Notes under the pieces: generated by a model
Told to the model about the DNA's origin: nothing
Databases searched by the model: none
The model's input: the letters and a program-made list of their open reading frames with translations, nothing else
Assembly: GCA_900110395.1 (NCBI GenBank)
Contig: FODP01000001.1
Location: 620,001 to 684,000 of the forward strand
Reading direction: 5' to 3'
Length of the DNA stretch: 64,000 nt
Origin: Rhodospirillales bacterium URHD0017
Lineage (GTDB): Bacteria > Pseudomonadota > Alphaproteobacteria > Reyranellales > Reyranellaceae
In this document: positions 1 through 64,000 of the stretch, piece after piece
Layout: the number at the start of each line of letters is the position of its first letter
Position numbering within the stretch: position 1 is the first letter of the stretch
Program-made: the position numbers and the translations under genes

Positions 1-1
1 G

Positions 2-124
2 CTGCTCGATGCGGGCCATGCCAAGGGCCGCATGATCAGACTCGACTCGGCCCTGCGGGGTCTCGGCATTCCGCTGCATCGAGGCGCAGAGAGGTTCTAC
101 GCTGAGAAGGGGCTGATCAAATAG
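2..124 (+). CDS. TAXI-family TRAP transporter receptor, C-terminal fragment
   Basis: Only the last 40 codons lie in the window; the gene begins upstream of base 1. The peptide ends in GLGIPLHRGAERFYAEKGLIK, less its first residue, and matches residue by residue the C-terminus of the complete TAXI receptor at 43427-44431 (LDSGHAKG..., GLGIPLHAGAEKFYKEKGLIK less one residue). TAXI proteins are periplasmic solute receptors that work with a TRAP membrane component; no such component is visible in this window. The two copies are therefore paralogues or relatives within one genome. The ligand is unknown. Confidence 0.85.
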   Translation: MLDAGHAKGRMIRLDSALRGLGIPLHRGAERFYAEKGLIK

Positions 125-225
125 GGAGGGGTATGGGCGCGACGTATCCCCGGCGCCGGCGACCTGCCGGGCAGCATGCCGGGCAATGATTCATCGCCAG
201 TCCCAGGCCCGGGCTTTGGAAACGG

Positions 226-567
226 CTATTGGCGCTTCGGCAGCTTGCTCTGTTCGGACATCACGGCGCGATCGACGACAGTCAGCAGGTAGCTGTCGGG
301 GTACAGGGTGCAGCCGCCGCGCACCAGCAGCCCAAGTTGCGTGCCTCGTTCGTCGCTCGGAATGGTGACACCACGGCGCCGTGCCGCGTGCTCGATGAGG
401 AAAGTCGCGACCGCCGTGCGCGCTTCTGGCGCCATGGCCTGCGCCTCGCGACAGGTGACGTAGGCTGCATTGTCGAACGTCAACGCGGGCGCTTGCGCCT
501 GAGCGACCGCACCGGCGAGCAGCACTGAGGCGAGACTTGCTGCAGAAAGCGCATTCATTGTTTTCAT
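226..567 (-). CDS. HdeA/HdeB-like small periplasmic protein
   Basis: A protein of 113 residues with an N-terminal signal peptide (hydrophobic stretch about residues 7-23, Ala-rich cleavage region AQAQA). The mature part has two cysteines 47 residues apart, in VTCREA (about 39) and GGCTLY (about 86), close to the spacing of the single disulfide of the acid-stress chaperones HdeA/HdeB. An aromatic/Pro-containing C-terminal helix also fits the fold. Known family members bind unfolding periplasmic proteins at low pH; that role here is inferred. A second in-frame ATG lies three codons downstream. The gene is followed upstream on the same strand by a glycine-zipper lipoprotein, so the pair may form an envelope-stress unit. 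Family assignment rests on cysteine pattern, size and signal peptide only. Confidence 0.6.
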   Translation of the reverse strand: MKTMNALSAASLASVLLAGAVAQAQAPALTFDNAAYVTCREAQAMAPEARTAVATFLIEHAARRRGVTIPSDERGTQLGLLVRGGCTLYPDSYLLTVVDRAVMSEQSKLPKRQ

Positions 568-573
568 GGTTTT

Positions 574-789
574 TCACTTCTGCTTGTCGTCGAGGATCGA
601 GCCGCCGATGTACCCGGCGGCACCGCCAATAAGGCCGGCGCCGACGACCTGTCCGAAGCTGCCGCCGGCGACCATACCGATTCCGCTGCCGAGAGCCGCG
701 CCGGTCACCGCTCCCTTCTGCGGCATCGTCATGTTCTCACACCCGCCGACGAGGACGCCGGCAAGCAGCAACAGCGATAGTGTCCGCAT
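574..789 (-). CDS. Glycine-zipper lipoprotein
   Basis: A 71-residue protein beginning MRTLSLLLLAGVLVGGCEN, with a lipobox (VGGC, Cys at residue 17). After lipid attachment the body is a run of Gly/Ala-rich helix (GAALGSGIGMV, GQVVGAGLIGGAAGYIGG) typical of glycine-zipper envelope proteins, ending in a charged DDKQK tail. The start at 789 is chosen because a purine-rich AGAGGAG site precedes it and the signal sequence starts there; a longer reading frame exists upstream but adds non-signal-like residues. Likely tethered to a membrane. Function unknown; related proteins are annotated only as glycine-zipper domain or YMGG-like proteins. It lies just upstream of the HdeA-like gene on the same strand. 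Confidence 0.75.
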   Translation of the reverse strand: MRTLSLLLLAGVLVGGCENMTMPQKGAVTGAALGSGIGMVAGGSFGQVVGAGLIGGAAGYIGGSILDDKQK

Positions 790-999
790 CTTCTGCTCCT
801 CTTGTTGCCTACGAGCGGCAGCAACGTGGGTGTCCGCGAGCGATGGTATACTTGGTTGCGAGGACTGGCCAAGGGGCAAGGGGGCGCGCGGCGAACCCTC
901 ATTCTGTGAGTTGCCATGTCGGGCGACAGTCGTTGCGGCCAGGGGGTCGCCAGGAATAGTCTCGCTCAATACAATGAGGCGGCAATGAACGACGCCGCG

Positions 1000-2547
1000 C
1001 TAGCGCGCCCGCGATCGACCGCCGACCAGCAGAATGAGCGGGATCGCCATCGCCGAGGCAAGCGTATAGAGGCCGAAGGCGTTGATGTAGCCCAGCATCG
1101 CCGCCTGCCGGCCGATTTCCTTGGAAAGCTTGGCGAGGCCCGTGACCGTCTCGGTGTCCCAGGCGCCCGTCACCCAGGGCAGCAGCAGCGAGCGGTTGAA
1201 GGGGTTCACCATTTCGACCAGGCGGCTGTAGTTGGCGCTACTGGCCCGCACCACCTCGGCGACGCAGATCGAGATGAAGAAGCTCGAACCGATGTTGCGC
1301 AGCAGGTGATAGACCGCGGTGCCTTCGGCCAGGTTGGCGGAGCTGGTGGTGGCGAAGGTGGCCAGGGTCAGCGGCACCCAGATGACGCCGATGGCGATGC
1401 CCTGGACCAGGCTGTTGGCCATCAAGGTGGCGGCGTCGACATTGAGATCGAGCGCCATCAGCCACAGGCCCGAGATGACCTGCAGGCTGAAGCCGCCGAT
1501 GAGGCCGATGCGCGGATCCATGCGGCCGATAAAGATTGCGAGGAAGAAGCCGATGGTGGCGCCGACGCCGCGCGCGGCGATGATCTCGCCGATCAGCATG
1601 TCGGGAAATCCGGCATGCTGCTGCAGCAGCGGCGGCAGCAGCACCATGGGCGTGAAGTTCAGCATGCCATAGATCATCACCAGGACCAGCCCGAGCGCGT
1701 AGTTGCGGTCGCGCAGCAGGCCGAGATTGAGGAACGGCCGCTTGGCCGTGAGGCTGTGGGTGACGAAGATCCAGAAGGCGAGGATGGCGACGAAGGTCTC
1801 GATCAGGATCTCGCCCGAGTCGAACCAGTCGAGCCGCTGGCCGCGCGACAGCACGAGCTGCACGCAGGCGATGGCGACGGAGAGCGAGAGGAAGCCCGTC
1901 CAGTCGAGCGCCACGCGGCCGGTGGGACGGTCGGCTGGCAGGGTGAGGCGCAGCCCGATGAAGGAGATCAGGCCGACCGGCACGATCATGTAGAACGCCC
2001 AGCGCCAGCTGTAGAGCTCCGACAGCAGGCCGCCCAAGGTCGGGCCGATCACCGGGCCGATGACCACGGCCATGCCGAAGATCGACGTCACCAGGCCCTG
2101 CTGTCGCTTGGGGAAGGCGTCGAGCAGGATGGTCTGCGACAGCGGGATCACCGGCGCGCCGAGCGCGCCCTGCAGCACGCGCCACAGGATCAGCGTCTCG
2201 AGCGAATTCGACGCGCCGCACATGAAAGTCGTCGCGGTGAACAGCAACACCGACCAGGTCATGGTCTCGCGCCGGCCGAAGCGCGCGGCCAACCATCCCG
2301 TCATCGGCGTCATCACCGCGGTGGCCAGGATGTTGAAGGTCATCGCCCAGGCGATCTCGTCCTGGGTGGCCGACATGGTGCCCTGCATCTGCGGCAGCAG
2401 CGTCGAGGCGATCAGCAGGGTGGTCGCGTAGAGCGTCGAGCCCATCACCACCATGATCAGGATCAGGACCCGGCGGCCGACCGAGAAGGTCTCGGCCGGC
2501 CTGGGGATGGCGGTTTCAGCCGTTGTGCTGTTGGCGCTTGAATTCAT
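1000..2547 (-). CDS. emrB: DHA2-family MFS drug efflux permease, EmrB type
   Basis: Inner-membrane proton antiporter of 515 residues with the size and repeated hydrophobic segments of 14-TM DHA2 carriers. Visible motifs are the loop 2-3 signature GWLAARFGRRE, the conserved Arg in WRVLQGALGAPVIPL, and motif C of drug antiporters (GPVIGPTLGG) in TM5. EmrB pumps with EmrA and a TolC-type outer-membrane channel; EmrA and a MarR regulator are encoded divergently at 2579-4116, and no channel gene is nearby. The ATG at 2547 is used; an in-frame TTG two codons earlier is possible. Neither start has a clear Shine-Dalgarno site. The promoter region is shared with the MarR gene and holds a 20-bp palindrome. 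Confidence 0.9.
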   Translation of the reverse strand: MNSSANSTTAETAIPRPAETFSVGRRVLILIMVVMGSTLYATTLLIASTLLPQMQGTMSATQDEIAWAMTFNILATAVMTPMTGWLAARFGRRETMTWSVLLFTATTFMCGASNSLETLILWRVLQGALGAPVIPLSQTILLDAFPKRQQGLVTSIFGMAVVIGPVIGPTLGGLLSELYSWRWAFYMIVPVGLISFIGLRLTLPADRPTGRVALDWTGFLSLSVAIACVQLVLSRGQRLDWFDSGEILIETFVAILAFWIFVTHSLTAKRPFLNLGLLRDRNYALGLVLVMIYGMLNFTPMVLLPPLLQQHAGFPDMLIGEIIAARGVGATIGFFLAIFIGRMDPRIGLIGGFSLQVISGLWLMALDLNVDAATLMANSLVQGIAIGVIWVPLTLATFATTSSANLAEGTAVYHLLRNIGSSFFISICVAEVVRASSANYSRLVEMVNPFNRSLLLPWVTGAWDTETVTGLAKLSKEIGRQAAMLGYINAFGLYTLASAMAIPLILLVGGRSRAR

Positions 2548-2557
2548 AGCCAAGTCT

Positions 2558-2577
2558 ATTGTAGCCTATGCAACAAT
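2558..2577. promoter_or_regulatory. Probable MarR operator between the divergent efflux genes
   Basis: A 20-bp imperfect palindrome, ATTGTAGCCT followed directly by ATGCAACAAT (8 of 10 positions symmetric), fills the gap between the emrB start (2547) and the marR start (2579). MarR proteins bind palindromes of this size with TTG/CAA arms, usually over their own promoter. The regulator binding here is inferred from position and symmetry. Confidence 0.6.
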
Positions 2578-2578
2578 C

Positions 2579-3040
2579 ATGAGCCAACCCGACTCCGGGC
2601 CCGAAGACGACGGCTATATCGGCTACATGCTGTCGGACGTGGCGCGCCTGATCCGCACCGTGTTCGACCGGCGCGTGCGCGACATGGGGCTGACGCGTGC
2701 CCAGTGGCTGGTGCTGACCAGGGTGTACCGCCGGCCGGGTGTCAGCCAGACAGCGCTCGCCGACATGCTGGAGATCGACCGCGCCAGCGCCGGCCGCATG
2801 ATCGACCGCATGGAGAAGAACGGCTGGGTCGAGCGCCGGCCGGACAACGGCGACCGGCGTGTCAACCGCCTGCACCTGACGGCCGATGCGCGCAAGGTGC
2901 ACGCCGCCATGTGGGCGATCGCCGAATCGACGGTCGACGATGCGCTGTCGCCTCTGTCGGCCGATGAGCGCGCGCAATATGCCGTGCTCACCGCCAAGGT
3001 GAAGGGCCAGCTCCAGGCACTGGCCGGAGCCACGCCATGA
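2579..3040 (+). CDS. MarR-family transcriptional repressor
   Basis: A 153-residue winged-helix regulator. The recognition region is clear: SQTALADMLEIDRASAGRMID followed by the wing RRPDNGDRRVNRLHLT (about residues 75-105), the hallmark DxR(D/x)...L-T segment of MarR proteins. It likely represses the divergent emrB gene and its own operon with emrA, released by a drug-like ligand. The start is immediately downstream of the operator palindrome, with no ribosome-binding site in front, so the mRNA may be leaderless or the true start may differ. Its stop overlaps the emrA start by four bases (ATGA), showing translational coupling. Confidence 0.9.
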   Translation: MSQPDSGPEDDGYIGYMLSDVARLIRTVFDRRVRDMGLTRAQWLVLTRVYRRPGVSQTALADMLEIDRASAGRMIDRMEKNGWVERRPDNGDRRVNRLHLTADARKVHAAMWAIAESTVDDALSPLSADERAQYAVLTAKVKGQLQALAGATP

Positions 3041-4116
3041 GGCGGGGACAGGCCGGGCTGCGGCTCATCCTGCTGGTCGCCGTCCCACTGGTGGCGGTGG
3101 CGGGCGGGGTGTTCTGGTGGCTGTCGGGCGGCCGCTACGTCAGCACCGACAACGCCTATGTGAAGGCGCACATCGTCCAGATCGCCCCGGAGATCTCGGG
3201 CCAGGTGCGCCGCGTGCTGGTGCGCGACCATCAGGAGGTCCACGCCGGCGAGCCGCTGATGACCATCGAAACGCGGCCCTTCAAGCTCGCGTTGGACAGC
3301 GCCGAGGCCGAACTCGATGCCGCGCGCACCCAGGTCGAGACGCTGCGCGGCACCTGGCGCGAGGTCGTGGCCGAGCTGGCCGACGCCGAGGCACGCGCCG
3401 ACTACTTCAAGCGACAGTGGCAGCGTCAGGAAGAACTCGCGACCAAGGGCATAACGTCGGCTTCCAAGCGCGAGGAATCCCAGAACGACGCACGTGCTGC
3501 CGCCGACCGGGTCACCTCGGTGCGCGAAAAGCTGCAGCGCGTGCTGGTGGCGCTGAACGGCGATCCGCAGATGTCGGCCGAGGAGCACCATCTGGTGCGC
3601 GACAAGACCGCGGCACGCGAGCGCGCCGCGCTCGATCTTTCGCGCACCACCATCCGCGCACCGATCGACGGCGTGGTGGTCAACATGCGCGTGCAGCAGG
3701 GCGAGCAGGTCAAGGCGGCGACGCCCTTGTTCGTGCTGGTGGTGGTGAGCCGGCCGTGGGTCGAGGCCAACTTCAAGGAGACCGAGCTCACGCACGTGCG
3801 GGTCGGCCAGAAGGCCACGGTGGTGCTCGACACCTATCCCGACACGACCTGGGAGGCCGTCGTCGAGAGCCTCAGCCCGGCGACGGGTGCGGAGTTCGCC
3901 GTGCTGCCGCCGCAGAACGCGTCGGGCAACTGGGTCAAGGTCGTGCAGCGCCTGCCGGTGAAGCTCAGGCTGTCTCCGCAGGCCGGCGAGCCGCCGTTGC
4001 GTGCCGGTATGACGGCGACGGTCAAGATCGACACCGGCCGCGAGCGCACAGTTTCGTCATCCGTCGGCCAAATGCTGGGCGGCCGCAATGCCGACGCAGC
4101 GACGGTGGAGAAGTAG
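3037..4116 (+). CDS. emrA: HlyD-family periplasmic adaptor, EmrA type
   Basis: Membrane-fusion protein of 359 residues with one N-terminal TM helix (about residues 8-29), then the EmrA signature DNAYVKAHIVQIAPEISGQV at about 38, a long helical hairpin (about 90-190, Ala/Glu/Arg rich) and a second lipoyl half (APIDGVVVNMRVQQGEQV). The final part is the beta-barrel domain. It would bridge EmrB in the inner membrane to an outer-membrane channel. It overlaps the marR stop by four bases. EmrB is on the opposite strand rather than in the same operon, which is less usual; shared MarR control would keep them coordinated. Confidence 0.9.
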   Translation: MRRGQAGLRLILLVAVPLVAVAGGVFWWLSGGRYVSTDNAYVKAHIVQIAPEISGQVRRVLVRDHQEVHAGEPLMTIETRPFKLALDSAEAELDAARTQVETLRGTWREVVAELADAEARADYFKRQWQRQEELATKGITSASKREESQNDARAAADRVTSVREKLQRVLVALNGDPQMSAEEHHLVRDKTAARERAALDLSRTTIRAPIDGVVVNMRVQQGEQVKAATPLFVLVVVSRPWVEANFKETELTHVRVGQKATVVLDTYPDTTWEAVVESLSPATGAEFAVLPPQNASGNWVKVVQRLPVKLRLSPQAGEPPLRAGMTATVKIDTGRERTVSSSVGQMLGGRNADAATVEK

Positions 4117-4120
4117 TCTC

Positions 4121-4168
4121 TGCTGGGAGCGCGCCCGGCAATGAGTGGACCTGGAGGCCCGCGCTCCC
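4121..4168. repeat. Intergenic palindrome between convergent genes (mixed repeat type)
   Basis: Arms GGGAGCGCG (4125-4133) and CGCGCTCCC (4160-4168) are perfect inverted repeats around a loop containing a TGGACCTGGAGGCC block. The left arm resembles the GGGGGCGCGCC repeat type and the interior resembles the CCTGGAGG type found elsewhere. It fills the gap between the converging emrA and sulfatase genes, so it could end transcription in both directions, but there is no T-tract. Confidence 0.7.
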
Positions 4169-5977
4169 TTAAAGATTGATTCCGGCCGCCGTGTCCCAGT
4201 CGATGAAATCCTTGAACGGCAGGAAGCTGCCGTCGTCGACGCCGATCTCGGCGGCGATCAGGCCATTGAGCTTGGTGTTCATCGACGCGATCAGGTCGCG
4301 GTTGGCATCGAAATTGTAGGCGAGGTTCATGACCTCGTCGGGATCGTTGCGCAGGTCGTAGAGCTCGAGGTCGTTCTTGGCGCGCAGGTCGTCGAGCGTC
4401 GTCGGTGTGTTGAAGGCGCGGAACGGGAAATAGCGCGTGAAGCGATAGCGCTCGTCGGTGATCGAGCGGATGGCGACGCGCAGCGACCAGTCGATGGGAA
4501 AGAGCTCGACTGCCCTGAGATGGTCGGACTTGGCGACCTGCTTGTTGTGCAGCGTCTGGTAGAGCCATTTCGTGAAGCCCGGGTCGTGGACCATGAGCTG
4601 GCTGTAGCAGAACAGCACGCCGCCGCGGGCCTGGGTGAAGGCGGGATTGACCGGCTGACGCAGCAGTGGCGTCAGGTCCTTGCCCTTCATGCGCGCCATG
4701 GTGTCGGCGACGGGCGTCGTCGACTTGGCCGTCATGGCGACGACGGTCGGCACGATGTCGAGATGCGAGGTCGTCTCGCGGCAGCGCTGGCCGCCCGGGA
4801 AGTCGGGATGCACGACCAGCATCGGCACGTGATTCTGCTGGCTGTAGGCCGTCGTGCCCTTGCCGGTGAGGCCGCCGTGCGAGCCCAAAAGCTCGCCGTG
4901 GTCCGACGTGAAGATGACGATGGTCTTGTCGGTGAGGCCGAGCCGGTCGAGCTGGTCGAGGATCTGCACGACCTGCTGGTCGGCGTCGCGGATGGCGTTG
5001 AAGTAGTAGTTCTGCCGCTTGCGCACGCGCCATTCGTCGTTGGGGATGAGTCCGGTCAGGTAGCCGTTGGCCTCGTGGTAGATGCGATGCGCGGCGACCC
5101 GGCCCGGCGCGTCGAGCGCCTGCTGCCAGGTGCTCTGCAGGGGAAGGTTGTTCCATTCCTGCTGGTAGAACGTGTCGTTCGGGGCCGCCGCGATGGTCAG
5201 CTGCGCGTCCTTGGCCTGCACCGGCTGGCCGGGCAGGTCGGTGTTGAGCCACATGATGTCGTGCGGATTGACGAGATTGACCGCGAGGTACCAGGGCTGT
5301 TTGCGGTCGGTCATCGGCCGGCCCTTGGCTTTCAGCCACTGCATGGCCTGGGCCGAGGTGATGGCGTCGTACTGGTAGCCGCCCAGCGCGCCCTCGATGT
5401 AGTCGCCGGTGCCGGTGTAGTCGAAGAAGCCGTAATCCTTGTCCATGGTCGATTCGAACAGCGCCTTGATGTGGTCCGGCCTGTTCTCCATGGCCATGGC
5501 GCCGTTGAGATGCCACTTGCCCTTGTAGGCGGGGTAGTAGCCGAGCTTGCGCAGGATCTTGCCGACGGTCGGCAGCTTGGCATCCAGGCTCTTCTGGTAG
5601 GGCACGCCGGCGTTGTCGAAGACACCGTTCAGCGGCATGTGCAGCCCGGTATAGATCACCGCGCGCGACGCCGAGCACATGTCGGCGGCGATGTGATGGT
5701 TCTCGAAGAACGTGCCGGTGCGGCGCAGGCGCTCGTGGCCGGGCAGGGGAATGGGCCACAGATAGCCCATGTACTGTTCCTGGTCGGTCAGGATGAACAG
5801 GATGTTGTAGCCGCCGTCGTTCGAGCCCGGCGCATCGGCCGACGGGAAGCGCGATTCGCTGCCGCCGGTGATGGCGGGCGCCTGGGCCTGGGCCTGTTCG
5901 GCGCCAATGACTGCCGCGCCGGCGAGGGCGGCTCCGGCCTTCAGGAACGTCCGGCGAGAGGAAGTGGCATCGGTCAT
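4169..5977 (-). CDS. Tat-exported sulfatase
   Basis: A 602-residue sulfatase of the alkaline-phosphatase superfamily that would hydrolyse a sulfate ester in the periplasm. A twin-arginine signal (SSRRTFLKAGAALAGAAVIG) occupies residues 6-26. Metal and catalytic motifs run in order: LFILTDQEQ (about 60), the formylglycine site CSASRAVIYTG with Cys101, GKWHLNG (about 152), and TSDHGELLGSHGG (about 355). The Cys motif is C-x-A-x-R rather than the commoner C-x-P-x-R. A maturase (FGE or anSME) is needed but none is seen here. Substrate cannot be read from sequence. The gene stands alone, facing emrA across a palindrome. Confidence 0.9.
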   Translation of the reverse strand: MTDATSSRRTFLKAGAALAGAAVIGAEQAQAQAPAITGGSESRFPSADAPGSNDGGYNILFILTDQEQYMGYLWPIPLPGHERLRRTGTFFENHHIAADMCSASRAVIYTGLHMPLNGVFDNAGVPYQKSLDAKLPTVGKILRKLGYYPAYKGKWHLNGAMAMENRPDHIKALFESTMDKDYGFFDYTGTGDYIEGALGGYQYDAITSAQAMQWLKAKGRPMTDRKQPWYLAVNLVNPHDIMWLNTDLPGQPVQAKDAQLTIAAAPNDTFYQQEWNNLPLQSTWQQALDAPGRVAAHRIYHEANGYLTGLIPNDEWRVRKRQNYYFNAIRDADQQVVQILDQLDRLGLTDKTIVIFTSDHGELLGSHGGLTGKGTTAYSQQNHVPMLVVHPDFPGGQRCRETTSHLDIVPTVVAMTAKSTTPVADTMARMKGKDLTPLLRQPVNPAFTQARGGVLFCYSQLMVHDPGFTKWLYQTLHNKQVAKSDHLRAVELFPIDWSLRVAIRSITDERYRFTRYFPFRAFNTPTTLDDLRAKNDLELYDLRNDPDEVMNLAYNFDANRDLIASMNTKLNGLIAAEIGVDDGSFLPFKDFIDWDTAAGINL

Positions 5978-6041
5978 ACGTACACTCCGCGCAACTCGTG
6001 TCGGCTCTGCGCATAGCGCGGAGGCATCCGCGCGGCCAGCG

Positions 6042-6464
6042 CTAAGCTGCGTGCCCCACTTCCCATCCCTTGCAGGCCAGAAGGATGGATTTAGGGATCG
6101 CCTTCTCGCCGTTGGAGTAGTAGGCGACCATCCGACGCGACAGGCCGAGCGCGTCGGCGGTCTTCGCCAGCGACAGTCCGTGCCTCAGCCGCCATTCCAG
6201 GAAGGTGCGGGCATCTTCGCGGCCCGTTGCAGACAGCGTTTCCAGCCACAGCGAATCGGCGCCCAGTTCGACGCCGGACGGCCATTCCAGCGAATGACCC
6301 CACTCGCCAATACGCACGCGCGCAAATTCGGAAGGTTCGCGCAGGGCGCGCAACCGCTTGTCTCGCAGCATTTCGCCGAGATCCAGGTCGGCCCGTGTTC
6401 CATCCGACCATCTCAAGGCAAGCGTCGCGACCGCTTTGGCCTTGGCCGCCACGATCGCGCGCAT
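6042..6464 (-). CDS. DUF2442 protein with C-terminal helix-turn-helix
   Basis: A 140-residue protein. The N-terminal half (AVATLALRWSDGTRADLDLGEML...) has the DUF2442 pattern: a beta hairpin with an SDGT turn, then a W-rich region EWPSGVELGADSLWL. The C-terminal 50 residues form a helix-turn-helix, LSLAKTADALGLSRRMVAYYSNG. The ATG at 6464 is chosen because it sits 14 bases after the stop of the DUF4160 gene and begins in typical DUF2442 fashion; ATGs at 6500 and 6536 would overlap that gene. DUF4160 and DUF2442 genes are often paired, and some are treated as toxin-antitoxin-like modules; activity here is not demonstrated. Confidence 0.75.
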   Translation of the reverse strand: MRAIVAAKAKAVATLALRWSDGTRADLDLGEMLRDKRLRALREPSEFARVRIGEWGHSLEWPSGVELGADSLWLETLSATGREDARTFLEWRLRHGLSLAKTADALGLSRRMVAYYSNGEKAIPKSILLACKGWEVGHAA

Positions 6465-6478
6465 CGTGTCGCCCGAGC

Positions 6479-6703
6479 TCACCCGTTCAACTCCCGCCAT
6501 TTGGCCCAAAGTGCCTGTCGATGCTCCTGTGCCCATGCACGCGCCGCTCTGAGAGTCGCCGCAGGAATCCCGCCAACAATCAATTCCAGGGTCTCGATGC
6601 TCACTGCGCCTCGAAAACCAGGTCCTTCGACATGGAAGTGCGGTATCCCGTGGTCACGCCCATAGACGGCAATTCGCCAAGCCGCTTCTCGGTGCAGCGT
6701 TAC
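6479..6703 (-). pseudogene. DUF4160 protein, start codon not recognisable
   Basis: A frame just upstream of the DUF2442 gene encodes about 74 residues with the DUF4160 hallmark: WRIAVYGRDHGIPHFHVEG, then VSIETLELIVGGIPAATL and a C-terminal helix ending WAKWRELNG. The conserved HFHV block and the gene pairing make the assignment good. However, no in-frame ATG, GTG or TTG lies between the upstream in-frame stop (in the palindrome at 6715-6739) and the conserved domain. The frame reads valine (GTA) where relatives would be expected to start, with an AAAGG just before and a CTG two codons later. Either a rare start (CTG) is used or the start codon has been lost. Confidence 0.6.
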
Positions 6704-6714
6704 CTTTAATGCTG

Positions 6715-6739
6715 CGCTAGTGCAATAGTTGCACTAGCG
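6715..6739. promoter_or_regulatory. Perfect 11-bp inverted repeat upstream of the DUF4160/DUF2442 pair
   Basis: CGCTAGTGCAA and TTGCACTAGCG flank a three-base TAG loop. The element lies between the end of the BNR gene (6758) and the DUF4160 frame. It has no T-tract, so it may be an operator for the HTH protein encoded by the pair as readily as a terminator. Confidence 0.45.
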
Positions 6740-6757
6740 GCGACGTGAGTCCTTGGT

Positions 6758-7810
6758 TCAGCCGCACGCCACCGAGTAGATGTGCTGGACCTCGCCCGGC
6801 AGCGGCATCGCCTGCCAGGTCTTGCCGGCATCCTGGGTGCCGAACACCTCGCCGTCGTAGCGGGCGCCGATATAGACCTGCTTGGGATCGCTGGCGTGCA
6901 GGCCGATCGACATGATCGTGCCGTGCACCTGGACCTTGTCGAAGCGCTGCCAGCTCTCGCCGCCGTCGGCGCTGCGGTAGAGGCCGCCGTCGTGGCTGGC
7001 GGCGGCGACGGAGAGCGCCGCGTAGAGCGTGTTGGGCTCGGTCGGCGACGCCTTGACGTCGCGGCCGTAGGTTGTGGGCGAGAAGCGGCGGACGTCCATG
7101 TCCTGCCAGCTCTTGCCGCCGTCGCGCGTGCGGAACAGGCCCATGCGCAGCGCCAGGATCGGCGAATCGGGGTCGGCCGCGTTGATGGTCACGGCATGGC
7201 CGTCGAGCATGCCCTCGGCCGTGGTATCGCTCACGATCTTGCTCTTGAGATGCGGCTGCTCGGAAAGCTTGATCAGCCCCTCGCTGCAATCCTGCCAGGT
7301 CTCGCCGCCGTCGGTGCTGCGCATCACGCCGTTGATTTCCAGCGCCGCGTAGATCTCGTCGGGCTTCTTGGGGTTCTGCGCAAGGCGCATCACCCGCGAG
7401 GCGAAAGGTCCCTTGCAGTGCGTGCCGATCACCGGCGTCGCGAGCTTCTTCCAGTTGGCGCCGCCGTCGTCGCTGCGATAGACGTCGATCGGCGAGGCGC
7501 CGGCGAAGATTCGCTTGGGATCGCGGCTGTCGACCATGAAGCACCAGACTTGCTTCTTGGCGTCGGGGAAGCCGGTGCGCCGGAAGGTGGCGCCGCGGTC
7601 GGTGCTGCGCCACACGCCGTCGTTGGTGCCGGCGAACACGGTCTGCGGATCCTTCGGATGCACGAAGACCGTGTAGGCTTCCACGGTGCCCAGCACGTGC
7701 TGCCAGTCGCCACCCGACGCGGCGCGGCGGAAGACGCCGACCTTGCCGGGATGGTCCGGTTTGCCGAAATAGCCTGCGACACCGACGTAGACTTGGCTCT
7801 GGTCAGCCAT
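6758..7810 (-). CDS. BNR/Asp-box beta-propeller protein
   Basis: A 350-residue protein built from repeated Asp-box units (S-x-D-x-G-x-x-W): STDRGATF, SDDGGANW, STDGGETW, TRDGGKSW, SADGGESW and TQDAGKTW, spaced about 45-60 residues apart, which indicates a beta-propeller like sialidases or photosystem II assembly factor Ycf48. No signal peptide is evident (starts MADQSQVYVGVAG), so it is probably cytoplasmic. Sialidase catalytic residues are not apparent, so an enzymatic role should not be assumed. It follows the ABC receptor gene by 15 bases on the same strand and is probably cotranscribed with it. Function unknown. Confidence 0.8.
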   Translation of the reverse strand: MADQSQVYVGVAGYFGKPDHPGKVGVFRRAASGGDWQHVLGTVEAYTVFVHPKDPQTVFAGTNDGVWRSTDRGATFRRTGFPDAKKQVWCFMVDSRDPKRIFAGASPIDVYRSDDGGANWKKLATPVIGTHCKGPFASRVMRLAQNPKKPDEIYAALEINGVMRSTDGGETWQDCSEGLIKLSEQPHLKSKIVSDTTAEGMLDGHAVTINAADPDSPILALRMGLFRTRDGGKSWQDMDVRRFSPTTYGRDVKASPTEPNTLYAALSVAAASHDGGLYRSADGGESWQRFDKVQVHGTIMSIGLHASDPKQVYIGARYDGEVFGTQDAGKTWQAMPLPGEVQHIYSVACG

Positions 7811-7825
7811 GGCTGTCTCCTTGCT

Positions 7826-9040
7826 TCAGTTCTTCTTGATCATCGGGCATTCGCCCTGGTCGAGTGGGCGGAACGCCTCCTCGGCCGACATCTTCGAGAC
7901 CAGCTTGTAGTAGTCGTAGGGGCCCTTGGACTCCGACGGCTTCTTGACCTCGAACAGGTACATGTCGTGCATCTTACGGCCGTCGGCACGGATGTAGCTC
8001 AGGCCGAAGACGGGATCGTCCCACTTGAGCTCCTTGAGCTTGGCCATCACCGCGTCGCTGTTGTCGGTGCCGGCGGCTTTGACGGCGTTGAGGTACTGCA
8101 GCGCCGCGGAATAGAAGCCGGCCTGGATGCTGGTCGGCATCTTGTTGTTGTTCTTCGCGGCAAAGCGCTTGGCGAAGGCGCGGGTCTTGTCGTTGAGGTC
8201 CCAGTAGAACGCTTCCGTCAGGTTCAGTCCCTGGGCGCGCTCCAGCCCGAGCGAATGGACGTCAGAAACGAAGACCAGCAGGCCGGCAAGCTTCTGGCCG
8301 CCCTTGACGATGCCGAACTCCGAGGCCTGCTTGATCGAGTTGATGGTGTCGCCACCGGCATTGGCGAGACCGATGACTTGGGCCTTGGAGGCCTGGGCCT
8401 GCAGGAGGAACGACGAGAAGTCGTTGGTGTTGATCGGATGGCGGACCTCGCCCAGGACCTTGCCGCCAGCCGCGTTCACCACATTGGCGACATCGCGCTG
8501 CAGGGCATAGCCGAAGGCGTAGTCGGCGGTAAGGAAGAACCAGCTCTTGCCGCCGGCCTTGACGACTGCCGAGCCGGTGCCCTTGGCCAATGCGAAGGTG
8601 TCGTAGACCCAGTGCACCGTGTAGGGGTTGCAGAGCTTGCCCGTGATGTCCGACGAGGCCGGATCGGTGGCCAGGTAGACCTTCTTCTTGTCATTGGCCA
8701 CGCGCGAGGTGGCGATCGACGAGGACGAGGCGCCCGAGCCCAGGATCGCGTCGACCCCCTCGGTATCGTACCAGCGGCCAGAGATGGTGGCGGCCACGTC
8801 GGCCTTGTTCTGGACGTCGGCCTGGACCATCTCGATCTTCTTGCCGCCGATCGAGCCGCCGAAATCCTCGATCGCCATCTGCACGGCGATCACCGCACCG
8901 GGGCCGTTGATGTCGGAGTAGAGGCTCGACATGTCGGTGAGCACACCCAGCTTCACCGTGCCGTCGGTCAGTTGTTGTGCCGACGCCGGTGCGGCCAATG
9001 CCGCCGCGGCCAGAGCTGCCACGCAAAACGCACGCTTCAT
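7826..9040 (-). CDS. ABC transporter substrate-binding protein, branched-chain amino acid (LivJ/K) type
   Basis: A periplasmic binding protein of 404 residues with signal peptide MKRAFCVAALAAAALAAPASA. The mature part starts with the type I fold pattern VKLGVLTDMSSLYSDINGPG and continues with GAVIAVQMAIEDFGG and ILGSGASSSSIATSRVAN. It belongs to the Peripla_BP_6 group, whose ligands range from amino acids to aromatic acids and amides. The start is set at 9040 because a GGGAGGGGACC ribosome-binding site precedes it and the signal peptide begins there. No permease or ATPase gene is adjacent; only the BNR protein follows, so it must share membrane components encoded elsewhere. Confidence 0.88.
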   Translation of the reverse strand: MKRAFCVAALAAAALAAPASAQQLTDGTVKLGVLTDMSSLYSDINGPGAVIAVQMAIEDFGGSIGGKKIEMVQADVQNKADVAATISGRWYDTEGVDAILGSGASSSSIATSRVANDKKKVYLATDPASSDITGKLCNPYTVHWVYDTFALAKGTGSAVVKAGGKSWFFLTADYAFGYALQRDVANVVNAAGGKVLGEVRHPINTNDFSSFLLQAQASKAQVIGLANAGGDTINSIKQASEFGIVKGGQKLAGLLVFVSDVHSLGLERAQGLNLTEAFYWDLNDKTRAFAKRFAAKNNNKMPTSIQAGFYSAALQYLNAVKAAGTDNSDAVMAKLKELKWDDPVFGLSYIRADGRKMHDMYLFEVKKPSESKGPYDYYKLVSKMSAEEAFRPLDQGECPMIKKN

Positions 9041-9128
9041 AATGGTCCCCTCCCAGGGCTTTGTTGTTGAGCGAAGCCTAGCAAGGTGCTGGCATGGCCA
9101 ACAAGGCATCGCGGAGGGAACGAAGGAC

Positions 9129-9869
9129 ATGATCGAGAAGATTCTGGATATCCCGACCAAGGATGGGGCGATCGAAACCTTCGTTTGCTGTCCGGAACGG
9201 GGAGGGCCGTATCCGCCCGTGCTGTTCCTGATGGATGCCCCGGGCATCCGCGAGGAGCTCTACGAGATGGCGCGGCGGTTGGCGACGGTGGGCTACTACG
9301 TGCTGTTGCCCAACCTTTATTACCGCGCCGGCAAGGACACCAAGTACGGCCCCGACGTCCTGGAAAAGGGCAGCGCCGAGCAGGCCCGCATGCGGGCGGT
9401 GCGCACCAAGATGACGATTCCGCCGGTGATGGACGACATCGCCGCCCTCATCGCCTTCGCCGATTCCCGGAAGGAGTCGAAGAAGGGACCGGTCGGCACC
9501 CACGGCTATTGCATGAGCGGGCCTTATTCGCTGGCGGCGGCCGCGCGCTTTCCCGACCGCATCGCCGCGGCCGCCTCGTTCTACGGCACCTGGCTGGTGA
9601 GCGACGCCGTCGAGAGTCCGCATCTCACGCTCGGCAAGGCAAAGGGCGAGCTCTATATCTCCTGCGCCGAGCACGACGAGCTGGCGCCGCCGGACATGGT
9701 GAAGGAGCTGAAGAAGCTGTTCGATGCATCAGGTGCGGCTGGCGAACTCGAAGTCCACCCCGGCGTCCACCACGGCTTCGCCTTCCCGGAACGCTGGTGC
9801 TACGACAAGCCGGCTGCCGAGCGGCACTGGGAGCGCCTCATTGCGCTCTATCGGCGTCGGCTGGGGTGA
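9129..9869 (+). CDS. Dienelactone hydrolase family protein
   Basis: Cytoplasmic alpha/beta hydrolase of 246 residues. The nucleophile elbow is GYCMSG with Cys in place of the usual Ser, as in carboxymethylenebutenolidase; the acid lies in SCAEHDELAPPD and the histidine in GVHHGF, giving a Cys-Asp-His triad in the family order. The N-terminus (KDGAIETFVCCP...PPVLFLMDAPGIRE) is typical of bacterial members. The true substrate may be a lactone or ester of aromatic breakdown. The start has a strong GGAGGGAACGAAGGA leader. It is transcribed away from the ABC receptor gene; the 88-base gap holds both promoters. Confidence 0.87.
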   Translation: MIEKILDIPTKDGAIETFVCCPERGGPYPPVLFLMDAPGIREELYEMARRLATVGYYVLLPNLYYRAGKDTKYGPDVLEKGSAEQARMRAVRTKMTIPPVMDDIAALIAFADSRKESKKGPVGTHGYCMSGPYSLAAAARFPDRIAAAASFYGTWLVSDAVESPHLTLGKAKGELYISCAEHDELAPPDMVKELKKLFDASGAAGELEVHPGVHHGFAFPERWCYDKPAAERHWERLIALYRRRLG

Positions 9870-9874
9870 CTCAT

Positions 9875-9894
9875 TGCTGGGAGCGCGCCACTTC
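9875..9894. repeat. Left half of a palindromic repeat interrupted by IS110
   Basis: TGCTGGGAGCGCGCCACTTC is the left arm of the GGGGGCGCGCCACTCC repeat type. Its complementary right arm, ending GCGCTCCCAGCA, lies 650 bases away at 10541-10576, on the other side of the IS110 remnant. Confidence 0.65.
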
Positions 9895-10540
9895 TGCAAC
9901 GGGCCCTGAGAAATCATCCCTCTTGAGGTCTGGTCCTCGCCGGGCACTTGCTTCTGTCCGTGGTCGGCGCTGGGCCGCCACATGATGAGATTCGTAGGAA
10001 CCAGGTCGGTCCATCTCTGTGGCGCAGTCACCATGTTCCGGGTGCTGCTGCGCGCTTCTCGGCCTGACCTGATCATCGTCCCGGCGACGAGACCTCGCCT
10101 CGAGCGGTTGATGGTGGGCCCGCCCGATCTGTAGAACGCCTCCTTGGTGTCAGGCTGCGGCGGGGCCAACAGCTCTGGTTGCGTCGAACGGCTTCCAGTC
10201 CATCCACCTGCGATGCAGGATGACGGCCAGCTTGCGCGGCCAAGGCGACCTTGGACTTCTTGTTCCCGGCCCGCTTGGCGATGGCGAGCGCCCAGCCGCC
10301 ACCCAATCAACCCCTCAGGCTCGCGGGCAACCTTGTCCTTGCGCACGATCAGACGCTGCTCATCAACCACGCAGATGGTGGCGCTTTCCAAAGACACGTC
10401 GATTCCGGCATAGTACTTCACGGTCGTCCCTTCTCTGATGCTTGGAGCAGGCGAAAGCCCGACTCCGTTCACACAATCACTGTGAGGGACGACCACTCCT
10501 TACGCCATCGGCGCCCGGCCCGTTACACCATCTCCGTAGC
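9895..10540 (-). mobile_element. Internally deleted IS110-family insertion sequence
   Basis: This is the only stretch over 300 bases without an intact gene. It contains the two ends of an IS110 element: about 120 bases upstream of a GTG start at 10421, a coding remnant (10150-10421), and about 250 bases downstream with no recognisable gene. In active IS110 elements the upstream segment encodes the bridge RNA; whether a usable remnant persists here cannot be told by eye. The element lies between the two half-arms of a palindromic repeat, consistent with IS110 elements known to target REP-like sequences. It cannot transpose by itself. Confidence 0.7.
10150..10421 (-). pseudogene. IS110 transposase remnant
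   Basis: The first 41 codons read VKYYAGIDVSLESATICVVD...KVAREPEGLIGW, the RuvC-like DEDD N-terminus of IS110 transposases including the first Asp (GIDVS). The frame then shifts into the extreme C-terminal segment ALAIAKRAGNKKSKVALA and, after another one-base shift, RKLAVILHRRWMDWKPFDA, ending in a TGA at 10150. Roughly 300 residues, including most of the catalytic core and the Ser-containing domain, are missing. The two joined pieces are in the correct order and strand, so an internal deletion is the simplest explanation. Confidence 0.8.
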
Positions 10541-10576
10541 GCGTCATGAGCGGCACGGAGTGCCGCGCTCCCAGCA
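10541..10576. repeat. Right half of the interrupted palindromic repeat
   Basis: The segment contains GGCACGGAGTGCCGCGCTC and ends CCCAGCA, complementary to TGCTGGGAGCGCG at 9875. Together the halves would form one of the intergenic palindromes seen at other junctions in the window. Confidence 0.6.
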
Positions 10577-10580
10577 AAGA

Positions 10581-11678
10581 CTACGGCGCCCGGTTCGGCT
10601 TGAACTTCTGCACGCGCTTTCCGTTGTCGACTTCGCCCGTGTAGATGTTGCCCCTGGAATCGACGGCGATGCTGTGGACCCAGTGGAAGTTGCCGGCGTT
10701 GCGGCCCGAGCGGCCGAAGCCGCCGACCACCTTGCCGTCGCTGCGCTGCAGGATGCGCAGAAGGTTGTTCTCGCCGTCGATGTTGAACAGCCAGGTCTGG
10801 TTGGCGTCGGGCCAGAAGTTCAGGTCCCACACCGCGCCGGCGCCGAGCGTGCTCTTGTCGTAAAACCACTCGGTGACGAAGGTGCCGTCCTTCTTGAAGA
10901 CCTGGATGCGGTTGTTGGTGCGGTCGCAGACATAGACATGGCCGTCCTTCGACGGCTTGGCGCAGTGCACCGGGTTGGCGAACTGCTGCGACGGTGCTGC
11001 GGCCGGATCGTAGGCTGCCTGCTTGTCGTCGTTGGGCTTGTTGCCGTAGGCGCCCCAGTAGCGCTTGAAGGCGCCGGTCTCCGAATCGAACACGATGACG
11101 CGGCGGTTGCCGTAGCCGTCGGCCACGAACACCTCCTTGGCGTCGTTGTCGACCTGGATGTCGGCCGGCCGGCCGAGCAGGGTGGTGTCGTTGCTGCCGC
11201 CGGTGGGCCCGAGCTTGCCGATGGTCAGCACCGGCTTGCCGTCCTTGGTGTACTTGAACATGGCGCTGTCGTTGGCGTTGTTGCCGGCGATCCAGACGAA
11301 ACCGGCCTTGTCGACATGGATGCCGTGCTCGTTGGCCACCCACGGCGTGGTCTGCGGGAATCCCCAGCCCTGGATGAAGGTGCCGTCGGCGTCGAACTCC
11401 ATGACCGACGGGGCCGGAGCGCAGCACTTGTTGCGCGGCGGCGTCAAGGTTGCGCCTTTCTCGTCGTCGGTGAGAGAGCGCGGCCGCTGCAGCAGCCAGA
11501 CGTGATCGTCAGGTCCGACGGCGACGCTTGCCACCTGCCCAAGCAACCAGTTGTTGGGCAGCGGCTTGGGCCAGAACGGATCGACCTGGAACTGCGGCGG
11601 ATCGGCGGCGATGGAGGGCGAGGAGAACGCGACAGCACTCATCAGGGCGGCCAATGCGCCCCATACGCCACGCTTCAT
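10581..11678 (-). CDS. Secreted NHL-type six-bladed beta-propeller protein
   Basis: A 365-residue protein with a signal peptide (MKRGVWGALAALMSAVAFSSPSIA). It then shows repeated propeller strands such as SVAVGPDDHVWLL, GIHVDKAGFVWIAGN, PADIQVDNDAKEVFVADGYGNRRVIVFD, GHVYVCDRTNNRIQVFKKDG and SIAVDSRGNIYTGEVDNGKRVQKF. This is the NHL/peptidyl-alpha-hydroxyglycine lyase-like propeller found in many bacterial exported proteins annotated only as hypothetical. The catalytic activity is unproven. It is the third gene of a minus-strand run after GST and VOC genes, suggesting a shared role. Confidence 0.82.
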   Translation of the reverse strand: MKRGVWGALAALMSAVAFSSPSIAADPPQFQVDPFWPKPLPNNWLLGQVASVAVGPDDHVWLLQRPRSLTDDEKGATLTPPRNKCCAPAPSVMEFDADGTFIQGWGFPQTTPWVANEHGIHVDKAGFVWIAGNNANDSAMFKYTKDGKPVLTIGKLGPTGGSNDTTLLGRPADIQVDNDAKEVFVADGYGNRRVIVFDSETGAFKRYWGAYGNKPNDDKQAAYDPAAAPSQQFANPVHCAKPSKDGHVYVCDRTNNRIQVFKKDGTFVTEWFYDKSTLGAGAVWDLNFWPDANQTWLFNIDGENNLLRILQRSDGKVVGGFGRSGRNAGNFHWVHSIAVDSRGNIYTGEVDNGKRVQKFKPNRAP

Positions 11679-11701
11679 CGTTTCCTCCGTCTTATCTGTC
11701 G

Positions 11702-12202
11702 TTACGCGGCCTTTGCCGTGCCCTTGCCCGCCTGCCAGCCGTTCAGGATGTCGCGCGCATGGTTCTGCTTGGGATCCATGTCGCGTTCCATGCCCGGCAC
11801 CTTGGCCGTCAGCTCGATGACATAGCCGTTGGGATCGCGAAAGTAGATCGACCGGATGAACTTGTGGTCGCTCACGCCGCGTACTTCGCGGTTCTCCGCC
11901 TTACCCTTGGCGAACATCTTGTCCAGCGCATCGGGCTCGACCTCGAGCGCGATGTGCAGGTCGAAGTCGTGCTGCTCCTTGAACTCGAACGGCATGTCGG
12001 GCGCCTCGAAGAAGGCGAGGCACGAGCCGTCGTCGAGCTGGAAGAAGGAGTGCAGCACGCCGGCGCCGGTCTTGCGGCCGGTCTGGGTGGTCTCGATCTT
12101 GAAGGCGTTGACCAGCGGCAGGCCGAGGAAGTCCTCGTAGAACTTCCTCGTCTCCTCCGAATCGCGGCAGCGATAGGCGTTGTGGTGCAGACCCTTGATC
12201 AT
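11702..12202 (-). CDS. VOC-family (glyoxalase/extradiol dioxygenase-like) protein
   Basis: A 166-residue protein of the vicinal oxygen chelate fold. It opens with MIKGLHHNAYRCRDSEETRK, where the first His is a likely metal ligand, and ends with YFRDPNGYVIELTAK, the DPxGxxxE motif that supplies the final Glu ligand. FDLHIALEV supplies a probable middle His. Possible activities include glyoxalase, lactoyl-type lyase or ring-cleaving dioxygenase. The ATG at 12202 is chosen because VOC homology starts there and a short gap separates it from the upstream GST gene on the same strand. Confidence 0.85.
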   Translation of the reverse strand: MIKGLHHNAYRCRDSEETRKFYEDFLGLPLVNAFKIETTQTGRKTGAGVLHSFFQLDDGSCLAFFEAPDMPFEFKEQHDFDLHIALEVEPDALDKMFAKGKAENREVRGVSDHKFIRSIYFRDPNGYVIELTAKVPGMERDMDPKQNHARDILNGWQAGKGTAKAA

Positions 12203-12216
12203 CGCGTACTCCTCAA

Positions 12217-12891
12217 TCAGGTGATGGCCTGCCAGGGCTGCCCCTTGGTCGAGGCGCAGAAGCCGTTGAAGGTTTCGTAGACCTTGGCGTAGTTCGGCCC
12301 GGCCTTGAAGGTGTCGAGCCAGCGCTTGATGTTGGGATAGGCCGAGAAATCGCAATGGACAAGCTCGCCCGCCGTGGTGATGGCGGCGCCGAAATAGTCG
12401 GCGACCGTGAGCTGGTTACCACATAGGTACTTGTTCGATCCGATGTAGTGATCGTTCAGGATCTGCAGCCAGATCTTCGACTTCTCCTTGCCGTAGGCGA
12501 CCACGGCCTCCTGCACCTTGGCGTCCTCGCGCTTGAGGTGCGGGAAGAGCTGCGGATAGATCAGGCCGTAGCCCCAGTCGCGATAGAAGTTGGAGTTGAA
12601 CCAATCCATCACCTCGTTCACGCGGGCGCGCTGCTTGAGGTCTTTCGGGAAAGTCGGCGAATCGATCTTCTCCGCGAGGTAGCGCAGGATCGCCGCACTC
12701 TCGGTCAGGCGGAAGTCGCCGTCCTCGAGCATCGGAATCAGGTGGTTGGGATTGATCTTGCTGTAGGCCGGCTCGTAGTGCGCGCCTTTCAGGATATCGA
12801 CCACTTCCATGTCGCACTTGATGTTGTTGTCGGCGATGAACTGCATCACCGGCCGGCTGGTCGTGGAAACGGGGTGCATGTAGAGCTTCAT
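12217..12891 (-). CDS. Glutathione S-transferase family protein
   Basis: A 224-residue cytosolic protein. An N-terminal thioredoxin-like domain (MKLYMHPVSTTSRPVMQFI, cis-Pro in HLIPMLEDG and the glutathione-gamma-Glu site LTESAAILRYLA at about 63-74) is followed by an all-helical domain (from about 85) ending with LTVADYFGAAITTAGEL, the conserved N-capping box region of GSTs. The Ser/Thr cluster near residue 9-11 suggests a theta-like class. Glutathione is the expected cofactor; the electrophile is unknown. It is the first gene of a GST-VOC-NHL propeller operon, which hints at detoxification or a glutathione-dependent degradation step. Confidence 0.88.
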   Translation of the reverse strand: MKLYMHPVSTTSRPVMQFIADNNIKCDMEVVDILKGAHYEPAYSKINPNHLIPMLEDGDFRLTESAAILRYLAEKIDSPTFPKDLKQRARVNEVMDWFNSNFYRDWGYGLIYPQLFPHLKREDAKVQEAVVAYGKEKSKIWLQILNDHYIGSNKYLCGNQLTVADYFGAAITTAGELVHCDFSAYPNIKRWLDTFKAGPNYAKVYETFNGFCASTKGQPWQAIT

Positions 12892-12977
12892 GAAACCCTC
12901 CCTTGGCTGTCACAGTTGCGAGGCTCCGGTTAGTCTAGTCCGCTTCGGTTACCAAATCACTTTGCACGGAGGTTCCC

Positions 12978-13304
12978 ATGATCATCGTAACCACTGAGAA
13001 CATTGCCGGGCACCGAACGGTAACCACCCTGGGCCAGGTCTTCGGCGTGGTCGTGCGAAGCCGCGGCCTCGGCGGCAACATCATGGCCGGCCTGCGCTCG
13101 ATCGTCGGCGGCGAGATCAACGAGTACACCCAGATGCTGGAGGAGGCGCGCCGCCACGCCATCGATCGCATGGTGGCCAATGCGACGGCCATGGGCGCCA
13201 ATGCCATCCTGATGATGCGCTTCGATTCTTCGGAGATCGGCCAGACCATGAGCGAGATCGTGGCCTACGGCACCGCCGCGGTCATCGAGCCAGCGAAGAG
13301 CTGA
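12978..13304 (+). CDS. YbjQ/UPF0145 family protein
   Basis: A 108-residue protein of the YbjQ family: opening MIIVTTENIAGHRTVTTLGQVFGV, central GLRSIVGGEINEYTQML with the characteristic GGE-x3-YT, then EARRHAIDRMVANATAMGANAILMMRFDSSEI and a terminal AYGTAAVI strand. Family members form pentameric or higher rings of unknown biochemical role. The start is preceded by GGAGGTTCCC, a strong ribosome site. A small membrane protein follows after two bases, so the two are translationally linked. Confidence 0.92.
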   Translation: MIIVTTENIAGHRTVTTLGQVFGVVVRSRGLGGNIMAGLRSIVGGEINEYTQMLEEARRHAIDRMVANATAMGANAILMMRFDSSEIGQTMSEIVAYGTAAVIEPAKS

Positions 13305-13306
13305 GC

Positions 13307-13606
13307 GTGCTGCGTACCGCCGTCCTGGCCGTGGGCATGCTGATGCTGGCGGCGGGGATCATCGTCGCCGGCCTCAGCCTGCCGGGCGCGCTGTGGCTCT
13401 TGATCGCGGGCGGTGTGATCACCGCCGGCACGCTGCTCGAGCGGGCGGTCTACAAGCCATTGCTGCGCGAAAAGCCGGGCGCGGGCTGGGTCAAAACTGC
13501 AGAGCGCTTCATCGATCCCGACACTGGTCAGCCAGTCGACGTCTTCTACAATCCCGCCACCGGCGAGCGGCAGTACGTGTCGCAGGAGCCGCAGAAAAAG
13601 GCGTAG
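13307..13606 (+). CDS. Small membrane protein of unknown function
   Basis: A 99-residue protein starting at a GTG two bases after the ybjQ-like stop. Two hydrophobic helices occupy about residues 4-23 (LAVGMLMLAAGIIVAGL) and 26-44 (GALWLLIAGGVITAGTLLE), joined by a tight turn. The soluble tail includes WVKTAERFIDPDTGQPVDVFYNPATGERQYV, which looks like a small Asp/Pro/Tyr-rich beta hairpin. The tandem arrangement with the YbjQ homologue suggests a membrane anchor for it, which is inference. I do not recognise a named family. Confidence 0.75.
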   Translation: MLRTAVLAVGMLMLAAGIIVAGLSLPGALWLLIAGGVITAGTLLERAVYKPLLREKPGAGWVKTAERFIDPDTGQPVDVFYNPATGERQYVSQEPQKKA

Positions 13607-13616
13607 GGAGGACAGG

Positions 13617-14570
13617 ATGAGACTGCTCGGCTGGCTGGCCGCGATCGCGGCGGCAGGCGCATTGCCGGCATCGGCGCAGGACTACCCTTCCAAGCCCATC
13701 CGCATCATCGCCCCGTTCGGGCCAGGCACCGCCACCGACACCGTGGCGCGCGTGATCGGCAACGAGATCGGCAAGCTCACCGGCCAGGCCGTGGTGATCG
13801 ACAACAAGCCCGGCGCCGAAGGCCAGATCGGCGCCCAGGCCGCCGCGACCGCCGCACCCGACGGCCACACCGTGTTCATCACCACCCAGACGACGCAGGC
13901 CATCAACCCGCACGTCTACAAGTCGCTGACCTACGACCCGGTGAAGAATTTCACGCCGGTCTGCGGCATCACGTTGGGCGCGCAGATCGTCATGGTGAAG
14001 AACGAGCTGCCGGTGAAGACGGTGGCCGAGTTCATCGCGCTGGCGAAGAAGGAGCCGGGCAAGCTCTCCTTCGGGAGCGGCAACGGTTCCAGCCGCGGCG
14101 GCGCCGAGCTGTTCCGCGTCATGGCCAAGATCGATCTTCTGGGCGTACCCTACAAATCGCAGCCCCAGGCCGTCAGCGACCTTCTGGGTAGCCGCCTCGA
14201 CATCATCTTCTCGGACTTCACCGCAGGCCTGCCGGCCGTGCTCGACGGCCGCGCACGCGGCATCGCCGTCACCAGCAAGAAGCCGATCCCGGGGCTGGAG
14301 CAGTTCCCGACGGTCGATTCGACGGTGCCCGGCTTCGAGATGTGGGCGTGGACGGCCGCTTACGTGCCGGCCGGCACGCCGCGGCCCATCGTCGACAAGC
14401 TCAACGCGCTGGTCCGCGAGGCGATGAAGTCGGAAGGTTATCTGACGCTCACACGGACGACTTACGGCATCCCGTTCCCCGGCACGCCCGAGGAGCTCGC
14501 GGCCTTCCAGGCCAGCGAGACCAAGAAGTGGGGCGAGATTGTCACTGTCGCGGGAATGAAGGAGCCGTAG
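13617..14570 (+). CDS. Tripartite tricarboxylate transporter (Bug-family) substrate-binding protein
   Basis: A 317-residue periplasmic receptor with signal peptide MRLLGWLAAIAAAGALPASA. The mature N-terminus DYPSKPIRIIAPFGPGTATDTVAR followed by QAVVIDNKPGAEGQIGA is diagnostic of the Bug/TctC family. The later NSSRGGAELF-type segment (reads GNGSSRGGAELF) and PYKSQPQAVSDLLG complete the pattern. Such receptors bind carboxylates and work with TctA/TctB, absent here; large numbers of orphan Bug genes are typical of certain Alpha- and Betaproteobacteria. It follows the two small genes on the same strand by 10 bases, with a GGGAGGACAGG leader. Confidence 0.92.
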   Translation: MRLLGWLAAIAAAGALPASAQDYPSKPIRIIAPFGPGTATDTVARVIGNEIGKLTGQAVVIDNKPGAEGQIGAQAAATAAPDGHTVFITTQTTQAINPHVYKSLTYDPVKNFTPVCGITLGAQIVMVKNELPVKTVAEFIALAKKEPGKLSFGSGNGSSRGGAELFRVMAKIDLLGVPYKSQPQAVSDLLGSRLDIIFSDFTAGLPAVLDGRARGIAVTSKKPIPGLEQFPTVDSTVPGFEMWAWTAAYVPAGTPRPIVDKLNALVREAMKSEGYLTLTRTTYGIPFPGTPEELAAFQASETKKWGEIVTVAGMKEP

Positions 14571-14645
14571 CTGGGGCCGCGCCACTCCAGTGGCGCGTCT
14601 TTGCTGGCACCACTACTGACGCGCGACTGGAGTCGCGCGCCCCCG
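14571..14645. repeat. Compound palindromic repeat, GGCGCGCCACTCC type
   Basis: Two small palindromes, GCGCCACTCCAGTGGCGC and GCGCGACTGGAGTCGCGC, are separated by a short spacer. The outer ends (CTGGGGCCGCGCCACTCC versus GGAGTCGCGCGCCCCCGG) also pair. It lies between the converging Bug-receptor and MFS genes, so may act as a two-way terminator, but has no T-tract. Confidence 0.8.
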
Positions 14646-15815
14646 GCGAGCCGCGGCGAGTTGCCAGGCGGCCGATACCAGCACGCAGGCCGCGACGCCC
14701 CAGAACGCCGCGCGATAGCTGACGACCGAGGCGATCAGCGCAAACAGCGGTGGCCCGAATACGGCACCTGAGAAGGCGAGGGCGGTCTGGACCGCCGCCA
14801 CGGCGGCCGTCTCGCCGGGCGGCGAGAGATGGGCGAACTGGGCCTGCGACGTGCCGTTCCAGCTGATGACGACCGAGCCGTAGCCGACGACGACCAGGGC
14901 GATCAGCCAGAACGGCGTGTCGGCCTCCAAAAGGCCGATGGCGACGCAGCCCAGGGTCATCGCTATGCCGGTCCAGCCCAGCACCACCATGCGCGGGATG
15001 CGGTCGCCGATCGCACCGCTCACCAGCCGCATGCCCGTCCCGGCGAGCTGCGAGATCGACAGCAGGAGGCCAGCGCGGGCGATGCTGAGATCGCAATGCT
15101 CGTAGAGATAGGTGACCAGATAGAAAGTGAAGGTGTGCTGGGCGATGACATAGACGAAGGCTGACCAGCCGAGCACGCGCAGCTGGGCGTGGCCCAGCAC
15201 GAAGCGGATCGAGCGCCAGATGCCGATCGACGGCGCGCTGGAGGCAACCGCGACATCGATGCGCGAGCGCAACAATTCGACGAACAGGATCGCGGCAAGG
15301 GCCATCGCGGCGGCAACCAGACTGGCGCCGCGCCAGCCGAAATGCGTCAGCAGGAAAGGGAAGACGACGCCGGCGAGGGCGAAGCCGATGGGCACACCGG
15401 TCTGCTTGATCGAGAATACGATGCCGAACCATTGGCGCGGCACGCGCTGGGCCAGCACATGTGCCGAGGCGGGATTGATCGGCCCTTGCGCGGCGCCGAT
15501 GAACATCACGGCGATCACGGTCGCCGCGACCAAGGCCAGGGCATTGAAGGCAAGCCCGATGGCTGCCATCAGCAACGCCATCTGGCAGATCCGCACCGCG
15601 CCCAGCCGCACGATCGGCCCGGCCGCGAACAGGGCCAGGACGGCGGCGACGGCGTAGATGATGGCCGTGAAGATGCCGACCAGCTTGGGGTCGATCGCGA
15701 GATCCTTCGCGACCGCCGGCATCATGACGCCGAGCGCCAGCACGCAGAGCGAGATCATCGCCTGGATGGCCAGCATGGTGGCCACCGGGACGATGGCGCT
15801 CCTCACAGCGCGCAC
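14613..15815 (-). CDS. Major facilitator superfamily transporter
   Basis: A 400-residue inner-membrane carrier with about 12 hydrophobic segments. It starts MRAVRSAIVPVATMLAIQAMIS and shows MFS features such as GPIVRLGAVRICQ (loop 2-3 region) and GAAQGPINPASAHVLAQRVPRQW, and second-half repeat motifs GMRLVSGAIGDRIPR. The substrate is not evident; carriers of this size commonly move organic acids. It is the last gene of the minus-strand cluster of CoA-linked enzymes, downstream of the CoA-ester lyase by about 50 bases, so uptake of the acid handled by that cluster is a reasonable inference. Its 3' end runs into the adjacent palindromic repeat: the final codons lie inside it. Confidence 0.88.
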   Translation of the reverse strand: MRAVRSAIVPVATMLAIQAMISLCVLALGVMMPAVAKDLAIDPKLVGIFTAIIYAVAAVLALFAAGPIVRLGAVRICQMALLMAAIGLAFNALALVAATVIAVMFIGAAQGPINPASAHVLAQRVPRQWFGIVFSIKQTGVPIGFALAGVVFPFLLTHFGWRGASLVAAAMALAAILFVELLRSRIDVAVASSAPSIGIWRSIRFVLGHAQLRVLGWSAFVYVIAQHTFTFYLVTYLYEHCDLSIARAGLLLSISQLAGTGMRLVSGAIGDRIPRMVVLGWTGIAMTLGCVAIGLLEADTPFWLIALVVVGYGSVVISWNGTSQAQFAHLSPPGETAAVAAVQTALAFSGAVFGPPLFALIASVVSYRAAFWGVAACVLVSAAWQLAAARRGRATPVARQ

Positions 15816-15866
15816 ACCGAGACGCTCGCCTGCGGCGTGCTCCTCAGGATGAGGCTTTGCACTGGC

Positions 15867-16781
15867 CTACATGCCGAACAGGTCGGCCTTGTTCAGCACC
15901 GTATTGCGCAGGATGCGGATCGAGGCGACGTCGACCATGATGCCGTCGACGTTGATGGCCCCCAGGCCCTTGGCCTCGGCCTCGGCATAGGCCTTCTCGA
16001 GCTTGCGGGCGCGGGCAATGTCCTCGGGCTTGGGCGAGTAGATCTCCAGCGCATGGTCGATCTGCGACGGATGGATCGCCCATTTGCCGACGCAGCCCAG
16101 GATCATCGAGCGACGGCACTCCTCGCGGTAGGCCTCGGGGTTCTTGAAGTCAGCGAACGGGCCATCGACCGGGTCGATGCCGGCCGCGCGGCAGGCCATG
16201 ACCAGGCGGAAGCGCGCATAGTGCCAGATGTCGCCGGGATAGCCGTCGGATTCGCCGACGTTCTTGTTGGTGACGCCCATCGAGGCCGAGAAGTCGCCCA
16301 TGCCGAACACCAGGCATTCGAGCCGCGGCGTCGACCTGGCGATGGCGTCGACGTTCTGCATGCCCTCGACCTCTTCGATGAGGGCTTCGAGGCCGATGCG
16401 GCGCTTGAGCTTCAACTTCTTCTCGAGCTGGTGCAGCAGCTTGTCGGCAAACAGGATGTCGGCTGGCGTCAGCACCTTGGTCATCATGATGGTGTCGAGA
16501 TGCTCGCCCGCGCCCTCGACCACCTCGATGATGTCCTCGAAGGCATACTCGGTGGTGAGGTCGTTGATGCGCACGCAGCGCGTCTTGCCCTTCCAGTTGA
16601 GCGTCTTCAGCGCCTCGACGATCTTCTTGCGCGCGTCGCGCTTCTGGCTGGGGGCGACGGCGTCCTCGAGGTCGAGGAAGACATGGTCGGCCTTCGACTC
16701 CGACGCCTTCTGCATCATCTTCTCGCTCGAACCGGGCGTGGAAAGCTGCACGCGGCGGGCGCGGCGCGGACGGTCGGTCAT
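15867..16781 (-). CDS. HpcH/HpaI-CitE family CoA-ester lyase
   Basis: A 304-residue TIM-barrel lyase of the citrate lyase beta-subunit type, which cleaves malyl-, methylmalyl- or citramalyl-CoA into a keto acid plus acyl-CoA. Motifs are LSTPGSSEKMMQKA (CoA binding), HVFLDLEDAVAPSQK with the conserved Glu/Asp, RCVRINDL, and the metal-site Glu in ALIEEVEGMQNVDAIA followed by GMGDFSASMG. Its length matches the single-domain lyases. In this cluster it would cleave the hydroxyacyl-CoA made by the MaoC hydratase(s). The GGAGAC site before the ATG lies directly after the CoA-transferase stop, so the two are coupled. Confidence 0.88.
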   Translation of the reverse strand: MTDRPRRARRVQLSTPGSSEKMMQKASESKADHVFLDLEDAVAPSQKRDARKKIVEALKTLNWKGKTRCVRINDLTTEYAFEDIIEVVEGAGEHLDTIMMTKVLTPADILFADKLLHQLEKKLKLKRRIGLEALIEEVEGMQNVDAIARSTPRLECLVFGMGDFSASMGVTNKNVGESDGYPGDIWHYARFRLVMACRAAGIDPVDGPFADFKNPEAYREECRRSMILGCVGKWAIHPSQIDHALEIYSPKPEDIARARKLEKAYAEAEAKGLGAINVDGIMVDVASIRILRNTVLNKADLFGM

Positions 16782-16792
16782 GTCATGTCTCC

Positions 16793-18013
16793 TCAGGCAA
16801 CGATCTTTTCGGCCCGCAGGCGCGCAATATCCGCGCCAGCAAGGCCGAGACGGGTCAGATACTCATCGGTGTGCTCGCCCAGCAAGGGGGCGCGATGGCG
16901 CACGCGGCCGGGCGTCTCGCTCATCTTGATGGCGACGCCGGCCACCTTCATGTCGCCGTCGAGGCCCGGGTGGGGCACGGACACCACCATGTCACGGGCG
17001 GCGAAGTGCGGGTTGGCGAAGACGTCGCGCACGTCGTTGACCGGCGCGAACGGCACCTGGCCGCCGAGATGGGCCAATAGCTCCTGCTTGGTGCGCTGGC
17101 TGGTGAAGGCCGACACGGCGGCGATGATCTCGTCCTGGTGCGCGCGGCGGTCCTGGACGGTGGAGAGGCGCGGGTCGCTGCCCATTTCCGGCCGGCCGAT
17201 CAGGCGGCAGAGGATGGGAAAGTGCGTGTCGGCGTGGGCGGCGATGGTGACGTGGCCGTCCTTGGCCGGGAACATGCCGAACGGGCAGAGCAGGGGGTGA
17301 TGGTTGCCCTCCGGCACCGGCACGCCGCCGGTGAAGGCGTGCTGGTGCACGATGCGCTCGCACATTGACAGGATGGCGTCGACCATGCCGACATCGACGA
17401 ATTGGCCCTTGCCGGTCTTGTGGGCACGCAGGATGGCGCTGACGATGCCGACCGCGCACATGGTGGCGGGCATCAGGTCGCCGACGCCGGGGCCGACCTT
17501 CATCGGCGTATCCTTGTCCGGTCCGGTGATCGCCATGACGCCGCCGAACGCCTGGGCCACCACGTCGTAGGCCGGCCAGTCGGTGTAGGGGCTTTTACCG
17601 GTGCGCCAGTCGCCGAAGCCGCGGATGGTCGCGTAGACCAGCTTGGGGAAGCGCTCGTGCAGGGTTTCGTAGCCGAGGCCGAGGCGGTCCATGACGCCGC
17701 CGCGATAGTTCTCGACCACCGCATCGGCGCCTTCGCACAGCCGCATCACCAGCTCGCGGCCTTCGGGCTGCTTCAGGTCGATGGCGATCGACTTCTTGTT
17801 GCGATTCACCGACGCGAAGTAGCCGCCGAAGGCTCTCAGCTTGTCGTCGGCATGGTAGGGCCCGACGATGCGCGTGTGGTCGCCGTCGAGCGGCTCGACC
17901 TTGATGATCTCGGCGCCCTGGTCGGCCAGCAGCATGGTGCAGAACGGCCCGGCCAGCATCTGTGTGAGATCGACGATGCGGACCCCATCGAGCGCTCCAA
18001 GGACGTCGCTCAT
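16793..18013 (-). CDS. CaiB/BaiF family CoA-transferase
   Basis: A 406-residue type III CoA-transferase that moves CoA between acids via an enzyme-bound aspartyl-CoA thioester. It shows the family opening GVRIVDLTQMLAGPFCTMLLADQGAEIIKVE, the CoA-binding segment VNRNKKSIAIDLKQPEGRE, and the catalytic-Asp region WPAYDVVAQAFGGVMAITG. C-terminal half includes HFAARDMVV. It probably activates the dicarboxylic acid whose CoA ester is then processed by the neighbouring hydratase and lyase. The start codon sits two bases from the foot of the palindrome at 18015-18075, whose GGAGG core, about 12 bases upstream, is the only Shine-Dalgarno-like sequence available. Confidence 0.9.
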   Translation of the reverse strand: MSDVLGALDGVRIVDLTQMLAGPFCTMLLADQGAEIIKVEPLDGDHTRIVGPYHADDKLRAFGGYFASVNRNKKSIAIDLKQPEGRELVMRLCEGADAVVENYRGGVMDRLGLGYETLHERFPKLVYATIRGFGDWRTGKSPYTDWPAYDVVAQAFGGVMAITGPDKDTPMKVGPGVGDLMPATMCAVGIVSAILRAHKTGKGQFVDVGMVDAILSMCERIVHQHAFTGGVPVPEGNHHPLLCPFGMFPAKDGHVTIAAHADTHFPILCRLIGRPEMGSDPRLSTVQDRRAHQDEIIAAVSAFTSQRTKQELLAHLGGQVPFAPVNDVRDVFANPHFAARDMVVSVPHPGLDGDMKVAGVAIKMSETPGRVRHRAPLLGEHTDEYLTRLGLAGADIARLRAEKIVA

Positions 18014-18014
18014 G

Positions 18015-18075
18015 CGGACCGCGGGCCTCCAGGCCCGCTCATGATCATGATGCGGGCCTGGAGGCCCGCGGTCCG
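18015..18075. repeat. Near-perfect palindromic repeat, GGACCGCGGGCCTCCAGG type
   Basis: Arms CGGACCGCGGGCCTCCAGG and its complement CCTGGAGGCCCGCGGTCCG are perfectly inverted, with a CTCATGATCATGATG-like loop. It is the clearest example of this type. It lies in a same-strand gap inside the CoA-enzyme cluster, immediately upstream of the CoA-transferase start, where it could attenuate transcription, stabilise mRNA, or mask the ribosome site within its own arm. Confidence 0.9.
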
Positions 18076-18083
18076 ATGAGTGC

Positions 18084-18563
18084 TCACTTCTCTCCCCAAT
18101 GGCTGCGCCGCTTGATCAGGACGGTGCGCTCGCCCTCGAAGATGTGCTTGTCGTCCTGGTTCACGCCGTAGTGCTTGAAGCGCACGATGCCGGCGTCGGC
18201 TTGCTTGGCGTCGCTGGTCTCCAGCACCTCGCTGTAACAATAGAGCGTGTCGCCGTGATAGAGGGGACCCTTGAGCCGGATCTTGTCCATGCCGAGCTCC
18301 ATCAGCGCGTTCTCGGCCGTGTCCTCGGCGGCGAGCCCGATGCACATGGAGATGGTGACGCCGCCGAAGCCCAGGCGCTGGCCGTAGTTGGTACCCTTGG
18401 TCAGGTGCTCGTTGAAGTGCGCTTCGGCGGTGTTCATGGTCACGTTGGTGATCCAGACCTGCTCCATGGGCTCGACGGTCTTGCCGCGCGCGTGTTTCAA
18501 CACGTCGCCGACCTTGAAGTCCTCGAAGTAGTTGTTCTTGCCGGTGAGGGAAGAGACCTTCAT
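18084..18563 (-). CDS. MaoC-family (hot-dog) dehydratase/hydratase
   Basis: A 159-residue single hot-dog protein beginning MKVSSLTGKNNYFEDFKVGDVLKHARGK, the usual MaoC N-terminus, followed by TMNTAEAHFNEHLTKG (hydratase loop region; a typical Asp is Asn/Thr here) and the pattern LYHGDTLYCYSEVLE. It ends in a helical RTVLIKRRS. MaoC enzymes add water to enoyl-CoA esters such as crotonyl-, mesaconyl- or itaconyl-CoA. Start and stop overlap the upstream acyl-CoA dehydrogenase gene (TGATG), so translation is coupled. A second, weakly similar MaoC gene lies on the other side of the dehydrogenase; the two may form a heterodimer. Confidence 0.88.
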   Translation of the reverse strand: MKVSSLTGKNNYFEDFKVGDVLKHARGKTVEPMEQVWITNVTMNTAEAHFNEHLTKGTNYGQRLGFGGVTISMCIGLAAEDTAENALMELGMDKIRLKGPLYHGDTLYCYSEVLETSDAKQADAGIVRFKHYGVNQDDKHIFEGERTVLIKRRSHWGEK

Positions 18564-19723
18564 CAATTCCTCCCGCGGCCGAGCAGACGGTCGGAGATGA
18601 TGCGCTTCTGGATCTCCGACGTGCCCTCGAAGATCTTTGTCAGCCGCGCATCGCGCCAGTGGCGCTCGACGGCATGCAGGGTGGTGTAGCCCGCGCCGCC
18701 ATGGATCTGGATGCCCTCGCTGCACACGCGCTCGGCCATCTCCGAAGCGAACAGCTTCACCATCGAGGCTTCCTTGTCGCAGCGCTGGCCGCTGTCGATC
18801 TGCTCGCAGACGAAGTAGTTGAGCTGGCGTGCCGCCTCGATCTGGGTCGCCATCTCGGCGATCTTGAAGCGGATCGCCTGGAACTCGGCGATCGACCGGC
18901 CGAACTGCTTGCGGTCGTTGGCGTACTTGATCGAATCGTCGAGCGCCCCCTGGGCCAGTCCGATGGCGCGAGCCGCGGTGTGTGCGCGCGCCGTCTCCAG
19001 GCCCGAGGTGGCGTAGTAGAAGGCATGGCCTTCCTCGCCGATCATGTTGTCGGCTTCGACGCGGAAATTGTCGAAGGCCAGCTCGTAGGTCTTCCAGCCG
19101 AAGTAGCCGATCTTGGGGATCGGCGCGCCGCTGCAGCCTTTGGGCAGCGTGCCGCGCTTCTTCTCGACGAAGAACATGGAGAGGCCCATGTGGCGCTTGC
19201 CCGGCGGCGCATCCGAGGTGCGGGCAATGATGATCAGGAAATCGGCGCCGTCGGCGAAGGTGCACCAGTATTTGTTGCCGCTGATCAGGTAGCCGGTGCC
19301 GTCCTTCTTGGCGCGGCAGGAGATGTTGGAGATGTCGGAGCCCGCATTGGGCTCGGACATGGAGAAGGCGCCCAAGAACTCGCCCTTGGCCATGCGCGGC
19401 AGATAGCGGGCGCGCTGCTCCTCGCTCATCATCTGCGCGCCGATCAAAAGGTTGCCGCGGGCGATCAGCGAGGCGACGCTCATCCAGCCGCGCGACAGCT
19501 CTTCGGTGACCAGGCAGTACTCGAAGCAGCCGAGACCCAGGCCGCCATACTGCTCCGGTATCAGGATGCCGAAGTAGCCGAGCTCGGCCATCTTGTCGCG
19601 AAGGTCCATCGGGATGTCGCCCTTCTCGGGATCGAGCTTGTTGGCGACGGGCAGGACCTCGTTGAGGGTGAATTCGCGCGCCTGCTCCTGGATCATGCGG
19701 CGCTCTTCGGTGATGTACGGCAT
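18563..19723 (-). CDS. Acyl-CoA dehydrogenase
   Basis: A 386-residue FAD-dependent dehydrogenase of the usual size. Motifs in order: the N-terminal helical part with PEQYGGLGLGCFEYCLV, the FAD/substrate region FLGAFSMSEPNAGSDISNI, SGNKYWCTFADGADFLI, and the C-terminal helical domain with QIHGGAGYT and RDARLTKIFEGTSEIQKRII, whose Glu in FEGTSE is the expected catalytic base. It would oxidise an acyl-CoA to the enoyl-CoA substrate of the neighbouring MaoC hydratases; substrates in related clusters include methylsuccinyl-, isobutyryl- and glutaryl-CoA. Sandwiched between two MaoC genes with overlapping or abutting ends, it clearly belongs to the same operon. Confidence 0.93.
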   Translation of the reverse strand: MPYITEERRMIQEQAREFTLNEVLPVANKLDPEKGDIPMDLRDKMAELGYFGILIPEQYGGLGLGCFEYCLVTEELSRGWMSVASLIARGNLLIGAQMMSEEQRARYLPRMAKGEFLGAFSMSEPNAGSDISNISCRAKKDGTGYLISGNKYWCTFADGADFLIIIARTSDAPPGKRHMGLSMFFVEKKRGTLPKGCSGAPIPKIGYFGWKTYELAFDNFRVEADNMIGEEGHAFYYATSGLETARAHTAARAIGLAQGALDDSIKYANDRKQFGRSIAEFQAIRFKIAEMATQIEAARQLNYFVCEQIDSGQRCDKEASMVKLFASEMAERVCSEGIQIHGGAGYTTLHAVERHWRDARLTKIFEGTSEIQKRIISDRLLGRGRN

Positions 19724-20209
19724 TTAGGCGTTCCTGAGACGGACGAGGTTGGTGCGCTTGAAGTCGATGGCGAGCTCTTCGCGCTGATTGAAGCCCTGGG
19801 TGTGCCAGGTGACGATGCCGAACCCCTTGTGGGAGTCCGAGACGCGCCGGTCGAGCACGACGGATTCGGCCCTGAGCGAATCGCCGGGATAGACGGCCTG
19901 ATGATAGGTGAGCTCGTTGACGCCGAGGAACGGTCCGCCGCCTTCGCTCAGGTCCTCGACGGTGAGGCCGAACACGGTGGTGAAGACCAGCAGCGGATTG
20001 ACGACGATGCCGGGATGGCCGTGCGCGCGGGCGTAGGCGGCGTTGTAGTAGTGCGGGTTGAAATGCAGCGTCAGGGTCGAGAAGAGCGTGCTCTCCGACT
20101 CGGTGACGGTGCGGCCCCAATGGTGCTTGAACACACGGCCGGGCTCGAAGTCCTCATAGCGGTTCCCTTTCGGGACCAGTCGGGCCCGCGTCCTGAAATC
20201 CTCTGCCAT
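19724..20209 (-). CDS. MaoC-family (hot-dog) dehydratase/hydratase
   Basis: A 161-residue hot-dog protein beginning MAEDFRTRARLVPKGNRYEDFEPGRVFKHHWG and continuing TLTLHFNPHYYNAAYARAHGHPGIVVNPLLVF, a hydratase-2-like loop in which the usual Asp-x4-His reads H-F-N-P-H. The C-terminus GIVTWHTQGFNQREELAIDFKRTNLV is the standard second-half strand pair. The start is at 20209 in preference to an upstream in-frame codon because MAEDF begins the fold and only 10 bases separate it from the PrpD gene stop. It abuts the acyl-CoA dehydrogenase gene and may pair with the other MaoC protein. Confidence 0.88.
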   Translation of the reverse strand: MAEDFRTRARLVPKGNRYEDFEPGRVFKHHWGRTVTESESTLFSTLTLHFNPHYYNAAYARAHGHPGIVVNPLLVFTTVFGLTVEDLSEGGGPFLGVNELTYHQAVYPGDSLRAESVVLDRRVSDSHKGFGIVTWHTQGFNQREELAIDFKRTNLVRLRNA

Positions 20210-20219
20210 TGCTACTCCG

Positions 20220-21569
20220 TCAGCTTTTCGTCGAAGCGCGCGCCAGCTCACCCACGTCACCGAGGCTGTCGATGCGCTCGATGGCGTCGGCCAGCCGTCG
20301 CGTGCCGGCGGCGCCCAGCACCGGGCTCACCAGGCTCTCGAATTTGGTCTCGATCGCCGCGCGCTGCTTTTTGACGTCGGCCCAGGGGATGCCGGAATCG
20401 TGGCTCGCCTCGATGGTCGAGCCGTCATCGAGCTGGATCGCCATCTCGGCCAGGGAGTGCTCCCAGTTGGGCTTGAACTCGATCGACACCTTGTCGCGCA
20501 GCGCCTTCATGCGCGGCTCCTGGGTGACGGCGTCGCTGTAGGAATCGAGCGCGGCCGTGTCGACGCCGTTCAGCGCCATCGCCACGGTCTGGCGCAACGA
20601 GAACTTGGCTTCGAGCCCGGTCGTCGGGTTGGGGATGTTGCAGACCTTGTCGGCACCGGCGTCGATCCTGAGCAGGATCTTCTTCACCCGCTCGGGCGGG
20701 AAGTTGCTCTTCAGCCGGATCTCCTTGGCGCATTCGATGGGCGCATGCGTGAGGTAGCAGGCGGCATGGTACTTGAAGAGGTTGTTGCGCAGGTGCCAGC
20801 CCTGCGGCGGTTCGCCCAGTGCTGCTTCGGCATTGAGATGGTCGCTCTGCGAGCAGGCGAAGCCCTGGTCGCACTCCAGCGAATCGCCGCGCGCCGTGAA
20901 GCCCTTGGCCGCCAGCCGCGCCGCGCGCAGGCCGTGCTCGGAGGCGGTACCGGCATGCAATGGCTTGCACATCGTGCCGAAGTTCGACTTCAGGCCGGCT
21001 GCCTGGGTGGCGGCAATGCCGAAGGCAACGGCGAGCTGCTTGTCGCTGAGGCCGAGCATGCGGCCGGCCGCGGCGGTGGCCGAGAACGAGCCGACGGTGC
21101 CGGTGACATGGAAGCCCTTCTGATAGTGGCTGGGCGAGACCAGGCGGCCGACGCGGCCCGAGGTCTCGTAGCCGGCGACAAAGCTCTCGATGAACAGCCG
21201 GCCCGACGCCTTGATCTGCTCGCCCAGCGCCAGCAGGGCGGGGACCACGGTGACCGTCGGATGGCCGCCCATTGAGAAGTTGACGTCGTCGTAGTCGAGC
21301 GCGTGGCTCGCCGCCCCATTGATCAGGGTCGCGGCCGAGGGCAGGACCTTCTCGGCCCGGCCGACCAGCGAGGCCTGGCCCTTGGCGCCGTCCTCCAGCG
21401 CCTCGCGCACCAGGATGTCGGTCAGCTCCTCCTGCGCGCCGGGCACGGTGACGGCGAACCAGTCGAGCAGGCATTGCTTCGTGCGCTCGACAAGATCGGC
21501 CGGCAGGTCGTTCCAGGCCAGGACGGCGGCGCGACGGGCGATTTCGGCGGTGACGGGGACAGCGGCCAT
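20220..21569 (-). CDS. MmgE/PrpD family protein
   Basis: A 449-residue cytosolic protein of the family that includes 2-methylcitrate dehydratase (PrpD) and cis-aconitate decarboxylase. Family blocks are visible: AVLAWNDLPADLVERTKQCLLDWFAVT, LINGAASHALDYDDVNFSMGGHPTVTVVPALLAL with the HALDYDD active-site block, HVTGTVGSFSATAAAGRML, and LKSNFGTMCKPLHAGTASEHGL (active-site His). Which reaction it performs cannot be decided from sequence; with CoA-transferase, MaoC and lyase genes downstream, making or consuming a C5/C6 unsaturated acid is plausible. The start at 21569 has a GGAGG site; an upstream extension exists but lacks family homology. First gene of the cluster. Confidence 0.9.
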   Translation of the reverse strand: MAAVPVTAEIARRAAVLAWNDLPADLVERTKQCLLDWFAVTVPGAQEELTDILVREALEDGAKGQASLVGRAEKVLPSAATLINGAASHALDYDDVNFSMGGHPTVTVVPALLALGEQIKASGRLFIESFVAGYETSGRVGRLVSPSHYQKGFHVTGTVGSFSATAAAGRMLGLSDKQLAVAFGIAATQAAGLKSNFGTMCKPLHAGTASEHGLRAARLAAKGFTARGDSLECDQGFACSQSDHLNAEAALGEPPQGWHLRNNLFKYHAACYLTHAPIECAKEIRLKSNFPPERVKKILLRIDAGADKVCNIPNPTTGLEAKFSLRQTVAMALNGVDTAALDSYSDAVTQEPRMKALRDKVSIEFKPNWEHSLAEMAIQLDDGSTIEASHDSGIPWADVKKQRAAIETKFESLVSPVLGAAGTRRLADAIERIDSLGDVGELARASTKS

Positions 21570-21654
21570 GGTGCCTCCTGCAACTTCGTGTGGCCGAAGT
21601 GTCGGACACCGGGCGCGGCGTTGTCTACAGGTGCAACGCGCGCCTCGAAATTGG

Positions 21655-22041
21655 CTAGGGGCTCTTTGTGAAGGTCCTGGGCATGAGCGTCGTCGGCGTC
21701 GTTGCACTGCGGAGGCACTCGGCGCCGCTGCCGTCGTCGATCGTGAGCTTGCCGTCGTCTATGGAATACCGGCAGGTCTTGTAGTGCGAGCCGTCGTCCT
21801 GGCGGATGTCGACCTCGCCCTTGGTGCTGAGCGACCATTTGACCCGCAGAACGGTGCGCGGCGGACCTGCGTCGTAGACGAGGTCGAACACCCCGTTGTC
21901 CTTGAATTCGATCGTATGGCGGGAGCCGTCATCGGGCGTCCACAGCCCGACCAGGGCCTTGCGGTCCTCCTCCGTCGCCGGTCGGCAAGCCAGCAGGCTG
22001 GTGCATAAAGACGCCAGCAGGATCGTGCGGCTGATTTTCAT
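21655..22041 (-). CDS. Small lipoprotein of unknown function
   Basis: A 128-residue lipoprotein with signal MKISRTILLASLCTSLLAC, lipobox LLAC (Cys19). The body is rich in charged turns and beta segments: GLWTPDDGSRHTIEFKDNGVFDL, VKWSLSTKGEVDIRQDD, CRYSIDDGKLTIDDGSGAECL. This pattern of short W/G-started strands and repeated D-D-G is typical of small exported beta-sandwich lipoproteins that sense or bind ligands, but I do not recognise a named family. Two cysteines in the body (CRYS and AECL, about 37 residues apart) may form a disulfide. It is a single-gene unit. Confidence 0.7.
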   Translation of the reverse strand: MKISRTILLASLCTSLLACRPATEEDRKALVGLWTPDDGSRHTIEFKDNGVFDLVYDAGPPRTVLRVKWSLSTKGEVDIRQDDGSHYKTCRYSIDDGKLTIDDGSGAECLRSATTPTTLMPRTFTKSP

Positions 22042-22065
22042 GCACGCTGCCTCCGCGCAACGGCG

Positions 22066-22782
22066 CTACAGCGGGGAAAGAAGACCGCTTCTGCCGGCTT
22101 TCTTCTCGAACCAGGCGCCGACAAAATCGCCGATGGTGCGAATGCGATAGGCTTGGCCGCTGCTCGAGAGGAAGTCGTGCGTGGCCCGCGCGCAACCATC
22201 CCAGAAATAGTAGTCATCGAGAATGACCCGGGCGTCGTCGGTGGTGTGCGGCAGGAGCGTGTCGAGCACGAAGCGGACCGGCTCGTACCAGTCGGCATCG
22301 ACCCGGAGGAGGGCGATGCCTTCACGCCCCAGGGTCGTCGTCTTGGACGGCAGCGTATCGGAAAACCAGCCGGGCACGACGCGACACTCTTCGTCTGAGA
22401 ACCCGAAGAGCTTGATCGCGATCCGCACGTCCTCGAGAGCAGCGGTGCAGTTGTCGTAGTAGTACGCACTGTCGACATCGCGTTGGTAAGCCTTTGCCAA
22501 GGGGCCGTCCCGTTCGTCGGCTGGCGGCAATCCCTGGAAGCTGTCGAACATCCAGACCGGCTTGACGATCTTGCCGTATTTGTAGCGCTGCACCAGCAGC
22601 ATGCCGAAGCTGCAACCGCCTTTCCAGGTGCCGCATTCGACGATGCTCCCCTTCATATCCAGTTCGATGCAGTGAAGGGCGCTCTCGAGCGTGAAGAGCA
22701 GGGCTGCTTGCGGGACCATGGTGTACGGGGCGACTTCCCGGCAGACCCTGTGGAGGATCTCTTGGTCTTGCGCACTTTCCAC
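22066..22782 (-). CDS. TylF/MycF-family O-methyltransferase
   Basis: A 238-residue SAM-dependent enzyme of the macrocin O-methyltransferase family. The motifs are IVECGTWKGGCSFGMLL (SAM binding), VWMFDSFQGLPP, the DEECRVVPGWFSDTLP region, IALLRVDADWYEP (metal/catalytic Asp block) and RVILDDYYFWDGC. TylF methylates sugars on macrolides; many bacterial members methylate cell-surface sugars or small metabolites, and no antibiotic cluster is present here. The family's typical length is about 240-260. It is separated by a 77-base gap from another methyltransferase on the same strand, and that gap holds a short palindrome. Confidence 0.85.
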   Translation of the reverse strand: MESAQDQEILHRVCREVAPYTMVPQAALLFTLESALHCIELDMKGSIVECGTWKGGCSFGMLLVQRYKYGKIVKPVWMFDSFQGLPPADERDGPLAKAYQRDVDSAYYYDNCTAALEDVRIAIKLFGFSDEECRVVPGWFSDTLPSKTTTLGREGIALLRVDADWYEPVRFVLDTLLPHTTDDARVILDDYYFWDGCARATHDFLSSSGQAYRIRTIGDFVGAWFEKKAGRSGLLSPL

Positions 22783-22819
22783 GAACTACTCCCAAAACGA
22801 ATGGCCGGCGCCGATCATG

Positions 22820-22834
22820 ATGCACGCGGTGCAT
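22820..22834. repeat. Short inverted repeat between methyltransferase genes
   Basis: ATGCAC-GCG-GTGCAT forms a six-bp perfect stem within a larger imperfect palindrome of GATCATG elements. It lies between two co-directional minus-strand methyltransferase genes and could be a weak transcription stop or an operator. No T-tract follows. Confidence 0.4.
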
Positions 22835-22859
22835 GATCGATAGCTCGATCTCGACACCC

Positions 22860-23462
22860 CTAAGGCTTGCGCGCAACGATGTGGAAGATGTGCCAGTGCT
22901 TGGCGTTGCCGCGCGGCGTGACGCCGTCATCTTCCTCTTCCTCGAACATCTCCAGCTCGAGGCCGCCGAGCAGCGCAAGGGCCTGGTCGCGGCTCACGAA
23001 GGTCATGCCGGGCCGGCCCACCCAGGAGTCGCGCGGGCCGTACCACTGGCCGCTGAATCGGCCGCCGGACGGCAGCGCCTCGCGGATGCGTTCCCACAGG
23101 CGATCGAAGGATTCGGGCTCGCAAAGCGGCATGGCGAAGCTGGAATTGACCAGGCTGAGGCCAAGCGGCAGCGGCACGTCTTCAAAGCGCGCGTGGATGG
23201 GCGTGAGATCGTGACCGGTCGGCAGGGGGCGGGCCTGCAGTTGGCGCAACGCCTCGGGTTCTGCGTCGACCGCGACGACGCGCCAGCCGCGCCGCAGCAT
23301 CTCGACCACGTCGCGGCCGTCGCCGCAGCCGAGATCGACGGCGAGCGAACCCGCCGCGTCCGGGCCGAACCGGTCGAGCGCTGTGATCAATGTGCGACGC
23401 GGCGGCCGCTCGCGCAGCTTCTCGTAGTAGGTCGCCCAGCCGGCGGATTTATCTTCCGTCAT
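22860..23462 (-). CDS. Class I SAM-dependent methyltransferase
   Basis: A 200-residue Rossmann-fold methyltransferase. Motif I is SLAVDLGCGDGRDVVEMLRRG (about residues 38-58), followed by WRVVAVDAEPEALRQL (post-I acidic Asp binding ribose), and a motif IV-like LVNSSFAMPLCEP. The substrate is not deducible. The start MTEDKSAGWATYYEKL matches a common methyltransferase opening. It is transcribed divergently from the ABC receptor gene at 23557; the roughly 95-base gap must hold both promoters. Confidence 0.88.
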   Translation of the reverse strand: MTEDKSAGWATYYEKLRERPPRRTLITALDRFGPDAAGSLAVDLGCGDGRDVVEMLRRGWRVVAVDAEPEALRQLQARPLPTGHDLTPIHARFEDVPLPLGLSLVNSSFAMPLCEPESFDRLWERIREALPSGGRFSGQWYGPRDSWVGRPGMTFVSRDQALALLGGLELEMFEEEEDDGVTPRGNAKHWHIFHIVARKP

Positions 23463-23556
23463 GCGCTCGTTCGCGGTGAGTCACGCTTGTCGCCCGTTTC
23501 ATCGTGTGATCGTATGCCCTCCAAACAATAATGAAGTCACGCTCAGGGAGGAACTG

Positions 23557-24573
23557 ATGAAGGGCTTGGCAGGCCTCGCTATCGCCGCAGTGCTCGCTTT
23601 TGCGCCGGTGGCGCATGCGGATATCAAGGCTCTGGAGGAGGGCGCCAAGAAGGAAGGCGAGCTCACCTGGTATGTCGCGCACTACACGTCGGAGGGAGCG
23701 GAGGACCTGGGCCGCGGCTTCACCGAGATGTACGGCGTCAAGGTCAACGTCGTGCGGACGACCGCGCAGGTCGCCTATCAGCGCCTGCTGCAGGACCTCA
23801 AGAACAACCAGACGATCTGTGACGTCTTCTCCTCGACCGACGTCGGCCACTATGTCCGCCTGGCGACCGAGGGTCGCTTCGAGAAGTACGTGCCGGAGAC
23901 GGAAAACAAGATCCTCCCGACCTTCCGCAACTTCGATCCCGCGGGCTTCTATCACACCACGTCGGCCGGCCTGGTCGTGCTGACCTACAACTCGACCAAG
24001 GTGAAGGCCGAGGAAGCGCCCAAGAAGTGGCAGGACCTTTTGGACATCAAATGGAAAGGCAAGGTCTCGACCGGCCATCCCGGCTTTTCGGGTTATGTCG
24101 GCACCTGGGTGCTGACCATGAAGAACCTCTACGGCTGGAGCTACTTCGACAATCTCGAGAAGAACAAGCCGCAGATCGGCCGTTCGATCAACGACACGGT
24201 GACGGCGCTCAATGCGGGCGAGCGGCAGGTCGCAGCCGGCGCCGACGGCTCGACCCTGTTCAGCGCCTCGCGCGGCAATCCCCTGGCGGTGTCCTATCCG
24301 ACGGACGGCTCGGTGCTGATCATCGCCCCGTCGGCGATCATGAAGGGCACCAAGCATTCCAATGCGGCCAGGCTCTTCATGGAGTACCTCTATTCGATCG
24401 AGGCGGCGAAGATCAACGCCAAGCACTTCGCCATTCCGCTTCGGCCAGAAGTGCCGTCACCGCCGGGGGCCAAGCCGATCAGCGAGATCAAGACCATCCG
24501 TCCGACCGTCGCGGACATCGACAAAGGCATCCCCGAGGTCATCGAGCAGTGGCGCGACACGTTCGGGAATTGA
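23557..24573 (+). CDS. Iron/phosphonate-type ABC transporter substrate-binding protein
   Basis: A 338-residue extracellular solute-binding protein family 1 member with signal peptide MKGLAGLAIAAVLAFAPVAHA. The mature region starts DIKALEEGAKKEGELTWYVAHYTSE, like Fe(III) and 2-aminoethylphosphonate receptors, and has VFSSTDVGHYVRLATEG and FYHTTSAGLVVLTYNSTKV. Receptors for iron use tyrosines near the C-terminal third; the ligand here is unproven. It is the first gene of a complete ABC operon (receptor, fused permease, ATPase), separated from the permease by nested palindromes. Strong ribosome site GGGAGGAAC. Confidence 0.9.
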   Translation: MKGLAGLAIAAVLAFAPVAHADIKALEEGAKKEGELTWYVAHYTSEGAEDLGRGFTEMYGVKVNVVRTTAQVAYQRLLQDLKNNQTICDVFSSTDVGHYVRLATEGRFEKYVPETENKILPTFRNFDPAGFYHTTSAGLVVLTYNSTKVKAEEAPKKWQDLLDIKWKGKVSTGHPGFSGYVGTWVLTMKNLYGWSYFDNLEKNKPQIGRSINDTVTALNAGERQVAAGADGSTLFSASRGNPLAVSYPTDGSVLIIAPSAIMKGTKHSNAARLFMEYLYSIEAAKINAKHFAIPLRPEVPSPPGAKPISEIKTIRPTVADIDKGIPEVIEQWRDTFGN

Positions 24574-24702
24574 TGCTGGGGGCGCGCCACTCCAGTGGCG
24601 CGTCTTCTCATGGTCTTCCGGACCGCGCGCGTCTCATGAGCGAGCCGGAGGCTCGCGGTCCAGAAGAGCATGATCGCGCCACTGGAGCGGCGCGCCCCCA
24701 GC
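24574..24702. repeat. Nested palindromic repeats
   Basis: An outer GGGGGCGCGCCACTCC-type palindrome (left arm about 24578-24603, right arm about 24673-24700) encloses an inner GGACCGCGCGCG / CGCGGTCC palindrome (about 24620-24661). The two types are thus embedded one within another. The outer right arm ends one base before the ATG of the permease gene. Position after the receptor gene suggests differential expression, as hairpins there commonly protect the receptor mRNA. Confidence 0.88.
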
Positions 24703-24703
24703 G

Positions 24704-26431
24704 ATGACGGTCGCCGCACCAGCGCTTGCCACGCCGGAGACGCGCCGCGCAATCTCCTTCGATTCGACGTGGCTGATCTGGATCGCGATCATCGCGGTCC
24801 TGTTGTTCCTGGTGGTGAGCCCGTTCATCTACCTGGTGGTCACGAGCTTCACCGCGGAGAAGACCGGCGGTTTCACCTTCGCCAACTATCTCGCCGCCTA
24901 CGGCCGGGCGCGCTACGTCGATGCGCTGCTCAACTCGCTCAAGCTCGGTGCTGCCGCCGCGGCACTGGCCGGTGTGTTTGCCATCCCGCTCGCCTGGGCG
25001 GTGGCGCGCACCGACATGCCGGGACGCGGGCTGACGCGCATGCTCGTGCTGATGACATTCATCACGCCGCCCTACACCGGCGCCGTCGCCTGGATCCTGC
25101 TGGCCGGACCCAACGCCGGCTGGCTCAACCGCTTCTTCATGCTGGTGACGGGCGCGGAGGCGGGGCCGTTCAACATCTACAGCTTCTCCGGGCTTGCCCT
25201 GGTCATCGCGCTCTATTCCTTCCCGTACATCTTCATCTTCACCACGGCGGCGTTGGAGCTGGTGTCGTCGGAGATGGAAGATGCCGCCAACATCCTTGGG
25301 GCAGGGGCCTGGCGGACCATGCGGCGGGTCACCCTGCCGCTGGCGTTGCCGGCGATCCTGGGCGGCCTGATCATCTGCTTCCTGGAGGCGATCGCGTTGT
25401 TCGGCTCGCCCGCCATGATCGCCATCCCGGCGCGCTTCAACGTCGTCACCACGCAGCTCTTCCAGTTCTTCGGCAATCCCGTGCGCGTCGAGGTCGCCGC
25501 CGCCTATGCCATGCCGTTGCTCGGCGTCACCATTCTGCTGATCCTGATCCAGCGCCTGATGACCCGCCGCAAGGGCTTCGTGGCGCTGACGGGCAAAGGT
25601 GGCGACCGGCGCGCGATCCGGCTCGGCCCGTGGCGTTGGGCGATGTTCGGCTACGCCATGCTGGTGGCGGCACTCGCGGTGTTCCTGCCGTACTTGTTCC
25701 TGATCCAGGCTGCCTTCGCCAAGGCGTGGGGGCGAGGCTTCGGGCTGGAGAATATCTCGCTCAGGAACTTCCACTTCGTTCTGTTCGAACACGCCACTGC
25801 GGCCAAGTCGGTGCTGAACAGCTTCCTCTATGCCGGCGTCAGCGCCACGGCGGTCGTGATCCTGACTTTGGGTGTGGCCTACATCGTCACCCGCCGCCTG
25901 GTCCCGTTCGGCGGCATCTTGGGCTTTCTCTGCATCGCGCCCTTCGTGATCCCGGGCGTCGTGCTGGCGATCGGCTTCTATGCCGCCTACGCGCCGCCGC
26001 CGCTTGCGCTCTACGGCACGGCATTGATCCTGATCCTGGCCTTCACCACGCGCTTCCTGCCGATCGGCTACGTCAACGCCAGTGCCGCCATCCGCAGCCT
26101 CAATCCCGAGATGGAGGAGGCGGTGCGCGTGCTGGGCGGCAGCCGCCTGACGGCGCTGCGCCGCGTCGTGGCGCCCTTGCTGAAGCGCAGCCTTCTAGGC
26201 GCCTGGCTGCTGATCTTCATTCCAGCCACCCGCGAGTTGTCGGCCGCGATCTTCCTCTACGGCCCCAACACCAAGGTCGCCTCGGTCATGATCTTCGACA
26301 TGAGTGAAGAGGGGAATTTCGAGTACCTTGCGGCGCTGGCCCTGATCCTGCAGGTGCTGACCCTGCCGCTGCTCTGGATCGGCCAGAAGGCGCTGGGACG
26401 TGATTTCATGCTGAGACGCAACGCGACATGA
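24704..26431 (+). CDS. Fused two-domain ABC transporter permease, iron type
   Basis: A 575-residue permease made of two homologous halves, each with about six TM helices. EAA-type loops are visible in both: EMEDAANILGAGAWRTMRRVTLPLALP (about 190-215) and EMEEAVRVLGGSRLTALRRVVAPLLKR (about 470-495), each contacting one ATPase subunit. This single-chain dimer is characteristic of FbpB/SfuB-like iron and phosphonate transporters. It is probably translated from the receptor-permease-ATPase mRNA, but its start codon is close to the nested hairpins and the only ribosome-binding-like GGAG lies inside the hairpin arm. Its stop overlaps the ATPase start by four bases. Confidence 0.9.
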   Translation: MTVAAPALATPETRRAISFDSTWLIWIAIIAVLLFLVVSPFIYLVVTSFTAEKTGGFTFANYLAAYGRARYVDALLNSLKLGAAAAALAGVFAIPLAWAVARTDMPGRGLTRMLVLMTFITPPYTGAVAWILLAGPNAGWLNRFFMLVTGAEAGPFNIYSFSGLALVIALYSFPYIFIFTTAALELVSSEMEDAANILGAGAWRTMRRVTLPLALPAILGGLIICFLEAIALFGSPAMIAIPARFNVVTTQLFQFFGNPVRVEVAAAYAMPLLGVTILLILIQRLMTRRKGFVALTGKGGDRRAIRLGPWRWAMFGYAMLVAALAVFLPYLFLIQAAFAKAWGRGFGLENISLRNFHFVLFEHATAAKSVLNSFLYAGVSATAVVILTLGVAYIVTRRLVPFGGILGFLCIAPFVIPGVVLAIGFYAAYAPPPLALYGTALILILAFTTRFLPIGYVNASAAIRSLNPEMEEAVRVLGGSRLTALRRVVAPLLKRSLLGAWLLIFIPATRELSAAIFLYGPNTKVASVMIFDMSEEGNFEYLAALALILQVLTLPLLWIGQKALGRDFMLRRNAT

Positions 26432-27489
26432 GCAAGCTTGTCCTGAAGAACGTCGCCCGCCGCTACGGCACGGTCGAAGCCGTCGCCGACTTCTCCCTGG
26501 AGCTGGTGCCGGGCGAGTTCGTGTCGCTGCTGGGACCATCGGGCTGCGGCAAGACCACGACCTTGCGCATGATCGCGGGCTTCGTGCCGCCGTCGACCGG
26601 CACCATCGCGATGGACGGCCAGCAGATCTCCTCGCCATCATCCGTCTTGCCGCCCGAGAAGCGGCGCATGTCGATGATCTTCCAGAGCTACGCCATCTGG
26701 CCGAACATGACGGTAGGCGAGAATGTCGGCTTCGGCCTGCAGGTGCGCCGGCTGAGCCGCGGCGAGATCGACCGCAAGGTCGACGCCATCCTCGACGTCG
26801 TGCAGATGCGCAACCTCAAGGGCCGCTACCCCGCCGAGCTGTCGGGCGGCCAGCAGCAGCGCGTGGCACTCGCCCGCGCCATCGTCGTCGAGCCCGAGGT
26901 GCTGCTGCTCGACGAGCCGCTCAGCAACCTCGACGCCAATCTGCGCGAGGAGATGAGGTTCGAAATCCGTCGCCTGCACGACGAGTTCAAGATCACCACG
27001 GTCTATGTCACCCACGACCAGTCCGAAGCCATGGTGACCTCCGACCGCATCGTGGTGATGAACAAGGGCCGCATCGAGCAGATCGACGCGCCGCACATAC
27101 TCTACGCCCGGCCCAAGAGCCGCTTCGTCGCGGGCTTCATCGGCCGCACCAACTTCCTGGAAGGCAGTCGGCAGGGCAGCGAGGTCCGTTTCGACGGCTT
27201 CTCGGCTGCCGCTTCGGGCCTCGAAGGCGCCAACGGCACGGGCGGTCTGCTCTATTCGCTGCGCCCGCAGGCCATCGGCCTCGCCACGCAAAAGCCGAAC
27301 GGCGGCCACCTCGCTGTGGAAGCAGAAATCGCAGGGCGGTCCTACCTTGGCGAATATTGGGACTATCAGGTGAAACCGCTCGGCGCCGCCAAGCCGCTGC
27401 GCGTTTCGACCGGTCCCAACGCGGTTTTCGAGATCGGCAGCCGTGTCTGGCTGGAGATCGATCCCTCGGCCATGGTACGGGTAGAATAG
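26428..27489 (+). CDS. ABC transporter ATP-binding protein, FbpC/PotA type
   Basis: A 353-residue ATPase with Walker A GPSGCGKTT (about residue 37), Q-loop IFQSYAIWPNMTV, signature LSGGQQQRVALARA (about 135), Walker B VLLLDEPLSNLDA and switch VYVTHDQSEAM. A C-terminal TOBE/MOP-like regulatory region follows (GFIGRTNFLEG ... YSLRPQAIGLA ... GRSYLGEYWDYQV). It energises the permease encoded immediately upstream, overlapping ATGA. The combination of a fused permease and a TOBE-domain ATPase supports an iron, phosphonate or polyamine-like system rather than a sugar transporter. The CoA-transferase gene follows 23 bases later. Confidence 0.94.
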   Translation: MSKLVLKNVARRYGTVEAVADFSLELVPGEFVSLLGPSGCGKTTTLRMIAGFVPPSTGTIAMDGQQISSPSSVLPPEKRRMSMIFQSYAIWPNMTVGENVGFGLQVRRLSRGEIDRKVDAILDVVQMRNLKGRYPAELSGGQQQRVALARAIVVEPEVLLLDEPLSNLDANLREEMRFEIRRLHDEFKITTVYVTHDQSEAMVTSDRIVVMNKGRIEQIDAPHILYARPKSRFVAGFIGRTNFLEGSRQGSEVRFDGFSAAASGLEGANGTGGLLYSLRPQAIGLATQKPNGGHLAVEAEIAGRSYLGEYWDYQVKPLGAAKPLRVSTGPNAVFEIGSRVWLEIDPSAMVRVE

Positions 27490-27512
27490 TCGCCCAACAC
27501 CAGAGTGAGATC

Positions 27513-28691
27513 ATGACCGCAGGACCGCTTGCCCGCTTCACCGTGCTCGACCTGACGCGCGTGCGCGCCGGCCCGACGGCGGTGCGCTATCTCGCCGACT
27601 GGGGCGCCAACTGCATCAAGGTCGAGATGCCGCCCGGCGCCGGCGACATGGACATGGGCGGGCCGCGCCACGGGCCCGACTTCCAGAACCTGCATCGCAA
27701 CAAGAAGTCGATCACGCTCAACCTGAAAGAGCCGGACGGCCTCGCCGTCTTCAAGAAGCTGGTCGAGAAGGCCGACGTGGTGGTCGAGAACTACCGCGCC
27801 GACGTGAAGTTCCGGCTCGGCATCGACTATGAGAGCCTGAAGAAGGTGAACCCGAAGATCATCCTGGGCTCGATCTCGGGCTTCGGTCAGGACGGGCCCT
27901 ATGCCGAGCGCGCGGGCTTCGACCAGATCGCCCAGGGCATGGGCGGCCTGATGTGGGTCACCGGCATGGAAGGGCAGGGCCCGGTGCGTGCCGGCATCGC
28001 CGTGGCCGACGTGGGTGCTGGCTTGCACTGCGCCATCGGCATCCTGATCGCGCTTTTGGAGCGCGATACGTCGGGGCAGGGCCAGTGGGTGTCGAGCTCG
28101 CTCCTGCAGGCCATGATCTCGATGTGCGACTTCCAGGCCGCGCGCTGGACCATCGCCAAGGACGTGCCGGGCCAGGCCGGCAACAACCATCCGACCTCGA
28201 TCCCGACCGGCGTGTTCAAGACCAAGGACGGCTACATCAACATCGCAGCGTCGGGCGGCCACATCTACAAGCGCTTCTGCGAGAGCATCAATGCGCCGGA
28301 GCTGATGACCGACGAGAAGTTCTCGACCGACAAGGCACGGCGCAGCAACCGCGATCTGCTGAACGCCGAGATCGAGAAGCGGGTGGGCGCCTACGGCAGC
28401 GCCGAGCTGGTCGAGAAGCTGAACAAGGCGGGCGTGCCGGCGGGACCCATCTACAAGATGGACGAGATGTTCGACGATCCCCAGGTCAAGCACCTCAAGA
28501 TGGCGCATCCCGTGAACTCGCCCAAGCTCGGCCCGATCGAGCTGATCGGCCAGGCGATCAACATGAGCCGCACGCCTTTCGAGATGCGCACGGCCACGCC
28601 CGAGCAGGGCGAGCATACCGAGGCGGTGCTGAAGGAGGCGGGCTACGACGCCGCCGCGATCGCGAGCTTCAAGCAGCGCGGCGTGATCTAG
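27513..28691 (+). CDS. CaiB/BaiF family CoA-transferase
   Basis: A 392-residue type III CoA-transferase. The start MTAGPLARFTVLDLTRVRAGPTAVRYLADWGANCIKVE contains the family N-terminus with an R-x-R-A-GP variant; NKKSITLNLKEPDGLAVF is the CoA-binding block, VVVENYRADVKFRLG the DVVVENF-type motif, and AGFDQIAQGMGGLMWVTG contains the catalytic Asp. It activates an unknown acid, likely one processed by the enoyl-CoA hydratase gene 9 bases downstream. It is distinct from the copy at 16793 (different motif variants), so not a recent duplicate. The region is co-directional with the iron-type ABC operon and may share its transcript. Confidence 0.92.
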   Translation: MTAGPLARFTVLDLTRVRAGPTAVRYLADWGANCIKVEMPPGAGDMDMGGPRHGPDFQNLHRNKKSITLNLKEPDGLAVFKKLVEKADVVVENYRADVKFRLGIDYESLKKVNPKIILGSISGFGQDGPYAERAGFDQIAQGMGGLMWVTGMEGQGPVRAGIAVADVGAGLHCAIGILIALLERDTSGQGQWVSSSLLQAMISMCDFQAARWTIAKDVPGQAGNNHPTSIPTGVFKTKDGYINIAASGGHIYKRFCESINAPELMTDEKFSTDKARRSNRDLLNAEIEKRVGAYGSAELVEKLNKAGVPAGPIYKMDEMFDDPQVKHLKMAHPVNSPKLGPIELIGQAINMSRTPFEMRTATPEQGEHTEAVLKEAGYDAAAIASFKQRGVI

Positions 28692-28700
28692 GAGGTATTC

Positions 28701-29495
28701 ATGCTCAGTCCCACGCCGAACATGATCGCGGAGAAGCATGGGCCGGTCGGCAAGCTCATCTTCAACAAACCCGCCAAGCACAACGCCACCTCGACCGACA
28801 TGTGGGAGGCGATCCCGGTCATCCTCGACGACTTCGAGAAGGATCCTGCGATCCGCGTCGTCGTGGTGACGGGGGCCGGCGACAAGGCCTTCGTGTCGGG
28901 CGCCGACATCTCGGAGTTCGAGAAGGCGCGCTCGACGCCCGAGCAGGTCGCCTACTACGACAAGATCGGCGAGGTCGCCAATGCGCGTCTCGTCAAGTGC
29001 TCCAAGCCGACGATCGCCCGCATCCGCGGCTATTGCATCGGCGGCGGGCTGGCGGTGTCGCTGACCTGCGATATCCGCATCGCCTCGGACAAGTCGAAGT
29101 TCGGCGTGCCGGCGGCCCGCCTCGGCCTCGGCTACCGCGCCGCCGGACTGAAGAACCTGATGGACCTGGTCGGGCCGGCTTATGCCAAGGAGATCTTCTT
29201 CACCGCCCGCCATTTCAGCGCCGAGGAGGCGCTGGGCATGGGGTTGCTCAACCGCGTCGTGCCGGACGCCGAGCTCGACGCCTACGTCGACAACTACTGC
29301 AAGCTGATCGGCGAGAACGCGCCGCTCACCATGCACGCCGCCAAGCGGACGGTCGAGGAACTGGCCCGCCTCGACGGCAAGCCCGACTTCGGCCGCCTGA
29401 CGGGGCTGGTGAAGGAATGCTTCGCCTCCGAGGACTACATCGAAGGCCGTACGGCCTTCATGGAAAAGCGCAAGCCGCAGTTCAAGGGACGTTAA
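28701..29495 (+). CDS. Enoyl-CoA hydratase/isomerase family protein
   Basis: A 264-residue crotonase-fold enzyme. The oxyanion-hole segments are GAGDKAFVSGADISEFEKAR (about 57-76, containing AFVSGADI) and RGYCIGGGLAVSLTCDIRIAS (about 105-125). The region that carries the catalytic Glu pair in hydratases reads FGVPAARLGLGYRAAG, so the Glu at the P-E position is not obvious and activity could be isomerase-like or hydrolase-like. It follows the CoA-transferase in the same operon with a GGAGG leader. Downstream is a palindrome and a PhyH oxygenase. Confidence 0.9.
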   Translation: MLSPTPNMIAEKHGPVGKLIFNKPAKHNATSTDMWEAIPVILDDFEKDPAIRVVVVTGAGDKAFVSGADISEFEKARSTPEQVAYYDKIGEVANARLVKCSKPTIARIRGYCIGGGLAVSLTCDIRIASDKSKFGVPAARLGLGYRAAGLKNLMDLVGPAYAKEIFFTARHFSAEEALGMGLLNRVVPDAELDAYVDNYCKLIGENAPLTMHAAKRTVEELARLDGKPDFGRLTGLVKECFASEDYIEGRTAFMEKRKPQFKGR

Positions 29496-29502
29496 GTCAG
29501 AC

Positions 29503-29556
29503 GGAGCGCAGACCTCCAGGTCCGCATTCATGAGCGGACCTGGAGGTCTGCGCTCC
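29503..29556. repeat. Palindromic repeat, GACCTCCAGGTC type
   Basis: Left arm GGAGCGCAGACCTCCAGGTC and right arm GACCTGGAGGTCTGCGCTCC are complementary at every base; the loop is CGCATTCATGAGCG. It sits between the enoyl-CoA hydratase and PhyH genes, 15 bases before the PhyH ATG. Confidence 0.9.
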
Positions 29557-29571
29557 AAGAAGGAGAGCACC

Positions 29572-30453
29572 ATGGCCGTTCTCAGCCGCGAGCAGACCGA
29601 TGCCTTCTGGCGCGACGGTTATCTCATGGTCGACGATGCGGTGACGCCCAGGCAGCTCGCCGCGCTCAAGGCCGAGATCGCGAAGTGGGTGGAGGAGAGC
29701 CGGGCCCACAGCAGCCCATTCGGGCCGCCGACGATCGACGGCCGTCCGCGCTTCGACATGGGCGGCGAGCACACCGCCCAGAATCCGGCGCTGCGCCGCG
29801 TCAACAACCCGTCCGACGTTTCCGACGCCTATCGCGAGGTCATGCTCGACGCGCGCACGGTCGACATGGTCGCCGACCTGATCGGGCCGGACGTCAAGTT
29901 CCATCACTGCAAGATCAACCTGAAGCTCTCGGGCGCCAAGACCGAGGTCGCTTATCACCAGGACTTCGCCTACACGCCGCACACCAACTCAGACATCGTG
30001 ACGGCGCTCCTGTTCCTCGACGACATCGACGAGAGCAACGGCTGTCTGACCGTCGTGCCGGGCTCGCACAAGGGTCCGATGCTGTCGCTGTTCGCTGGCG
30101 AGCGTTTCACCGGCGGAGTCGCCGCCGATGAGGAAAAGACGGCATTGGCCAAGTCGGTGCCCTGCCTCGGCAAGGCGGGCAGCGTCTGCCTGATGCACAC
30201 CAAGCTGCTGCACGGCTCGGCAGCCAATGGCGCCGACACGGCGCGTGGCCTCTATATCTGCGTCTATACCGCGGCCGACGCCGTGCCGATCGCGCGCAAT
30301 CCGATGCCGAGCCCGAACGAGGGCCGCATCGTGCGCGGCAAGGAGGCCCGCTTCGCCCGCCTGACCGAAGGCTTGGTCGAGCTGCCCAGGCAGCCCAAGT
30401 CGGCCTCGTTCTTCACCGTGCTCGGACAGGAGTCCAAGCAGGCCGCCGAGTGA
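29572..30453 (+). CDS. Phytanoyl-CoA dioxygenase (PhyH) family oxygenase
   Basis: A 293-residue Fe(II)/2-oxoglutarate oxygenase. The facial triad is visible: H-x-D in VAYHQDFAY (about residues 129-131) and the distal His in MHTKLLHGSAANGADTARG, with the following Arg likely to bind 2-oxoglutarate. The central CLTVVPGSHKGPM block is typical of PhyH. Substrates of bacterial members include halogenated and hydroxylated small acids, lipids and natural products; unknown here. Start chosen at the ATG after AAGGAGAGC. Its stop overlaps the next gene's GTG start (GTGA), so the two are translated together. Confidence 0.9.
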   Translation: MAVLSREQTDAFWRDGYLMVDDAVTPRQLAALKAEIAKWVEESRAHSSPFGPPTIDGRPRFDMGGEHTAQNPALRRVNNPSDVSDAYREVMLDARTVDMVADLIGPDVKFHHCKINLKLSGAKTEVAYHQDFAYTPHTNSDIVTALLFLDDIDESNGCLTVVPGSHKGPMLSLFAGERFTGGVAADEEKTALAKSVPCLGKAGSVCLMHTKLLHGSAANGADTARGLYICVYTAADAVPIARNPMPSPNEGRIVRGKEARFARLTEGLVELPRQPKSASFFTVLGQESKQAAE

Positions 30454-31244
30454 GGGAGCCGTTTCCGGCCATTGCCGAAGCCTCGGCGGCCGGAGAAACC
30501 GCCGAACTTTTCGCCGACATCCGCGCCACAATCGGCGTGCGCGTCGTCAACCTGGTGTGGCGCCATCTCGCTACCTTTGACGGCGCGCTGCCTTGGGCGT
30601 GGCAGGCGGTGAAGCCACTGTATCTTCAGGGCATGGCCGACCGGGCCGTCGTCGATTTTCGCCGCGACATGGCCGTGCCGCAACTCGGGTCGCTGGCGGG
30701 TCGCGAACCCGCCAGCGTCGACGCGGTGCTGGCGAGCTACGATCATTCCAACACCGTCAATCTCTTCGCACTCGCGGCTCTGGTGGCCCGGCTGCGCGGC
30801 GACGTGGCGGACGAAGGTACGGCGGAGCAGGGCGCGCGTCTGCCGGCACCCGACGTCGAGTTGCCGCTGCTCGCTTCCGAAACCGACGTGTCGCCGGAGA
30901 CGTGGCAGCGCGTGCTGCGGCTCAACCATTTTGGCGACCGGCCCGAGCCTCTGATCCTGGCCAGCATGTACCGCCATCTTGCCCATGCACCGGCCTTCCT
31001 GCAGCGGCTGGAGGCGGCGTTGGCGCCGGCGCAGGCCGACGGCTCGCTCGACCGCGCCATTCTCGGCAATCGTCGCGCGGCTCACCAGCGGGCGCGAATT
31101 CTCGCCCGTGCGATCGCGGCCGATCGGCCGCAACTCGCCGAAGAGATCGAGGCTTCGGTATCGGCTTTCGTCGAGCACGCCATCGCCAAGATGGTTACGA
31201 TCTGTCGGGCAATCCGGGTGGCACGAGGCAACCTGTCATCCTGA
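30450..31244 (+). CDS. DehI-like (group I 2-haloacid dehalogenase) family protein
   Basis: A 264-residue, mostly helical protein. The opening EPFPAIAEASAAGETAELFADIRATIGVRVVNLVWRHLAT and the later TWQRVLRLNHFGDRPEPLILASMYRHLAHAP suggest the two repeated helical halves of the DehI family. DehI hydrolyses 2-halo acids through Asp and Asn residues; I cannot confirm the catalytic pair in this copy, and a radical or peroxidase-like alternative is possible. It overlaps the PhyH oxygenase by four bases. Its stop codon is part of an imported-looking repeat half (CTGTCATCCTGAGCG), so the natural C-terminus may have changed. Confidence 0.5.
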   Translation: MREPFPAIAEASAAGETAELFADIRATIGVRVVNLVWRHLATFDGALPWAWQAVKPLYLQGMADRAVVDFRRDMAVPQLGSLAGREPASVDAVLASYDHSNTVNLFALAALVARLRGDVADEGTAEQGARLPAPDVELPLLASETDVSPETWQRVLRLNHFGDRPEPLILASMYRHLAHAPAFLQRLEAALAPAQADGSLDRAILGNRRAAHQRARILARAIAADRPQLAEEIEASVSAFVEHAIAKMVTICRAIRVARGNLSS

Positions 31245-31258
31245 GCGAGGCAAAGGAG
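31233..31258 (+). repeat. Half-palindrome supplying a stop codon and a ribosome site
   Basis: CTGTCATCCTGAGCGAGGCAAAGG is a single arm of the CTGTCAT-type repeat complete at 40535-40606. The TGA inside it ends the DehI-like gene, and the AAAGGAGG at its edge is the ribosome-binding site of the RbsD/FucU gene at 31264. Confidence 0.6.
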
Positions 31259-31263
31259 GAAAC

Positions 31264-31698
31264 ATGCTGCTCGGCCTCGACCCTGTGCTGGGCCCCGACC
31301 TGCTGCACGCCTTGGCCGCGATGGGCCATGGTGATCGCATCGCGCTGGTTGATGCCAACTATCCCGCGACGCGCGGACGCCGGCTGATCCATTTGCCCGG
31401 TCTTTCCACGCCGCGCGTGCTCCAGGCCGTGCTGTCGGTGTTCCCGATCGACACGTTCATCGCCGATCCCTGCGCAGTTATGCAGGTCGTGGGCGACCCC
31501 GGCGCCGTGCCGCCAGTGGTGGCGGAAATGAATGCGGTGTTGGCCAAACGCAGCGCCAAGTCGGCCGTCGGCCTCGAGCGCAGCGCCTTCTATGCCGCCG
31601 CAGAGGACGCCTACGCCATCGTGCAGACCGGCGAGCGCCGCTTCTACGGCAACATTTTGCTCACCAAGGGCGTCGTCGCACCGGAGGAACAGACATGA
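31264..31698 (+). CDS. fucU: RbsD/FucU family sugar mutarotase
   Basis: A 144-residue protein of the RbsD/FucU family, which interconverts the anomers of fucose or ribose. Characteristic segments are DLLHALAAMGHGDRIALVDANYPA (active-site His in GHGD and the Asp-Ala-Asn-Tyr block) and a C-terminal AYAIVQTGERRFYGNILLTKGV containing the conserved E-R-x-x-Y-x-N. The neighbours, an aldo/keto reductase and a fuconolactonase-type amidohydrolase, support L-fucose as substrate. ATGA overlap with the next gene shows coupling. Confidence 0.88.
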   Translation: MLLGLDPVLGPDLLHALAAMGHGDRIALVDANYPATRGRRLIHLPGLSTPRVLQAVLSVFPIDTFIADPCAVMQVVGDPGAVPPVVAEMNAVLAKRSAKSAVGLERSAFYAAAEDAYAIVQTGERRFYGNILLTKGVVAPEEQT

Positions 31699-32674
31699 CT
31701 GGTTACAGCCCTCCAGGTCCCCTCGGCGCCGGCAGCGCCCCCTTGGGAAATCTTGGCACGGTCGTGCCCGAAGAGGACGCCGTCGCCTGCCGGCTGCAGC
31801 CTGGGATGTCGGCATCCGGCACTACGACACCGCGCCTCACTACGGTGCGGGATTGGCCGAACACCGGCTGGGCAATGCGCTGCGCAGCCGTCCGCGCGAC
31901 GCCTATACGCTCTCGACCAAAGTCGGCCGATTGCTCCACGCGGCCGCGGACGTAAGGGAGATGAACCAGGGGTTCGCCCACGCCTTGCCGTTCCGCCGGA
32001 CGTTCGACTACACCGCGGCCGGCACGATCCGCTCCCTCGAGGACAGCCACCAGCGGCTTGGCCTCAATCGCTTCGACATCGTCTACATCCATGACTGCGC
32101 CGAGGACTGGCACGGCGCCGCCTACAAGGACCGTTTCGCTGAGGCCATGGCCGGTGCCGCCAAGGTTCTCGCTGCCATGCGCGACCGAGGCGAGATCCGC
32201 GGCTGGGGCATGGGACTCAATCTCGTCGAACCCGCGCTCTCCTGCCTGGAGATGGAGCGGCCGGACGTCTTCTTGATCGCCGGACGCTATACGCTGCTCG
32301 ACCACACCGCGCTCGCGCGGCTGTTTCCGGCCTGCGCAGCCAAGGGCGTGAAGGTCGTGCTGGGCGGACCCTATAATTCCGGGCTGCTGGCCGGCGGTAC
32401 CACCTTCAACTACGTGCCCGCAAAACCCGAGATGGTGGCCCGCGCCGAGGCCATCCGCTCCATCTGCGAGCGCCACGGCACCGACATCAAGGCCGCGGCA
32501 CTGCAATTCTGCGCGGCCCATCCGGTCGTGGCTGCCGTCATCCCCGGCCCGCGCACCGCCGCCGAAGTGCAGCAGAATGCCGGCCTCATGCGGGCCGAGA
32601 TTCCCGGCGCGCTCTGGCACGACCTGCGCGGCGCCGGCTTGTTGCCGGAGAACGCCCCTACACCGGAAAAATAG
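31695..32674 (+). pseudogene. Aldo/keto reductase (L-fucose dehydrogenase-like), frameshifted
   Basis: The start MTGYSPPGPLGAGSAPLGNL fits an aldo/keto reductase and lies in the frame of the 31695 ATG. From about 31797 the homology continues in another frame: AAWDVGIRHYDTAPHYGAGLAEHRLG with the catalytic Tyr, then LNRFDIVYIHDC and IRGWGMGLN. A one-base deletion near 31788-31797 accounts for the shift; it lies in a GCCTGCCGGCTGCAGCC stretch, so a sequencing error is possible. Read through, the protein would be about 326 residues, normal for the family, and would oxidise the sugar to its lactone. As given it cannot make a full protein. Confidence 0.85.
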
Positions 32675-32685
32675 ACGCCGGGAAG

Positions 32686-33504
32686 ATGACCCGGGTCGAC
32701 GCCCACCATCACGTCTGGACCATCGCGCGCGGCGACTATCGCTGGCTGTCGGCGGATCTGCCGATAGCGCGAGACCACGGCCTGGACGACCTACGCCCAT
32801 TGTTAGGTGACATCAGCGCGACCGTATTGGTGCAGGCCGCCGACAGCGAGGCTGAAACGGCTTTCATGCTCGACGTCGCTCGCCGCTCGGCAGGCCTCGT
32901 GCGCGGCGTGGTCGGCTGGACGAACCTCGCTTTGCCCGGCGCACCGGCCCGCATCGCCGGGCTCGCCGCCGATTCGTTGCTGAAGGGCCTCCGCCCCATG
33001 CTGCAGGACATCGAGGATACCGCCTGGATCCTGCTTCCCGGGGTAAAGTCGGCGCTCGCTGCCATGGCGCGCCATGGTCTGCGCTTCGATGCGCTCATCA
33101 AGCCGCGCCACCTTTCTGTCATCGGCGAGCTTGCCCAGCACCATCCCGATCTGCCGGTCGTCATCGATCATGCCGCCAAGCCGGACATCGCCAACGGTAC
33201 CTTCAGGCCTTGGGCTGACCATATGGCGCGGCTGGCGCGCGAGACGCCGTGGTGCTGCAAGGTCTCCGGCCTGGTCACCGAAGCGCGGGCGGACTGGCGG
33301 ATCGACGATCTGCGCCGCTATGTCGATCATCTCCTCGCGACCTTCGGGCCGGATCGCCTGATGTGGGGCAGCGACTGGCCGGTCGTCACCCTGGCGAGCA
33401 ACTACCAGCGCTGGCGCGATGCGGCGGCGACGCTCCTGCCGGTAGACACGCATGACTCCGTGTTCGGCGGTACCGCCGTCCGCTTCTACGGTCTGTCGGC
33501 CTGA
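32686..33504 (+). CDS. Amidohydrolase, L-fuconolactonase type
   Basis: A 272-residue TIM-barrel hydrolase of the amidohydrolase 2 family. Metal or active-site segments are MTRVDAHHHVWTI at the N-terminus, the central VVIDHAAKPDIANG, and MWGSDWPVVTL near the end, where the Asp is the catalytic acid. It would open the lactone produced by the preceding oxidoreductase to give L-fuconate. Length fits L-fucono-1,5-lactonase (about 275-290). It is co-directional with fucU and the aldo/keto reductase gene and 11 bases from the latter. Confidence 0.85.
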   Translation: MTRVDAHHHVWTIARGDYRWLSADLPIARDHGLDDLRPLLGDISATVLVQAADSEAETAFMLDVARRSAGLVRGVVGWTNLALPGAPARIAGLAADSLLKGLRPMLQDIEDTAWILLPGVKSALAAMARHGLRFDALIKPRHLSVIGELAQHHPDLPVVIDHAAKPDIANGTFRPWADHMARLARETPWCCKVSGLVTEARADWRIDDLRRYVDHLLATFGPDRLMWGSDWPVVTLASNYQRWRDAAATLLPVDTHDSVFGGTAVRFYGLSA

Positions 33505-33508
33505 AGAC

Positions 33509-34366
33509 CTACTCTGCCGCCGCCTTGCGCGTCGCCCGGCGACCCAGCCATTCGTGCATGGCGGACTCCATGGTCATGAACACCGCGCCGCCTTCCATCA
33601 GCTTCTGGATCAGGCGCTCCAGCATCATCATGCGATGGCCGCGGCCGATGACGTGGGGATGGAACGTGTAGGTGAGGATGCCGAAATCGGGCTGCACCCG
33701 CGTCATGTAGGTGAAGTCGTCGACAAAGTTCTCCAGCACGTTCGTCGCGTTCATCAGCCCGGGCATCACCGAGCCGTTGGGCAGGCGCATGTATTCGAAG
33801 TGCGGGTAGTCGTCGAGCGACCAGCTGATCGGCATCTCGACCAGCGTCGTCTCGCGGCCGCGCACGAACGGCGTCTTGAGCTCGGCGACGTCGCCTTGGC
33901 GGGCGAAGTAGCAGTCGTAGTCGTGACCCATCAGCGAGCTGTCGTACAGGATGCCGTGCTTCTGCAGCAGCTCGATCGAATGCGGGGAGAGATCCCAGGC
34001 CGGCGAGCGATAGCCGCGCGCGAGCCTGCCGCTGATGCGCTTGATCGATTCGTTGCCGCGGACAATTTCCTCCTCTTCCTCCTCGCGCGACAGGGAGACG
34101 GGCAGGCGATGCGTCCAGCCATGATGGGCAAGCTCATGTCCCGCCTCGACATAGGGCGTGACGGCCTGCGGCGTGCTGTCGATCGTGTGGCCGGGCGTGA
34201 AGAAGGTCGCCTTGATGGTGTAGCGGTCCAGCAGCGAGACCAGCCGCGGGATGACCACCACGTCATACTCGCCACGCGATATGGCGGTGGGCGTCGTCAG
34301 CCCGCGTGCAATGAAACCGGAGAGATGATCATGGTCGAAAGTAAGGCAGACGATGTGGCGTGCCAT
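33509..34366 (-). CDS. Polysaccharide deacetylase (CE4/NodB domain) family protein
   Basis: A 285-residue NodB-domain protein. It shows the D-D motif in VCLTFDHDHLS, the metal-binding H-x3-H in HHGWTHRLPVS (about 90-98), and the third motif RGYRSPAWDLSPHSIELLQKHGILYDSS with its R-x-P-x-W-D pattern. Members remove N-acetyl, formyl or other amide groups from sugars and related compounds; puuE-like allantoinases also belong here. It lacks a signal peptide and starts in the catalytic domain, so a cytoplasmic substrate is likelier than peptidoglycan. It is converging on the lactonase and divergent from the liv operon. Confidence 0.88.
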   Translation of the reverse strand: MARHIVCLTFDHDHLSGFIARGLTTPTAISRGEYDVVVIPRLVSLLDRYTIKATFFTPGHTIDSTPQAVTPYVEAGHELAHHGWTHRLPVSLSREEEEEEIVRGNESIKRISGRLARGYRSPAWDLSPHSIELLQKHGILYDSSLMGHDYDCYFARQGDVAELKTPFVRGRETTLVEMPISWSLDDYPHFEYMRLPNGSVMPGLMNATNVLENFVDDFTYMTRVQPDFGILTYTFHPHVIGRGHRMMMLERLIQKLMEGGAVFMTMESAMHEWLGRRATRKAAAE

Positions 34367-34485
34367 GGCGAACTCCCGAGCGGCGGCCCTTCAAGTCTAG
34401 GCCAGATTTGTTGCGTTCGCCCATCGGAGCCTGCATGATGACGCCAATTATAAGCAAAGGTGAGGCTGAGTATTAGGGAGGGTTC

Positions 34486-35301
34486 ATGGCGGGGTCGTCT
34501 GCCCGGCGCTTGGCGCCAGAGGGCGGCAATCAGCTTGTGGTCGAGGGCGTATCCAAGCGTTTCGGCGGTGTCGTCGCCGTGCAGGATGTGTCGCTCGACG
34601 TGCCACGGGGCGCGATCGTTTCCATCATCGGTCCCAACGGTGCCGGCAAGACCTCTCTCCTGAACATGATCTCGGGCTTCTACAAGCCCGACACCGGCCG
34701 GGTCGTGCTCGAAGGCCAGGACATCACCCAGAAGAAGCCGAGCGACATCGCAGCCCTTGGCATCGCCCGCACCTTCCAGAATATCGCGCTGTTCAGCGGG
34801 CTCACCGTGCTCGACAACCTGATGCTCGGCCGCCATGTGCGCATGAAGGCGGGCGTCATCGCTTCGGTCGTCTACTGGGGCATGGCCCAGAAGGAAGACA
34901 TCGCCCATCGCGAGGCTTGCGAGGAGATCATCGACTTCCTGAAGCTCCAGGATCTGCGCAAGCAGCCGACCGCCGCCTTGGCTTACGGCCTGCGCAAGCG
35001 CGTCGAGCTCGGCCGCGCCCTTGCCCTCGAGCCCAGCCTGCTGCTGCTCGACGAGCCGATGGGCGGCATGAACCAGGACGAAAAGGAAGACATGGCGCGC
35101 TACATCCTGGACGTGAATCAGGAGCGCGGCGTCACCGTCGTGCTGATCGAGCACGACATGGGCGTGGTCATGGACATCTCCGATCATGTCGTCGTGCTCG
35201 ACCGCGGCCGGCGCATCGCTGCCGGCACGCCGGATGAGGTCCAGCGCGACCCCGCCGTCATCCAGGCCTATCTCGGCTCCAGCAGGAGTGAACGCGCATG
35301 A
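34486..35301 (+). CDS. livG: Branched-chain-type ABC transporter ATP-binding protein
   Basis: A 271-residue ATPase of the LivG class with Walker A IGPNGAGKTSLLNM, Walker B LLLLDEPMGGMNQDE and a signature region that reads LAYGLRKRVELGRALAL, instead of the usual LSYGQQRRLEIAR. The C-terminal tail is short, GTPDEVQRDPAVIQAYLGS, as in LivG. First gene of a six-gene operon with acyl-CoA synthetase, two permeases, receptor and LivF. Its stop overlaps the synthetase start (ATGA). GGAGG precedes the start. The signature change is retained between conserved Walker motifs, so it is probably active. Confidence 0.93.
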   Translation: MAGSSARRLAPEGGNQLVVEGVSKRFGGVVAVQDVSLDVPRGAIVSIIGPNGAGKTSLLNMISGFYKPDTGRVVLEGQDITQKKPSDIAALGIARTFQNIALFSGLTVLDNLMLGRHVRMKAGVIASVVYWGMAQKEDIAHREACEEIIDFLKLQDLRKQPTAALAYGLRKRVELGRALALEPSLLLLDEPMGGMNQDEKEDMARYILDVNQERGVTVVLIEHDMGVVMDISDHVVVLDRGRRIAAGTPDEVQRDPAVIQAYLGSSRSERA

Positions 35302-37238
35302 GTCTGGTCGATCAGGCCGCGACATCGACGCTGCCCAAGCTCCTGCAACGCAATGCCGGGCAGGATCCCAAGGGCCCAGGCATCCGCGAGAAGAGCCGCG
35401 GCGTCTGGCAGACGCTGACCTGGACGGGCTACCGCGACCAGATGCGCGATCTCGCGCTCGGGCTGGCTGCGATCGGCTTCAAGCGCGGCGACAAGCTTTC
35501 CGTCGTCGGCGACAACCGGCCTCAGCTCTACATCGCCCAGCTCGCGGCGCAGGTGCTGGGCGGCATTTCGGTTCCGGTCTACCAGGATTCGATCGCCTCG
35601 GAGCTGGTCTACGTGCTGAACCACGCCGAGACCTCGATCATCGTCGCCGAGGACCAGGAGCAGGTCGACAAGGCGCTGTCGCTCAAGGACAAGCTGCCCA
35701 AGCTGCGCTGCGTCATCTACGACGATCCCCGCGGGCTGTCGTTCTACGACGATCCGCTGCTGCGTTCCTACGACAGCGTGCTGGAGCAGGGCCGCAAGTT
35801 CGCCGCAGCGAACCCCGGCTTCTACGATGCCGAGCTCGCCAAGGGCCAGCCCGACGACATCGCGATGATCGCCTACACCTCGGGCACAACCGGCAGCCCC
35901 AAGGGCGTGATGCTGAGCCATCGCAACATGATCGCCACGGCCGAGGCGTTCGTTGAGGTGAACGACCTGAAGGCAGGCGACAACTGGCTGTCCTACCTGC
36001 CGATGGCGTGGGTCGGCGATGCCGCCTTCTCGCTCGGCATGGCGCTGCTCGGCCGCGTCACGGCGAACTGCCCGGAAAGCCCGGAGACGGTCCAGCGCGA
36101 CCTGCGCGAGCTTGGGCCCGACGCCATGCTGGCGCCGCCGCGCATCTGGGAGAACATGCTGACCCTTATGCAGATCAAGGGCACCGACGCCTCGCCGATG
36201 AAGCGCCGTGTGTTCGAACACTTCCGCGCGCTCGCCGAGCGCTGCGAGCTGAAGCGCAGCGACGGCAAGGGCCTATCACTCACTGATCGCGTGGGGCTCG
36301 CCCTGGGCGAGTTCTTCGTCTACGGCCCGGTGCGCGATCAGCTCGGCCTGCGCAAGGCGCGCTGGTGCTACACCGGCGGCGCGCCGCTCGGGCCCGACAC
36401 CTATCGTTTCTTCCGCTCGTTCGGCATCAACCTCAAACAGGTCTACGGCGCCACCGAAGCGTCGGCGCTGATCGCCTGCCAGGCCGACGCCGAAGCCAAT
36501 CCCAACACGGTCGGCCGGCCGATCCCGCGCATCGAGGTCAAGATCGACGATCGCGGCGAGGTGCTGCTGAAGGGACCGAACGTCTTCAAGGGCTACTTCA
36601 AGCAGGACGACATCACGCGCGACACCGTGACGTCCGACGGCTGGCTGAAGACCGGCGACGCCGGCTTCTTCGACAAGCAGGGCCACCTCGTCATCATCGA
36701 CCGCGCCAAGGACGTCGGAAAGCTCAACGACGGCTCGGCCTTCGCGCCGCAGTTCATCGAGAACAAGCTGAAGTTCAGCCCGTTCATCCGCGAGGCCGTG
36801 GCGTTCGGCGACCAGCGGCCGTTCGTCGTTGCCATGATCGCCATCGACATGCAGACCGTCGGCACCTGGGCCGAGAAGCAGGGGCTCGCCTACACGAGCT
36901 TCATGGATCTCAGCAGCAAGCCCGAGGTCGCCGCCATGATCGGCGAAGCGATCGCCAAGGCCAACGCCACCTTGCCCGACGTGCAACAGGTCAAGCGCTA
37001 CCTGCTCCTGAACAAGGAGCTCGACGCCGACGACGCCGAGATGACGCGCACCCGCAAGGTGCGCCGCCGCTTCGTTGCGGAGAAATACGCCAACGTCATC
37101 GAGGCCTTCTATAGCGGCGCCAACTCGGCCGACGTCACCATGGAGATCACCTTCGAGGACGGCCGCAAGTCGACGCTGAACTCGACCATCGCCATCCACG
37201 GCAACGCGGCGGCCGAGCCGGCGCGGAAGGCGGCCTAG
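35298..37238 (+). CDS. AMP-dependent acyl-CoA synthetase (long-chain type)
   Basis: A 646-residue adenylate-forming ligase that makes acyl-AMP and then acyl-CoA. The P-loop is AYTSGTTGSPKGVMLSHRNM (about residue 193); later motifs are YGATEASALIACQ and LKTGDAGFFDKQGHL, followed by the hinge/RAKD block IIDRAKDVGKLNDG, typical of long-chain enzymes. The length is that of FadD/long-chain ligases. It sits inside a branched-chain amino acid-type ABC operon, which suggests the transporter imports a carboxylic acid (fatty, aromatic or dicarboxylic) and the ligase traps it as a CoA ester. Starts overlap the ATPase stop. Confidence 0.92.
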   Translation: MSLVDQAATSTLPKLLQRNAGQDPKGPGIREKSRGVWQTLTWTGYRDQMRDLALGLAAIGFKRGDKLSVVGDNRPQLYIAQLAAQVLGGISVPVYQDSIASELVYVLNHAETSIIVAEDQEQVDKALSLKDKLPKLRCVIYDDPRGLSFYDDPLLRSYDSVLEQGRKFAAANPGFYDAELAKGQPDDIAMIAYTSGTTGSPKGVMLSHRNMIATAEAFVEVNDLKAGDNWLSYLPMAWVGDAAFSLGMALLGRVTANCPESPETVQRDLRELGPDAMLAPPRIWENMLTLMQIKGTDASPMKRRVFEHFRALAERCELKRSDGKGLSLTDRVGLALGEFFVYGPVRDQLGLRKARWCYTGGAPLGPDTYRFFRSFGINLKQVYGATEASALIACQADAEANPNTVGRPIPRIEVKIDDRGEVLLKGPNVFKGYFKQDDITRDTVTSDGWLKTGDAGFFDKQGHLVIIDRAKDVGKLNDGSAFAPQFIENKLKFSPFIREAVAFGDQRPFVVAMIAIDMQTVGTWAEKQGLAYTSFMDLSSKPEVAAMIGEAIAKANATLPDVQQVKRYLLLNKELDADDAEMTRTRKVRRRFVAEKYANVIEAFYSGANSADVTMEITFEDGRKSTLNSTIAIHGNAAAEPARKAA

Positions 37239-38132
37239 ATGGGCGAGGATCTGGAGTTCTTTTTCGCACTGATGCTGAGCGGGGCCTCGATCGGGTTGAT
37301 GTACTCGCTGATCGCGCTGGGCTTCGTGCTGGTCTACAAGGCGACGGACGCCATCAACTTCGCCCAGGGCGAGTTCGTCATGCTGGCCGGCATGGTCGTC
37401 GTGACGGTGCTGGGTGCCGAAGCGCCCCTGATTGCCGGCGTCGTCGTCGTGCTGCTGGTGATGGTCGGCTTTGGCTTCGGACTGGAGCGGGTGGTGCTGC
37501 GGCCGCTGCTCGGCCGGCCGGTGGTGGCGGTCATCATGGCGACCATCGGTGTCGCCGCGGTGCTGCGCGGCTGGGGGCCGCTGGTGCTGGGCATCGAAAC
37601 CCGAGCGCTGCCGCTCCCGATCGGCGACGAGCCGATCAACATCGGTCCCGCCACCCTGCCACCGATCCAGGTGCTGGGCGCGGTGGTGGCCGTCCTGTTC
37701 TTCCTGGTCTTTAGCTGGTTCTTCAAGAAGAGCCGCATGGGCGTGGCCATGCGCGCCGTCGCCGACAACCAGCAGGTGGCCCAGGCCATGGGCATCAACG
37801 TCGAGCGCTATTTCGCGCTCGCCTGGGCGATGGCCGGCATCGTCTCGGCGCTGGGCGGCATCGTGTGGGGCGCCATGCTGGGCGTCGACGTGCAGCTGGC
37901 CCTGGTCGGCCTGAAGGTGTTCCCGGTCGTGATCCTGGGTGGCCTCGATTCGATCGGCGGCGCGCTGATCGGCGGCCTGATCATCGGCATCGTCGAAAGC
38001 CTGGCGGCGGGTTACCTCGATCCGTATGTCGGCGGCGGCACCAAGGACTTCGCGCCCTACGTGCTGATGATCCTGGTCCTGATGATCAGGCCGTACGGCA
38101 TCTTCGGCCGCCGCCAGATCGAGCGCGTATAA
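37239..38132 (+). CDS. livH: Branched-chain-type ABC transporter permease, LivH class
   Basis: A 297-residue inner-membrane protein with about eight TM helices, beginning at the base after the synthetase stop. Family blocks: GLMYSLIALGFVLVYKATDAINFAQGEFVML, EARVVLRPLLGRPVV-like (reads ERVVLRPLLGRPVV), MRAVADNQQVAQAMGINVER (the conserved cytoplasmic EAA-like loop) and LGGLDSIGGALIGGLIIG. It pairs with the LivM-type permease encoded 3 bases downstream. Substrate is not determined by the permease. Confidence 0.94.
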   Translation: MGEDLEFFFALMLSGASIGLMYSLIALGFVLVYKATDAINFAQGEFVMLAGMVVVTVLGAEAPLIAGVVVVLLVMVGFGFGLERVVLRPLLGRPVVAVIMATIGVAAVLRGWGPLVLGIETRALPLPIGDEPINIGPATLPPIQVLGAVVAVLFFLVFSWFFKKSRMGVAMRAVADNQQVAQAMGINVERYFALAWAMAGIVSALGGIVWGAMLGVDVQLALVGLKVFPVVILGGLDSIGGALIGGLIIGIVESLAAGYLDPYVGGGTKDFAPYVLMILVLMIRPYGIFGRRQIERV

Positions 38133-38135
38133 GCC

Positions 38136-39203
38136 ATGTTCCATCGCGAATCCGGGGTGTTCAAGACCACCTACGCCGCCGACATGGCGCTCTATCCGCT
38201 GCCGATCGCCAAATGGACGATGATCGCGCTCGCCGTGATCTTCGTGCTGATCGTGCCGATGATGGTGCACGAGTATTACCTGTCGATCCTGAACCTGATC
38301 TTCATCGCCATCGTGGGGGCGCTGGGGCTCAACATCCTGGTGGGCTACACCGGCCAGATCTCGATCGGCCATGGCGCCTTCATGTCGGTCGGCGCCTACA
38401 CCGCGGCGAACCTTGCGGTGAAGCTTGGCCTGCCGTTCTGGCTGACCCTGCCGGCCGGCGGCCTGATGGCGGCGCTGATCGGCGTCGTGGTCGGCATGCC
38501 GAGCCTGCGCATCAAGGGGCTTTATCTCGCGATCGCCACGCTGGCCGGCCAGCTCATCATCGAGTGGACGATCAACCGCGTGCCGGCGATATCGGGCGGC
38601 GCCCAGGCCTCGATCGAGGTCGACCGGCCGAGCCTGTTCGGCTTCGCCTTCAACACCCAGGGGCGACTCTACTTCTTTCTCCTGTTCTTCGCGGTGATCG
38701 CCATCGTGGCGACGCTCAACCTGGTGCGCAGCCGCATCGGGCGCGCCTTCGTGGCGGTGCGCGACCAGGACATCGCGGCCGAGATCATCGGCATCAACAT
38801 CTATCGCTACAAGCTCTTGGCCTTCGCGATCTCGTCGTTCTACGCCGGCGTCTGCGGCGTGCTCTACACCTACTATTTCGGCATCGCCAACTACGAGCAG
38901 TTCCAGCTCATCGTGTCGATCGACTACCTGGCCATGATCATCATCGGCGGGCTGGGCTCGGTGCTGGGTTCGATCCTGGGCGCCACCTTCGTCACATTGC
39001 TGCCCATCGTGATCCGTATCTTCATGGAGAATGTCGGGGGGCTGTTCTTCACCGCGGCGGAGATGGCGAACGTCATCTCGGGGCTGCGGCTGGGGGTGTT
39101 TGGCGGGCTTATCATCTTCTTTCTGATCGTCGAGCCCGAGGGGCTCAATCGACTGTGGAGGAATATCCGGAGCTACTTCCGGGTTTGGCCCTTCTCCTAC
39201 TAG
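38136..39203 (+). CDS. livM: Branched-chain-type ABC transporter permease, LivM class
   Basis: A 355-residue membrane protein. The LivM signature is LNILVGYTGQISIGHGAFMSVGAYTAANL, with a second-half block FVAVRDQDIAAEIIGINIYRYKLLAFAISSFYAGVCGVL and IIGGLGSVLGSILGA. About ten TM helices are expected. Together with LivH it forms the heterodimeric channel. The N-terminal extension before the first core helix (about 40 residues) is common in this subgroup. It ends 32 bases before the receptor gene, with no hairpin between. Confidence 0.94.
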   Translation: MFHRESGVFKTTYAADMALYPLPIAKWTMIALAVIFVLIVPMMVHEYYLSILNLIFIAIVGALGLNILVGYTGQISIGHGAFMSVGAYTAANLAVKLGLPFWLTLPAGGLMAALIGVVVGMPSLRIKGLYLAIATLAGQLIIEWTINRVPAISGGAQASIEVDRPSLFGFAFNTQGRLYFFLLFFAVIAIVATLNLVRSRIGRAFVAVRDQDIAAEIIGINIYRYKLLAFAISSFYAGVCGVLYTYYFGIANYEQFQLIVSIDYLAMIIIGGLGSVLGSILGATFVTLLPIVIRIFMENVGGLFFTAAEMANVISGLRLGVFGGLIIFFLIVEPEGLNRLWRNIRSYFRVWPFSY

Positions 39204-39235
39204 GGGGCGGGGTGTTGTTAAAAAGGGAGGAACCC

Positions 39236-40483
39236 ATGACGAGGTTCGTTAGGAGTGTGCTGGGAGTGGCGGCAACGACCGCGACCCTGGCGTTGGGCGC
39301 GGGCCAGGCCTTCGCCCAGAAAGAGGTTGTGTTCGGCTTGCAGTGCGACCGGACCGGGCCGACGGCAAACGTCGGCACGGTGCTGTGCCCCGGCTACCAG
39401 GACTACATCGCCCTGGTGAACAGCAAGGGCGGCGTCGAGGGCTACAAGATCAAGGTCCTCGAGATCGACAACGAGTACAAGGTGCCGCCGGCCATCGAGG
39501 CGCACGAGCGCTTCAAGAAGGAAGGCGCGGTGCTGGAAGGCCTCTATGGCACGCCGCAGACCGCGGCGCTGAACAAGAAGCTCGAGGAGGACAAGATCCT
39601 CGGCACGTCGCCGGGCTTCGGCACCTCGCCGGCCGCCGACGGCAAGCGCTTCCCGTACACCTTCCCGATCGCGGCCAGCTACTGGTCGCAGGGCGGTGCG
39701 GCGGTGGCCTTCGCCAAGGAGAAGCTGGGCACGCTCAAGGGCAAGAAGATCGCCTATCTCTTCTATGACAACCCGGCAGGCAAGGAGCCGCTGCCGATCC
39801 TCGAGGACCTCGCCAAGGCCGAGGGCTTCGAGCTGCGCACCTTCGCGGTGCCAGCTCCCGGCCTCGAGATGGGGGCGCAGATCCTCGACATCACGGGCCG
39901 CTACAAGCCCGACTTCATCATCACCCACCTGTTCGGACGGGCGCCGTCGGTCTCCATCAAAGAGCTGAAGGGCAAGGGCTTCCCGCTCAGCAAGGTGGTC
40001 GCCTTCGTCTGGGGCAGCTCGGAAGCGGACATCATCGCCGCCGGCGGCATGGGCACCGCCGAAGGCTACAACACCATCCAGTTCGCCGGTGTCGGCAAGG
40101 ACTTCCCGGTGATCAAGGATATCGAGGCCATGTACAAGGCCCAGGGCAAGCAGCCGCCCAAGGAGATGGATTCCACGGTGCTCTACAACCGCGGCGTCCT
40201 CGTTGCGGCGCTGCATGTCGAGGCCCTGCGCAACGCCATCAAGGCCAAGAATGGCGCCATGCCGACTTCGGAAGAGGTCAAGAAGGGCATGGAAGCGGTC
40301 AAGGGCTTCACGCTGGGCGGCCTGGTGCCGCCGATGGCGATCACGCCGACCGACCACGAAGGCGGCGGCTGGGTCGAGGTATGGACCGTCAAGGGCGGCA
40401 AGCTTGAGCGGACCAAGGCGTGGTTCCAGGGCAATCGCCCGGTGATCGAGAAGCACCTCGCGGCCGACGCCTCGAAGTCGTAA
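39236..40483 (+). CDS. livK: Branched-chain-type ABC transporter substrate-binding protein
   Basis: A 415-residue periplasmic receptor. Signal peptide MTRFVRSVLGVAATTATLALGAGQAFA, then EVVFGLQCDRTGPTANVGTV, where the usual G-P-A/S pattern of the ligand pocket is present with an extra Cys (QCDRTGP). The type I fold continues with GLYGTPQTAALNKKLEEDKILG and FGTSPAADGKRFPYTFPI. It is the extracytoplasmic member of the operon and would determine the imported compound. A 148-base intergenic repeat follows before livF. The GGGAGGAACCC leader is strong, consistent with high receptor expression. Confidence 0.93.
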   Translation: MTRFVRSVLGVAATTATLALGAGQAFAQKEVVFGLQCDRTGPTANVGTVLCPGYQDYIALVNSKGGVEGYKIKVLEIDNEYKVPPAIEAHERFKKEGAVLEGLYGTPQTAALNKKLEEDKILGTSPGFGTSPAADGKRFPYTFPIAASYWSQGGAAVAFAKEKLGTLKGKKIAYLFYDNPAGKEPLPILEDLAKAEGFELRTFAVPAPGLEMGAQILDITGRYKPDFIITHLFGRAPSVSIKELKGKGFPLSKVVAFVWGSSEADIIAAGGMGTAEGYNTIQFAGVGKDFPVIKDIEAMYKAQGKQPPKEMDSTVLYNRGVLVAALHVEALRNAIKAKNGAMPTSEEVKKGMEAVKGFTLGGLVPPMAITPTDHEGGGWVEVWTVKGGKLERTKAWFQGNRPVIEKHLAADASKS

Positions 40484-40534
40484 CGGTTGAACGGGACGGG
40501 CGGCGATGACTTCGCTGCCCGTTCCACCCGCACG

Positions 40535-40606
40535 CTGTCATCTCGAGCGTAGCGAGGGACCTTTTGCTGTAGCTCTAAAGGCCCCTCGCTGTGCTTGGGG
40601 TGACAG
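40535..40606. repeat. Palindromic repeat, CTGTCAT...GTGACAG type
   Basis: CTGTCATCTCGAGCGTAGCG on the left is mirrored by CGCTGTGCTTGGGGTGACAG on the right, with AGGGACCTTT/AAAGGCCCCT inner arms and a TGCTGTAGCTCT loop. It is a second repeat family, similar to widespread Gram-negative intergenic repeats. It lies between the livK and livF genes. Confidence 0.85.
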
Positions 40607-40631
40607 TTTCCGGTGTCAGGCAGGACTGCGA

Positions 40632-41423
40632 ATGCTGGCCATCAACAACATCGAAGTCGTCTACGACCGCGTCATCCTCGTCCTCAAGGGCGTGTCGATC
40701 GACGTCGGTGAGGGCAAGATCACGACGCTGCTCGGCGCCAACGGCGCCGGCAAGACGACGACGCTGAAGGCGATCTCGGGCGTGCTGCGCTCCGAGCGCG
40801 GCGAGGTCACCAAGGGCACGGTGCAGCTCGGCGTCAGGCGCATCGACGGCATGCGGGCGCACGACGTCACCAAGCTCGGCCTGGTCCAGGTGTTCGAGGG
40901 CCGCCGCGTGTTCGAGAACCTGACCACCGAGGAGAACCTGATCGCCGGCGGCCACGTCCAGACGGCGGCGGCGGTGAAGCAGGGCATCGACCTCGTCTTT
41001 TCGTATTTCCCGCGGCTCAAGGAGCGGCGCGGCCAGATCTCGGGCTACCTGTCGGGCGGGGAGCAGCAGATGCTGGCGATCGGCCGGGCGCTGATGAGCC
41101 GGCCCAAGGTCGTGCTGCTCGACGAGCCGTCGCTCGGCCTCGCACCCATGCTGGTCGAGGAGATCTTCGGTATCGTGGGCCGCCTGGTGAAGCAGGAGAA
41201 GCTCTCGGTCCTGCTGGTCGAGCAGAACGCCACCATGGCGCTCGGCATCGCCGACCACGGCTATGTCATGGAGAACGGCCGCATCGTGCTCGAGGGCCCC
41301 GCCGCCAAGCTGCGCGACAATTCCGACATCAAGGAATTCTACCTCGGTCTGAACGAAGGCGGGGCGCGCAAGTCCTACCGCGACACCAAACATTACAAGC
41401 GGCGCAAGCGCTGGCTGTCTTAG
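40632..41423 (+). CDS. livF: Branched-chain-type ABC transporter ATP-binding protein
   Basis: A 263-residue LivF-class ATPase: Walker A LGANGAGKTTTLKA, signature YLSGGEQQMLAIGRALM, Walker B VVLLDEPSLGLAPMLV, switch LLVEQNATMAL. It complements the LivG-class gene at the operon's start. The first residues (MLAINNIEVVYDRVILVLKGVS) are canonical. It closes the operon and is followed by two palindromic repeats. The C-terminal extension (GARKSYRDTKHYKRRKRWLS) is longer and more basic than in most LivF proteins. Confidence 0.94.
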   Translation: MLAINNIEVVYDRVILVLKGVSIDVGEGKITTLLGANGAGKTTTLKAISGVLRSERGEVTKGTVQLGVRRIDGMRAHDVTKLGLVQVFEGRRVFENLTTEENLIAGGHVQTAAAVKQGIDLVFSYFPRLKERRGQISGYLSGGEQQMLAIGRALMSRPKVVLLDEPSLGLAPMLVEEIFGIVGRLVKQEKLSVLLVEQNATMALGIADHGYVMENGRIVLEGPAAKLRDNSDIKEFYLGLNEGGARKSYRDTKHYKRRKRWLS

Positions 41424-41432
41424 CGCTTATAA

Positions 41433-41482
41433 TTCGGACCGCGGGCCAGGTCGCGTCAGACGCGACCCGGCCCGCGGTCCGA
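41433..41482. repeat. Palindromic repeat, TTCGGACCGCGGGCC type
   Basis: Arms TTCGGACCGCGGGCC and GGCCCGCGGTCCGAA are exact complements, and an inner AGGTCGCGTC/GACGCGACC hairpin lies between them. The element follows the last gene of the liv operon and may act as its terminator. Confidence 0.88.
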
Positions 41483-41491
41483 ACATGACAT

Positions 41492-41543
41492 GACGCGCCA
41501 CTAAGACGGAGCGGAGCTCCGTCGCTAGTGGCGCGCCCCCAGC
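41492..41543. repeat. Palindromic repeat, GACGCGCCACT type with inner hairpin
   Basis: Left arm GCGCCACTA pairs with TAGTGGCGC, and the inside (GACGGAGCGGAGCTCCGTC) is a second palindrome. It abuts the TTCGGACC repeat and precedes the start of the gene at 41565. Confidence 0.8.
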
Positions 41544-41564
41544 GATGAGCGCTAGGCTCGGGTC

Positions 41565-42596
41565 ATGCGTTCCGCCTTGGCGTTCCTGTTTGCAATCCTG
41601 ATCGCCCTGCCAGCGGGGGCCCAGACGCAGCTCGCCCAGCAGTGCGCGGCGTTCGGCGAGGCGCAGTACCGCAAGCTCAGCCCCTCGATCGATCGTGTCA
41701 CGGCGCTGGAATTCCCGCCGCCGGCGATGGAGCGGGTCGAGACCAAGGCGGGATCGCAGACCGTCAGCGCGGCGCTGACGCTGCGCGGCAAGCTCACCTT
41801 CCGCAACGGCCCGCCCTTCGAGACCCATTTCGTCTGCCTGCTCGATGCCCAGCGCCGGCCGCTCTTCTTCTACGCCCTGCCGGCACTGGCGACGCGCGGC
41901 GCACCCACGCCGGTGACCCGCGGCGGAGCGCCGGCGCCCACAGCGCCGCCGCTCGACATACCGACCCTGCCGCTCGGCGCGGCGTCGGCCGTTGCCGAAC
42001 CGACGAGGCCCGCCCTGCCGGCAAGCGCGGTTCGGCTGCGCGGGCTGGTGCGCGACACCGGCGGGCGCCTGCAGCTTCTGCCGTGCGACGGCGCGCCGCT
42101 CACCTTGGAAGATCGCACGCCGGACCAGGAGCTCACGCGCGCCCTGCGCGAGCTGACGACGGGCAAGGAAGGTCGGCCGATGTTCGTCGAACTCTACGGC
42201 AGCCGCGAGGTCGGGCTGGGCGCGGGTATCGCCGCGCTGGAACTGCGCCGCGCATCGGTCGAGACGGCCGGCTGCCGCGAACGGTTCGACCACCGCGAAT
42301 GGATCGGCACGGGCAACGATCCGTCCTGGCGAGCGGAAGTGACGGCCCGCGACATCGTCATCGGCCTGCTGGGCGGTGCGCCGACGCTGCGCGTGGCCCA
42401 TGGCGGCCCCCAAAGGCAGGATGGCGCGATCATGTACCAGTCGGCCGAGGGTCCGGAGCCGGTGGTTCTGATCAATGAACAGCGCTGCATTGATTCGCAA
42501 TCGGGCTCATTGTTCGCCTACTCCATCCAGGTCCGGACCGAGGGCCGCACCCTGGTCGGCTGCGCGGCGCACAATCCCAGCATGCCGGCACCCTGA
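41565..42596 (+). CDS. Exported COG3650-like protein of unknown function
   Basis: A 343-residue protein with signal peptide MRSALAFLFAILIALPAGA. An N-terminal domain has two cysteines (QQCAAFGE and VCLLDAQRR); the middle is a Pro/Ala-rich linker (about 105-150). The C-terminal third has GTGNDPSWRAEV, an INEQRCIDSQSGSLFAYSIQV block and a final TLVGCAAH, which resembles the COG3650-type beta-barrel (G-T-E-P-F-W ... C-x-D-x-M-S-D ... L-x-G-C). Likely periplasmic. Function unknown. It is followed by the sirtuin gene after 21 bases, with a long GGAGGAGGGG ribosome site for the latter. Confidence 0.7.
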   Translation: MRSALAFLFAILIALPAGAQTQLAQQCAAFGEAQYRKLSPSIDRVTALEFPPPAMERVETKAGSQTVSAALTLRGKLTFRNGPPFETHFVCLLDAQRRPLFFYALPALATRGAPTPVTRGGAPAPTAPPLDIPTLPLGAASAVAEPTRPALPASAVRLRGLVRDTGGRLQLLPCDGAPLTLEDRTPDQELTRALRELTTGKEGRPMFVELYGSREVGLGAGIAALELRRASVETAGCRERFDHREWIGTGNDPSWRAEVTARDIVIGLLGGAPTLRVAHGGPQRQDGAIMYQSAEGPEPVVLINEQRCIDSQSGSLFAYSIQVRTEGRTLVGCAAHNPSMPAP

Positions 42597-42617
42597 AGAG
42601 GACGAGGAGGAGGGGAC

Positions 42618-43364
42618 ATGGACGACATCGAACGCCTGCAGGACGCGATCGGCTCGGCCAAGCGCATCGTCGCCTTCACCGGCGCCGGCATCTCGACCGA
42701 ATCGGGCATCCCCGACTTCCGCTCGCCGGGCGGCATCTGGACGAAATACAAACCGATCTACTTCGACGACTTCATGGCGTCGGAGGAGATGCGCCGCGAG
42801 TCCTGGCGGCGCAAGTTCGCCACCGACGAGACCATGCTCAAGGCCGAGCCCAATGCCGGCCATCGTGCGCTCGCCAAGCTGGTCGAGCAGGGGCGCATGA
42901 CCGCCATCATCACACAGAACGTCGACGGCCTTCACCAGCGCTCGGGCGTGCCCGATTCGAAGATCATCGAGCTGCACGGCAACACGACCTACGCGAGCTG
43001 CCTCGATTGCGGCCATCGTCACGCGCTGGAGCCGATCAGGAAGGCCTTCCTCGGCTCGGGCAAGCTGCCCCTGTGCGAGAAGTGCGACGGCATCGTCAAG
43101 ACGGCGACGATCTCCTTCGGGCAGGCGATGCCGGAGATCCAGATGGCGCGCGCCCAGGACGAGACCATGAACTGCGACCTCTTCATCGTGCTGGGGAGCT
43201 CCCTGGTGGTCTATCCGGCGGCGGGCTTCCCACGCATCGCCAAGCGCAAGGGCGCCAAGCTGGTGATCGTCAATCGCGACGCCACCGACCAGGACGACGA
43301 CGCCGATCTGGTGGTCCGCGCCGAGATAGGCCCCACCATGAGCAAAGCTGTTGGCGTCAACTGA
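42618..43364 (+). CDS. Sir2-family NAD-dependent protein deacylase
   Basis: A 248-residue sirtuin. Motifs: GAGIS in FTGAGISTESGIPDFRSPGGIW (about 20-41), NVDGLHQRSG (101-110), catalytic His120 in IELHGNTTYASC, four zinc cysteines (C128, C131, C153, C156), and LGSSLVVYPAAGFP plus IVNRDATDQDDDADL. It would remove acyl groups from lysine using NAD+, e.g. on acyl-CoA synthetases; an acyl-CoA ligase is in the operon just before, though the link is only by position. It lies on the same strand as the preceding exported protein, with a 21-base gap. Confidence 0.95.
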   Translation: MDDIERLQDAIGSAKRIVAFTGAGISTESGIPDFRSPGGIWTKYKPIYFDDFMASEEMRRESWRRKFATDETMLKAEPNAGHRALAKLVEQGRMTAIITQNVDGLHQRSGVPDSKIIELHGNTTYASCLDCGHRHALEPIRKAFLGSGKLPLCEKCDGIVKTATISFGQAMPEIQMARAQDETMNCDLFIVLGSSLVVYPAAGFPRIAKRKGAKLVIVNRDATDQDDDADLVVRAEIGPTMSKAVGVN

Positions 43365-43426
43365 ACGGTCTTCGTTGCGGCGCGTGGGAGGACGCGGTTA
43401 AATCGCTTCCTGTCGAGGAGGCGAGG

Positions 43427-44431
43427 ATGAGGATCAATCGCAGGAGCATGCTGCTCGGCGGTCTGGGTACGGCACTGGCAGCCTCACCGACGCTCGCCCA
43501 GGACATCACTTTCTTCCGTATCGCCACGGGCGGCACGGCCGGGACCTATTTTCCGATCGGCGGCCTGATCGCGAACGCCATCTCCAATCCGCCGGGCTCG
43601 CGCACCTGTGCCGACGGCGGCTCGTGCGGCGTGCCGGGCGTGGTCGCCACGGCCGTGGCTTCCAACGGCTCGGTCGCCAACGTCAGTGCCATCGCCACCG
43701 GTTCGGCGCAGTCCGGCTTCACCCAGTCGGACGTCGCCTACTGGGCGTTCAATGCCAGCGGCATCTACGAGGGCCGGCCCAAGGTCGACGTGCTGCGCGC
43801 CATCGCCAACCTCTATCCCGAGAGCTTCCACCTGGTTGCCCGCAAGGGCGCCGGCATCAAGACGATCAAGGACCTCAAGGGCAAGCGCGTCTCGCTCGAC
43901 GAGCCGGGCTCGGGCACCCTGGTCGACGCCCGCCTGATCCTGGCGGCCTACGGGCTGACCGAGAAGGACCTGAAGGCCGAGTACCTCAAGTCGCAGCAGG
44001 CCGCCGACAAGCTGAAGGACAATGCCCTCGATGCCTTTTTCAGCGTTTCCGGCTGGCCGCTCGCCGCCATCGCCGAACTGGCCGCGACCACCGGCATCGA
44101 CCTGGTGCCGATCGACGGTCCGGAAGCCGAGAGCCTGATCAAGACGTACAGCTTCTTCGCCGCCGACGAGATCCCCGACGGCGCCTACAAGGGGGCGAGC
44201 GGCGTGAAGACGGTGAGCGTCAACGCCATCTGGGCGACCTCGAGCAAGCAGCCGGATCAGCTGATCTACGGCATCACCGCGGCGCTCTGGAACCCCAGCA
44301 CGCGCAAGCTGCTCGATTCCGGTCACGCCAAGGGCAGGGTGATCAAGTTCGAGACGGCGACGCAGGGCCTCGGCATCCCGCTGCATGCCGGGGCGGAGAA
44401 GTTCTACAAGGAGAAGGGGCTGATCAAGTAG
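43427..44431 (+). CDS. TAXI-family TRAP transporter solute receptor
   Basis: A 334-residue receptor. An N-terminal signal with MRINRRSMLLGGLGTALAASPTLAQD may use either Tat (RINRRSM is near-twin-arginine) or Sec. The mature segment FFRIATGGTAGTYFPIGGLIANAIS is diagnostic of TAXI receptors, followed by CGVPGVVATAVASNGSVANV and NLYPESFHLVARKGAGIKTIKDLKGKRVSLDEPGSGT. A disulfide may link the two Cys in RTCADGGSCGVP. The C-terminus matches the fragment at 2-124. No TRAP permease is seen. The SDR gene follows after 32 bases. Confidence 0.93.
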   Translation: MRINRRSMLLGGLGTALAASPTLAQDITFFRIATGGTAGTYFPIGGLIANAISNPPGSRTCADGGSCGVPGVVATAVASNGSVANVSAIATGSAQSGFTQSDVAYWAFNASGIYEGRPKVDVLRAIANLYPESFHLVARKGAGIKTIKDLKGKRVSLDEPGSGTLVDARLILAAYGLTEKDLKAEYLKSQQAADKLKDNALDAFFSVSGWPLAAIAELAATTGIDLVPIDGPEAESLIKTYSFFAADEIPDGAYKGASGVKTVSVNAIWATSSKQPDQLIYGITAALWNPSTRKLLDSGHAKGRVIKFETATQGLGIPLHAGAEKFYKEKGLIK

Positions 44432-44463
44432 CCCGTACCGGCAGCGCCAGCGGAGAAACGTTC

Positions 44464-45198
44464 ATGCGGTTGAAGGGTAAGGTCTGCGTCGTCACGGCGG
44501 CGGGGCAGGGGATCGGCGCTGCGACGGCGCGTGCGTTCGCCCGCGAGGGCGCGACGGTCTGGGCAACCGACGTCGATACCGGCAAGCTTTCAGCAGTGGA
44601 CGGCGTCGACGGGATCCGCGCCCACAAGCTCGACGTCCTCGACAAGGTCGCCATTGGCGCGTTGGCCAAGAAGACGGGCGCCGTCGACGTGCTGTTCAAC
44701 TGCGCGGGCTTCGTCCACCACGGCGCCGTGCTCGATGCCACCGACGATCAATGGGCCTTCGCCTTCAATCTCAACGTCCGCAGCATGTTCTGGACCATCC
44801 AGGCCTTCCTGCCGGGCATGGTCGAGAAGGGCGGCGGCTCGATCGTCAACATGTCTTCGGCCGCCTCGTCGGTGAAGGGGGCCGCGCTGCGCTGCATCTA
44901 CGGCACCACCAAGGCCGCCGTCATCGGCCTCACCAAGTCGGTGGCGGTCGACTATGTCGCCAAGGGCGTGCGCTGCAACGCGATCTGCCCCGGCACCGTC
45001 CAGACCCCTTCGCTCGACGAGCGCATCGCCTCGCTGGGCGGCGGGTCGGATGCCCGAAAATTCTTCCTGCAGCGCCAGCCGACCGGCCGCTTCGGCTCGG
45101 CCGACGAGATCGCCGCCCTGGCCGTCTACCTAGCCAGCGACGAAGCCTCCTTCACCACGGGCACGATCAACGTGATCGACGGCGGCTGGAGCGTCTGA
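44464..45198 (+). CDS. SDR oxidoreductase, 2-keto-3-deoxy-L-fuconate dehydrogenase-like
   Basis: A 244-residue SDR. The Rossmann motif is VTAAGQGIGAATA (TGxxxGxG variant), then NCAGFVHHGAVLDATDDQW, SIVNMSSAASSVKG (catalytic Ser), and IYGTTKAAVIGLTKSVAVDY (catalytic Tyr and Lys). The C-FVHHG and CNAICPGTVQTPSLDERI segments are those of the DHRS6/2-keto-3-deoxy-L-fuconate dehydrogenase branch. It would oxidise KDF in the non-phosphorylative fucose route. Fucose mutarotase, oxidoreductase and lactonase genes are in another region of this window (31.2-33.5 kb). A KDPG-aldolase gene follows directly. Confidence 0.82.
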   Translation: MRLKGKVCVVTAAGQGIGAATARAFAREGATVWATDVDTGKLSAVDGVDGIRAHKLDVLDKVAIGALAKKTGAVDVLFNCAGFVHHGAVLDATDDQWAFAFNLNVRSMFWTIQAFLPGMVEKGGGSIVNMSSAASSVKGAALRCIYGTTKAAVIGLTKSVAVDYVAKGVRCNAICPGTVQTPSLDERIASLGGGSDARKFFLQRQPTGRFGSADEIAALAVYLASDEASFTTGTINVIDGGWSV

Positions 45199-45200
45199 CG

Positions 45201-45828
45201 GTGGATATTTTGGCCATCGCGGCCGTGGCCCCGGTCATCCCGGTGCTGACCATCGAAAGGCTGGCCGATGCCGTGCCGCTGGCCCGGGCCCTGGTGAAGG
45301 GTGGTCTGCCGGTCCTCGAGATCACTCTTCGCACTGCGACAGCCATGGCGGCCTTGGAGGCCATCGCCAGGGAGGTCCCGGAGGCGGTGGTGGGGGTCGG
45401 GACGGTCCTGGAAGCTGCCCACGTCGAGCAAATTCAGCGACTGGGAGCAAAGTTCGCCGTCAGCCCGGGCTGCACGCCGGCCCTTGTCGCTGCAACCAGG
45501 GTGGCCGCCCTGCCGTTTCTGCCCGGTGTGCAAACCGTTTCGGAGGCGATGGTCTTGGCCGAGCAGGGATACCGGGTCCTGAAGTTCTTCCCTGCCGACA
45601 CCGCGGGCGGGGTGGCTTGGCTGAAGGCCGTCGGCGCGCCGCTGGCCGGCCTGCGCTTCTGCCCGACCGGCGGCATCGGCGCCGACACCGCCCAGGCCTA
45701 CCTGTCCCTGCCCAACCGTCGCCTGCATCGGCGGGTCCTGGGTGGCGCCGCGAGCCGCAGTAGATGCCCGGGATTGGCCACAGATCGAGCGTCTGGCTGC
45801 CGCAGCCTCGAAACATAAACGGACCTAG
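45201..45828 (+). pseudogene. eda: KDPG/KHG aldolase-like gene, frameshifted near its 3' end
   Basis: A GTG start directly after the SDR stop opens a frame encoding the KDPG aldolase fold: catalytic Glu40 in VLEITLR and Schiff-base Lys128 in YRVLKFFPADTAGG, GVGTVLEAAHVEQIQ and [19 protein letters not shown]. After Asn172 the homology leaves the frame: with base 45717 removed, the sequence reads [22 protein letters not shown] and stops at TAG 45826-45828. So a one-base insertion of C at 45717, just after CCCAAC, disrupts the end; the actual product has a wrong C-terminal tail after the phosphate-binding GGIG. A sequencing error or true decay are both possible. Confidence 0.85.
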
Positions 45829-45879
45829 CGTCACGCGTGGAAAGGTGCTTCAAAGGTGCGGCAAGGACGGGCTGTTTTC

Positions 45880-46902
45880 ATGAAGAGATTGGCGATTGCG
45901 GCGACCACGTTGCTGGCCGTTGTTGGCAGCGCAAAAGCCGATTCGGTCCTGGTCCTGAATTCCGAGGACGCCTCCTACAGCATCCTGAGCCGCACCACCC
46001 GCTCCGAGCTGCAGCGCCTGCCGGTCGGCCGCGAACCGCATCATCTGATCCCGACGCCCGACGGCAAGGAAGTGCTGATCGGCTCGACCGCGACCAACGA
46101 GCTGCTGTCGCTCGATTCCAAGACCGGCGAACGGCGCCGCGTCCTCAGCAACATCATCGATCCCTATCAGTTGGCCTTCAGCGGTGACGGCAAGTGGTTC
46201 GTCACCGTCGCCTACCGGCTGGATCACGTCGACATCTTCCATGCCGACGGCCTCAAGCTTGCCGGCCGCATCTTCATCGACGGCCTGCCGAGCCACATGG
46301 CGTTCGACGCCGAGTCCAAGACGGTCTTCGTGTCGCTGCAGCAGAGCGGCCGGCTCGCCGCCTTCGACCTCGCGACCCAGACGCTGAAGTGGAACGTTCC
46401 CGTCGGCAACACGCCGGCCGGTGTCATCATGCTGCCCGACAACAAGCGCATCCTGGTGGCGCTGACCGGCGAGGATGGTGTCGCGGTCGTCGATCCCAGC
46501 GACGGCAAGGTCACCGGCCGCCTGCAGACCGGCAAGGGCGCGCACAATTTCTGGCCCAAGGGCGACGGTCGTCACTGGTTCCTGAGCAATCGCGTCGAGG
46601 GCACCGTCTCGTTGGTCGACACGCAGGAGATGAAGGTCGCAGGCAGCATCAAAGTGCCGGGCGGCCCCGACTGCATGGACGTTACGTCCGACGGCAAGGA
46701 GCTGTGGGTGACGCAGCGCTTCCTGCGCCGCGTCGCCGTCGTCGACCTCGAGCAGATGAAAGTGGTCGCCAGCATTCCCGTGGGCAAGTCGCCGCACGGC
46801 GTGTTCATGTTGAAGTCGGGACCGGCCGCACCGGCGTCGCCTCTGAGTCCGGCAGGCGGACCGTTGCGCGCCGTGTCGACGGGCTCCGGCACGACGCGAT
46901 AG
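45880..46902 (+). CDS. Secreted YncE-like seven-bladed beta-propeller protein
   Basis: A 340-residue protein with signal peptide MKRLAIAATTLLAVVGSAKA. Repeated blades contain PTPDGKEVLIGSTATNELLSLD, VPVGNTPAGVIMLPDNKRILVALTGEDGVAVVDP and TSDGKELWVTQRFLRRVAVVDLEQMKVVASIPVG, matching YVTN/YncE-like propellers and cytochrome-cd1-like or lactonase-type periplasmic proteins. It is a surface or periplasmic binding protein without obvious catalytic residues. A low-complexity Ala/Pro/Ser/Gly tail follows from about 310. It is co-directional with the sterol-desaturase gene 13 bases later, which may share a transcript. Confidence 0.85.
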   Translation: MKRLAIAATTLLAVVGSAKADSVLVLNSEDASYSILSRTTRSELQRLPVGREPHHLIPTPDGKEVLIGSTATNELLSLDSKTGERRRVLSNIIDPYQLAFSGDGKWFVTVAYRLDHVDIFHADGLKLAGRIFIDGLPSHMAFDAESKTVFVSLQQSGRLAAFDLATQTLKWNVPVGNTPAGVIMLPDNKRILVALTGEDGVAVVDPSDGKVTGRLQTGKGAHNFWPKGDGRHWFLSNRVEGTVSLVDTQEMKVAGSIKVPGGPDCMDVTSDGKELWVTQRFLRRVAVVDLEQMKVVASIPVGKSPHGVFMLKSGPAAPASPLSPAGGPLRAVSTGSGTTR

Positions 46903-46915
46903 GCCGGCTCGGCCG

Positions 46916-47911
46916 ATGGGCGAGCTCACCGATCTCTGGGTTGGCACCCAGAACTGGATTTTCGAGACATTCGTCGGACCGGTGATCTTCTGGCTCGGCC
47001 AGATGGCCTGGTACGAGCCGGCCTACAACGCCGTCGAATTCGTCATGCTGGGCGTCCTGCAGATCGCGGTGATCGCCCTCGGCATGCGCTTCTTCGAGCG
47101 CCGCTGGCCGCTCGAGAGGGCGGGTGACGACCGCCTGATCGGCGTCGACCGCGTCTACACCGTGCTGAACAAGCTCGGCATCATCCCGTTCGGCATCTTC
47201 GTCATCACCTATCCGATCTCGCAGGAGATCGAGCTGCTGATGCGCAGCTGGGGCATGGCGCCACCGCGGCTGGAACGGCTGGTGCCGTGGCTGGGCGACA
47301 ACGTGCTTGCCTCCTTCCTGGTCTACTTCGTGCTCTACGATTTCGCAGCCTATTGGCTGCACCGCGCCCAGCACGCCATCCCGTGGTGGTGGGCCCTGCA
47401 CAGCCTGCATCACAGCCAGCGTCGCATGACGGTGTGGTCGGACGACCGCAACCATGTGCTCGACGATTTCCTGATCACGCTTGCCCTGGTCCTGTTCTCG
47501 CAGATGGTCGGCGTGCAGCCCGGCGAGTACGTGTCGATCCTCATGGTCGGCCGCCTGGTCGAGAGCTGGAGCCACGCCAACGTCGACATGAGCTTCGGCA
47601 GGATCGGCGAGCGGCTGGTCGTGGGGCCGCGATTCCACCGCCTGCATCATGCGCTCGCCAATCCCGACGAGCGCCACATCCACGATCACAACTTCGCGCC
47701 GGTGTTCCCGATCTGGGACATCCTGTTCGGCACCGCGATCTACGACGGCAAGCACCGCCCGACGGGGGTCGACGATCCCGTCGTCGATGCCGACAACGGC
47801 CGCGGCTGGGCTGTCCAGCAGGTGACGGTGTTCGGCCGCTTTCTGAAAGCGATCACCCCGCGCTTCCTGCGCGCGCCATTTCAGCCTGGACTTCGGCCGC
47901 CCGCGGAATAG
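46916..47911 (+). CDS. Sterol desaturase / fatty acid hydroxylase family protein
   Basis: A 331-residue integral membrane oxygenase. The histidine clusters that bind a di-iron centre are visible: YWLHRAQHAIPW (HxxxH), WALHSLHHSQR (HxxHH), FHRLHHALANPDERHIHDHN (HxxHH with further His). Multiple hydrophobic segments (TM1 at about 38-58) match the family. Possible substrates are sterols, hopanoids, carotenoids or fatty acids; none can be chosen. It follows the YncE-like gene by 13 bases, and its 3' end overlaps the converging kinase gene by 59 bases. Confidence 0.9.
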   Translation: MGELTDLWVGTQNWIFETFVGPVIFWLGQMAWYEPAYNAVEFVMLGVLQIAVIALGMRFFERRWPLERAGDDRLIGVDRVYTVLNKLGIIPFGIFVITYPISQEIELLMRSWGMAPPRLERLVPWLGDNVLASFLVYFVLYDFAAYWLHRAQHAIPWWWALHSLHHSQRRMTVWSDDRNHVLDDFLITLALVLFSQMVGVQPGEYVSILMVGRLVESWSHANVDMSFGRIGERLVVGPRFHRLHHALANPDERHIHDHNFAPVFPIWDILFGTAIYDGKHRPTGVDDPVVDADNGRGWAVQQVTVFGRFLKAITPRFLRAPFQPGLRPPAE

Positions 47912-48794
47912 GCGTCACCGCGCCGTAGCCCTTGGTCGACAGCGCCGCGGCAACATTGGCGTAGCGCGCCGCCGTCTTGAAATCTTCGCCCGCCAAAAGG
48001 CGCGCCAGGAACGAGCCGTCGAACGTGTCGCCGGCGCCGGTCGCGTCGACCACCTGCACACGATGGCCGGACACGCGAAAGCGCTCCTTCGGTGTGGCAA
48101 GCACGCAGCCCTCGGCCGACATCTTCAGCGCAACCACGGGCGCGCCGAGCTTGAGATAGTAATCGACGATCGCATCGGGCTCCTTAAGGCCCGTGAGTTC
48201 CTGCGAATCGTCGAGGCTGGGGAGCAGGATATCGCAACGCGCTACCGTGGCGTCGATTGTCGCCCGCGCCGTGGCGAGGTCCCACAGCCGCAGGCGCAGG
48301 TTGGTGTCGTAGGAGATCTTCACGCCGGCAGCACGCGCTGCCGCTATTCCGGCGTCGCAGGTCCGCCGCGCGCTCTCGCTGATCGCCTGGCCGATGGCCG
48401 ATAGATGGAAATAGCGGGCGCCGGCGATGTAGTGGGCTGGCAACGCCTCGGGCGTCATCAGCGAGGCCGCAGAATTCTTGCGCAGATAGTCGAACTTGTG
48501 ACCGGCCGGGCCGTGGGTGACGAAGCTGACGCCGGTCGGCGCGGTCGGATGGCGGCTCACGCACGATGCATCGAGCCCCTCGGACTTCCAGAGCTCGAGG
48601 AAGGCATCGCCCATCCAGTCCTCGCCGAGGCTGGTGATGTAGCCGGCCGTGGCGCCCTGGCGGGCGGCGGCGATGGCGACGTTCTGCGAATCGCCGCCGA
48701 ACCCCTGTAGCCAGGTGCGGCCATCGCCTTCCTTGGGGCGGTTGAATTCGATCAGCGGCTCGCCGATGGAAACGAGAGCGGGGGAGGTGGACAT
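47853..48794 (-). CDS. PfkB-family sugar kinase (2-keto-3-deoxygluconate kinase-like)
   Basis: A 313-residue kinase. Motif 1 region: LVSIGEPLIEFNRPK ... GGDSQNVAIAAARQGA; motif 2: VVDATGAGDTFDGSFLARLLAG, with the catalytic Asp in GAGD. SYDTNLRLRLWDL is characteristic of KDG kinases, which phosphorylate 2-keto-3-deoxygluconate. That would feed the KDPG aldolase of the same region. The start at 48794 is chosen because the fold begins there; the longer frame upstream has no support. The last 59 bases overlap the end of the convergent desaturase gene, so both stop in each other's coding sequence. Confidence 0.88.
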   Translation of the reverse strand: MSTSPALVSIGEPLIEFNRPKEGDGRTWLQGFGGDSQNVAIAAARQGATAGYITSLGEDWMGDAFLELWKSEGLDASCVSRHPTAPTGVSFVTHGPAGHKFDYLRKNSAASLMTPEALPAHYIAGARYFHLSAIGQAISESARRTCDAGIAAARAAGVKISYDTNLRLRLWDLATARATIDATVARCDILLPSLDDSQELTGLKEPDAIVDYYLKLGAPVVALKMSAEGCVLATPKERFRVSGHRVQVVDATGAGDTFDGSFLARLLAGEDFKTAARYANVAAALSTKGYGAVTPIPRAAEVQAEMARAGSAG

Positions 48795-48867
48795 GACGCT
48801 CCAGGTTTCCCATGGTGCGTTCTCGCGCTCAACTCTGATCACCCAACCCTGATGAGGGGAGTTTGCA

Positions 48868-50397
48868 ATGGCTGAGCAGGACGCCAAGCCCAGTGGGCCC
48901 GATCTGAGCCAGGGTGTTGCCTTCACCGACCTCGCCGACGGCGCCATGCTTTTAGGTCATGTCGGCGACGAGCAGGTGCTGGTGGCGCGGCAAGGCGCCG
49001 AGCTGTTCGGTGTCGGTGCATCCTGCAGCCACTATCACGGTCCGCTCGCCGAAGGACTGCTGGTCGGCGACACCGTGCGCTGCCCCTGGCATCACGCCTG
49101 CTTCAGCCTGCGCACCGGCGAGGCGTTGGCGGCCCCGGCCTTCAGCGCCATCGACTGCTGGTCGGTCGAGCAGCGCGACGGCAAGGTCTTCGTCAAGGAG
49201 AAGCGTCCGGCTGCGGCGAAACCAGCCCCCAAGGTGAGCGGCAAGGCGCCGGACAAGGTCGTGATCGTGGGCGGCGGCGCCGCCGGCTTCGCGGCTGCGG
49301 AGATGCTGCGGCGCGAGCATTACAAAGGCAGCATCGTCATGCTGAGCAACGACGATGCCGCGCCCGTCGATCGGCCGAACCTGTCCAAGGACTACCTTGC
49401 GGGCAACGCGCCCGAAGAATGGGTGCCGTTGCGCGGCGACGACTTCTACTCGGACAACGGTATCGACCTGCGCCTGAAAGCCAATGTCGCGGGGATCGAT
49501 GCCCGGGCGCACGAGGTGGTGCTGTCGGACGGCAGCAAGGTCGCCTACGACCGGCTGCTCCTGGCGACCGGTGCGGAGCCGGTGCGCCTGCCGATCCCGG
49601 GCGCGGCTCCGTTCCAGCTCCACACGCTGCGCAGCCTGGCCGACAGCCGCGCGATCATCGAGCAGGCCAAGTCGGCCAAGCGCGCTCTGGTGATCGGCGC
49701 GAGCTTCATCGGGCTGGAGGTCGCGGCATCGCTGCGCCACCGCGGCATCGAAGTCCACGTCGTGGCGCCGGAGAACCGTCCGATGGAACGCATCCTGGGC
49801 GCAGGGATGGGCGACTTCGTGCGCGCCCTGCACGAGGAACACGGCGTCATCTTCCATCTCGAGGACACTGTGGCCGGCCTTGCCGGCAACAAGGCCACGC
49901 TGAAGAGCGGCGGCACGCTGGAGGCGGATCTCGTGGTCGTGGGCGTCGGCGTGCGGCCGCGCCTGGAGCTGGTGGAGAAGGCCGGGCTCAAGGTCGATCG
50001 AGGCCTGGCCGTCGACGCCTTCCTGGCAGCCAGCGCGCCGGATATATACGCCGCGGGCGACATCGCGCGCTGGCCCGACCCGCACAGCGGGCAGGCGATC
50101 CGTGTGGAACATTGGGTGGTCGCCGAGCGCCAGGGGCAGGTGGCGGCTCTGAATATGCTCGGCCTGCGCCAGAAGTTCGACGCTGTGCCGTTCTTCTGGA
50201 GCCAGCACTACGACGTGCCGATCAACTATGTCGGCCACGCCGAGAAATGGGACGAACTTTCAGTCGACGGCGACATCGCCGGCCGGGACTGCCTGGTGCG
50301 CTACAGGCTCGGCGGGAAGACGATCGCCGCAGCGTCGATCTATCGGGACGTCGCGAGCCTGCAGGAAGAGGTCGCGATGGAACGTGCGACGGCCTAG
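48868..50397 (+). CDS. Rieske domain fused to FAD/NAD(P)H reductase (AIFL-type)
   Basis: A 509-residue two-part protein. The Rieske [2Fe-2S] domain has C53-S-H55 and C72-PW-H75 (CSHYHGPLAEG, RCPWHHACFS). It is followed by a pyridine-nucleotide-disulfide reductase module with the FAD GxGxxG motif VVIVGGGAAGFAAAEML (about 130), an NAD(P)-binding ALVIGASFIGLEVAASLRHRG, and the FAD-end motif DIYAAGDIARWPDP. Similar fusions are assimilatory or electron-transfer reductases. A signal peptide is absent, so it is cytosolic. It faces away from the kinase gene, sharing the 73-base gap. Confidence 0.92.
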   Translation: MAEQDAKPSGPDLSQGVAFTDLADGAMLLGHVGDEQVLVARQGAELFGVGASCSHYHGPLAEGLLVGDTVRCPWHHACFSLRTGEALAAPAFSAIDCWSVEQRDGKVFVKEKRPAAAKPAPKVSGKAPDKVVIVGGGAAGFAAAEMLRREHYKGSIVMLSNDDAAPVDRPNLSKDYLAGNAPEEWVPLRGDDFYSDNGIDLRLKANVAGIDARAHEVVLSDGSKVAYDRLLLATGAEPVRLPIPGAAPFQLHTLRSLADSRAIIEQAKSAKRALVIGASFIGLEVAASLRHRGIEVHVVAPENRPMERILGAGMGDFVRALHEEHGVIFHLEDTVAGLAGNKATLKSGGTLEADLVVVGVGVRPRLELVEKAGLKVDRGLAVDAFLAASAPDIYAAGDIARWPDPHSGQAIRVEHWVVAERQGQVAALNMLGLRQKFDAVPFFWSQHYDVPINYVGHAEKWDELSVDGDIAGRDCLVRYRLGGKTIAAASIYRDVASLQEEVAMERATA

Positions 50398-50461
50398 CTC
50401 GGGGTGACAGCGTGCGCGGCGCGGCGCTAGTCTCCTGCCAACCAAATCTGGAGGAAAGAGG

Positions 50462-52261
50462 ATGGCCGACAAGAAGGGCGCCAACGGCAAGGAACGCCGC
50501 CTGCGCAGCCGGGACTGGTTCGATGCGCCGGGCGATCCGACGATGGCGGCGCTCTATCTCGAGCGCTACCTGAACTTCGGACTGACGCTGGCCGAGCTGC
50601 ACAGCAATCGGCCGATCATCGGCATCGCCCAGACCGGCAGCGATCTCTCGCCCTGCAACCGCCATCACCTGCAGCTGGCCGAGCGCGTGCGCGACGGCAT
50701 CCGCGATGCCGGCGGCATCCCGATCGAGTTCCCGGTCCATCCCATCCAGGAGACGGGCAAGCGGCCGACGGCGGCGCTCGACCGCAACCTTGCCTATCTC
50801 AGCCTGGTCGAGAGCCTGTACGGCTATTTCTTCGACGGCGTCGTGCTGACCACGGGCTGCGACAAGACCACGCCTGCCATGATCATGGGCGCCTGCACGG
50901 TCAACCTCCCCTCCATCGTGCTCTCGGGGGGGCCGATGCTCGATGGCCATTACGCCGGCGGCCTGGCGGGCTCGGGCACCGTTGTCTGGTATGCGCGTCA
51001 GGAGCTGGCGGCGGGCCGCATCGACCTGAAGCAGTTCCTCGAGATGGTGGCGTCGAGCGCGCCGAGCGTCGGGCACTGCAACACCATGGGCACGGCGCTG
51101 TCGATGAACAGCATGGCCGAGGCGCTCGGCCTGTCGCTGACCGGCTGCGCCGCCATCCCCGGGCCGTATCGCGAGCGCGGCCAGATGGCCTACGAGACCG
51201 GCAAGCGCATCGTCGACATGGTGTGGGAGGACCTGAAGCCGTCCGACATCCTGACACGCAAGGCCTTCGAGAACGCCATCGTGGCGGCGAGCGCGCTCGG
51301 CGCGTCGACCAACTGCCCGCCGCACGTCAACGCCATCGCCCGCCATATCGGCGTGAAGCTCGACAACGCCGACTGGGACAAGGTCGGCTACGACGTTCCG
51401 CTGTTGGTGAACTGCATGCCGGCCGGCCAGTATCTCGGCGAGGCATTCCATCGTGCCGGCGGCGTGCCGACGGTGATGGCCGAGCTCCTCAAGAAGAAGA
51501 AAGGCCACGGCGATGCGCTCACCGTGACCGGCAAGACCATAGCGGAGAACGTCGCCACGGCGAAGCCGGCCGACGGCGACGTCATCAAGAGCTACGACAA
51601 GCCGATGCTGGGGCAGGCGGGCTTCGCCGTACTGTCGGGCAACCTGTTCGACTCGGCGATCATGAAGACCTCGGTGATCACCGACGAGTTCCGCAAGAAG
51701 TACCTCGAGCGCAAAGGCGATCCCAACGCCTTCGAAGGCACGGCGATCGTGTTCGAAGGGCCCGAGGACTATCACCATCGTATCAACGATCCGGCCCTGC
51801 CGATCGACGAGAACAGCATCCTGTTCATCCGCAACGTCGGCCCCGTGGGCTATCCCGGCGCCGCCGAGGTGGTGAACATGCTGCCGCCCGACCGGCTGGT
51901 GAAGGGCGGCGTGCTGCTGCTGCCCTGCGTCGGCGACGGCCGGCAGAGCGGCACGTCGGCCAGCCCGTCGATCCTCAACGCCTCGCCGGAAGCCGCTGTC
52001 GGCGGCGGCCTGGCGCTGCTCAAGACGGGAGACAAGGTGCGCGTCGACATCGGCAAGCGGCGCGCCGACATCCTGATCCCGGAGAAGGAGCTCGCCGAGC
52101 GCAAGGCGGCGTGGAAGCCGCACGTCAAGGAGAGCCAGACGCCGTGGCAGGAGCTGCAGCGCAAGTTCGTCGGCCAGCTCGCCAGCGGCGCCTGCCTCGA
52201 CTTCGCGGTCAACTATCAGAGGATCGTCGAGACCAAGGGCGTACCCCGGCACTCGCATTGA
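50462..52261 (+). CDS. IlvD/Edd-family sugar-acid dehydratase, D-xylonate-type
   Basis: A 599-residue dehydratase with a [2Fe-2S] cluster. Cysteines for the cluster include NRHHLQ-adjacent Cys in [18 protein letters not shown] and GHCNTMG. The first residues [27 protein letters not shown] and the blocks [30 protein letters not shown] and [11 protein letters not shown] are those of xylonate/arabonate dehydratases (Caulobacter XylD-like), not of dihydroxyacid dehydratase. It converts an aldonate to its 2-keto-3-deoxy acid; L-fuconate is also an option given the nearby fucose genes. The ribosome site GGAGGAAAGAGG is strong. A compound palindrome follows its stop. Confidence 0.9.
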
Positions 52262-52263
52262 TT

Positions 52264-52389
52264 GGAGCGCGGACCTCCAGGTCCGCTCATATCCGGACCG
52301 CGGGCGTCCCGCCCGCCCATGAATCATGAGCGGGCGGGACGCCCGCGGTCCTAATCATGATGATGAGCGGGCCGGAGGCCCACGCTCCC
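52264..52389. repeat. Two-layer nested palindromic repeats
   Basis: An outer arm pair (GGAGCGCGGACCTCC at the left, near GGCCCACGCTCC at the right) encloses an inner pair GGACCGCGGGCGTCCCGCC / GGCGGGACGCCCGCGGTCC with loop CGCCCATGAATCATGAGC. The outer arms carry a GGACCTCCAGGTCC core on the left. It lies between converging dehydratase and PrcB-type genes. Confidence 0.88.
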
Positions 52390-52391
52390 AG

Positions 52392-53027
52392 TTACCGAAA
52401 CAGCCGCTGCTCGACGGAGATCGGCAGGTCGGCGCGCGGGATCAGGATGATCGCCCAAGGCGAGGTCGGTTGCGCGACCGGACGGGTGGCGGGCGGCGGG
52501 GGAGACGCGAGATTGGCGCCCGTGCCGGACGGCGCGAAGCCTGCGCCGGCGCCACCGGCGAAGCTGTTGGCGCTGGGGCTGGGCGCTTGGGCGACCGGCC
52601 GCGGCGCGGCGGGGGCGGGCATGCGCTGGGCCATCATGAACTCGGCCGGCATGCGCTCTTCGAAGACGACGACGATGCGGTCGCGCCGGCGGCTGGTCGA
52701 CAGGACGTTGACCGAGTAGCCCTCGCCGTTGCGGCGGCCGAGGAAGATGCCGACGGCATTCATGCGGCCGGGCTCGAACACGTCGGGTGCGGGGCTGCCG
52801 ACGCGTCCCCACAGGCTGCGCCATTCGGCGACCGTGCCGGCGACGACGTGCTCGGGCTGGCGGGTGATCGCCGTCGCGCCTTGCCAATGACGTCCCTCGA
52901 TGGTCTGGGCGGAGATGTTGCTGGCCGGCAGCAGCAGGGCGCTGGCGCCAACGACGCCATACGACAAGAACCGCCGGCGCGGCAGATGATCGACGGTAAA
53001 AGGAACTGTCTTAGCGGCTAATCGCAC
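52392..53027 (-). CDS. PrcB-domain exported protein
   Basis: A 211-residue protein, starting at GTG (53027) by choice because the signal region VDHLPRRRFLSYGVVGASALLLPASNISAQ (Tat-like RRRFLS) begins soon after. A PrcB_C-like domain covers about residues 50-110: EWRSLWGRVG, GIFLGRRNGEGYSVNVLSTSRR and IVVVFEERMP. A Pro/Ala-rich linker follows, then SPWAIILIPRADLPISVEQ, the closing strand of the same fold. PrcB subunits modulate the protease PrtP in Treponema; here no protease is next to it, so the function is open. The start codon is uncertain. Confidence 0.7.
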   Translation of the reverse strand: MRLAAKTVPFTVDHLPRRRFLSYGVVGASALLLPASNISAQTIEGRHWQGATAITRQPEHVVAGTVAEWRSLWGRVGSPAPDVFEPGRMNAVGIFLGRRNGEGYSVNVLSTSRRRDRIVVVFEERMPAEFMMAQRMPAPAAPRPVAQAPSPSANSFAGGAGAGFAPSGTGANLASPPPPATRPVAQPTSPWAIILIPRADLPISVEQRLFR

Positions 53028-53183
53028 AACAGATCTCGGGAACCCGGGCTGAACCAAGTGAGTGTCCGAAATGACCACTACACTTTGGCTCAATTGCGGC
53101 TGGCGCTGGCCATGTTCGCCAGGCCTTCGTATCAATCGTGCCCGCGTGTGTCTTTCGTGCAACACACGCGGCGATCGTGGCCG

Positions 53184-53902
53184 CTATACGGGTTTTCCAT
53201 GGCGGCCGACGTCGGCCGCGAAGCGCCGCGCCCCGGCTTCGGTCTCGCCGGTTTCGACGGTGGCGATACCCGACCGGAATTCATTCAGGGTCGCCTCGTT
53301 CCAGTCGAGGGGACCACTGCTCGATCGCCGAGCGCCGATCGTTGCGCAGGGCGGCTTGCGGCAGGCGTGCAAGTTCGTGCGCAAGGCGCAGCGATTCGGC
53401 GAGCGTCTGGCCGGGCTCGGCGAGCGGTTGGCGAGACCGATCCGCTCGGCTTCCTCGCCCGACACGCCGCGGCCTGTGAGGATCATGTCCATCGCCCGGC
53501 TCTGGCCGATCAGGCGGGGCAGGCGGATGGTGCCGAGATCCATGAGCGGCGCGCCGAAGCGCCGGCAGTACACGCCGAACGTCGCATCGCGTGCCGCCAC
53601 CCGCAGGTCGCACCACAGCGCCAGCTCCAGTCCGCCCGCGACCGCATGGCCTTCGACCGCGGCGATCACCGGCTTGCCGAGCATGAGCCGCGTCGGTCCC
53701 ATCAGACCGTCGCCGCTTTCCAGGCGATGGCCGCGATGGCCGGCCGCCGTCTGCTTGAGGTCGTAGCCGGCGCAGAACGTGCCGCCGGCGCCGGTCAGGA
53801 TCGCGACGTGCTGCGAGGCATCGGCATCGAAGCGGGGCGGTCGATCGTGACGATCATCACCGGGCCATCGACGTCGCAACGGACTGTCGGAAGATCGGGC
53901 AT
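53184..53902 (-). pseudogene. Enoyl-CoA hydratase/isomerase, decayed by deletion and two frameshifts
   Basis: The ATG at 53902 opens MPDLPTVRCDVDGPVMIVTIDRP. At about 53830 roughly 25 codons are missing and the frame changes, rejoining at FDADASQHVAILTGAGGTFCAGYDL. The oxyanion blocks GTFCAGYDL, VEGHAVAGGLELALWCDLRVAA and FGAPLMDLGTIRLPRLIGQ are intact. A further one-base deletion near 53425 shifts into AEPGQTLAESLRLAHELARL, and a one-base insertion near 53311 restores WNEATLNEFRSGIATVETG. With three lesions it cannot yield a functional enzyme, and one sequencing error cannot explain it. Confidence 0.85.
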
Positions 53903-54026
53903 GGCACGATGATCGTGTCGCGCGCCCGCAGACGACAAATGAATTGGACGGGCCGATCGTTGAACGGCCTTCATCGATCGGCGTCGTTGCCGTGACAGGC
54001 CATGCGGCGGCGGGCACAATCCGGCC

Positions 54027-54983
54027 ATGGCTGCTCGCTCCGCTGCCGTCTCGCCGCCCCGGCTCCTGCGGGCGGCCGAGCCGATGCCCGCCGCGACAAG
54101 AATGAGACCGGCGTTGTTGCTCTCGCTTCAGGCATTCGATGCGGCGGTGCGGCTGGGCAGCTTCAAGGATGCCGCTGAAGCGCTGCACATCACGCCGTCG
54201 GCCATCAGCCATCGCATCCGCAATCTCGAGAAGGCGATGGGCGACACGTTGTTCAGCCGGGCGCATCGCACGGTCGAGGTGACGCCGACAGGCCGTCGAC
54301 TGGCGATTGCGACGGGGCGCGCGTTCGGCGAGCTGATGCGGGCCACGACGCCGCTCGCCGGCAGCGAGGCCAGTCGCCGGCTGCGGCTCAGCATCTCCTC
54401 GACCTTCGTCACGGCCTGGCTGATCCCGCGCATCGCCGGCTTCATGGCGAACCATCCCGAGATCGAGCTGTCGATCGAGAACTCCAACCGGCTGCTCGAC
54501 CTCGAGAACGAACCGTTCGATGCCGGCATACGCGCCGGCGACGGCAACTGGCCGGGCCTGGTTGCGCAGCATCTCATGGACCTGCATGTGACGCCGGTGG
54601 CGACACCGGCGCTGGTCCGGCAGCTTAGGCTGCGGCAGCCGTCGGACATCGCGCGGGCACCGATGATCCATGTCGTGTCCTTTCCGCTCGCCTGGCCGAT
54701 GTGGCTGCGCCAGGCCGGGGTGAGCGCGGCCAAGGTGAAGCAGGCGATCTGGGTCGACAGCTTCGAATCGGCGCTGCAACTCGCCGAGAGCGGCGCCGGC
54801 GTGGCGCTCGGGCTGGCGCCGCTGTTCGCCGAGCGTGAACGTCTCGGCACGGTCTGCCGTCCCGTCCCGATGAGCCATCCCACGGGCGGCTACTGGCTGG
54901 TGCATCGTACGCAGGAGACCGGCAATCCCGCGCTGCGTGTCTTCAAGCGCTGGCTGCGCAGCGAGCTTTCAAAAGACGGTTGA
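54027..54983 (+). CDS. LysR-family transcriptional regulator, GcvA type
   Basis: A 318-residue regulator. The HTH is SLQAFDAAVRLGSFKDAAEALHITPSAISHRIRNLEKAMG (about 32-71), then RTVEVTPTGRRLAIATG, typical of the GcvA subgroup. An effector domain with LRLSISSTFVTAWLIPRI follows. The N-terminus is uncertain: ATGs at 54027, and downstream (MPAATR, MRPALL), are all possible; the HTH starts after the third. It lies between the decayed hydratase (divergent) and a Rieske oxygenase (downstream, co-directional), either of which it could have controlled. Confidence 0.9.
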   Translation: MAARSAAVSPPRLLRAAEPMPAATRMRPALLLSLQAFDAAVRLGSFKDAAEALHITPSAISHRIRNLEKAMGDTLFSRAHRTVEVTPTGRRLAIATGRAFGELMRATTPLAGSEASRRLRLSISSTFVTAWLIPRIAGFMANHPEIELSIENSNRLLDLENEPFDAGIRAGDGNWPGLVAQHLMDLHVTPVATPALVRQLRLRQPSDIARAPMIHVVSFPLAWPMWLRQAGVSAAKVKQAIWVDSFESALQLAESGAGVALGLAPLFAERERLGTVCRPVPMSHPTGGYWLVHRTQETGNPALRVFKRWLRSELSKDG

Positions 54984-55049
54984 ACGCGATTCATCCCAGG
55001 GCGGCGCGGTTTCTTCCGTCACCCGGCCGGGCAGGCGTATGCTTCAGGG

Positions 55050-56168
55050 ATGAAAACAGCCATGGATGACCAGTCGGTGGCGCAGCGCGTCCTCGACCAT
55101 ATCGCCAACGGCACGACCGACGTCGGCGAGGAGGTCTGGCGCGAGCCGGTCGCCAACTACCAGTCGAAGGAACGGCTGGCTGCCGAGATCGAGCGCGTGC
55201 TGCGGCGTTCGCCGACGCCGTTCTGCCCGGCGGCGGCACTGCCCGAGATCGGCTCCTACATCGCGCGCGACGCGGCGGGCACGCCGACCGTCGTGGTGCG
55301 TGGCGCCGACGGCAAGGTGCGCGCCTTCCGCAACGCCTGCCGTCATCGCGGCATGCAGGTGGCGAGCGATTCGGGCTGCACGCGCGCCTTCGTCTGCCGC
55401 TACCACGGCTGGACCTACAATCTGGAAGGCCATCTGCGCCACATCCCGCACGAGGCGGGCTTCCCCGGCTTCGACAAGGAGGCACATCCGCTGGTGCCGA
55501 TGACGGCGAGCGAGCGCTTCGGCCTGGTGTTCGTCACCCAGGACGAGCCGGCGCTGGCCGACGATTCACTGGGCGGTCTGGACAGGCTGATCTCACCCGA
55601 GCAGCGCCTGTTCGCGACCGCCGAGCGCGAGTTCGAGGTCAACTGGAAGATTTTGCTGGAAGGCTTCATCGAGGGCTATCACATCAAGTCGACGCATCCC
55701 GAGAGCTTCCTGCCCTACGGCTTCGACAATCTGAACGTGATCGATTTGTTCGGCCGCCACAGCCGCGTCACCTATCCGTTCCAGCGCATCAAGAAGCTTG
55801 CCAAGGTGCCGCCGGCCGAACGCCGGGTCGAGGGGCTGCTGACCTACGTCTATCACCTGTTCCCCAATGTGCTGATCACGGTGCTGTCGCGCCACACCAA
55901 CGTGGTGATCCTGGAGCCGCTTGGCGTCGATCGCACGCGGCAGATCACCTACACGCTGACCAACGACGGCGGCGACGACCCCGCCGCTCTGACCGAGGCC
56001 AGGCGCGACGCCGACTTCGTCGGCAACACCGGCCTGCAGGAGGACCGCGCCGTGGTGCAGGCGATCCAGCGCGGCCTCGGCAGCCGCGCCAACGACGCCT
56101 TCACCTTCGGCCACTACGAGAGCGCCATCGTCCACTTCCACAAGACGCTGACAGCGGCGCTTTCTTAG
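55050..56168 (+). CDS. Rieske ring-hydroxylating dioxygenase, large subunit
   Basis: A 372-residue oxygenase. The Rieske ligands are C97-R-H99 and C116-RY-H119 (ACRHRGMQ, VCRYHGWTYNLEG). The mononuclear iron site has the HX4H in FIEGYHIKSTHPES, about 210 residues in, and the bridging Asp/Glu is probably in the preceding ILLEGFIEGYH. Such enzymes hydroxylate aromatic rings or act on quaternary amines such as carnitine or betaine. It needs a reductase; the Rieske-FAD protein at 48868 is an option but not adjacent. Start taken at 55050; an ATG four codons later is possible. Confidence 0.92.
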   Translation: MKTAMDDQSVAQRVLDHIANGTTDVGEEVWREPVANYQSKERLAAEIERVLRRSPTPFCPAAALPEIGSYIARDAAGTPTVVVRGADGKVRAFRNACRHRGMQVASDSGCTRAFVCRYHGWTYNLEGHLRHIPHEAGFPGFDKEAHPLVPMTASERFGLVFVTQDEPALADDSLGGLDRLISPEQRLFATAEREFEVNWKILLEGFIEGYHIKSTHPESFLPYGFDNLNVIDLFGRHSRVTYPFQRIKKLAKVPPAERRVEGLLTYVYHLFPNVLITVLSRHTNVVILEPLGVDRTRQITYTLTNDGGDDPAALTEARRDADFVGNTGLQEDRAVVQAIQRGLGSRANDAFTFGHYESAIVHFHKTLTAALS

Positions 56169-56246
56169 CTGGGCGCGCGCCACTCCAGTGGCGCGATCAT
56201 CGCCCGCCTCGACAAAGACGCGCGACTGGAGTCGCGCGCCCCCAGC
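56169..56246. repeat. Compound palindromic repeat, GCGCCACTCCAGTGGCGC type
   Basis: GCGCGCCACTCCAGTGGCGCG forms one hairpin less its first base, and GCGCGACTGGAGTCGCGCGC another; the outer sequence CTGGGCGCGC pairs with GCGCGCCCCCAG. The pattern matches the element at 14571-14645. It sits between converging Rieske oxygenase and SDR genes. Confidence 0.85.
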
Positions 56247-57125
56247 CTAACTCCGCTTCGCGCGATCGGCGGCGTTGGCCGACTGGATCTGCTCGCGGAT
56301 GCGGCGCCAGTCATCGTCGCTGTAGGCCATCATGTTGGAGAACGTGCCGTTGCCCATGATGCCCATGGCGCCGTCGATGGCGATGACCTCGCCGTTGATG
56401 TACTCGACCTCGTCGCTCATCAGGAACGCTGCCATGTTGGCAAGCTCGGCCGGACGGCCGACGCGGCCCAGCGGATTGCGCGCCTTGTAGCGGTCGTCGT
56501 CGCCTTCCTTCGTCGGGTTGAGCCGCGCCCATGCGCCTTCAGTCGGGAAAGGGCCGGGGGCGATGGCGTTCAAGCGGATGCCGTGGCGACCCCATTCGAC
56601 GGCGAGGCCCTGGGTCATCACGGCGACGCCCGCCTTGGACATGGCCGAGGGCACGACGAACGGGCTGCCGGTCCACACCCAGGTCGTCAGGATGCTGAGC
56701 ACGCTCGCCTTGCGCTTCTCGGCGATCCATCGCTTGCCGCAGGCATTGGTGGTGTAGAACGTACCGTGCAGCACGATGTTGGCGATGGCGTCGAAGGCCC
56801 GGGGGCTGAGATCCTTGGTCTGGGAAATGAAGTTTCCGGCAGCATTATTGACCAATCCGTCCAGCGGGCCGGCCGCCCCGATGCGGTCGACCATCTCCTC
56901 GACCGCCGTAGCCACCCGGATATCCACTGCATGGGTCTCAACCCGCCGGCCGGGGTACTTGGCCATGACCTCCTTCGCGGTCTCCTCCAGCACGCCGCCG
57001 CGACGGCCGCAGATCACGCAGTCAGCACCCAGCTCGACGAACTTCTCCATCATGATGCGGCCCAGCCCGGTGCCGCCGCCGGTGACGAGGAAGCGCTTTC
57101 CCTTGAACAAGTCTGCCCGAAACAT
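56247..57125 (-). CDS. SDR, 2,4-dienoyl-CoA reductase-like
   Basis: A 292-residue SDR. The coenzyme motif is FLVTGGGTGLGRIM, then NNAAGNFISQTKDLSPRAF. The catalytic region reads LTTWVWTGSPFVVPSAMSKAGVAVMTQGLAVEWG, in which the usual Tyr of YxxxK is replaced by Ser (SAMSK), as in 2,4-dienoyl-CoA reductases. Length and a C-terminal extension also fit that group. The probable role is reduction of dienoyl-CoA during unsaturated fatty acid breakdown. The start has GGGGAGCG; a long leader separates it from the divergent cold-shock gene. Confidence 0.9.
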   Translation of the reverse strand: MFRADLFKGKRFLVTGGGTGLGRIMMEKFVELGADCVICGRRGGVLEETAKEVMAKYPGRRVETHAVDIRVATAVEEMVDRIGAAGPLDGLVNNAAGNFISQTKDLSPRAFDAIANIVLHGTFYTTNACGKRWIAEKRKASVLSILTTWVWTGSPFVVPSAMSKAGVAVMTQGLAVEWGRHGIRLNAIAPGPFPTEGAWARLNPTKEGDDDRYKARNPLGRVGRPAELANMAAFLMSDEVEYINGEVIAIDGAMGIMGNGTFSNMMAYSDDDWRRIREQIQSANAADRAKRS

Positions 57126-57191
57126 CAAACGCTCCCCTGATTGCAGTGCCAATGTCGTCTAACCAATCCGGACAGTTCGTTACAAGAACTG

Positions 57192-57219
57192 TTGCACAGC
57201 CGGCTTTGGGTGATAGGAT
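57192..57219 (+). promoter_or_regulatory. Possible sigma-70-type promoter for the cold-shock gene
   Basis: TTGCAC at 57192-57197 and TAGGAT at 57214-57219 are spaced by 16 bases and lie 28-56 bases before the ATG of the cold-shock gene. Other regions of this divergent gap are low in such motifs. Confidence 0.35.
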
Positions 57220-57247
57220 TTCTGAATAACAACATGGGATCGTTGAA

Positions 57248-57766
57248 ATGACGACCCAACAGGGAGAGACGGGCGGGGACGTCGGTACGGTTGAGCTGCG
57301 TGGTAAGGTCAAGTGGTTCAACGCCGTCAAGGGATATGGGTTCTTAGCCCTCGACGCCGATAACAGCGACGCGTTCCTGCATGTAACAACACTGCGCCAA
57401 GCCGGGCATGAAGATCTCAAGCCGGGGGCGACTGTGACTTGCGCTGGCGTGCGCGGCCCCAAAGGCTGGCAGGTCATGAAGGTGCTCGACGTCGATTCGT
57501 CGACGGCGGTGGCGACGGCACCGAAACCGCCGCCGATACCCGATGGCATCGCCATGGGCGATTACATCGCCGCGCTGGTGAAATGGTACAACAACGAACG
57601 CGGCTACGGCTTCGTCACGCGCGAAGCCGCCGAAGGCGACATCTTCGTGCACGCGGCAGTGCTGCGCCGCCACGGGATGGAGTCGCTCGCGCCCGGCCAG
57701 AAGGTGATGATCCGCATCGCCGAGGGCCAGAAGGGCCTGCAGGTCGTCGAGATCCGGTCGGCTTGA
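57248..57766 (+). CDS. Double cold-shock-domain protein
   Basis: A 172-residue protein with two CSD folds. Domain 1 (about 13-80) starts VELRGKVKWFNAVKGYGFLALDA and retains the RNP-1-like KGYGFLAL and RNP-2-like AFLHVTTL. Domain 2 (about 100-172) has ALVKWYNNERGYGFVT and DIFVHAAVL. CSDs bind single-stranded RNA or DNA. The tandem arrangement with a linker (SSTAVATAPKPPPIPDG) is common in Alphaproteobacteria. It is followed by a strong palindrome. Confidence 0.95.
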   Translation: MTTQQGETGGDVGTVELRGKVKWFNAVKGYGFLALDADNSDAFLHVTTLRQAGHEDLKPGATVTCAGVRGPKGWQVMKVLDVDSSTAVATAPKPPPIPDGIAMGDYIAALVKWYNNERGYGFVTREAAEGDIFVHAAVLRRHGMESLAPGQKVMIRIAEGQKGLQVVEIRSA

Positions 57767-57780
57767 TCAACTCATGATTT

Positions 57781-57844
57781 TCCGGACCGCGCGCGTCCTC
57801 GCGCGCTCATGATCATTGGCGCGCGAGGACGCGTGCGGTCCGGA
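57781..57844. repeat. Palindromic repeat, TCCGGACCGCGCGCGTCC type
   Basis: TCCGGACCGCGCGCGTCC and GGACGCGTGCGGTCCGGA pair, with one mismatch in the CGCGCGCG/CGTGCG part, around an inner GCGCGC / GCGCGC palindrome and a TCATGATCATTG loop. It lies between the converging cold-shock and ThiY genes. Confidence 0.88.
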
Positions 57845-57855
57845 AGACGAAGAGG

Positions 57856-58815
57856 CTACTTGATCTCCCGTAAATAGCTGTCGAGCGGCGGCGCCTGCTT
57901 GATCAGCCCGCGCTTCACCAGGAAGTCGGCGAACGCCGTGTAACGCGCGCGATCGAGCGCGGTTGGGTCAGCGGCCAGCAGGGGCAGCGTGTCATTCCAG
58001 GCGAGCTTGTTCAGCTCGCTGTCGAGCTCCTTGCCCGACTTCGAGAAGATACCCCACGCCTCGTCCGGGTTGGCCCTGAGCCAGGTCGTCGCCTCGGCGA
58101 TGGCGGCCAAAAGCTTCTTGGTGCGGGCGACGTCGACCGTCTCGCGCTTGGCGACCAGGATCAGTTCGTCATAGGTCGGCACGCCATTTTTCTCGACCTC
58201 CCACAAGCGGCCCTTGGCCTTGTGCAGGGCGAGGTCGTTCAGCTCGAAATTGCGGAAGGCTCCGATCACGCCGTCGACCTGCTTGCTCATCAGCGCCGTG
58301 GTCAGCGCGAAGTTGACGTTGATCAGGGTGACGTCCTTCAGGGTCAGCCCGGCCTTCTCGAGGATGGCGCCCAGCAGCGCCTCCTCGAAGCCCGCGATCG
58401 AGTAGCCGATCTTGCGGCCCTTGAAGTCGGCGATCGACTTCACCGGCCCGTCCTCGAGCGCCACCAGGGAGTTGAGCGGCTGCGCGACCAGCACGCCGAC
58501 ACGCACCAGCGGCAGTCCTTCGGCCGCCAGCATCTGCAGCGTCGGCTGGTAGGACAGGGCGTACTCGGCCTGTCCCGCCGCCACCAGCTTGGGCGGCGCA
58601 TTGGGATCGGCCGGCGCGATCAGCTCGACGTCGAGGCCGTGTTTGGTGAAGATGCCGCGCTGCTTGGCGATCACCAGCGCGGCGTGATCGGGATTGACGA
58701 ACCAGTCGAGCAGCAGGCGGACCTTGCCCTGTGCCGCCGCGGGCAGCGCCCCACCCGCCATCAGGCTCACCAGCGCGGCTGCGGCGATCAGCCGAATAAG
58801 AAGTCGCATCGTCAT
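57856..58815 (-). CDS. thiY: Thiamine-precursor (HMP-type) ABC transporter substrate-binding protein
   Basis: A 319-residue NMT1/THI5-like receptor with signal peptide MTMRLLIRLIAAAALVSLMAGGALPAAA. The mature region has VRLLLDWFVNPDHAALVIAKQRGIFTKHGLDVELI, then APADPNAPPKLVAAGQAEYALSYQPTL, the hallmark of pyrimidine-precursor receptors. ATGA overlap with the permease gene places it last in the thiZ-thiX-thiY operon, under a TPP riboswitch. The likely ligand is 4-amino-5-hydroxymethyl-2-methylpyrimidine or a related thiamine breakdown product. Confidence 0.92.
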   Translation of the reverse strand: MTMRLLIRLIAAAALVSLMAGGALPAAAQGKVRLLLDWFVNPDHAALVIAKQRGIFTKHGLDVELIAPADPNAPPKLVAAGQAEYALSYQPTLQMLAAEGLPLVRVGVLVAQPLNSLVALEDGPVKSIADFKGRKIGYSIAGFEEALLGAILEKAGLTLKDVTLINVNFALTTALMSKQVDGVIGAFRNFELNDLALHKAKGRLWEVEKNGVPTYDELILVAKRETVDVARTKKLLAAIAEATTWLRANPDEAWGIFSKSGKELDSELNKLAWNDTLPLLAADPTALDRARYTAFADFLVKRGLIKQAPPLDSYLREIK

Positions 58816-59546
58816 TCTCCTTGCGATTGCCAGGGTACCAACACGCGCGCCGCCCAGTCGGTCGCGTAGTAGAGTGCGAGGCCGAGCAGGCAGAGCACGA
58901 CAAGAGCGGCAAAGGCGAGCGGGGTCTGGCCGCGCGCCAGTGAAACCGTCATCAGGTAGCCGAGGCCGGCGCTAGCGCCGACCCATTCGCCGATCACCGC
59001 GCCGATCGGCGCCACGGCGGCGGCGATGCGTGCGCCCGAGGCGAAGGCGGGCAGGGCGGCCGGCAGCCGGATCTGCAGCAGGACGGCACGAGGGCTCGCA
59101 TCCATGGTGCGGGCGAGGTCGAGCCAGCCCTCATTGGTGCGCCGCAATCCGTCATAGAGGGCGCTGACGACCGGGAAGAAGATCACAAGCGCCGCCATCA
59201 CGACCTTGGAGGCCATGCCGTAGCCCAGCCAGAGCACCAGCAGCGGCGCAATGGCGATCACCGGGATTGCCTGAGAGACGATGACCAGCGGCAGCGCCCA
59301 GCGCCGCCAGCCGGCGGAGGCGGCGAAGATGATGGCGAGGGCGCCGCCAAGGATCAGGCCGAGCAGCAGCCCGAAGATCATCTCGGTGGCGGTCCAGGCA
59401 GCCTCGGCGATCAAGAGATCGGACCGTTCGACCAGCACCGCGAGCACGCGCGAGGGCGGCGGCAGGATGTAGGACGGCACGCCGGTCGCCCAAACCAGGA
59501 CTTCCCAGCCCAGCAGCAGGCCGATGGCGGTGATCAACGGCCTCAT
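58812..59546 (-). CDS. thiX: Thiamine-precursor ABC transporter permease
   Basis: A 244-residue membrane protein of the NitT/TauT-type with about six TM helices. MRPLITAIGLLLGWEVLVWATGVPSYILPPPSRVL opens it, and the EAA-like loop DGLRRTNEGWLDLARTMDASPRAVLLQIRLPAALP, followed by GAVIGEWVGASAGLGYLM, is typical. The stop overlaps the receptor start and its start overlaps the ATPase stop (ATGA). A longer frame extends upstream into the ATPase gene but lacks homology. Confidence 0.92.
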   Translation of the reverse strand: MRPLITAIGLLLGWEVLVWATGVPSYILPPPSRVLAVLVERSDLLIAEAAWTATEMIFGLLLGLILGGALAIIFAASAGWRRWALPLVIVSQAIPVIAIAPLLVLWLGYGMASKVVMAALVIFFPVVSALYDGLRRTNEGWLDLARTMDASPRAVLLQIRLPAALPAFASGARIAAAVAPIGAVIGEWVGASAGLGYLMTVSLARGQTPLAFAALVVLCLLGLALYYATDWAARVLVPWQSQGE

Positions 59547-60265
59547 GGCGCGAGGCCTCGCAACTCGGCGACGAGGCGCGCGTGCAGGCCGAGCAGATTG
59601 GGATCGGCCGGATCGCGCGGCACCGTTCCCGTGGGTTCGATTGGCGGAGCGACGATGAACGGCGTGCCGGACAGGACGCGGATCTGATGGCCGACACGCA
59701 GTGCTTCGAGCGGATCGTGGGTGACCAGCACGGCGGTGCGGCCGGCGAGCAGGCGCGCCGCGAGGTCCTGCAACTCCAGCCGCGTCACGGCATCGAGATG
59801 GGCGAACGGTTCGTCCATCAGCACGACCGGTCGGTCCTCGCACAGCGTGCGGGCGAGCGCCGCGCGCTGGCGCATGCCGCCGGACAACCGATCCGGACGA
59901 TCGTCGACCCGGTCGGCAAGGCCGACTTCTCCGAGCAGGGCGCGGGCGCGTCCTTCGGCGGCGGCCAAAGCTGTGCGATCGCCACGCAGGCGATAACCCA
60001 GCAAGACATTGTCGAGGACCGAAAGCCAGGGCAGCAGCAGGTCGGACTGCGCCATGTAGGCGACGGACGGCGATCGTGGGGCGTCCGGCAGCAGGCCGGC
60101 CAGCCAGCGCAGCAGGGAGGTCTTGCCGACTCCGGAGCGGCCGAGCAGGCAGGTCGTGCGGCCGGCCGGGAATTCCAGCGTGAGATCGCGCGCAACCAGT
60201 CGTTCGCCGAAGGCGATACGCGCATCACGCACGAGAAGGGGAGGAGCAGCCGACAAGTGCGTCAC
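59543..60265 (-). CDS. thiZ: Thiamine-precursor ABC transporter ATP-binding protein
   Basis: A 240-residue ATPase. Walker A LLGRSGVGKTSLLRWLAGL, signature LSGGMRQRAALARTL, Walker B VVLMDEPFAHLDA, switch VLVTHDPLEALRV. A GTG start at 60265 follows AGGGA inside the TPP riboswitch; no better start has a ribosome site. This is the first gene of the operon, so riboswitch control of it affects all three. The order ATPase-permease-receptor is that of many thiXYZ clusters. Confidence 0.92.
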   Translation of the reverse strand: MTHLSAAPPLLVRDARIAFGERLVARDLTLEFPAGRTTCLLGRSGVGKTSLLRWLAGLLPDAPRSPSVAYMAQSDLLLPWLSVLDNVLLGYRLRGDRTALAAAEGRARALLGEVGLADRVDDRPDRLSGGMRQRAALARTLCEDRPVVLMDEPFAHLDAVTRLELQDLAARLLAGRTAVLVTHDPLEALRVGHQIRVLSGTPFIVAPPIEPTGTVPRDPADPNLLGLHARLVAELRGLAP

Positions 60266-60350
60266 CAGTCCCTACGCCGGTACTAACCGGATCAGGTTGC
60301 CGGGGTCGTCCTTGCGAACCTCTCAGCCCAGAGTGGGCTCCCCCCGGTGA
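60262..60350 (-). promoter_or_regulatory. TPP riboswitch (THI element)
   Basis: On the minus strand the RNA reads, in order, GGGGGGAGCCC, CTGAGAGG, CAACCTGATCCGGTTAG and TACCGGCGTAGGGA, the conserved core of the TPP aptamer. An outer pair TCACC (60346-60350) and GGTGA (60262-60266) can close the P1 helix. The GTG start of thiZ lies in this GGTGA, so ligand binding should hide the start codon. Confidence 0.95.
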
Positions 60351-60428
60351 ACCCGTGCACTATGGAAAGGCGTGGACTGTCACGCAAGTGTCTTGAGTTT
60401 GACGAAATCGCCGTGCACCCGTTATTCC

Positions 60429-60938
60429 ATGGCCATGGCATCCCTTCATTCCGGAACGCGGCTCGCCCAGCTCTCCCTGGGGCGCCGTCTCCTGCTCGCG
60501 GCGCCCGCTGTCCTGATGGCGGGCCGTGCGCTGGCGCAAAGCGCCGAGATCACCTTCAAGAAGTCATCGCTGGTGGTGGTGACTGCGGCGCGCGAGATCA
60601 AGTTCGACGTCGAGCTGGCGCTGAACGAAGCCGAACGTGGACGCGGACTGATGTATCGCGAGAAGCTTGGCCCCTACGACGGCATGCTGTTCGACTTCTA
60701 CCAGGACGCGCCGGTCAGCTTCTGGATGAAGAACACGTTGATCCCGCTCGACATGGTGTTCATCGCCGGTGACGGCACGATCAAGCACATCCACGCCAAC
60801 GCCACGCCCTTGTCGACCGACGCCATCCCCAGCCAGTTCCCGGTGCGCGCCGTGCTCGAGATCAACGGCGGCAGCGCGCGTCTCCTCGGCATCAAGCCGG
60901 GCGACAAGGTCAAGCACGCGATCTTCGGCAACGCTTAA
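60429..60938 (+). CDS. DUF192-family protein
   Basis: A 169-residue exported protein. The first part MAMASLHSGTRLAQLSLGRRLLLAAPAVLMAGRALA is a signal peptide (a second ATG is two codons on). The DUF192 fold covers about 45-165: FDVELALNEAERGRGLMYREKLGPYDGMLFDF, FWMKNTLIPLDMVFIAGDGTIKHIH and a terminal AVLEINGGSARLLGIKPGD. Function unknown; some relatives are linked to antibiotic or metal responses. It is divergent from the riboswitch operon and converges on the O-methyltransferase gene, overlapping its end by four bases. Confidence 0.9.
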   Translation: MAMASLHSGTRLAQLSLGRRLLLAAPAVLMAGRALAQSAEITFKKSSLVVVTAAREIKFDVELALNEAERGRGLMYREKLGPYDGMLFDFYQDAPVSFWMKNTLIPLDMVFIAGDGTIKHIHANATPLSTDAIPSQFPVRAVLEINGGSARLLGIKPGDKVKHAIFGNA

Positions 60939-61594
60939 CGCTTCAACGCGCACGTCATGCCGTCACCCACGGCAAACAACGTCAGGTCGACGCGCTCGTC
61001 CTTCCGGAGCTTGGCGTTGAGCGCACGGATCGCCTCGGTGTCGGCGTTCTTGTCGGCGAGGTTGGCGACCGAGCCGCCCCAGATCACGTTGTCGATCAGC
61101 AGCAGCCCGCCACGGCGCACCAGTTTCAGGCAGCGCTCGTAGTAAGCGTCGTAGTTCGTCTTGTCGGCGTCGATGAAGGCGAGGTCGATCTGGCCGGCGA
61201 GACCCTGGGCCAGCAGCCAGTCGAGCGTCTTGAGGGCAGGGGCGACGGTGAGCTCGATGCGGCTCGCCAGCCCGGCCTCCTTCCAATAGCGTTTGCCGAC
61301 CCTGGTCCATTGTTCGCTGACGTCGCAGCACCAGAGCTTGCCGTCGTCGGGCAAGGCCTCGGCGATGCAGAGCGCGGAGTATCCGGTGAAGGTGCCGACC
61401 TCGACCGCACGGCGCGCTCCGACGGCGCGGGCCAGCAGGCCGACCTGCTGGCCCTGGTGCGCCGAAATCTGCATGCCGGCGCCCGGCATCTTCGCGGTTT
61501 CCTCGCGCAGCCGGCACTTGAGCGGGCTGTCGCGCAGCCAATTGCCGTCGACATAGTCGGCGAGCGCGCCGTCGATCTTTGGCCAACTCTTCAT
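60935..61594 (-). CDS. Class I SAM O-methyltransferase (CCoAOMT-like)
   Basis: A 219-residue metal-dependent O-methyltransferase: AVEVGTFTGYSALCIAEALPDDGKLWCCDVS (SAM binding), IDLAFIDADKTNYDAYYERCLKLV (metal Asp and substrate block) and GGLLLIDNVIWGG. Catechol or caffeoyl-CoA-like substrates are typical. The ATG at 61594 is used since a longer in-frame start adds unsupported residues. The gene converges with the DUF192 gene and is divergent from the SnoaL-like gene. Confidence 0.9.
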   Translation of the reverse strand: MKSWPKIDGALADYVDGNWLRDSPLKCRLREETAKMPGAGMQISAHQGQQVGLLARAVGARRAVEVGTFTGYSALCIAEALPDDGKLWCCDVSEQWTRVGKRYWKEAGLASRIELTVAPALKTLDWLLAQGLAGQIDLAFIDADKTNYDAYYERCLKLVRRGGLLLIDNVIWGGSVANLADKNADTEAIRALNAKLRKDERVDLTLFAVGDGMTCALKR

Positions 61595-61657
61595 CGCTAC
61601 ACCTCGATTACCTTGCACGTCATCGACCACGCCCGGGCATCACGCCATGTTCCGTCC

Positions 61658-62023
61658 ATGAGCGACATCCAAGCCTTCGTCCAGGACTACATCGCCGTGT
61701 GGAACGAGCCCGACGTCGGCAAACGTCGGCAGCTCATCCGCACACTGTGGCAGGAAGACGCCCATCATCTTGCGCGCACGCTCGAGGCCGTGGGTCATGG
61801 CGGCATCGAAAAGCGCGTGACCGACGCCTACGACAAGTGGGTGAAGGAGAAGGGCAATGTCTTTCGCCTGCAGGGCAGCGTCGACGGCCATCACGACACC
61901 GTCAAGCTGCGCTGGGAGATGCTGCCGGCGGGCGGCGGCGCGGTGATCTCGGTCGGCTTCGATTTCCTGGTGCTGGGCGGCGATGGCCGCATCCGCACCG
62001 GCTACCAGTTCATTGAAGCCTGA
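61658..62023 (+). CDS. NTF2/SnoaL-like small protein
   Basis: A 121-residue cone-fold protein, beginning MSDIQAFVQDYIAVWNEPDVGKRRQLIRTLWQEDAHHL, the signature of SnoaL-like or NTF2 proteins; the middle is LRWEMLPAGGGAVISVGFDFLVLGGDGRIRTGYQF. Some relatives are isomerases or binding proteins; no catalytic residues can be assigned here. The last 14 bases overlap the convergent DUF2237 gene. Confidence 0.85.
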   Translation: MSDIQAFVQDYIAVWNEPDVGKRRQLIRTLWQEDAHHLARTLEAVGHGGIEKRVTDAYDKWVKEKGNVFRLQGSVDGHHDTVKLRWEMLPAGGGAVISVGFDFLVLGGDGRIRTGYQFIEA

Positions 62024-62417
62024 CGGCGTACTTCTTGAGGTCGTCGAGCGATACGACGTGCAGGGTCACGGCATGCGTCGCCTCGAGCACGACCTGCGGG
62101 GCGGCGCCGGCATCCATCGCCTCCTTCCAGCGGCTGGCGCACAGGCACCAGCGGTCGCCCGGCTTCAGCCCGGCGAAGCCGTATTGCGGCATGGGCGTCG
62201 ACAGATCGTTGCCCTGGGCCTTGGAGAAGGCCAGGAACTCCGCTGTCAGCATCACACAGACCGTGTGCAGGCCGAGGTCCTCGCGGCCGGTGTTGCAGCA
62301 GCCGTCGCGATAAAACCCGGTGACGGGATCGAGCGAGCAGGGCTGCAGGGCGCCGCCCAGGACGTTGATCGAGGGCGCACGGCCGGGCCGGCCCTGTTCG
62401 GGTGTCTGGTCGAACAT
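62010..62417 (-). CDS. DUF2237-family protein
   Basis: A 135-residue cytosolic protein with the DUF2237 blocks NVLGGALQPCSLDPVTGFYRDGCCNTG, LGLHTVCVMLTAEFLAFSKAQGNDLSTPMPQYGFAGLKPGDRWCLCASRW, and AVTLHVVSLDDLKKYA. Cys residues in FYRDGCC, TVCVM and WCLCA suggest metal or redox use, but no function is known. The overlap with the upstream gene is 14 bases tail-to-tail. Confidence 0.93.
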   Translation of the reverse strand: MFDQTPEQGRPGRAPSINVLGGALQPCSLDPVTGFYRDGCCNTGREDLGLHTVCVMLTAEFLAFSKAQGNDLSTPMPQYGFAGLKPGDRWCLCASRWKEAMDAGAAPQVVLEATHAVTLHVVSLDDLKKYAVRLQ

Positions 62418-62499
62418 GACCCCACAGTACCACCCGGAAATTGCGCTTTCGAGCGGTCCCGGTCGCTGGTAGAAAGCCCGCGCCTGAGGATCATTGCGG

Positions 62500-62576
62500 C
62501 GGGGCGTAGCGCAGTCTGGTAGCGCGTCTGCCTTGGGCGCAGAAGGTCGTCGGTTCAAATCCGGCCGCCCCGACCA
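62500..62576 (+). tRNA. tRNA-Pro(TGG)
   Basis: A 77-base cloverleaf: acceptor stem CGGGGCG/CGCCCCG, D arm GCGCAGTCTGGTAGCGC, anticodon stem TCTGC/GCAGA around loop CTTGGGC (anticodon TGG), T arm GTCGGTTCAAATCCGGC, encoded ACCA end. Reads CCA (and with wobble CCN) proline codons. Confidence 0.97.
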
Positions 62577-62621
62577 CGCCGCTGCCGTGCCCAGGTTTCT
62601 TTGGGGGGAGTCTCGACGTTC

Positions 62622-62924
62622 ATGCAGGTTCGCATCTACAAGCCGGCCAAGACGGCGATGCAATCAGGCCAGCGCAACACCCTGGAATGGCTGCTCGAGA
62701 GCGAGCCGGCACCCAAGGAGATCGACCCGCTGATGGGCTGGACCAGCTCGCGCGACACCATGCAGCAGGTGAAGCTCTACTTCGCTACCTTGGAGGAGGC
62801 GACGGCCTACGCCAAGAAGGAAGGGTGGCGCTACAGCGTCGAGGTGCCGCATGCCCGGCACGTCCGGCCCAAGGCCTACGCCGACAACTTCGCCTACAAC
62901 CGCATCGGCCGCTGGACGCACTGA
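62622..62924 (+). CDS. NADH dehydrogenase accessory subunit, NDUFS4-like
   Basis: A 100-residue protein: MQVRIYKPAKTAMQSGQRNTLEWLLESEP, DPLMGWTSSRDTMQQVKLYFATLEEATAYAKKEGW and RPKAYADNFAYNRIGRWTH are conserved blocks of the ETC complex I subunit family, a homologue of mitochondrial NDUFS4 (AQDQ) in Alphaproteobacteria. It would bind the peripheral arm of complex I. It lies just downstream of tRNA-Pro; no other nuo genes are near, which is typical. Ribosome site GGGGGGAG. Confidence 0.95.
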   Translation: MQVRIYKPAKTAMQSGQRNTLEWLLESEPAPKEIDPLMGWTSSRDTMQQVKLYFATLEEATAYAKKEGWRYSVEVPHARHVRPKAYADNFAYNRIGRWTH

Positions 62925-62938
62925 GCGTCGGCCACGTG

Positions 62939-63199
62939 CTAGCGTTTGCCCGCCATGGCGCGTTGGTAGGCGTCGTCGAAGGCGCGCACGATCTCCGCGT
63001 CGAGATCGGCGAGCTTGAGGTACTGCTGGCGCGCTGCCTCGCGTAGCTCTTTCCACATCTCCAGAGGGATGGGGAGGCGGCCCGTGCTCCAGTCCTCGAT
63101 GGTGCGCGGCTGCTGCTTCAGGGCAGCGGCCATCGGGGCTTGCCAGCTCGCGCCCCAGATCGTCTGGCCAACCTTGGCCAGCGTTGCTTGGTCGGTCAT
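62939..63199 (-). CDS. Small HTH-like protein of unknown function
   Basis: An 86-residue protein. Its first half, AKVGQTIWGASWQAPMAAALKQQPRTIEDWSTGRLPIP, looks like a Cro/YdaS-like helix-turn-helix; the remainder is a helical tail rich in Lys/Arg. It is seven bases downstream of the methyltransferase gene on the same strand. A DNA-binding role is possible; not recognised. Confidence 0.7.
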   Translation of the reverse strand: MTDQATLAKVGQTIWGASWQAPMAAALKQQPRTIEDWSTGRLPIPLEMWKELREAARQQYLKLADLDAEIVRAFDDAYQRAMAGKR

Positions 63200-63206
63200 T
63201 TGATCC

Positions 63207-64000
63207 TCACAGCCCGGCGAGCGGCCGGGGTACTTCGGCCAGGGACAGCGGCGGCGCTCCCGGATCGGCCTGCCAGGAGACGTCGATCTCGAAGGTGAAT
63301 TTGTCCGGCTCCGCCACTTCGGGCCGCGAGGGCTGCTCGAAGCGGTGCTCCGCCACCGACGCATCGCCGCGCAGATCGAGACGCACGCTGCCGCGGGTCT
63401 TGCCCTCGGCGATGTCGTTGGAGTGCACCGAGAAGCTTCGGAAGGTCACCAGGTAGTGGAGCGTTCCGCTGGTGACCTGCGCGGGCAGGTCGAGCGCGAA
63501 ACCGGCCAATGAGGGTCCGGTCGCCGCCGCCTGGCCCCACGACATCGGCGCCTCCGAGATCGACAGGAAGGGCGGCGATCGAAGCATGAGAAAGGTCGTT
63601 CTGGCGGCCGAGGAACGCTCCGGCTCGAAGGGCCTGGATGGATCGTACGAGGCGATGCCGTTGCCCATTTCGATCCAGCCAGGATGCTTGGCGAGGAAAT
63701 CGCGTGCCGCGTGGAAGGGGCCGGACTGGTCGACATTGTCGAGGAGGACGATGCCGCCGGGCCGCAGGCGCCGTGCTGTCATCAAGAGGTCGAACAGCGC
63801 GAATTCGTAGTCGTGGTTGCCGTCGACCAGGGCGAGGTCGATCAGGAGCCCACGGCGCTCCAGCTCGAGGAAGAAATCCATCGACATCAGCGGGTGGAAC
63901 TGGACGACCTTCTGGAGCTCGGCCGGCCACGCGGCGAAAATAGCCGGACAGCGGTCGCCGCCGAATGGGTCGGTGGTATGGACCACGCCGCTGCCATTGC
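63207..64000 (-). CDS. Class I SAM methyltransferase-like protein, truncated by the window edge
   Basis: The frame is open to the last base, so the gene begins outside the window. The visible part has MTase core blocks: LIDLALVDGNHDYEFALFDLLMTARRLRPGGIVLLDNVDQSG, similar to Methyltransf_24 family proteins. The N-terminal SAM motif I would be outside the window. A C-terminal beta-rich extension (about 110 residues: TFLMLRSPPFLSISEAP...FTFEIDVSWQ) is unusual for the family and may add ligand binding. Confidence 0.75.
   Translation of the reverse strand, partial: NGSGVVHTTDPFGGDRCPAIFAAWPAELQKVVQFHPLMSMDFFLELERRGLLIDLALVDGNHDYEFALFDLLMTARRLRPGGIVLLDNVDQSGPFHAARDFLAKHPGWIEMGNGIASYDPSRPFEPERSSAARTTFLMLRSPPFLSISEAPMSWGQAAATGPSLAGFALDLPAQVTSGTLHYLVTFRSFSVHSNDIAEGKTRGSVRLDLRGDASVAEHRFEQPSRPEVAEPDKFTFEIDVSWQADPGAPPLSLAEVPRPLAGL

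Follow-up and report, generated by a model that had tools for sequence, protein, structure and literature searches.

Among the closest described systems is the itaconate/methylsuccinate cluster of Cupriavidus necator and Pseudomonas aeruginosa (ich-mcd-mmgE-ict-ccl), which combines a CoA-transferase, a MaoC-type hydratase, a CoA-ester lyase, an acyl-CoA dehydrogenase and an MmgE/PrpD methylsuccinate isomerase, and which adjoins the transporter PA0884-PA0886 in P. aeruginosa (PMC12290011, PMC9875883). In the haloarchaeal methylaspartate cycle, mesaconate is converted to propionyl-CoA and glyoxylate by a chain including Mct and Mch (Haloarcula hispanica Hah_1336 and Hah_1340; PMC5592240). The lower half of the ethylmalonyl-CoA pathway (Mcd, MeaC/Mch and Mcl1) follows the same reaction order from methylsuccinyl-C1-CoA. 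The Yersinia Rip operon (RipA/RipB/RipC), whose RipA is a CoA-transferase of a class other than III, comprises a CoA-transferase, a MaoC protein and an HpcH lyase.

The window analysed here, a stretch of 64,000 nucleotides from a Reyranella-like genome, contains six co-directional genes on the minus strand (21569-15867) in the order MmgE/PrpD, MaoC, acyl-CoA dehydrogenase, MaoC, class III CoA-transferase and CoA-ester lyase, all at the positions given by an earlier sequence-only reading. That reading had proposed a C5-dicarboxylate route of itaconate or mesaconate type; a branched C5 dicarboxylate as substrate, and the mesaconate-type part, fit our observations well, and its itaconate part (Rip/Ich/Ccl enzymes and citramalyl-CoA, yielding acetyl-CoA and pyruvate) fits them less well. 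We propose that the six-gene set of Reyranella and its relatives probably serves the catabolism of methylsuccinate and mesaconate via C1-CoA esters to propionyl-CoA and glyoxylate. In its regiochemistry it would mirror the Pseudomonas route, which passes through the C4 ester and delivers acetyl-CoA and pyruvate instead. Our literature searches found no published account of such a route. In the profile scan none of the six cluster proteins reached an NCBIfam cut-off, which counts against the C1 route.

The lyase (15867-16781, minus strand, 304 aa; PF03328, 130 bits), a proposed β-methylmalyl-CoA lyase, has 5ugr (266 bits) and 4l9y (228 bits) as best solved relatives. In the tree it groups with the malyl-CoA/β-methylmalyl-CoA lyases (Mcl) 5ugr, 4l9y and 4l7z, the last presumably the Chloroflexus enzyme (support 100/98), in the clade of the Mcl1 of the ethylmalonyl-CoA pathway, while RipC (3qll), CLYBL (5vxc), 6aq4, CitE and the four paralogues of the genome lie outside. 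A topology that holds RipC together with the window-type lyases and leaves Mcl outside was rejected (p-AU 0.009), as was one that holds both RipC and CLYBL with them (p-AU 0.0006), in a tree that represents the RipC/Ccl type by RipC only and where the program warns that RipC, CLYBL, 4l7z and others, on long branches, are possibly wrongly shut out. The inserted loop is shorter in the window lyase than in 5ugr, 4l9y and 4l7z. The NCBIfam ranking, with RipC_Ccl (NF038242) first at 163 bits, citE at 160 and the haloarchaeal malyl-CoA lyase at 104, counts against the C1 route; the cut-off of NF038242 is 375. The sequence-only reading had named the phylogenetic placement of the lyase among its checks, and that placement, the rejected RipC topology and the score below the cut-off speak against a citramalyl-CoA lyase of the RipC/Ccl type. 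The Chloroflexus Mcl is reported also to cleave citramalyl-CoA, and haloarchaeal Mch to prefer C1 over C4 only 3.5-fold (PMC5592240), so that the regiochemistry does not follow from lyase and hydratase by themselves.

The class III CoA-transferase (16793-18013, minus strand, 406 aa; PF02515, 436 bits), whose class, like the position of RipC outside the lyase clade, sets the window apart from the Rip operon, is a candidate succinyl-CoA:mesaconate/methylsuccinate CoA-transferase forming the C1 ester. Its best NCBIfam model is the succinyl-CoA:mesaconate CoA-transferase (NF041294), at 458 bits against 285 for the next (a gap of 173), the cut-off of 700 being missed; this nearest profile points to the mesaconate enzyme rather than to the itaconate-type one suggested earlier. 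The same model ranks first for all six CoA-transferases scanned, the one in the window and those of five related clusters, with 410-473 bits against 268-315 for the next. The haloarchaeal enzyme is reported to form solely mesaconyl-C1-CoA, with high activity on methylsuccinate and poor activity on itaconate (PMC5592240). The two MaoC genes likewise correspond to the halves of the haloarchaeal hydratase model; the window differs from Mct/Mch in its split hydratase and its additional dehydrogenase and MmgE genes, and its gene run lacks the glutamate mutase and methylaspartate ammonia-lyase of the methylaspartate cycle.

Both MaoC1 (19724-20209, minus strand, 161 aa) and MaoC2 (18084-18563, minus strand, 159 aa) match PF19315 and PF01575, and on the 353 positions of the Mch model PF19315 they cover 14-168 and 225-353, respectively. 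The putative Mch is thus not a single polypeptide here: the counterparts of its two halves are two genes separated by the 1.2 kb dehydrogenase gene. In the MaoC tree, MaoC1 falls on the N-half side of two-domain Mch and MaoC2 joins the C-halves (99/100); the two Ich-like proteins in this tree also sit on the N-half side, which counts against the C1 route. MaoC2 carries Asn44 and His49, equivalent to Asn226 and His231 of 8HGN, and shares the active-site residue Gly67, each in 24 of 24 rows; MaoC1, in which the catalytic Asn/His pair is absent, carries Ser88 and Arg152, equivalent to Ser79 and Arg142, again in all 24 rows. The Mch pattern, with the catalytic Asn/His in the second MaoC domain and the pocket Ser/Arg in the first, is therefore present jointly in the gene pair. 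Asn85 of 8HGN is replaced by Phe in 19 of 19 split genes, at a contact made by the Asn85 backbone. The pocket Ser and Arg are no marker of the substrate, since the Ich-like protein of locus L133 has both. A single itaconyl-CoA hydratase (Ich/RipB), also part of the earlier reading, is disfavoured by the NF038241 scores of the two genes (100 and 92 bits, cut-off 340) and by their fit to the two Mch halves; that RipB_Ich (100 bits) outranks the haloarchaeal hydratase (81) for MaoC2 counts against the C1 route.

The acyl-CoA dehydrogenase (18563-19723, minus strand, 386 aa; PF00441/PF02771), a putative methylsuccinyl-C1-CoA dehydrogenase, has as best solved relative 6es9 (304 bits), which we take to be the methylsuccinyl-CoA dehydrogenase of the ethylmalonyl-CoA pathway. 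It lacks about 165 N-terminal residues of 6es9 and clusters in its own clade with the dehydrogenases of the other clusters (97/86). That 6es9 does not join these in the tree, and that 8ciw, named (2S)-methylsuccinyl-CoA dehydrogenase, ranks only 37th among the solved relatives, both count against the C1 route.

The MmgE/PrpD protein (20220-21569, minus strand, 449 aa; PF03972, 206 bits; PF19305, 82 bits), a candidate methylsuccinate (S)-(R) isomerase, carries His89, Asp92, His103, Tyr149, His154, Lys202 and Lys266, a set also found in the B. subtilis protein called IRG1. Tyr149 aligns to Tyr in IDS-epimerase and to Met in the cis-aconitate decarboxylase 12vt, which speaks against the decarboxylase considered earlier. 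The published methylsuccinate isomerase uses a catalytic His and Tyr (two-base) and a His/Glu/His/Lys/Lys substrate-binding set (PMC12290011); the window residues were paired with these from their motifs and spacing rather than from an alignment. Asp92, facing Glu91 of the P. aeruginosa enzyme, counts against the C1 route.

In the C1 route we propose, the acid would be taken up by the MFS carrier here, and by a TRAP carrier (DctPQM) in some other hosts. The MmgE/PrpD protein would interconvert (S)- and (R)-methylsuccinate, and the CoA-transferase would use succinyl-CoA as donor and place the CoA on the C1 carboxyl. The dehydrogenase would oxidize methylsuccinyl-C1-CoA to mesaconyl-C1-CoA, which would be hydrated to β-methylmalyl-CoA by MaoC1 and MaoC2 acting as one mesaconyl-C1-CoA hydratase, MaoC2 providing the catalytic Asn/His and MaoC1 a Ser and an Arg of the substrate pocket. 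The Mcl1-type lyase would finally release propionyl-CoA and glyoxylate. Unlike the lower half of the ethylmalonyl-CoA pathway, this route would begin with free acids. What the sequences establish is the gene set and its conservation, the match between the MaoC pair and the hydratase halves, and the clade of the lyase; the acid used, the regiochemistry, the heteromer and all enzyme activities are predictions.

The clustering of the six genes exceeds chance. Among 78 loci fetched by CoA-transferase similarity alone, a sample skewed to Reyranella because the window served as query, the full order and strand are kept in 47; three more hold five genes in order before the contig ends, 10 keep the CoA-transferase and lyase with the upstream side cut, 13 are arranged otherwise, and five hold five genes in order with no MmgE match directly upstream. 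Four of these last (L040, L041, L063 and L064) count against the C1 route; the fifth (L072, a Chloroflexi MAG) is uninformative on MmgE, since its contig reaches no more than about 0.9 kb further upstream and the first MaoC there is in two pieces. The six-gene order also occurs on plasmids of Variovorax, Tistrella, Paracoccus and Pseudosulfitobacter. In Sphingomonas panacis the run is MaoC1-MaoC2-CoA-transferase-lyase, and the absence of MmgE and dehydrogenase from it is as expected for mesaconate-only use. In the class sample, all 10 carriers of the split MaoC pair fall within the 11 of 144 genomes whose lyase shows 57% identity or more; in one (G043) the lyase lies about 21 kb from the pair, which counts against the C1 route. 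Cupriavidus oxalaticus speaks on both sides: a fused, divergent Mch of 353 aa adjoins the matching dehydrogenase, MmgE and CoA-transferase, in favour of the route, and the lyase beside it is a distant HpcH protein with no match to that of the window, against it.

Could the same chemistry act on another 2-substituted succinate and yield a longer acyl-CoA with glyoxylate? The enzyme types, from epimerase to lyase, by way of CoA-transferase, dehydrogenase and hydratase, would work alike on a longer chain, all profile scores lie below their cut-offs, and β-oxidation genes follow the Variovorax cluster; we nevertheless hold this unlikely, as the nearest characterised relatives of the CoA-transferase, hydratase and lyase use the methyl-branched C5 series, and the annotated or scanned neighbourhoods show no gene common across hosts that would indicate a longer chain. 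A breakdown of itaconate (or methylsuccinate) like that of Pseudomonas and Cupriavidus, in which C4-CoA esters and (S)-citramalyl-CoA are the intermediates and acetyl-CoA and pyruvate the products, would account for the five gene types shared with the cluster degrading both acids (PMC12290011), for the RipC_Ccl and RipB_Ich top models and for the citramalyl-CoA cleavage by a presumed member of the lyase clade. We judge it quite unlikely in view of a lyase off the RipC branch, a CoA-transferase closest to a C1-specific mesaconate enzyme and two half-size MaoC genes in place of one Ich; moreover, another locus of the genome, on contig C13, has a MaoC nearer Ich (RipB_Ich, 146 bits), with a lyase hardly nearer Ccl (RipC_Ccl, 170 versus 163 bits). 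That the cluster mainly supplies the lower half of the ethylmalonyl-CoA pathway, or that it runs backwards to take up glyoxylate with propionyl-CoA, is very improbable. The genome does have Ccr (608 bits) adjoining the dehydrogenase that pairs with 6es9, a two-domain Mch scoring 468 bits against 8HGN, and two B12 mutases, and it has neither a complete isocitrate lyase (of three partial hits above the Pfam cut-off, the strongest has 55 bits and spans 89 of 526 positions) nor any other Mcl1-type lyase, but that dehydrogenase and canonical Mch already lie elsewhere, a free-acid isomerase and a CoA-transferase would be useless there, a 17.8 kb plasmid carries the cluster together with its own TRAP carrier, and 6 of the 11 genomes that have a window-type lyase also have a second, lower-scoring Mcl. 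The cluster lyase may still have an added role in that pathway in Reyranella, since it is the sole Mcl1-type lyase found in the genome.

The fuller form of the C1 proposal, a horizontally mobile, undescribed route for both methylsuccinate forms and mesaconate, with an obligate two-subunit hydratase and a Reyranella lyase that also completes the ethylmalonyl-CoA pathway, is advanced tentatively, its chances lying a little short of even. If the C1 route is true, bacteria would possess two parallel methylsuccinate routes that draw on the same enzyme classes but load CoA onto different carboxyls and hence end in different products, and a carbon-assimilation enzyme would exist in two-subunit form. 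It would also strengthen the case for methylsuccinate as a real environmental nutrient and advise caution against labelling every CoA-transferase/MaoC/lyase cluster as itaconate degradation.

The MFS carrier (14613-15815, minus strand, 400 aa; PF07690, 114 bits) is a possible importer of the acid; a match lies on the same strand within 2 kb of the lyase in 45 of the 60 loci whose downstream sequence extends for 2.5 kb or more, and in Tistrella an IclR gene and then an MFS gene follow the cluster. TRAP genes adjoin it in Tistrella, Paracoccus and Pseudosulfitobacter, which favours the C1 route. A convergent TctC-like periplasmic binding protein (13617-14570, plus strand), of uncertain membership, has no NCBIfam match and resembles an annotated tripartite tricarboxylate transporter substrate-binding protein (31% in L141); of the 53 loci that extend at least 4.5 kb downstream, 30 have a match within this distance on the opposite strand. 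The gap between MaoC2 and the CoA-transferase (18010-18083) holds a dispersed palindromic repeat, with no part in function, whose 81-base query has at least 79 matches genome-wide (40 of 146 candidates scored), mostly both strands of about 40 places.

The model that we propose as the best reading of the cluster is a methylsuccinate route that would proceed via C1-CoA esters to propionyl-CoA and glyoxylate, the substrate being its weakest link. Methylsuccinate would be isomerised, CoA would be transferred to C1, the ester would be oxidised to mesaconyl-C1-CoA and hydrated by a two-subunit hydratase, and the cleavage of the product would yield propionyl-CoA and glyoxylate. The six genes form a single run on the minus strand, overlapping or separated by short gaps, which encodes a MmgE/PrpD protein (21569-20220), MaoC1 (20209-19724), an acyl-CoA dehydrogenase (19723-18563), MaoC2 (18563-18084), a class III CoA-transferase (18013-16793) and a CoA-ester lyase (16781-15867). 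Next downstream, in the same direction, comes the gene of an MFS carrier (15815-14613, minus strand), and that of a TctC-like binding protein (13617-14570) runs in the opposite one. The itaconate cluster known from P. aeruginosa and C. necator has a dehydrogenase that oxidises methylsuccinyl-C4-CoA and a MmgE/PrpD protein that acts as methylsuccinate isomerase (PMC12290011); growth data on this system are given in PMC9875883, and PMC12599236 deals with the TRAP carrier for itaconate in P. aeruginosa. In contrast to that five-gene cluster, the one studied here would, as proposed, activate the other carboxyl and give other products, and it differs in the architecture of its hydratase and in the clade of its lyase. 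No description of this six-gene cluster was found in the literature searched, which consisted of titles, abstract starts and passages, most subscription papers lying outside this scope.

A rival explanation is the itaconate route, which the sequence-only reading offered as a possibility, a C5 dicarboxylate being converted to acetyl-CoA and pyruvate or similar; we keep it as a rival and reject it as first choice, since the lyase tree, the CoA-transferase profile, for which a mesaconate enzyme is the best fit, and the split hydratase all speak against it. The lyase tree comprises the window lyase with 27 relatives, eight solved relatives and four paralogues from the same genome. The window lyase and its 27 relatives join three malyl-CoA/β-methylmalyl-CoA lyases (Mcl) with branch supports of 100/98 and RipC falls outside, in a tree for which the program flags long branches, those of RipC and 4l7z included. 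The union of RipC with the window-type lyases, Mcl being left outside, is rejected (p-AU 0.009), as is the union of RipC and CLYBL with them (p-AU 0.0006), both groupings having been defined only after the tree had been seen. Over aligned residues, the window lyase shares 47% identity with 5ugr, 43% with 4l9y, 35% with 4l7z and 36% with RipC. Judged by its sequence, the window lyase does not belong with RipC. We take 3qll to be RipC of Yersinia, 6aq4 to be Rv2498c and 5vxc to be CLYBL, and the species labels of 5ugr, 4l9y and 4l7z are likewise assumed. Counting against the Mcl placement, the top NCBIfam model for the window lyase is RipC_Ccl (163 bits, under the cut-off of 375), and the cleavage of citramalyl-CoA by the Chloroflexus Mcl as well (PMC5592240) counts against a reading based on Mcl. 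Elsewhere in the genome, in contig C13 (L094:4738-9162), lies a separate locus where itaconate might be used; besides a CoA-ester lyase and an acyl-CoA dehydrogenase, it encodes a MaoC protein nearer RipB/Ich (146 bits).

The methylsuccinate route draws further on the CoA-transferase, which points to the formation of a C1 ester. The succinyl-CoA:mesaconate CoA-transferase model NF041294 ranks first in all six transferases scanned, those of the window and of five related clusters, with 410-473 bits against 268-315 for the runner-up, its cut-off of 700 not being reached. For the transferase of L133, where the MaoC protein of the cluster is Ich-like, another model ranks first. The haloarchaeal CoA-transferase forms mesaconyl-C1-CoA as its sole product and has low activity with itaconate; methylsuccinate is a highly active substrate, which its authors regard as a side activity (PMC5592240).

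The two MaoC proteins resemble the two parts of a single hydratase: in the mesaconyl-CoA hydratase profile, which has 353 positions, MaoC1 matches 14-168 and MaoC2 matches 225-353. In a tree of the MaoC proteins of 18 cluster loci, picked to avoid near-copies, and of the halves of five fused hydratases, a branch (99/100; 200 of 200 bootstrap trees) separates every MaoC2 protein and the C-terminal halves from the MaoC1 proteins, the N-terminal halves and two Ich-like proteins. In the Methylorubrum hydratase 8HGN, malate is bound by Asn226 and His231, which are proposed to be catalytic, and is also contacted by Ser79, Arg142, Phe71 and Tyr248 and by main-chain atoms of Asn85 and Gly249 (PMC10164722, where the entry 4E3E is named as well). 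Asn226, His231 and Gly249 correspond to Asn44, His49 and Gly67 of MaoC2, and Ser79 and Arg142 to Ser88 and Arg152 of MaoC1, each in 24 of 24 alignment rows; the catalytic Asn/His pair is absent from MaoC1. As a control, the Ser and the Arg are also present in the single-gene Ich-like protein of L133, so that these residues mark the active site and not the substrate. The equivalence of the MaoC pair to the fused enzyme is supported by Cupriavidus oxalaticus, where a fused hydratase of 353 residues, divergently oriented, stands beside a dehydrogenase (71%), a MmgE protein (41%) and a CoA-transferase (58%), all of the window's kind; the lyase at that locus is a distant one. Most bacterial relatives of the haloarchaeal hydratase are described as single-domain and N-terminal-like (PMC5592240), which the presence of a second gene may explain.

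The His, Tyr and Lys residues of the window MmgE protein match those of methylsuccinate isomerase, with Asp replacing Glu91, as judged by motif and spacing, and the matching set also occurs in B. subtilis IRG1. A role as cis-aconitate decarboxylase is rejected on the strength of Tyr149, since the enzyme of that name, 12vt, has Met at this position, where IDS-epimerase has Tyr. The best solved relative of the window dehydrogenase is 6es9 (304 bits), which we take to be the Paracoccus methylsuccinyl-CoA dehydrogenase, and its clade (97/86) does not join 6es9 in the tree; 8ciw, named (2S)-methylsuccinyl-CoA dehydrogenase, ranks 37 among the solved relatives. Orthology with the dehydrogenase of L133 is not favoured, the latter grouping with FadE3 4iv6. 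Among the loci with an L133-type MmgE protein, a Shinella plasmid carries the same five classes with a MaoC protein of 278 residues and a dehydrogenase far from the window's in the tree, and a Bosea plasmid region has a different gene set. The Pseudomonas-type cluster was not found around the MmgE relatives on Cupriavidus and Variovorax plasmids. On the megaplasmid of Cupriavidus metallidurans CH34 (L137:4376-7875), the MmgE gene of a related cluster is split, about 3.5 kb separating its two matched parts. On a Limimaricola variabilis plasmid (L142:2225-9341), a related MmgE protein (41% identity) belongs to another set, with 3-oxoacid CoA-transferase subunits, citryl-CoA lyase, a CoA-ester lyase, nitronate monooxygenase and a long acyl-CoA dehydrogenase.

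The 8.18-Mb genome to which the window belongs (G000) also encodes candidate parts of the ethylmalonyl-CoA pathway: Ccr (608 bits), a neighbouring dehydrogenase whose partner in the tree is 6es9 (100/100), a hydratase of 356 residues (468 bits to 8HGN) in contig C19, and two B12-dependent mutases. The window dehydrogenase is not the sole Mcd-like one of the genome, another following Ccr in contig C23, apparently with a long N-terminal part (its start is approximate), and the C19 hydratase rules out the absence of a canonical mesaconyl-CoA hydratase. A full isocitrate lyase was not found in this genome, which gives three partial matches over the Pfam cut-off (best 55 bits, 89 of 526 positions). 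As no further lyase of the genome exceeds 104 bits against that of the window, we infer that the latter is the likeliest β-methylmalyl-CoA lyase for this pathway too. Contig C30 (L123:6527-9466) carries another dehydrogenase, which shares 71% identity with that of the window; its neighbours are a TctC-like gene and one for an Asp/Glu racemase family protein, and the rest of the cluster is absent there.

Of 144 genomes sampled evenly from the class in one draw (completeness of at least 90%), at least 10 have both hydratase halves within 2 kb, seven of them with a dehydrogenase-sized gap between the halves, among the matches listed. With lyase matches counted at E ≤1e-45, the lyase reaches an identity of 57% or more in 11 of the 144 genomes, all 10 split-hydratase genomes among them, and a further 52 have a match of at most 51%. 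A second, lower-scoring lyase occurs in six of these 11 and at this threshold in none of G000, G055, G043, G105 and G015; in G043 the lyase lies about 21 kb from the MaoC pair. G105 has a second split-hydratase cluster (L125:8046-11177; MaoC1-MaoC2-lyase-dehydrogenase) without a CoA-transferase match, so that the CoA ester there may come from elsewhere.

The CoA-transferase, whose nearest named isolate is Reyranella soli (97% identity), alone served to fetch 78 loci of named records, onto which the other window proteins were mapped. All six genes keep order and strand in 47; three have five in order before the contig edge, 10 keep the CoA-transferase and lyase with the upstream part cut, and five have five in order without a MmgE match just upstream, one of these (L072) being too near the contig end to judge. 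The remaining 13 differ, several being the CoA-transferase alone; in Bradyrhizobium campsiandrae (L061) all six genes are present and the lyase precedes the CoA-transferase. The same six genes lie on plasmids of Variovorax boronicumulans, Tistrella mobilis (pTM1), Paracoccus sp. SCSIO 75233 (p9, 17.8 kb) and Pseudosulfitobacter pseudonitzschiae, adjoined by an ABC carrier in Variovorax and by a DctPQM-type TRAP carrier in the other three. Sphingomonas panacis has MaoC1-MaoC2-CoA-transferase-lyase, its dehydrogenase (62% identity) standing about 5 kb away. A TylF-like methyltransferase gene (22066-22782, PF05711), which lies upstream and shares the strand of the cluster, is probably unrelated to it, because a match above 100 bits occurs in only one of the 78 loci (L006). 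The long palindrome between MaoC2 and the CoA-transferase (18010-18083) recurs dispersed through the genome, where a query of 81 bases finds at least 79 matches in about 40 places counted on both strands (40 of the 146 candidates scored).
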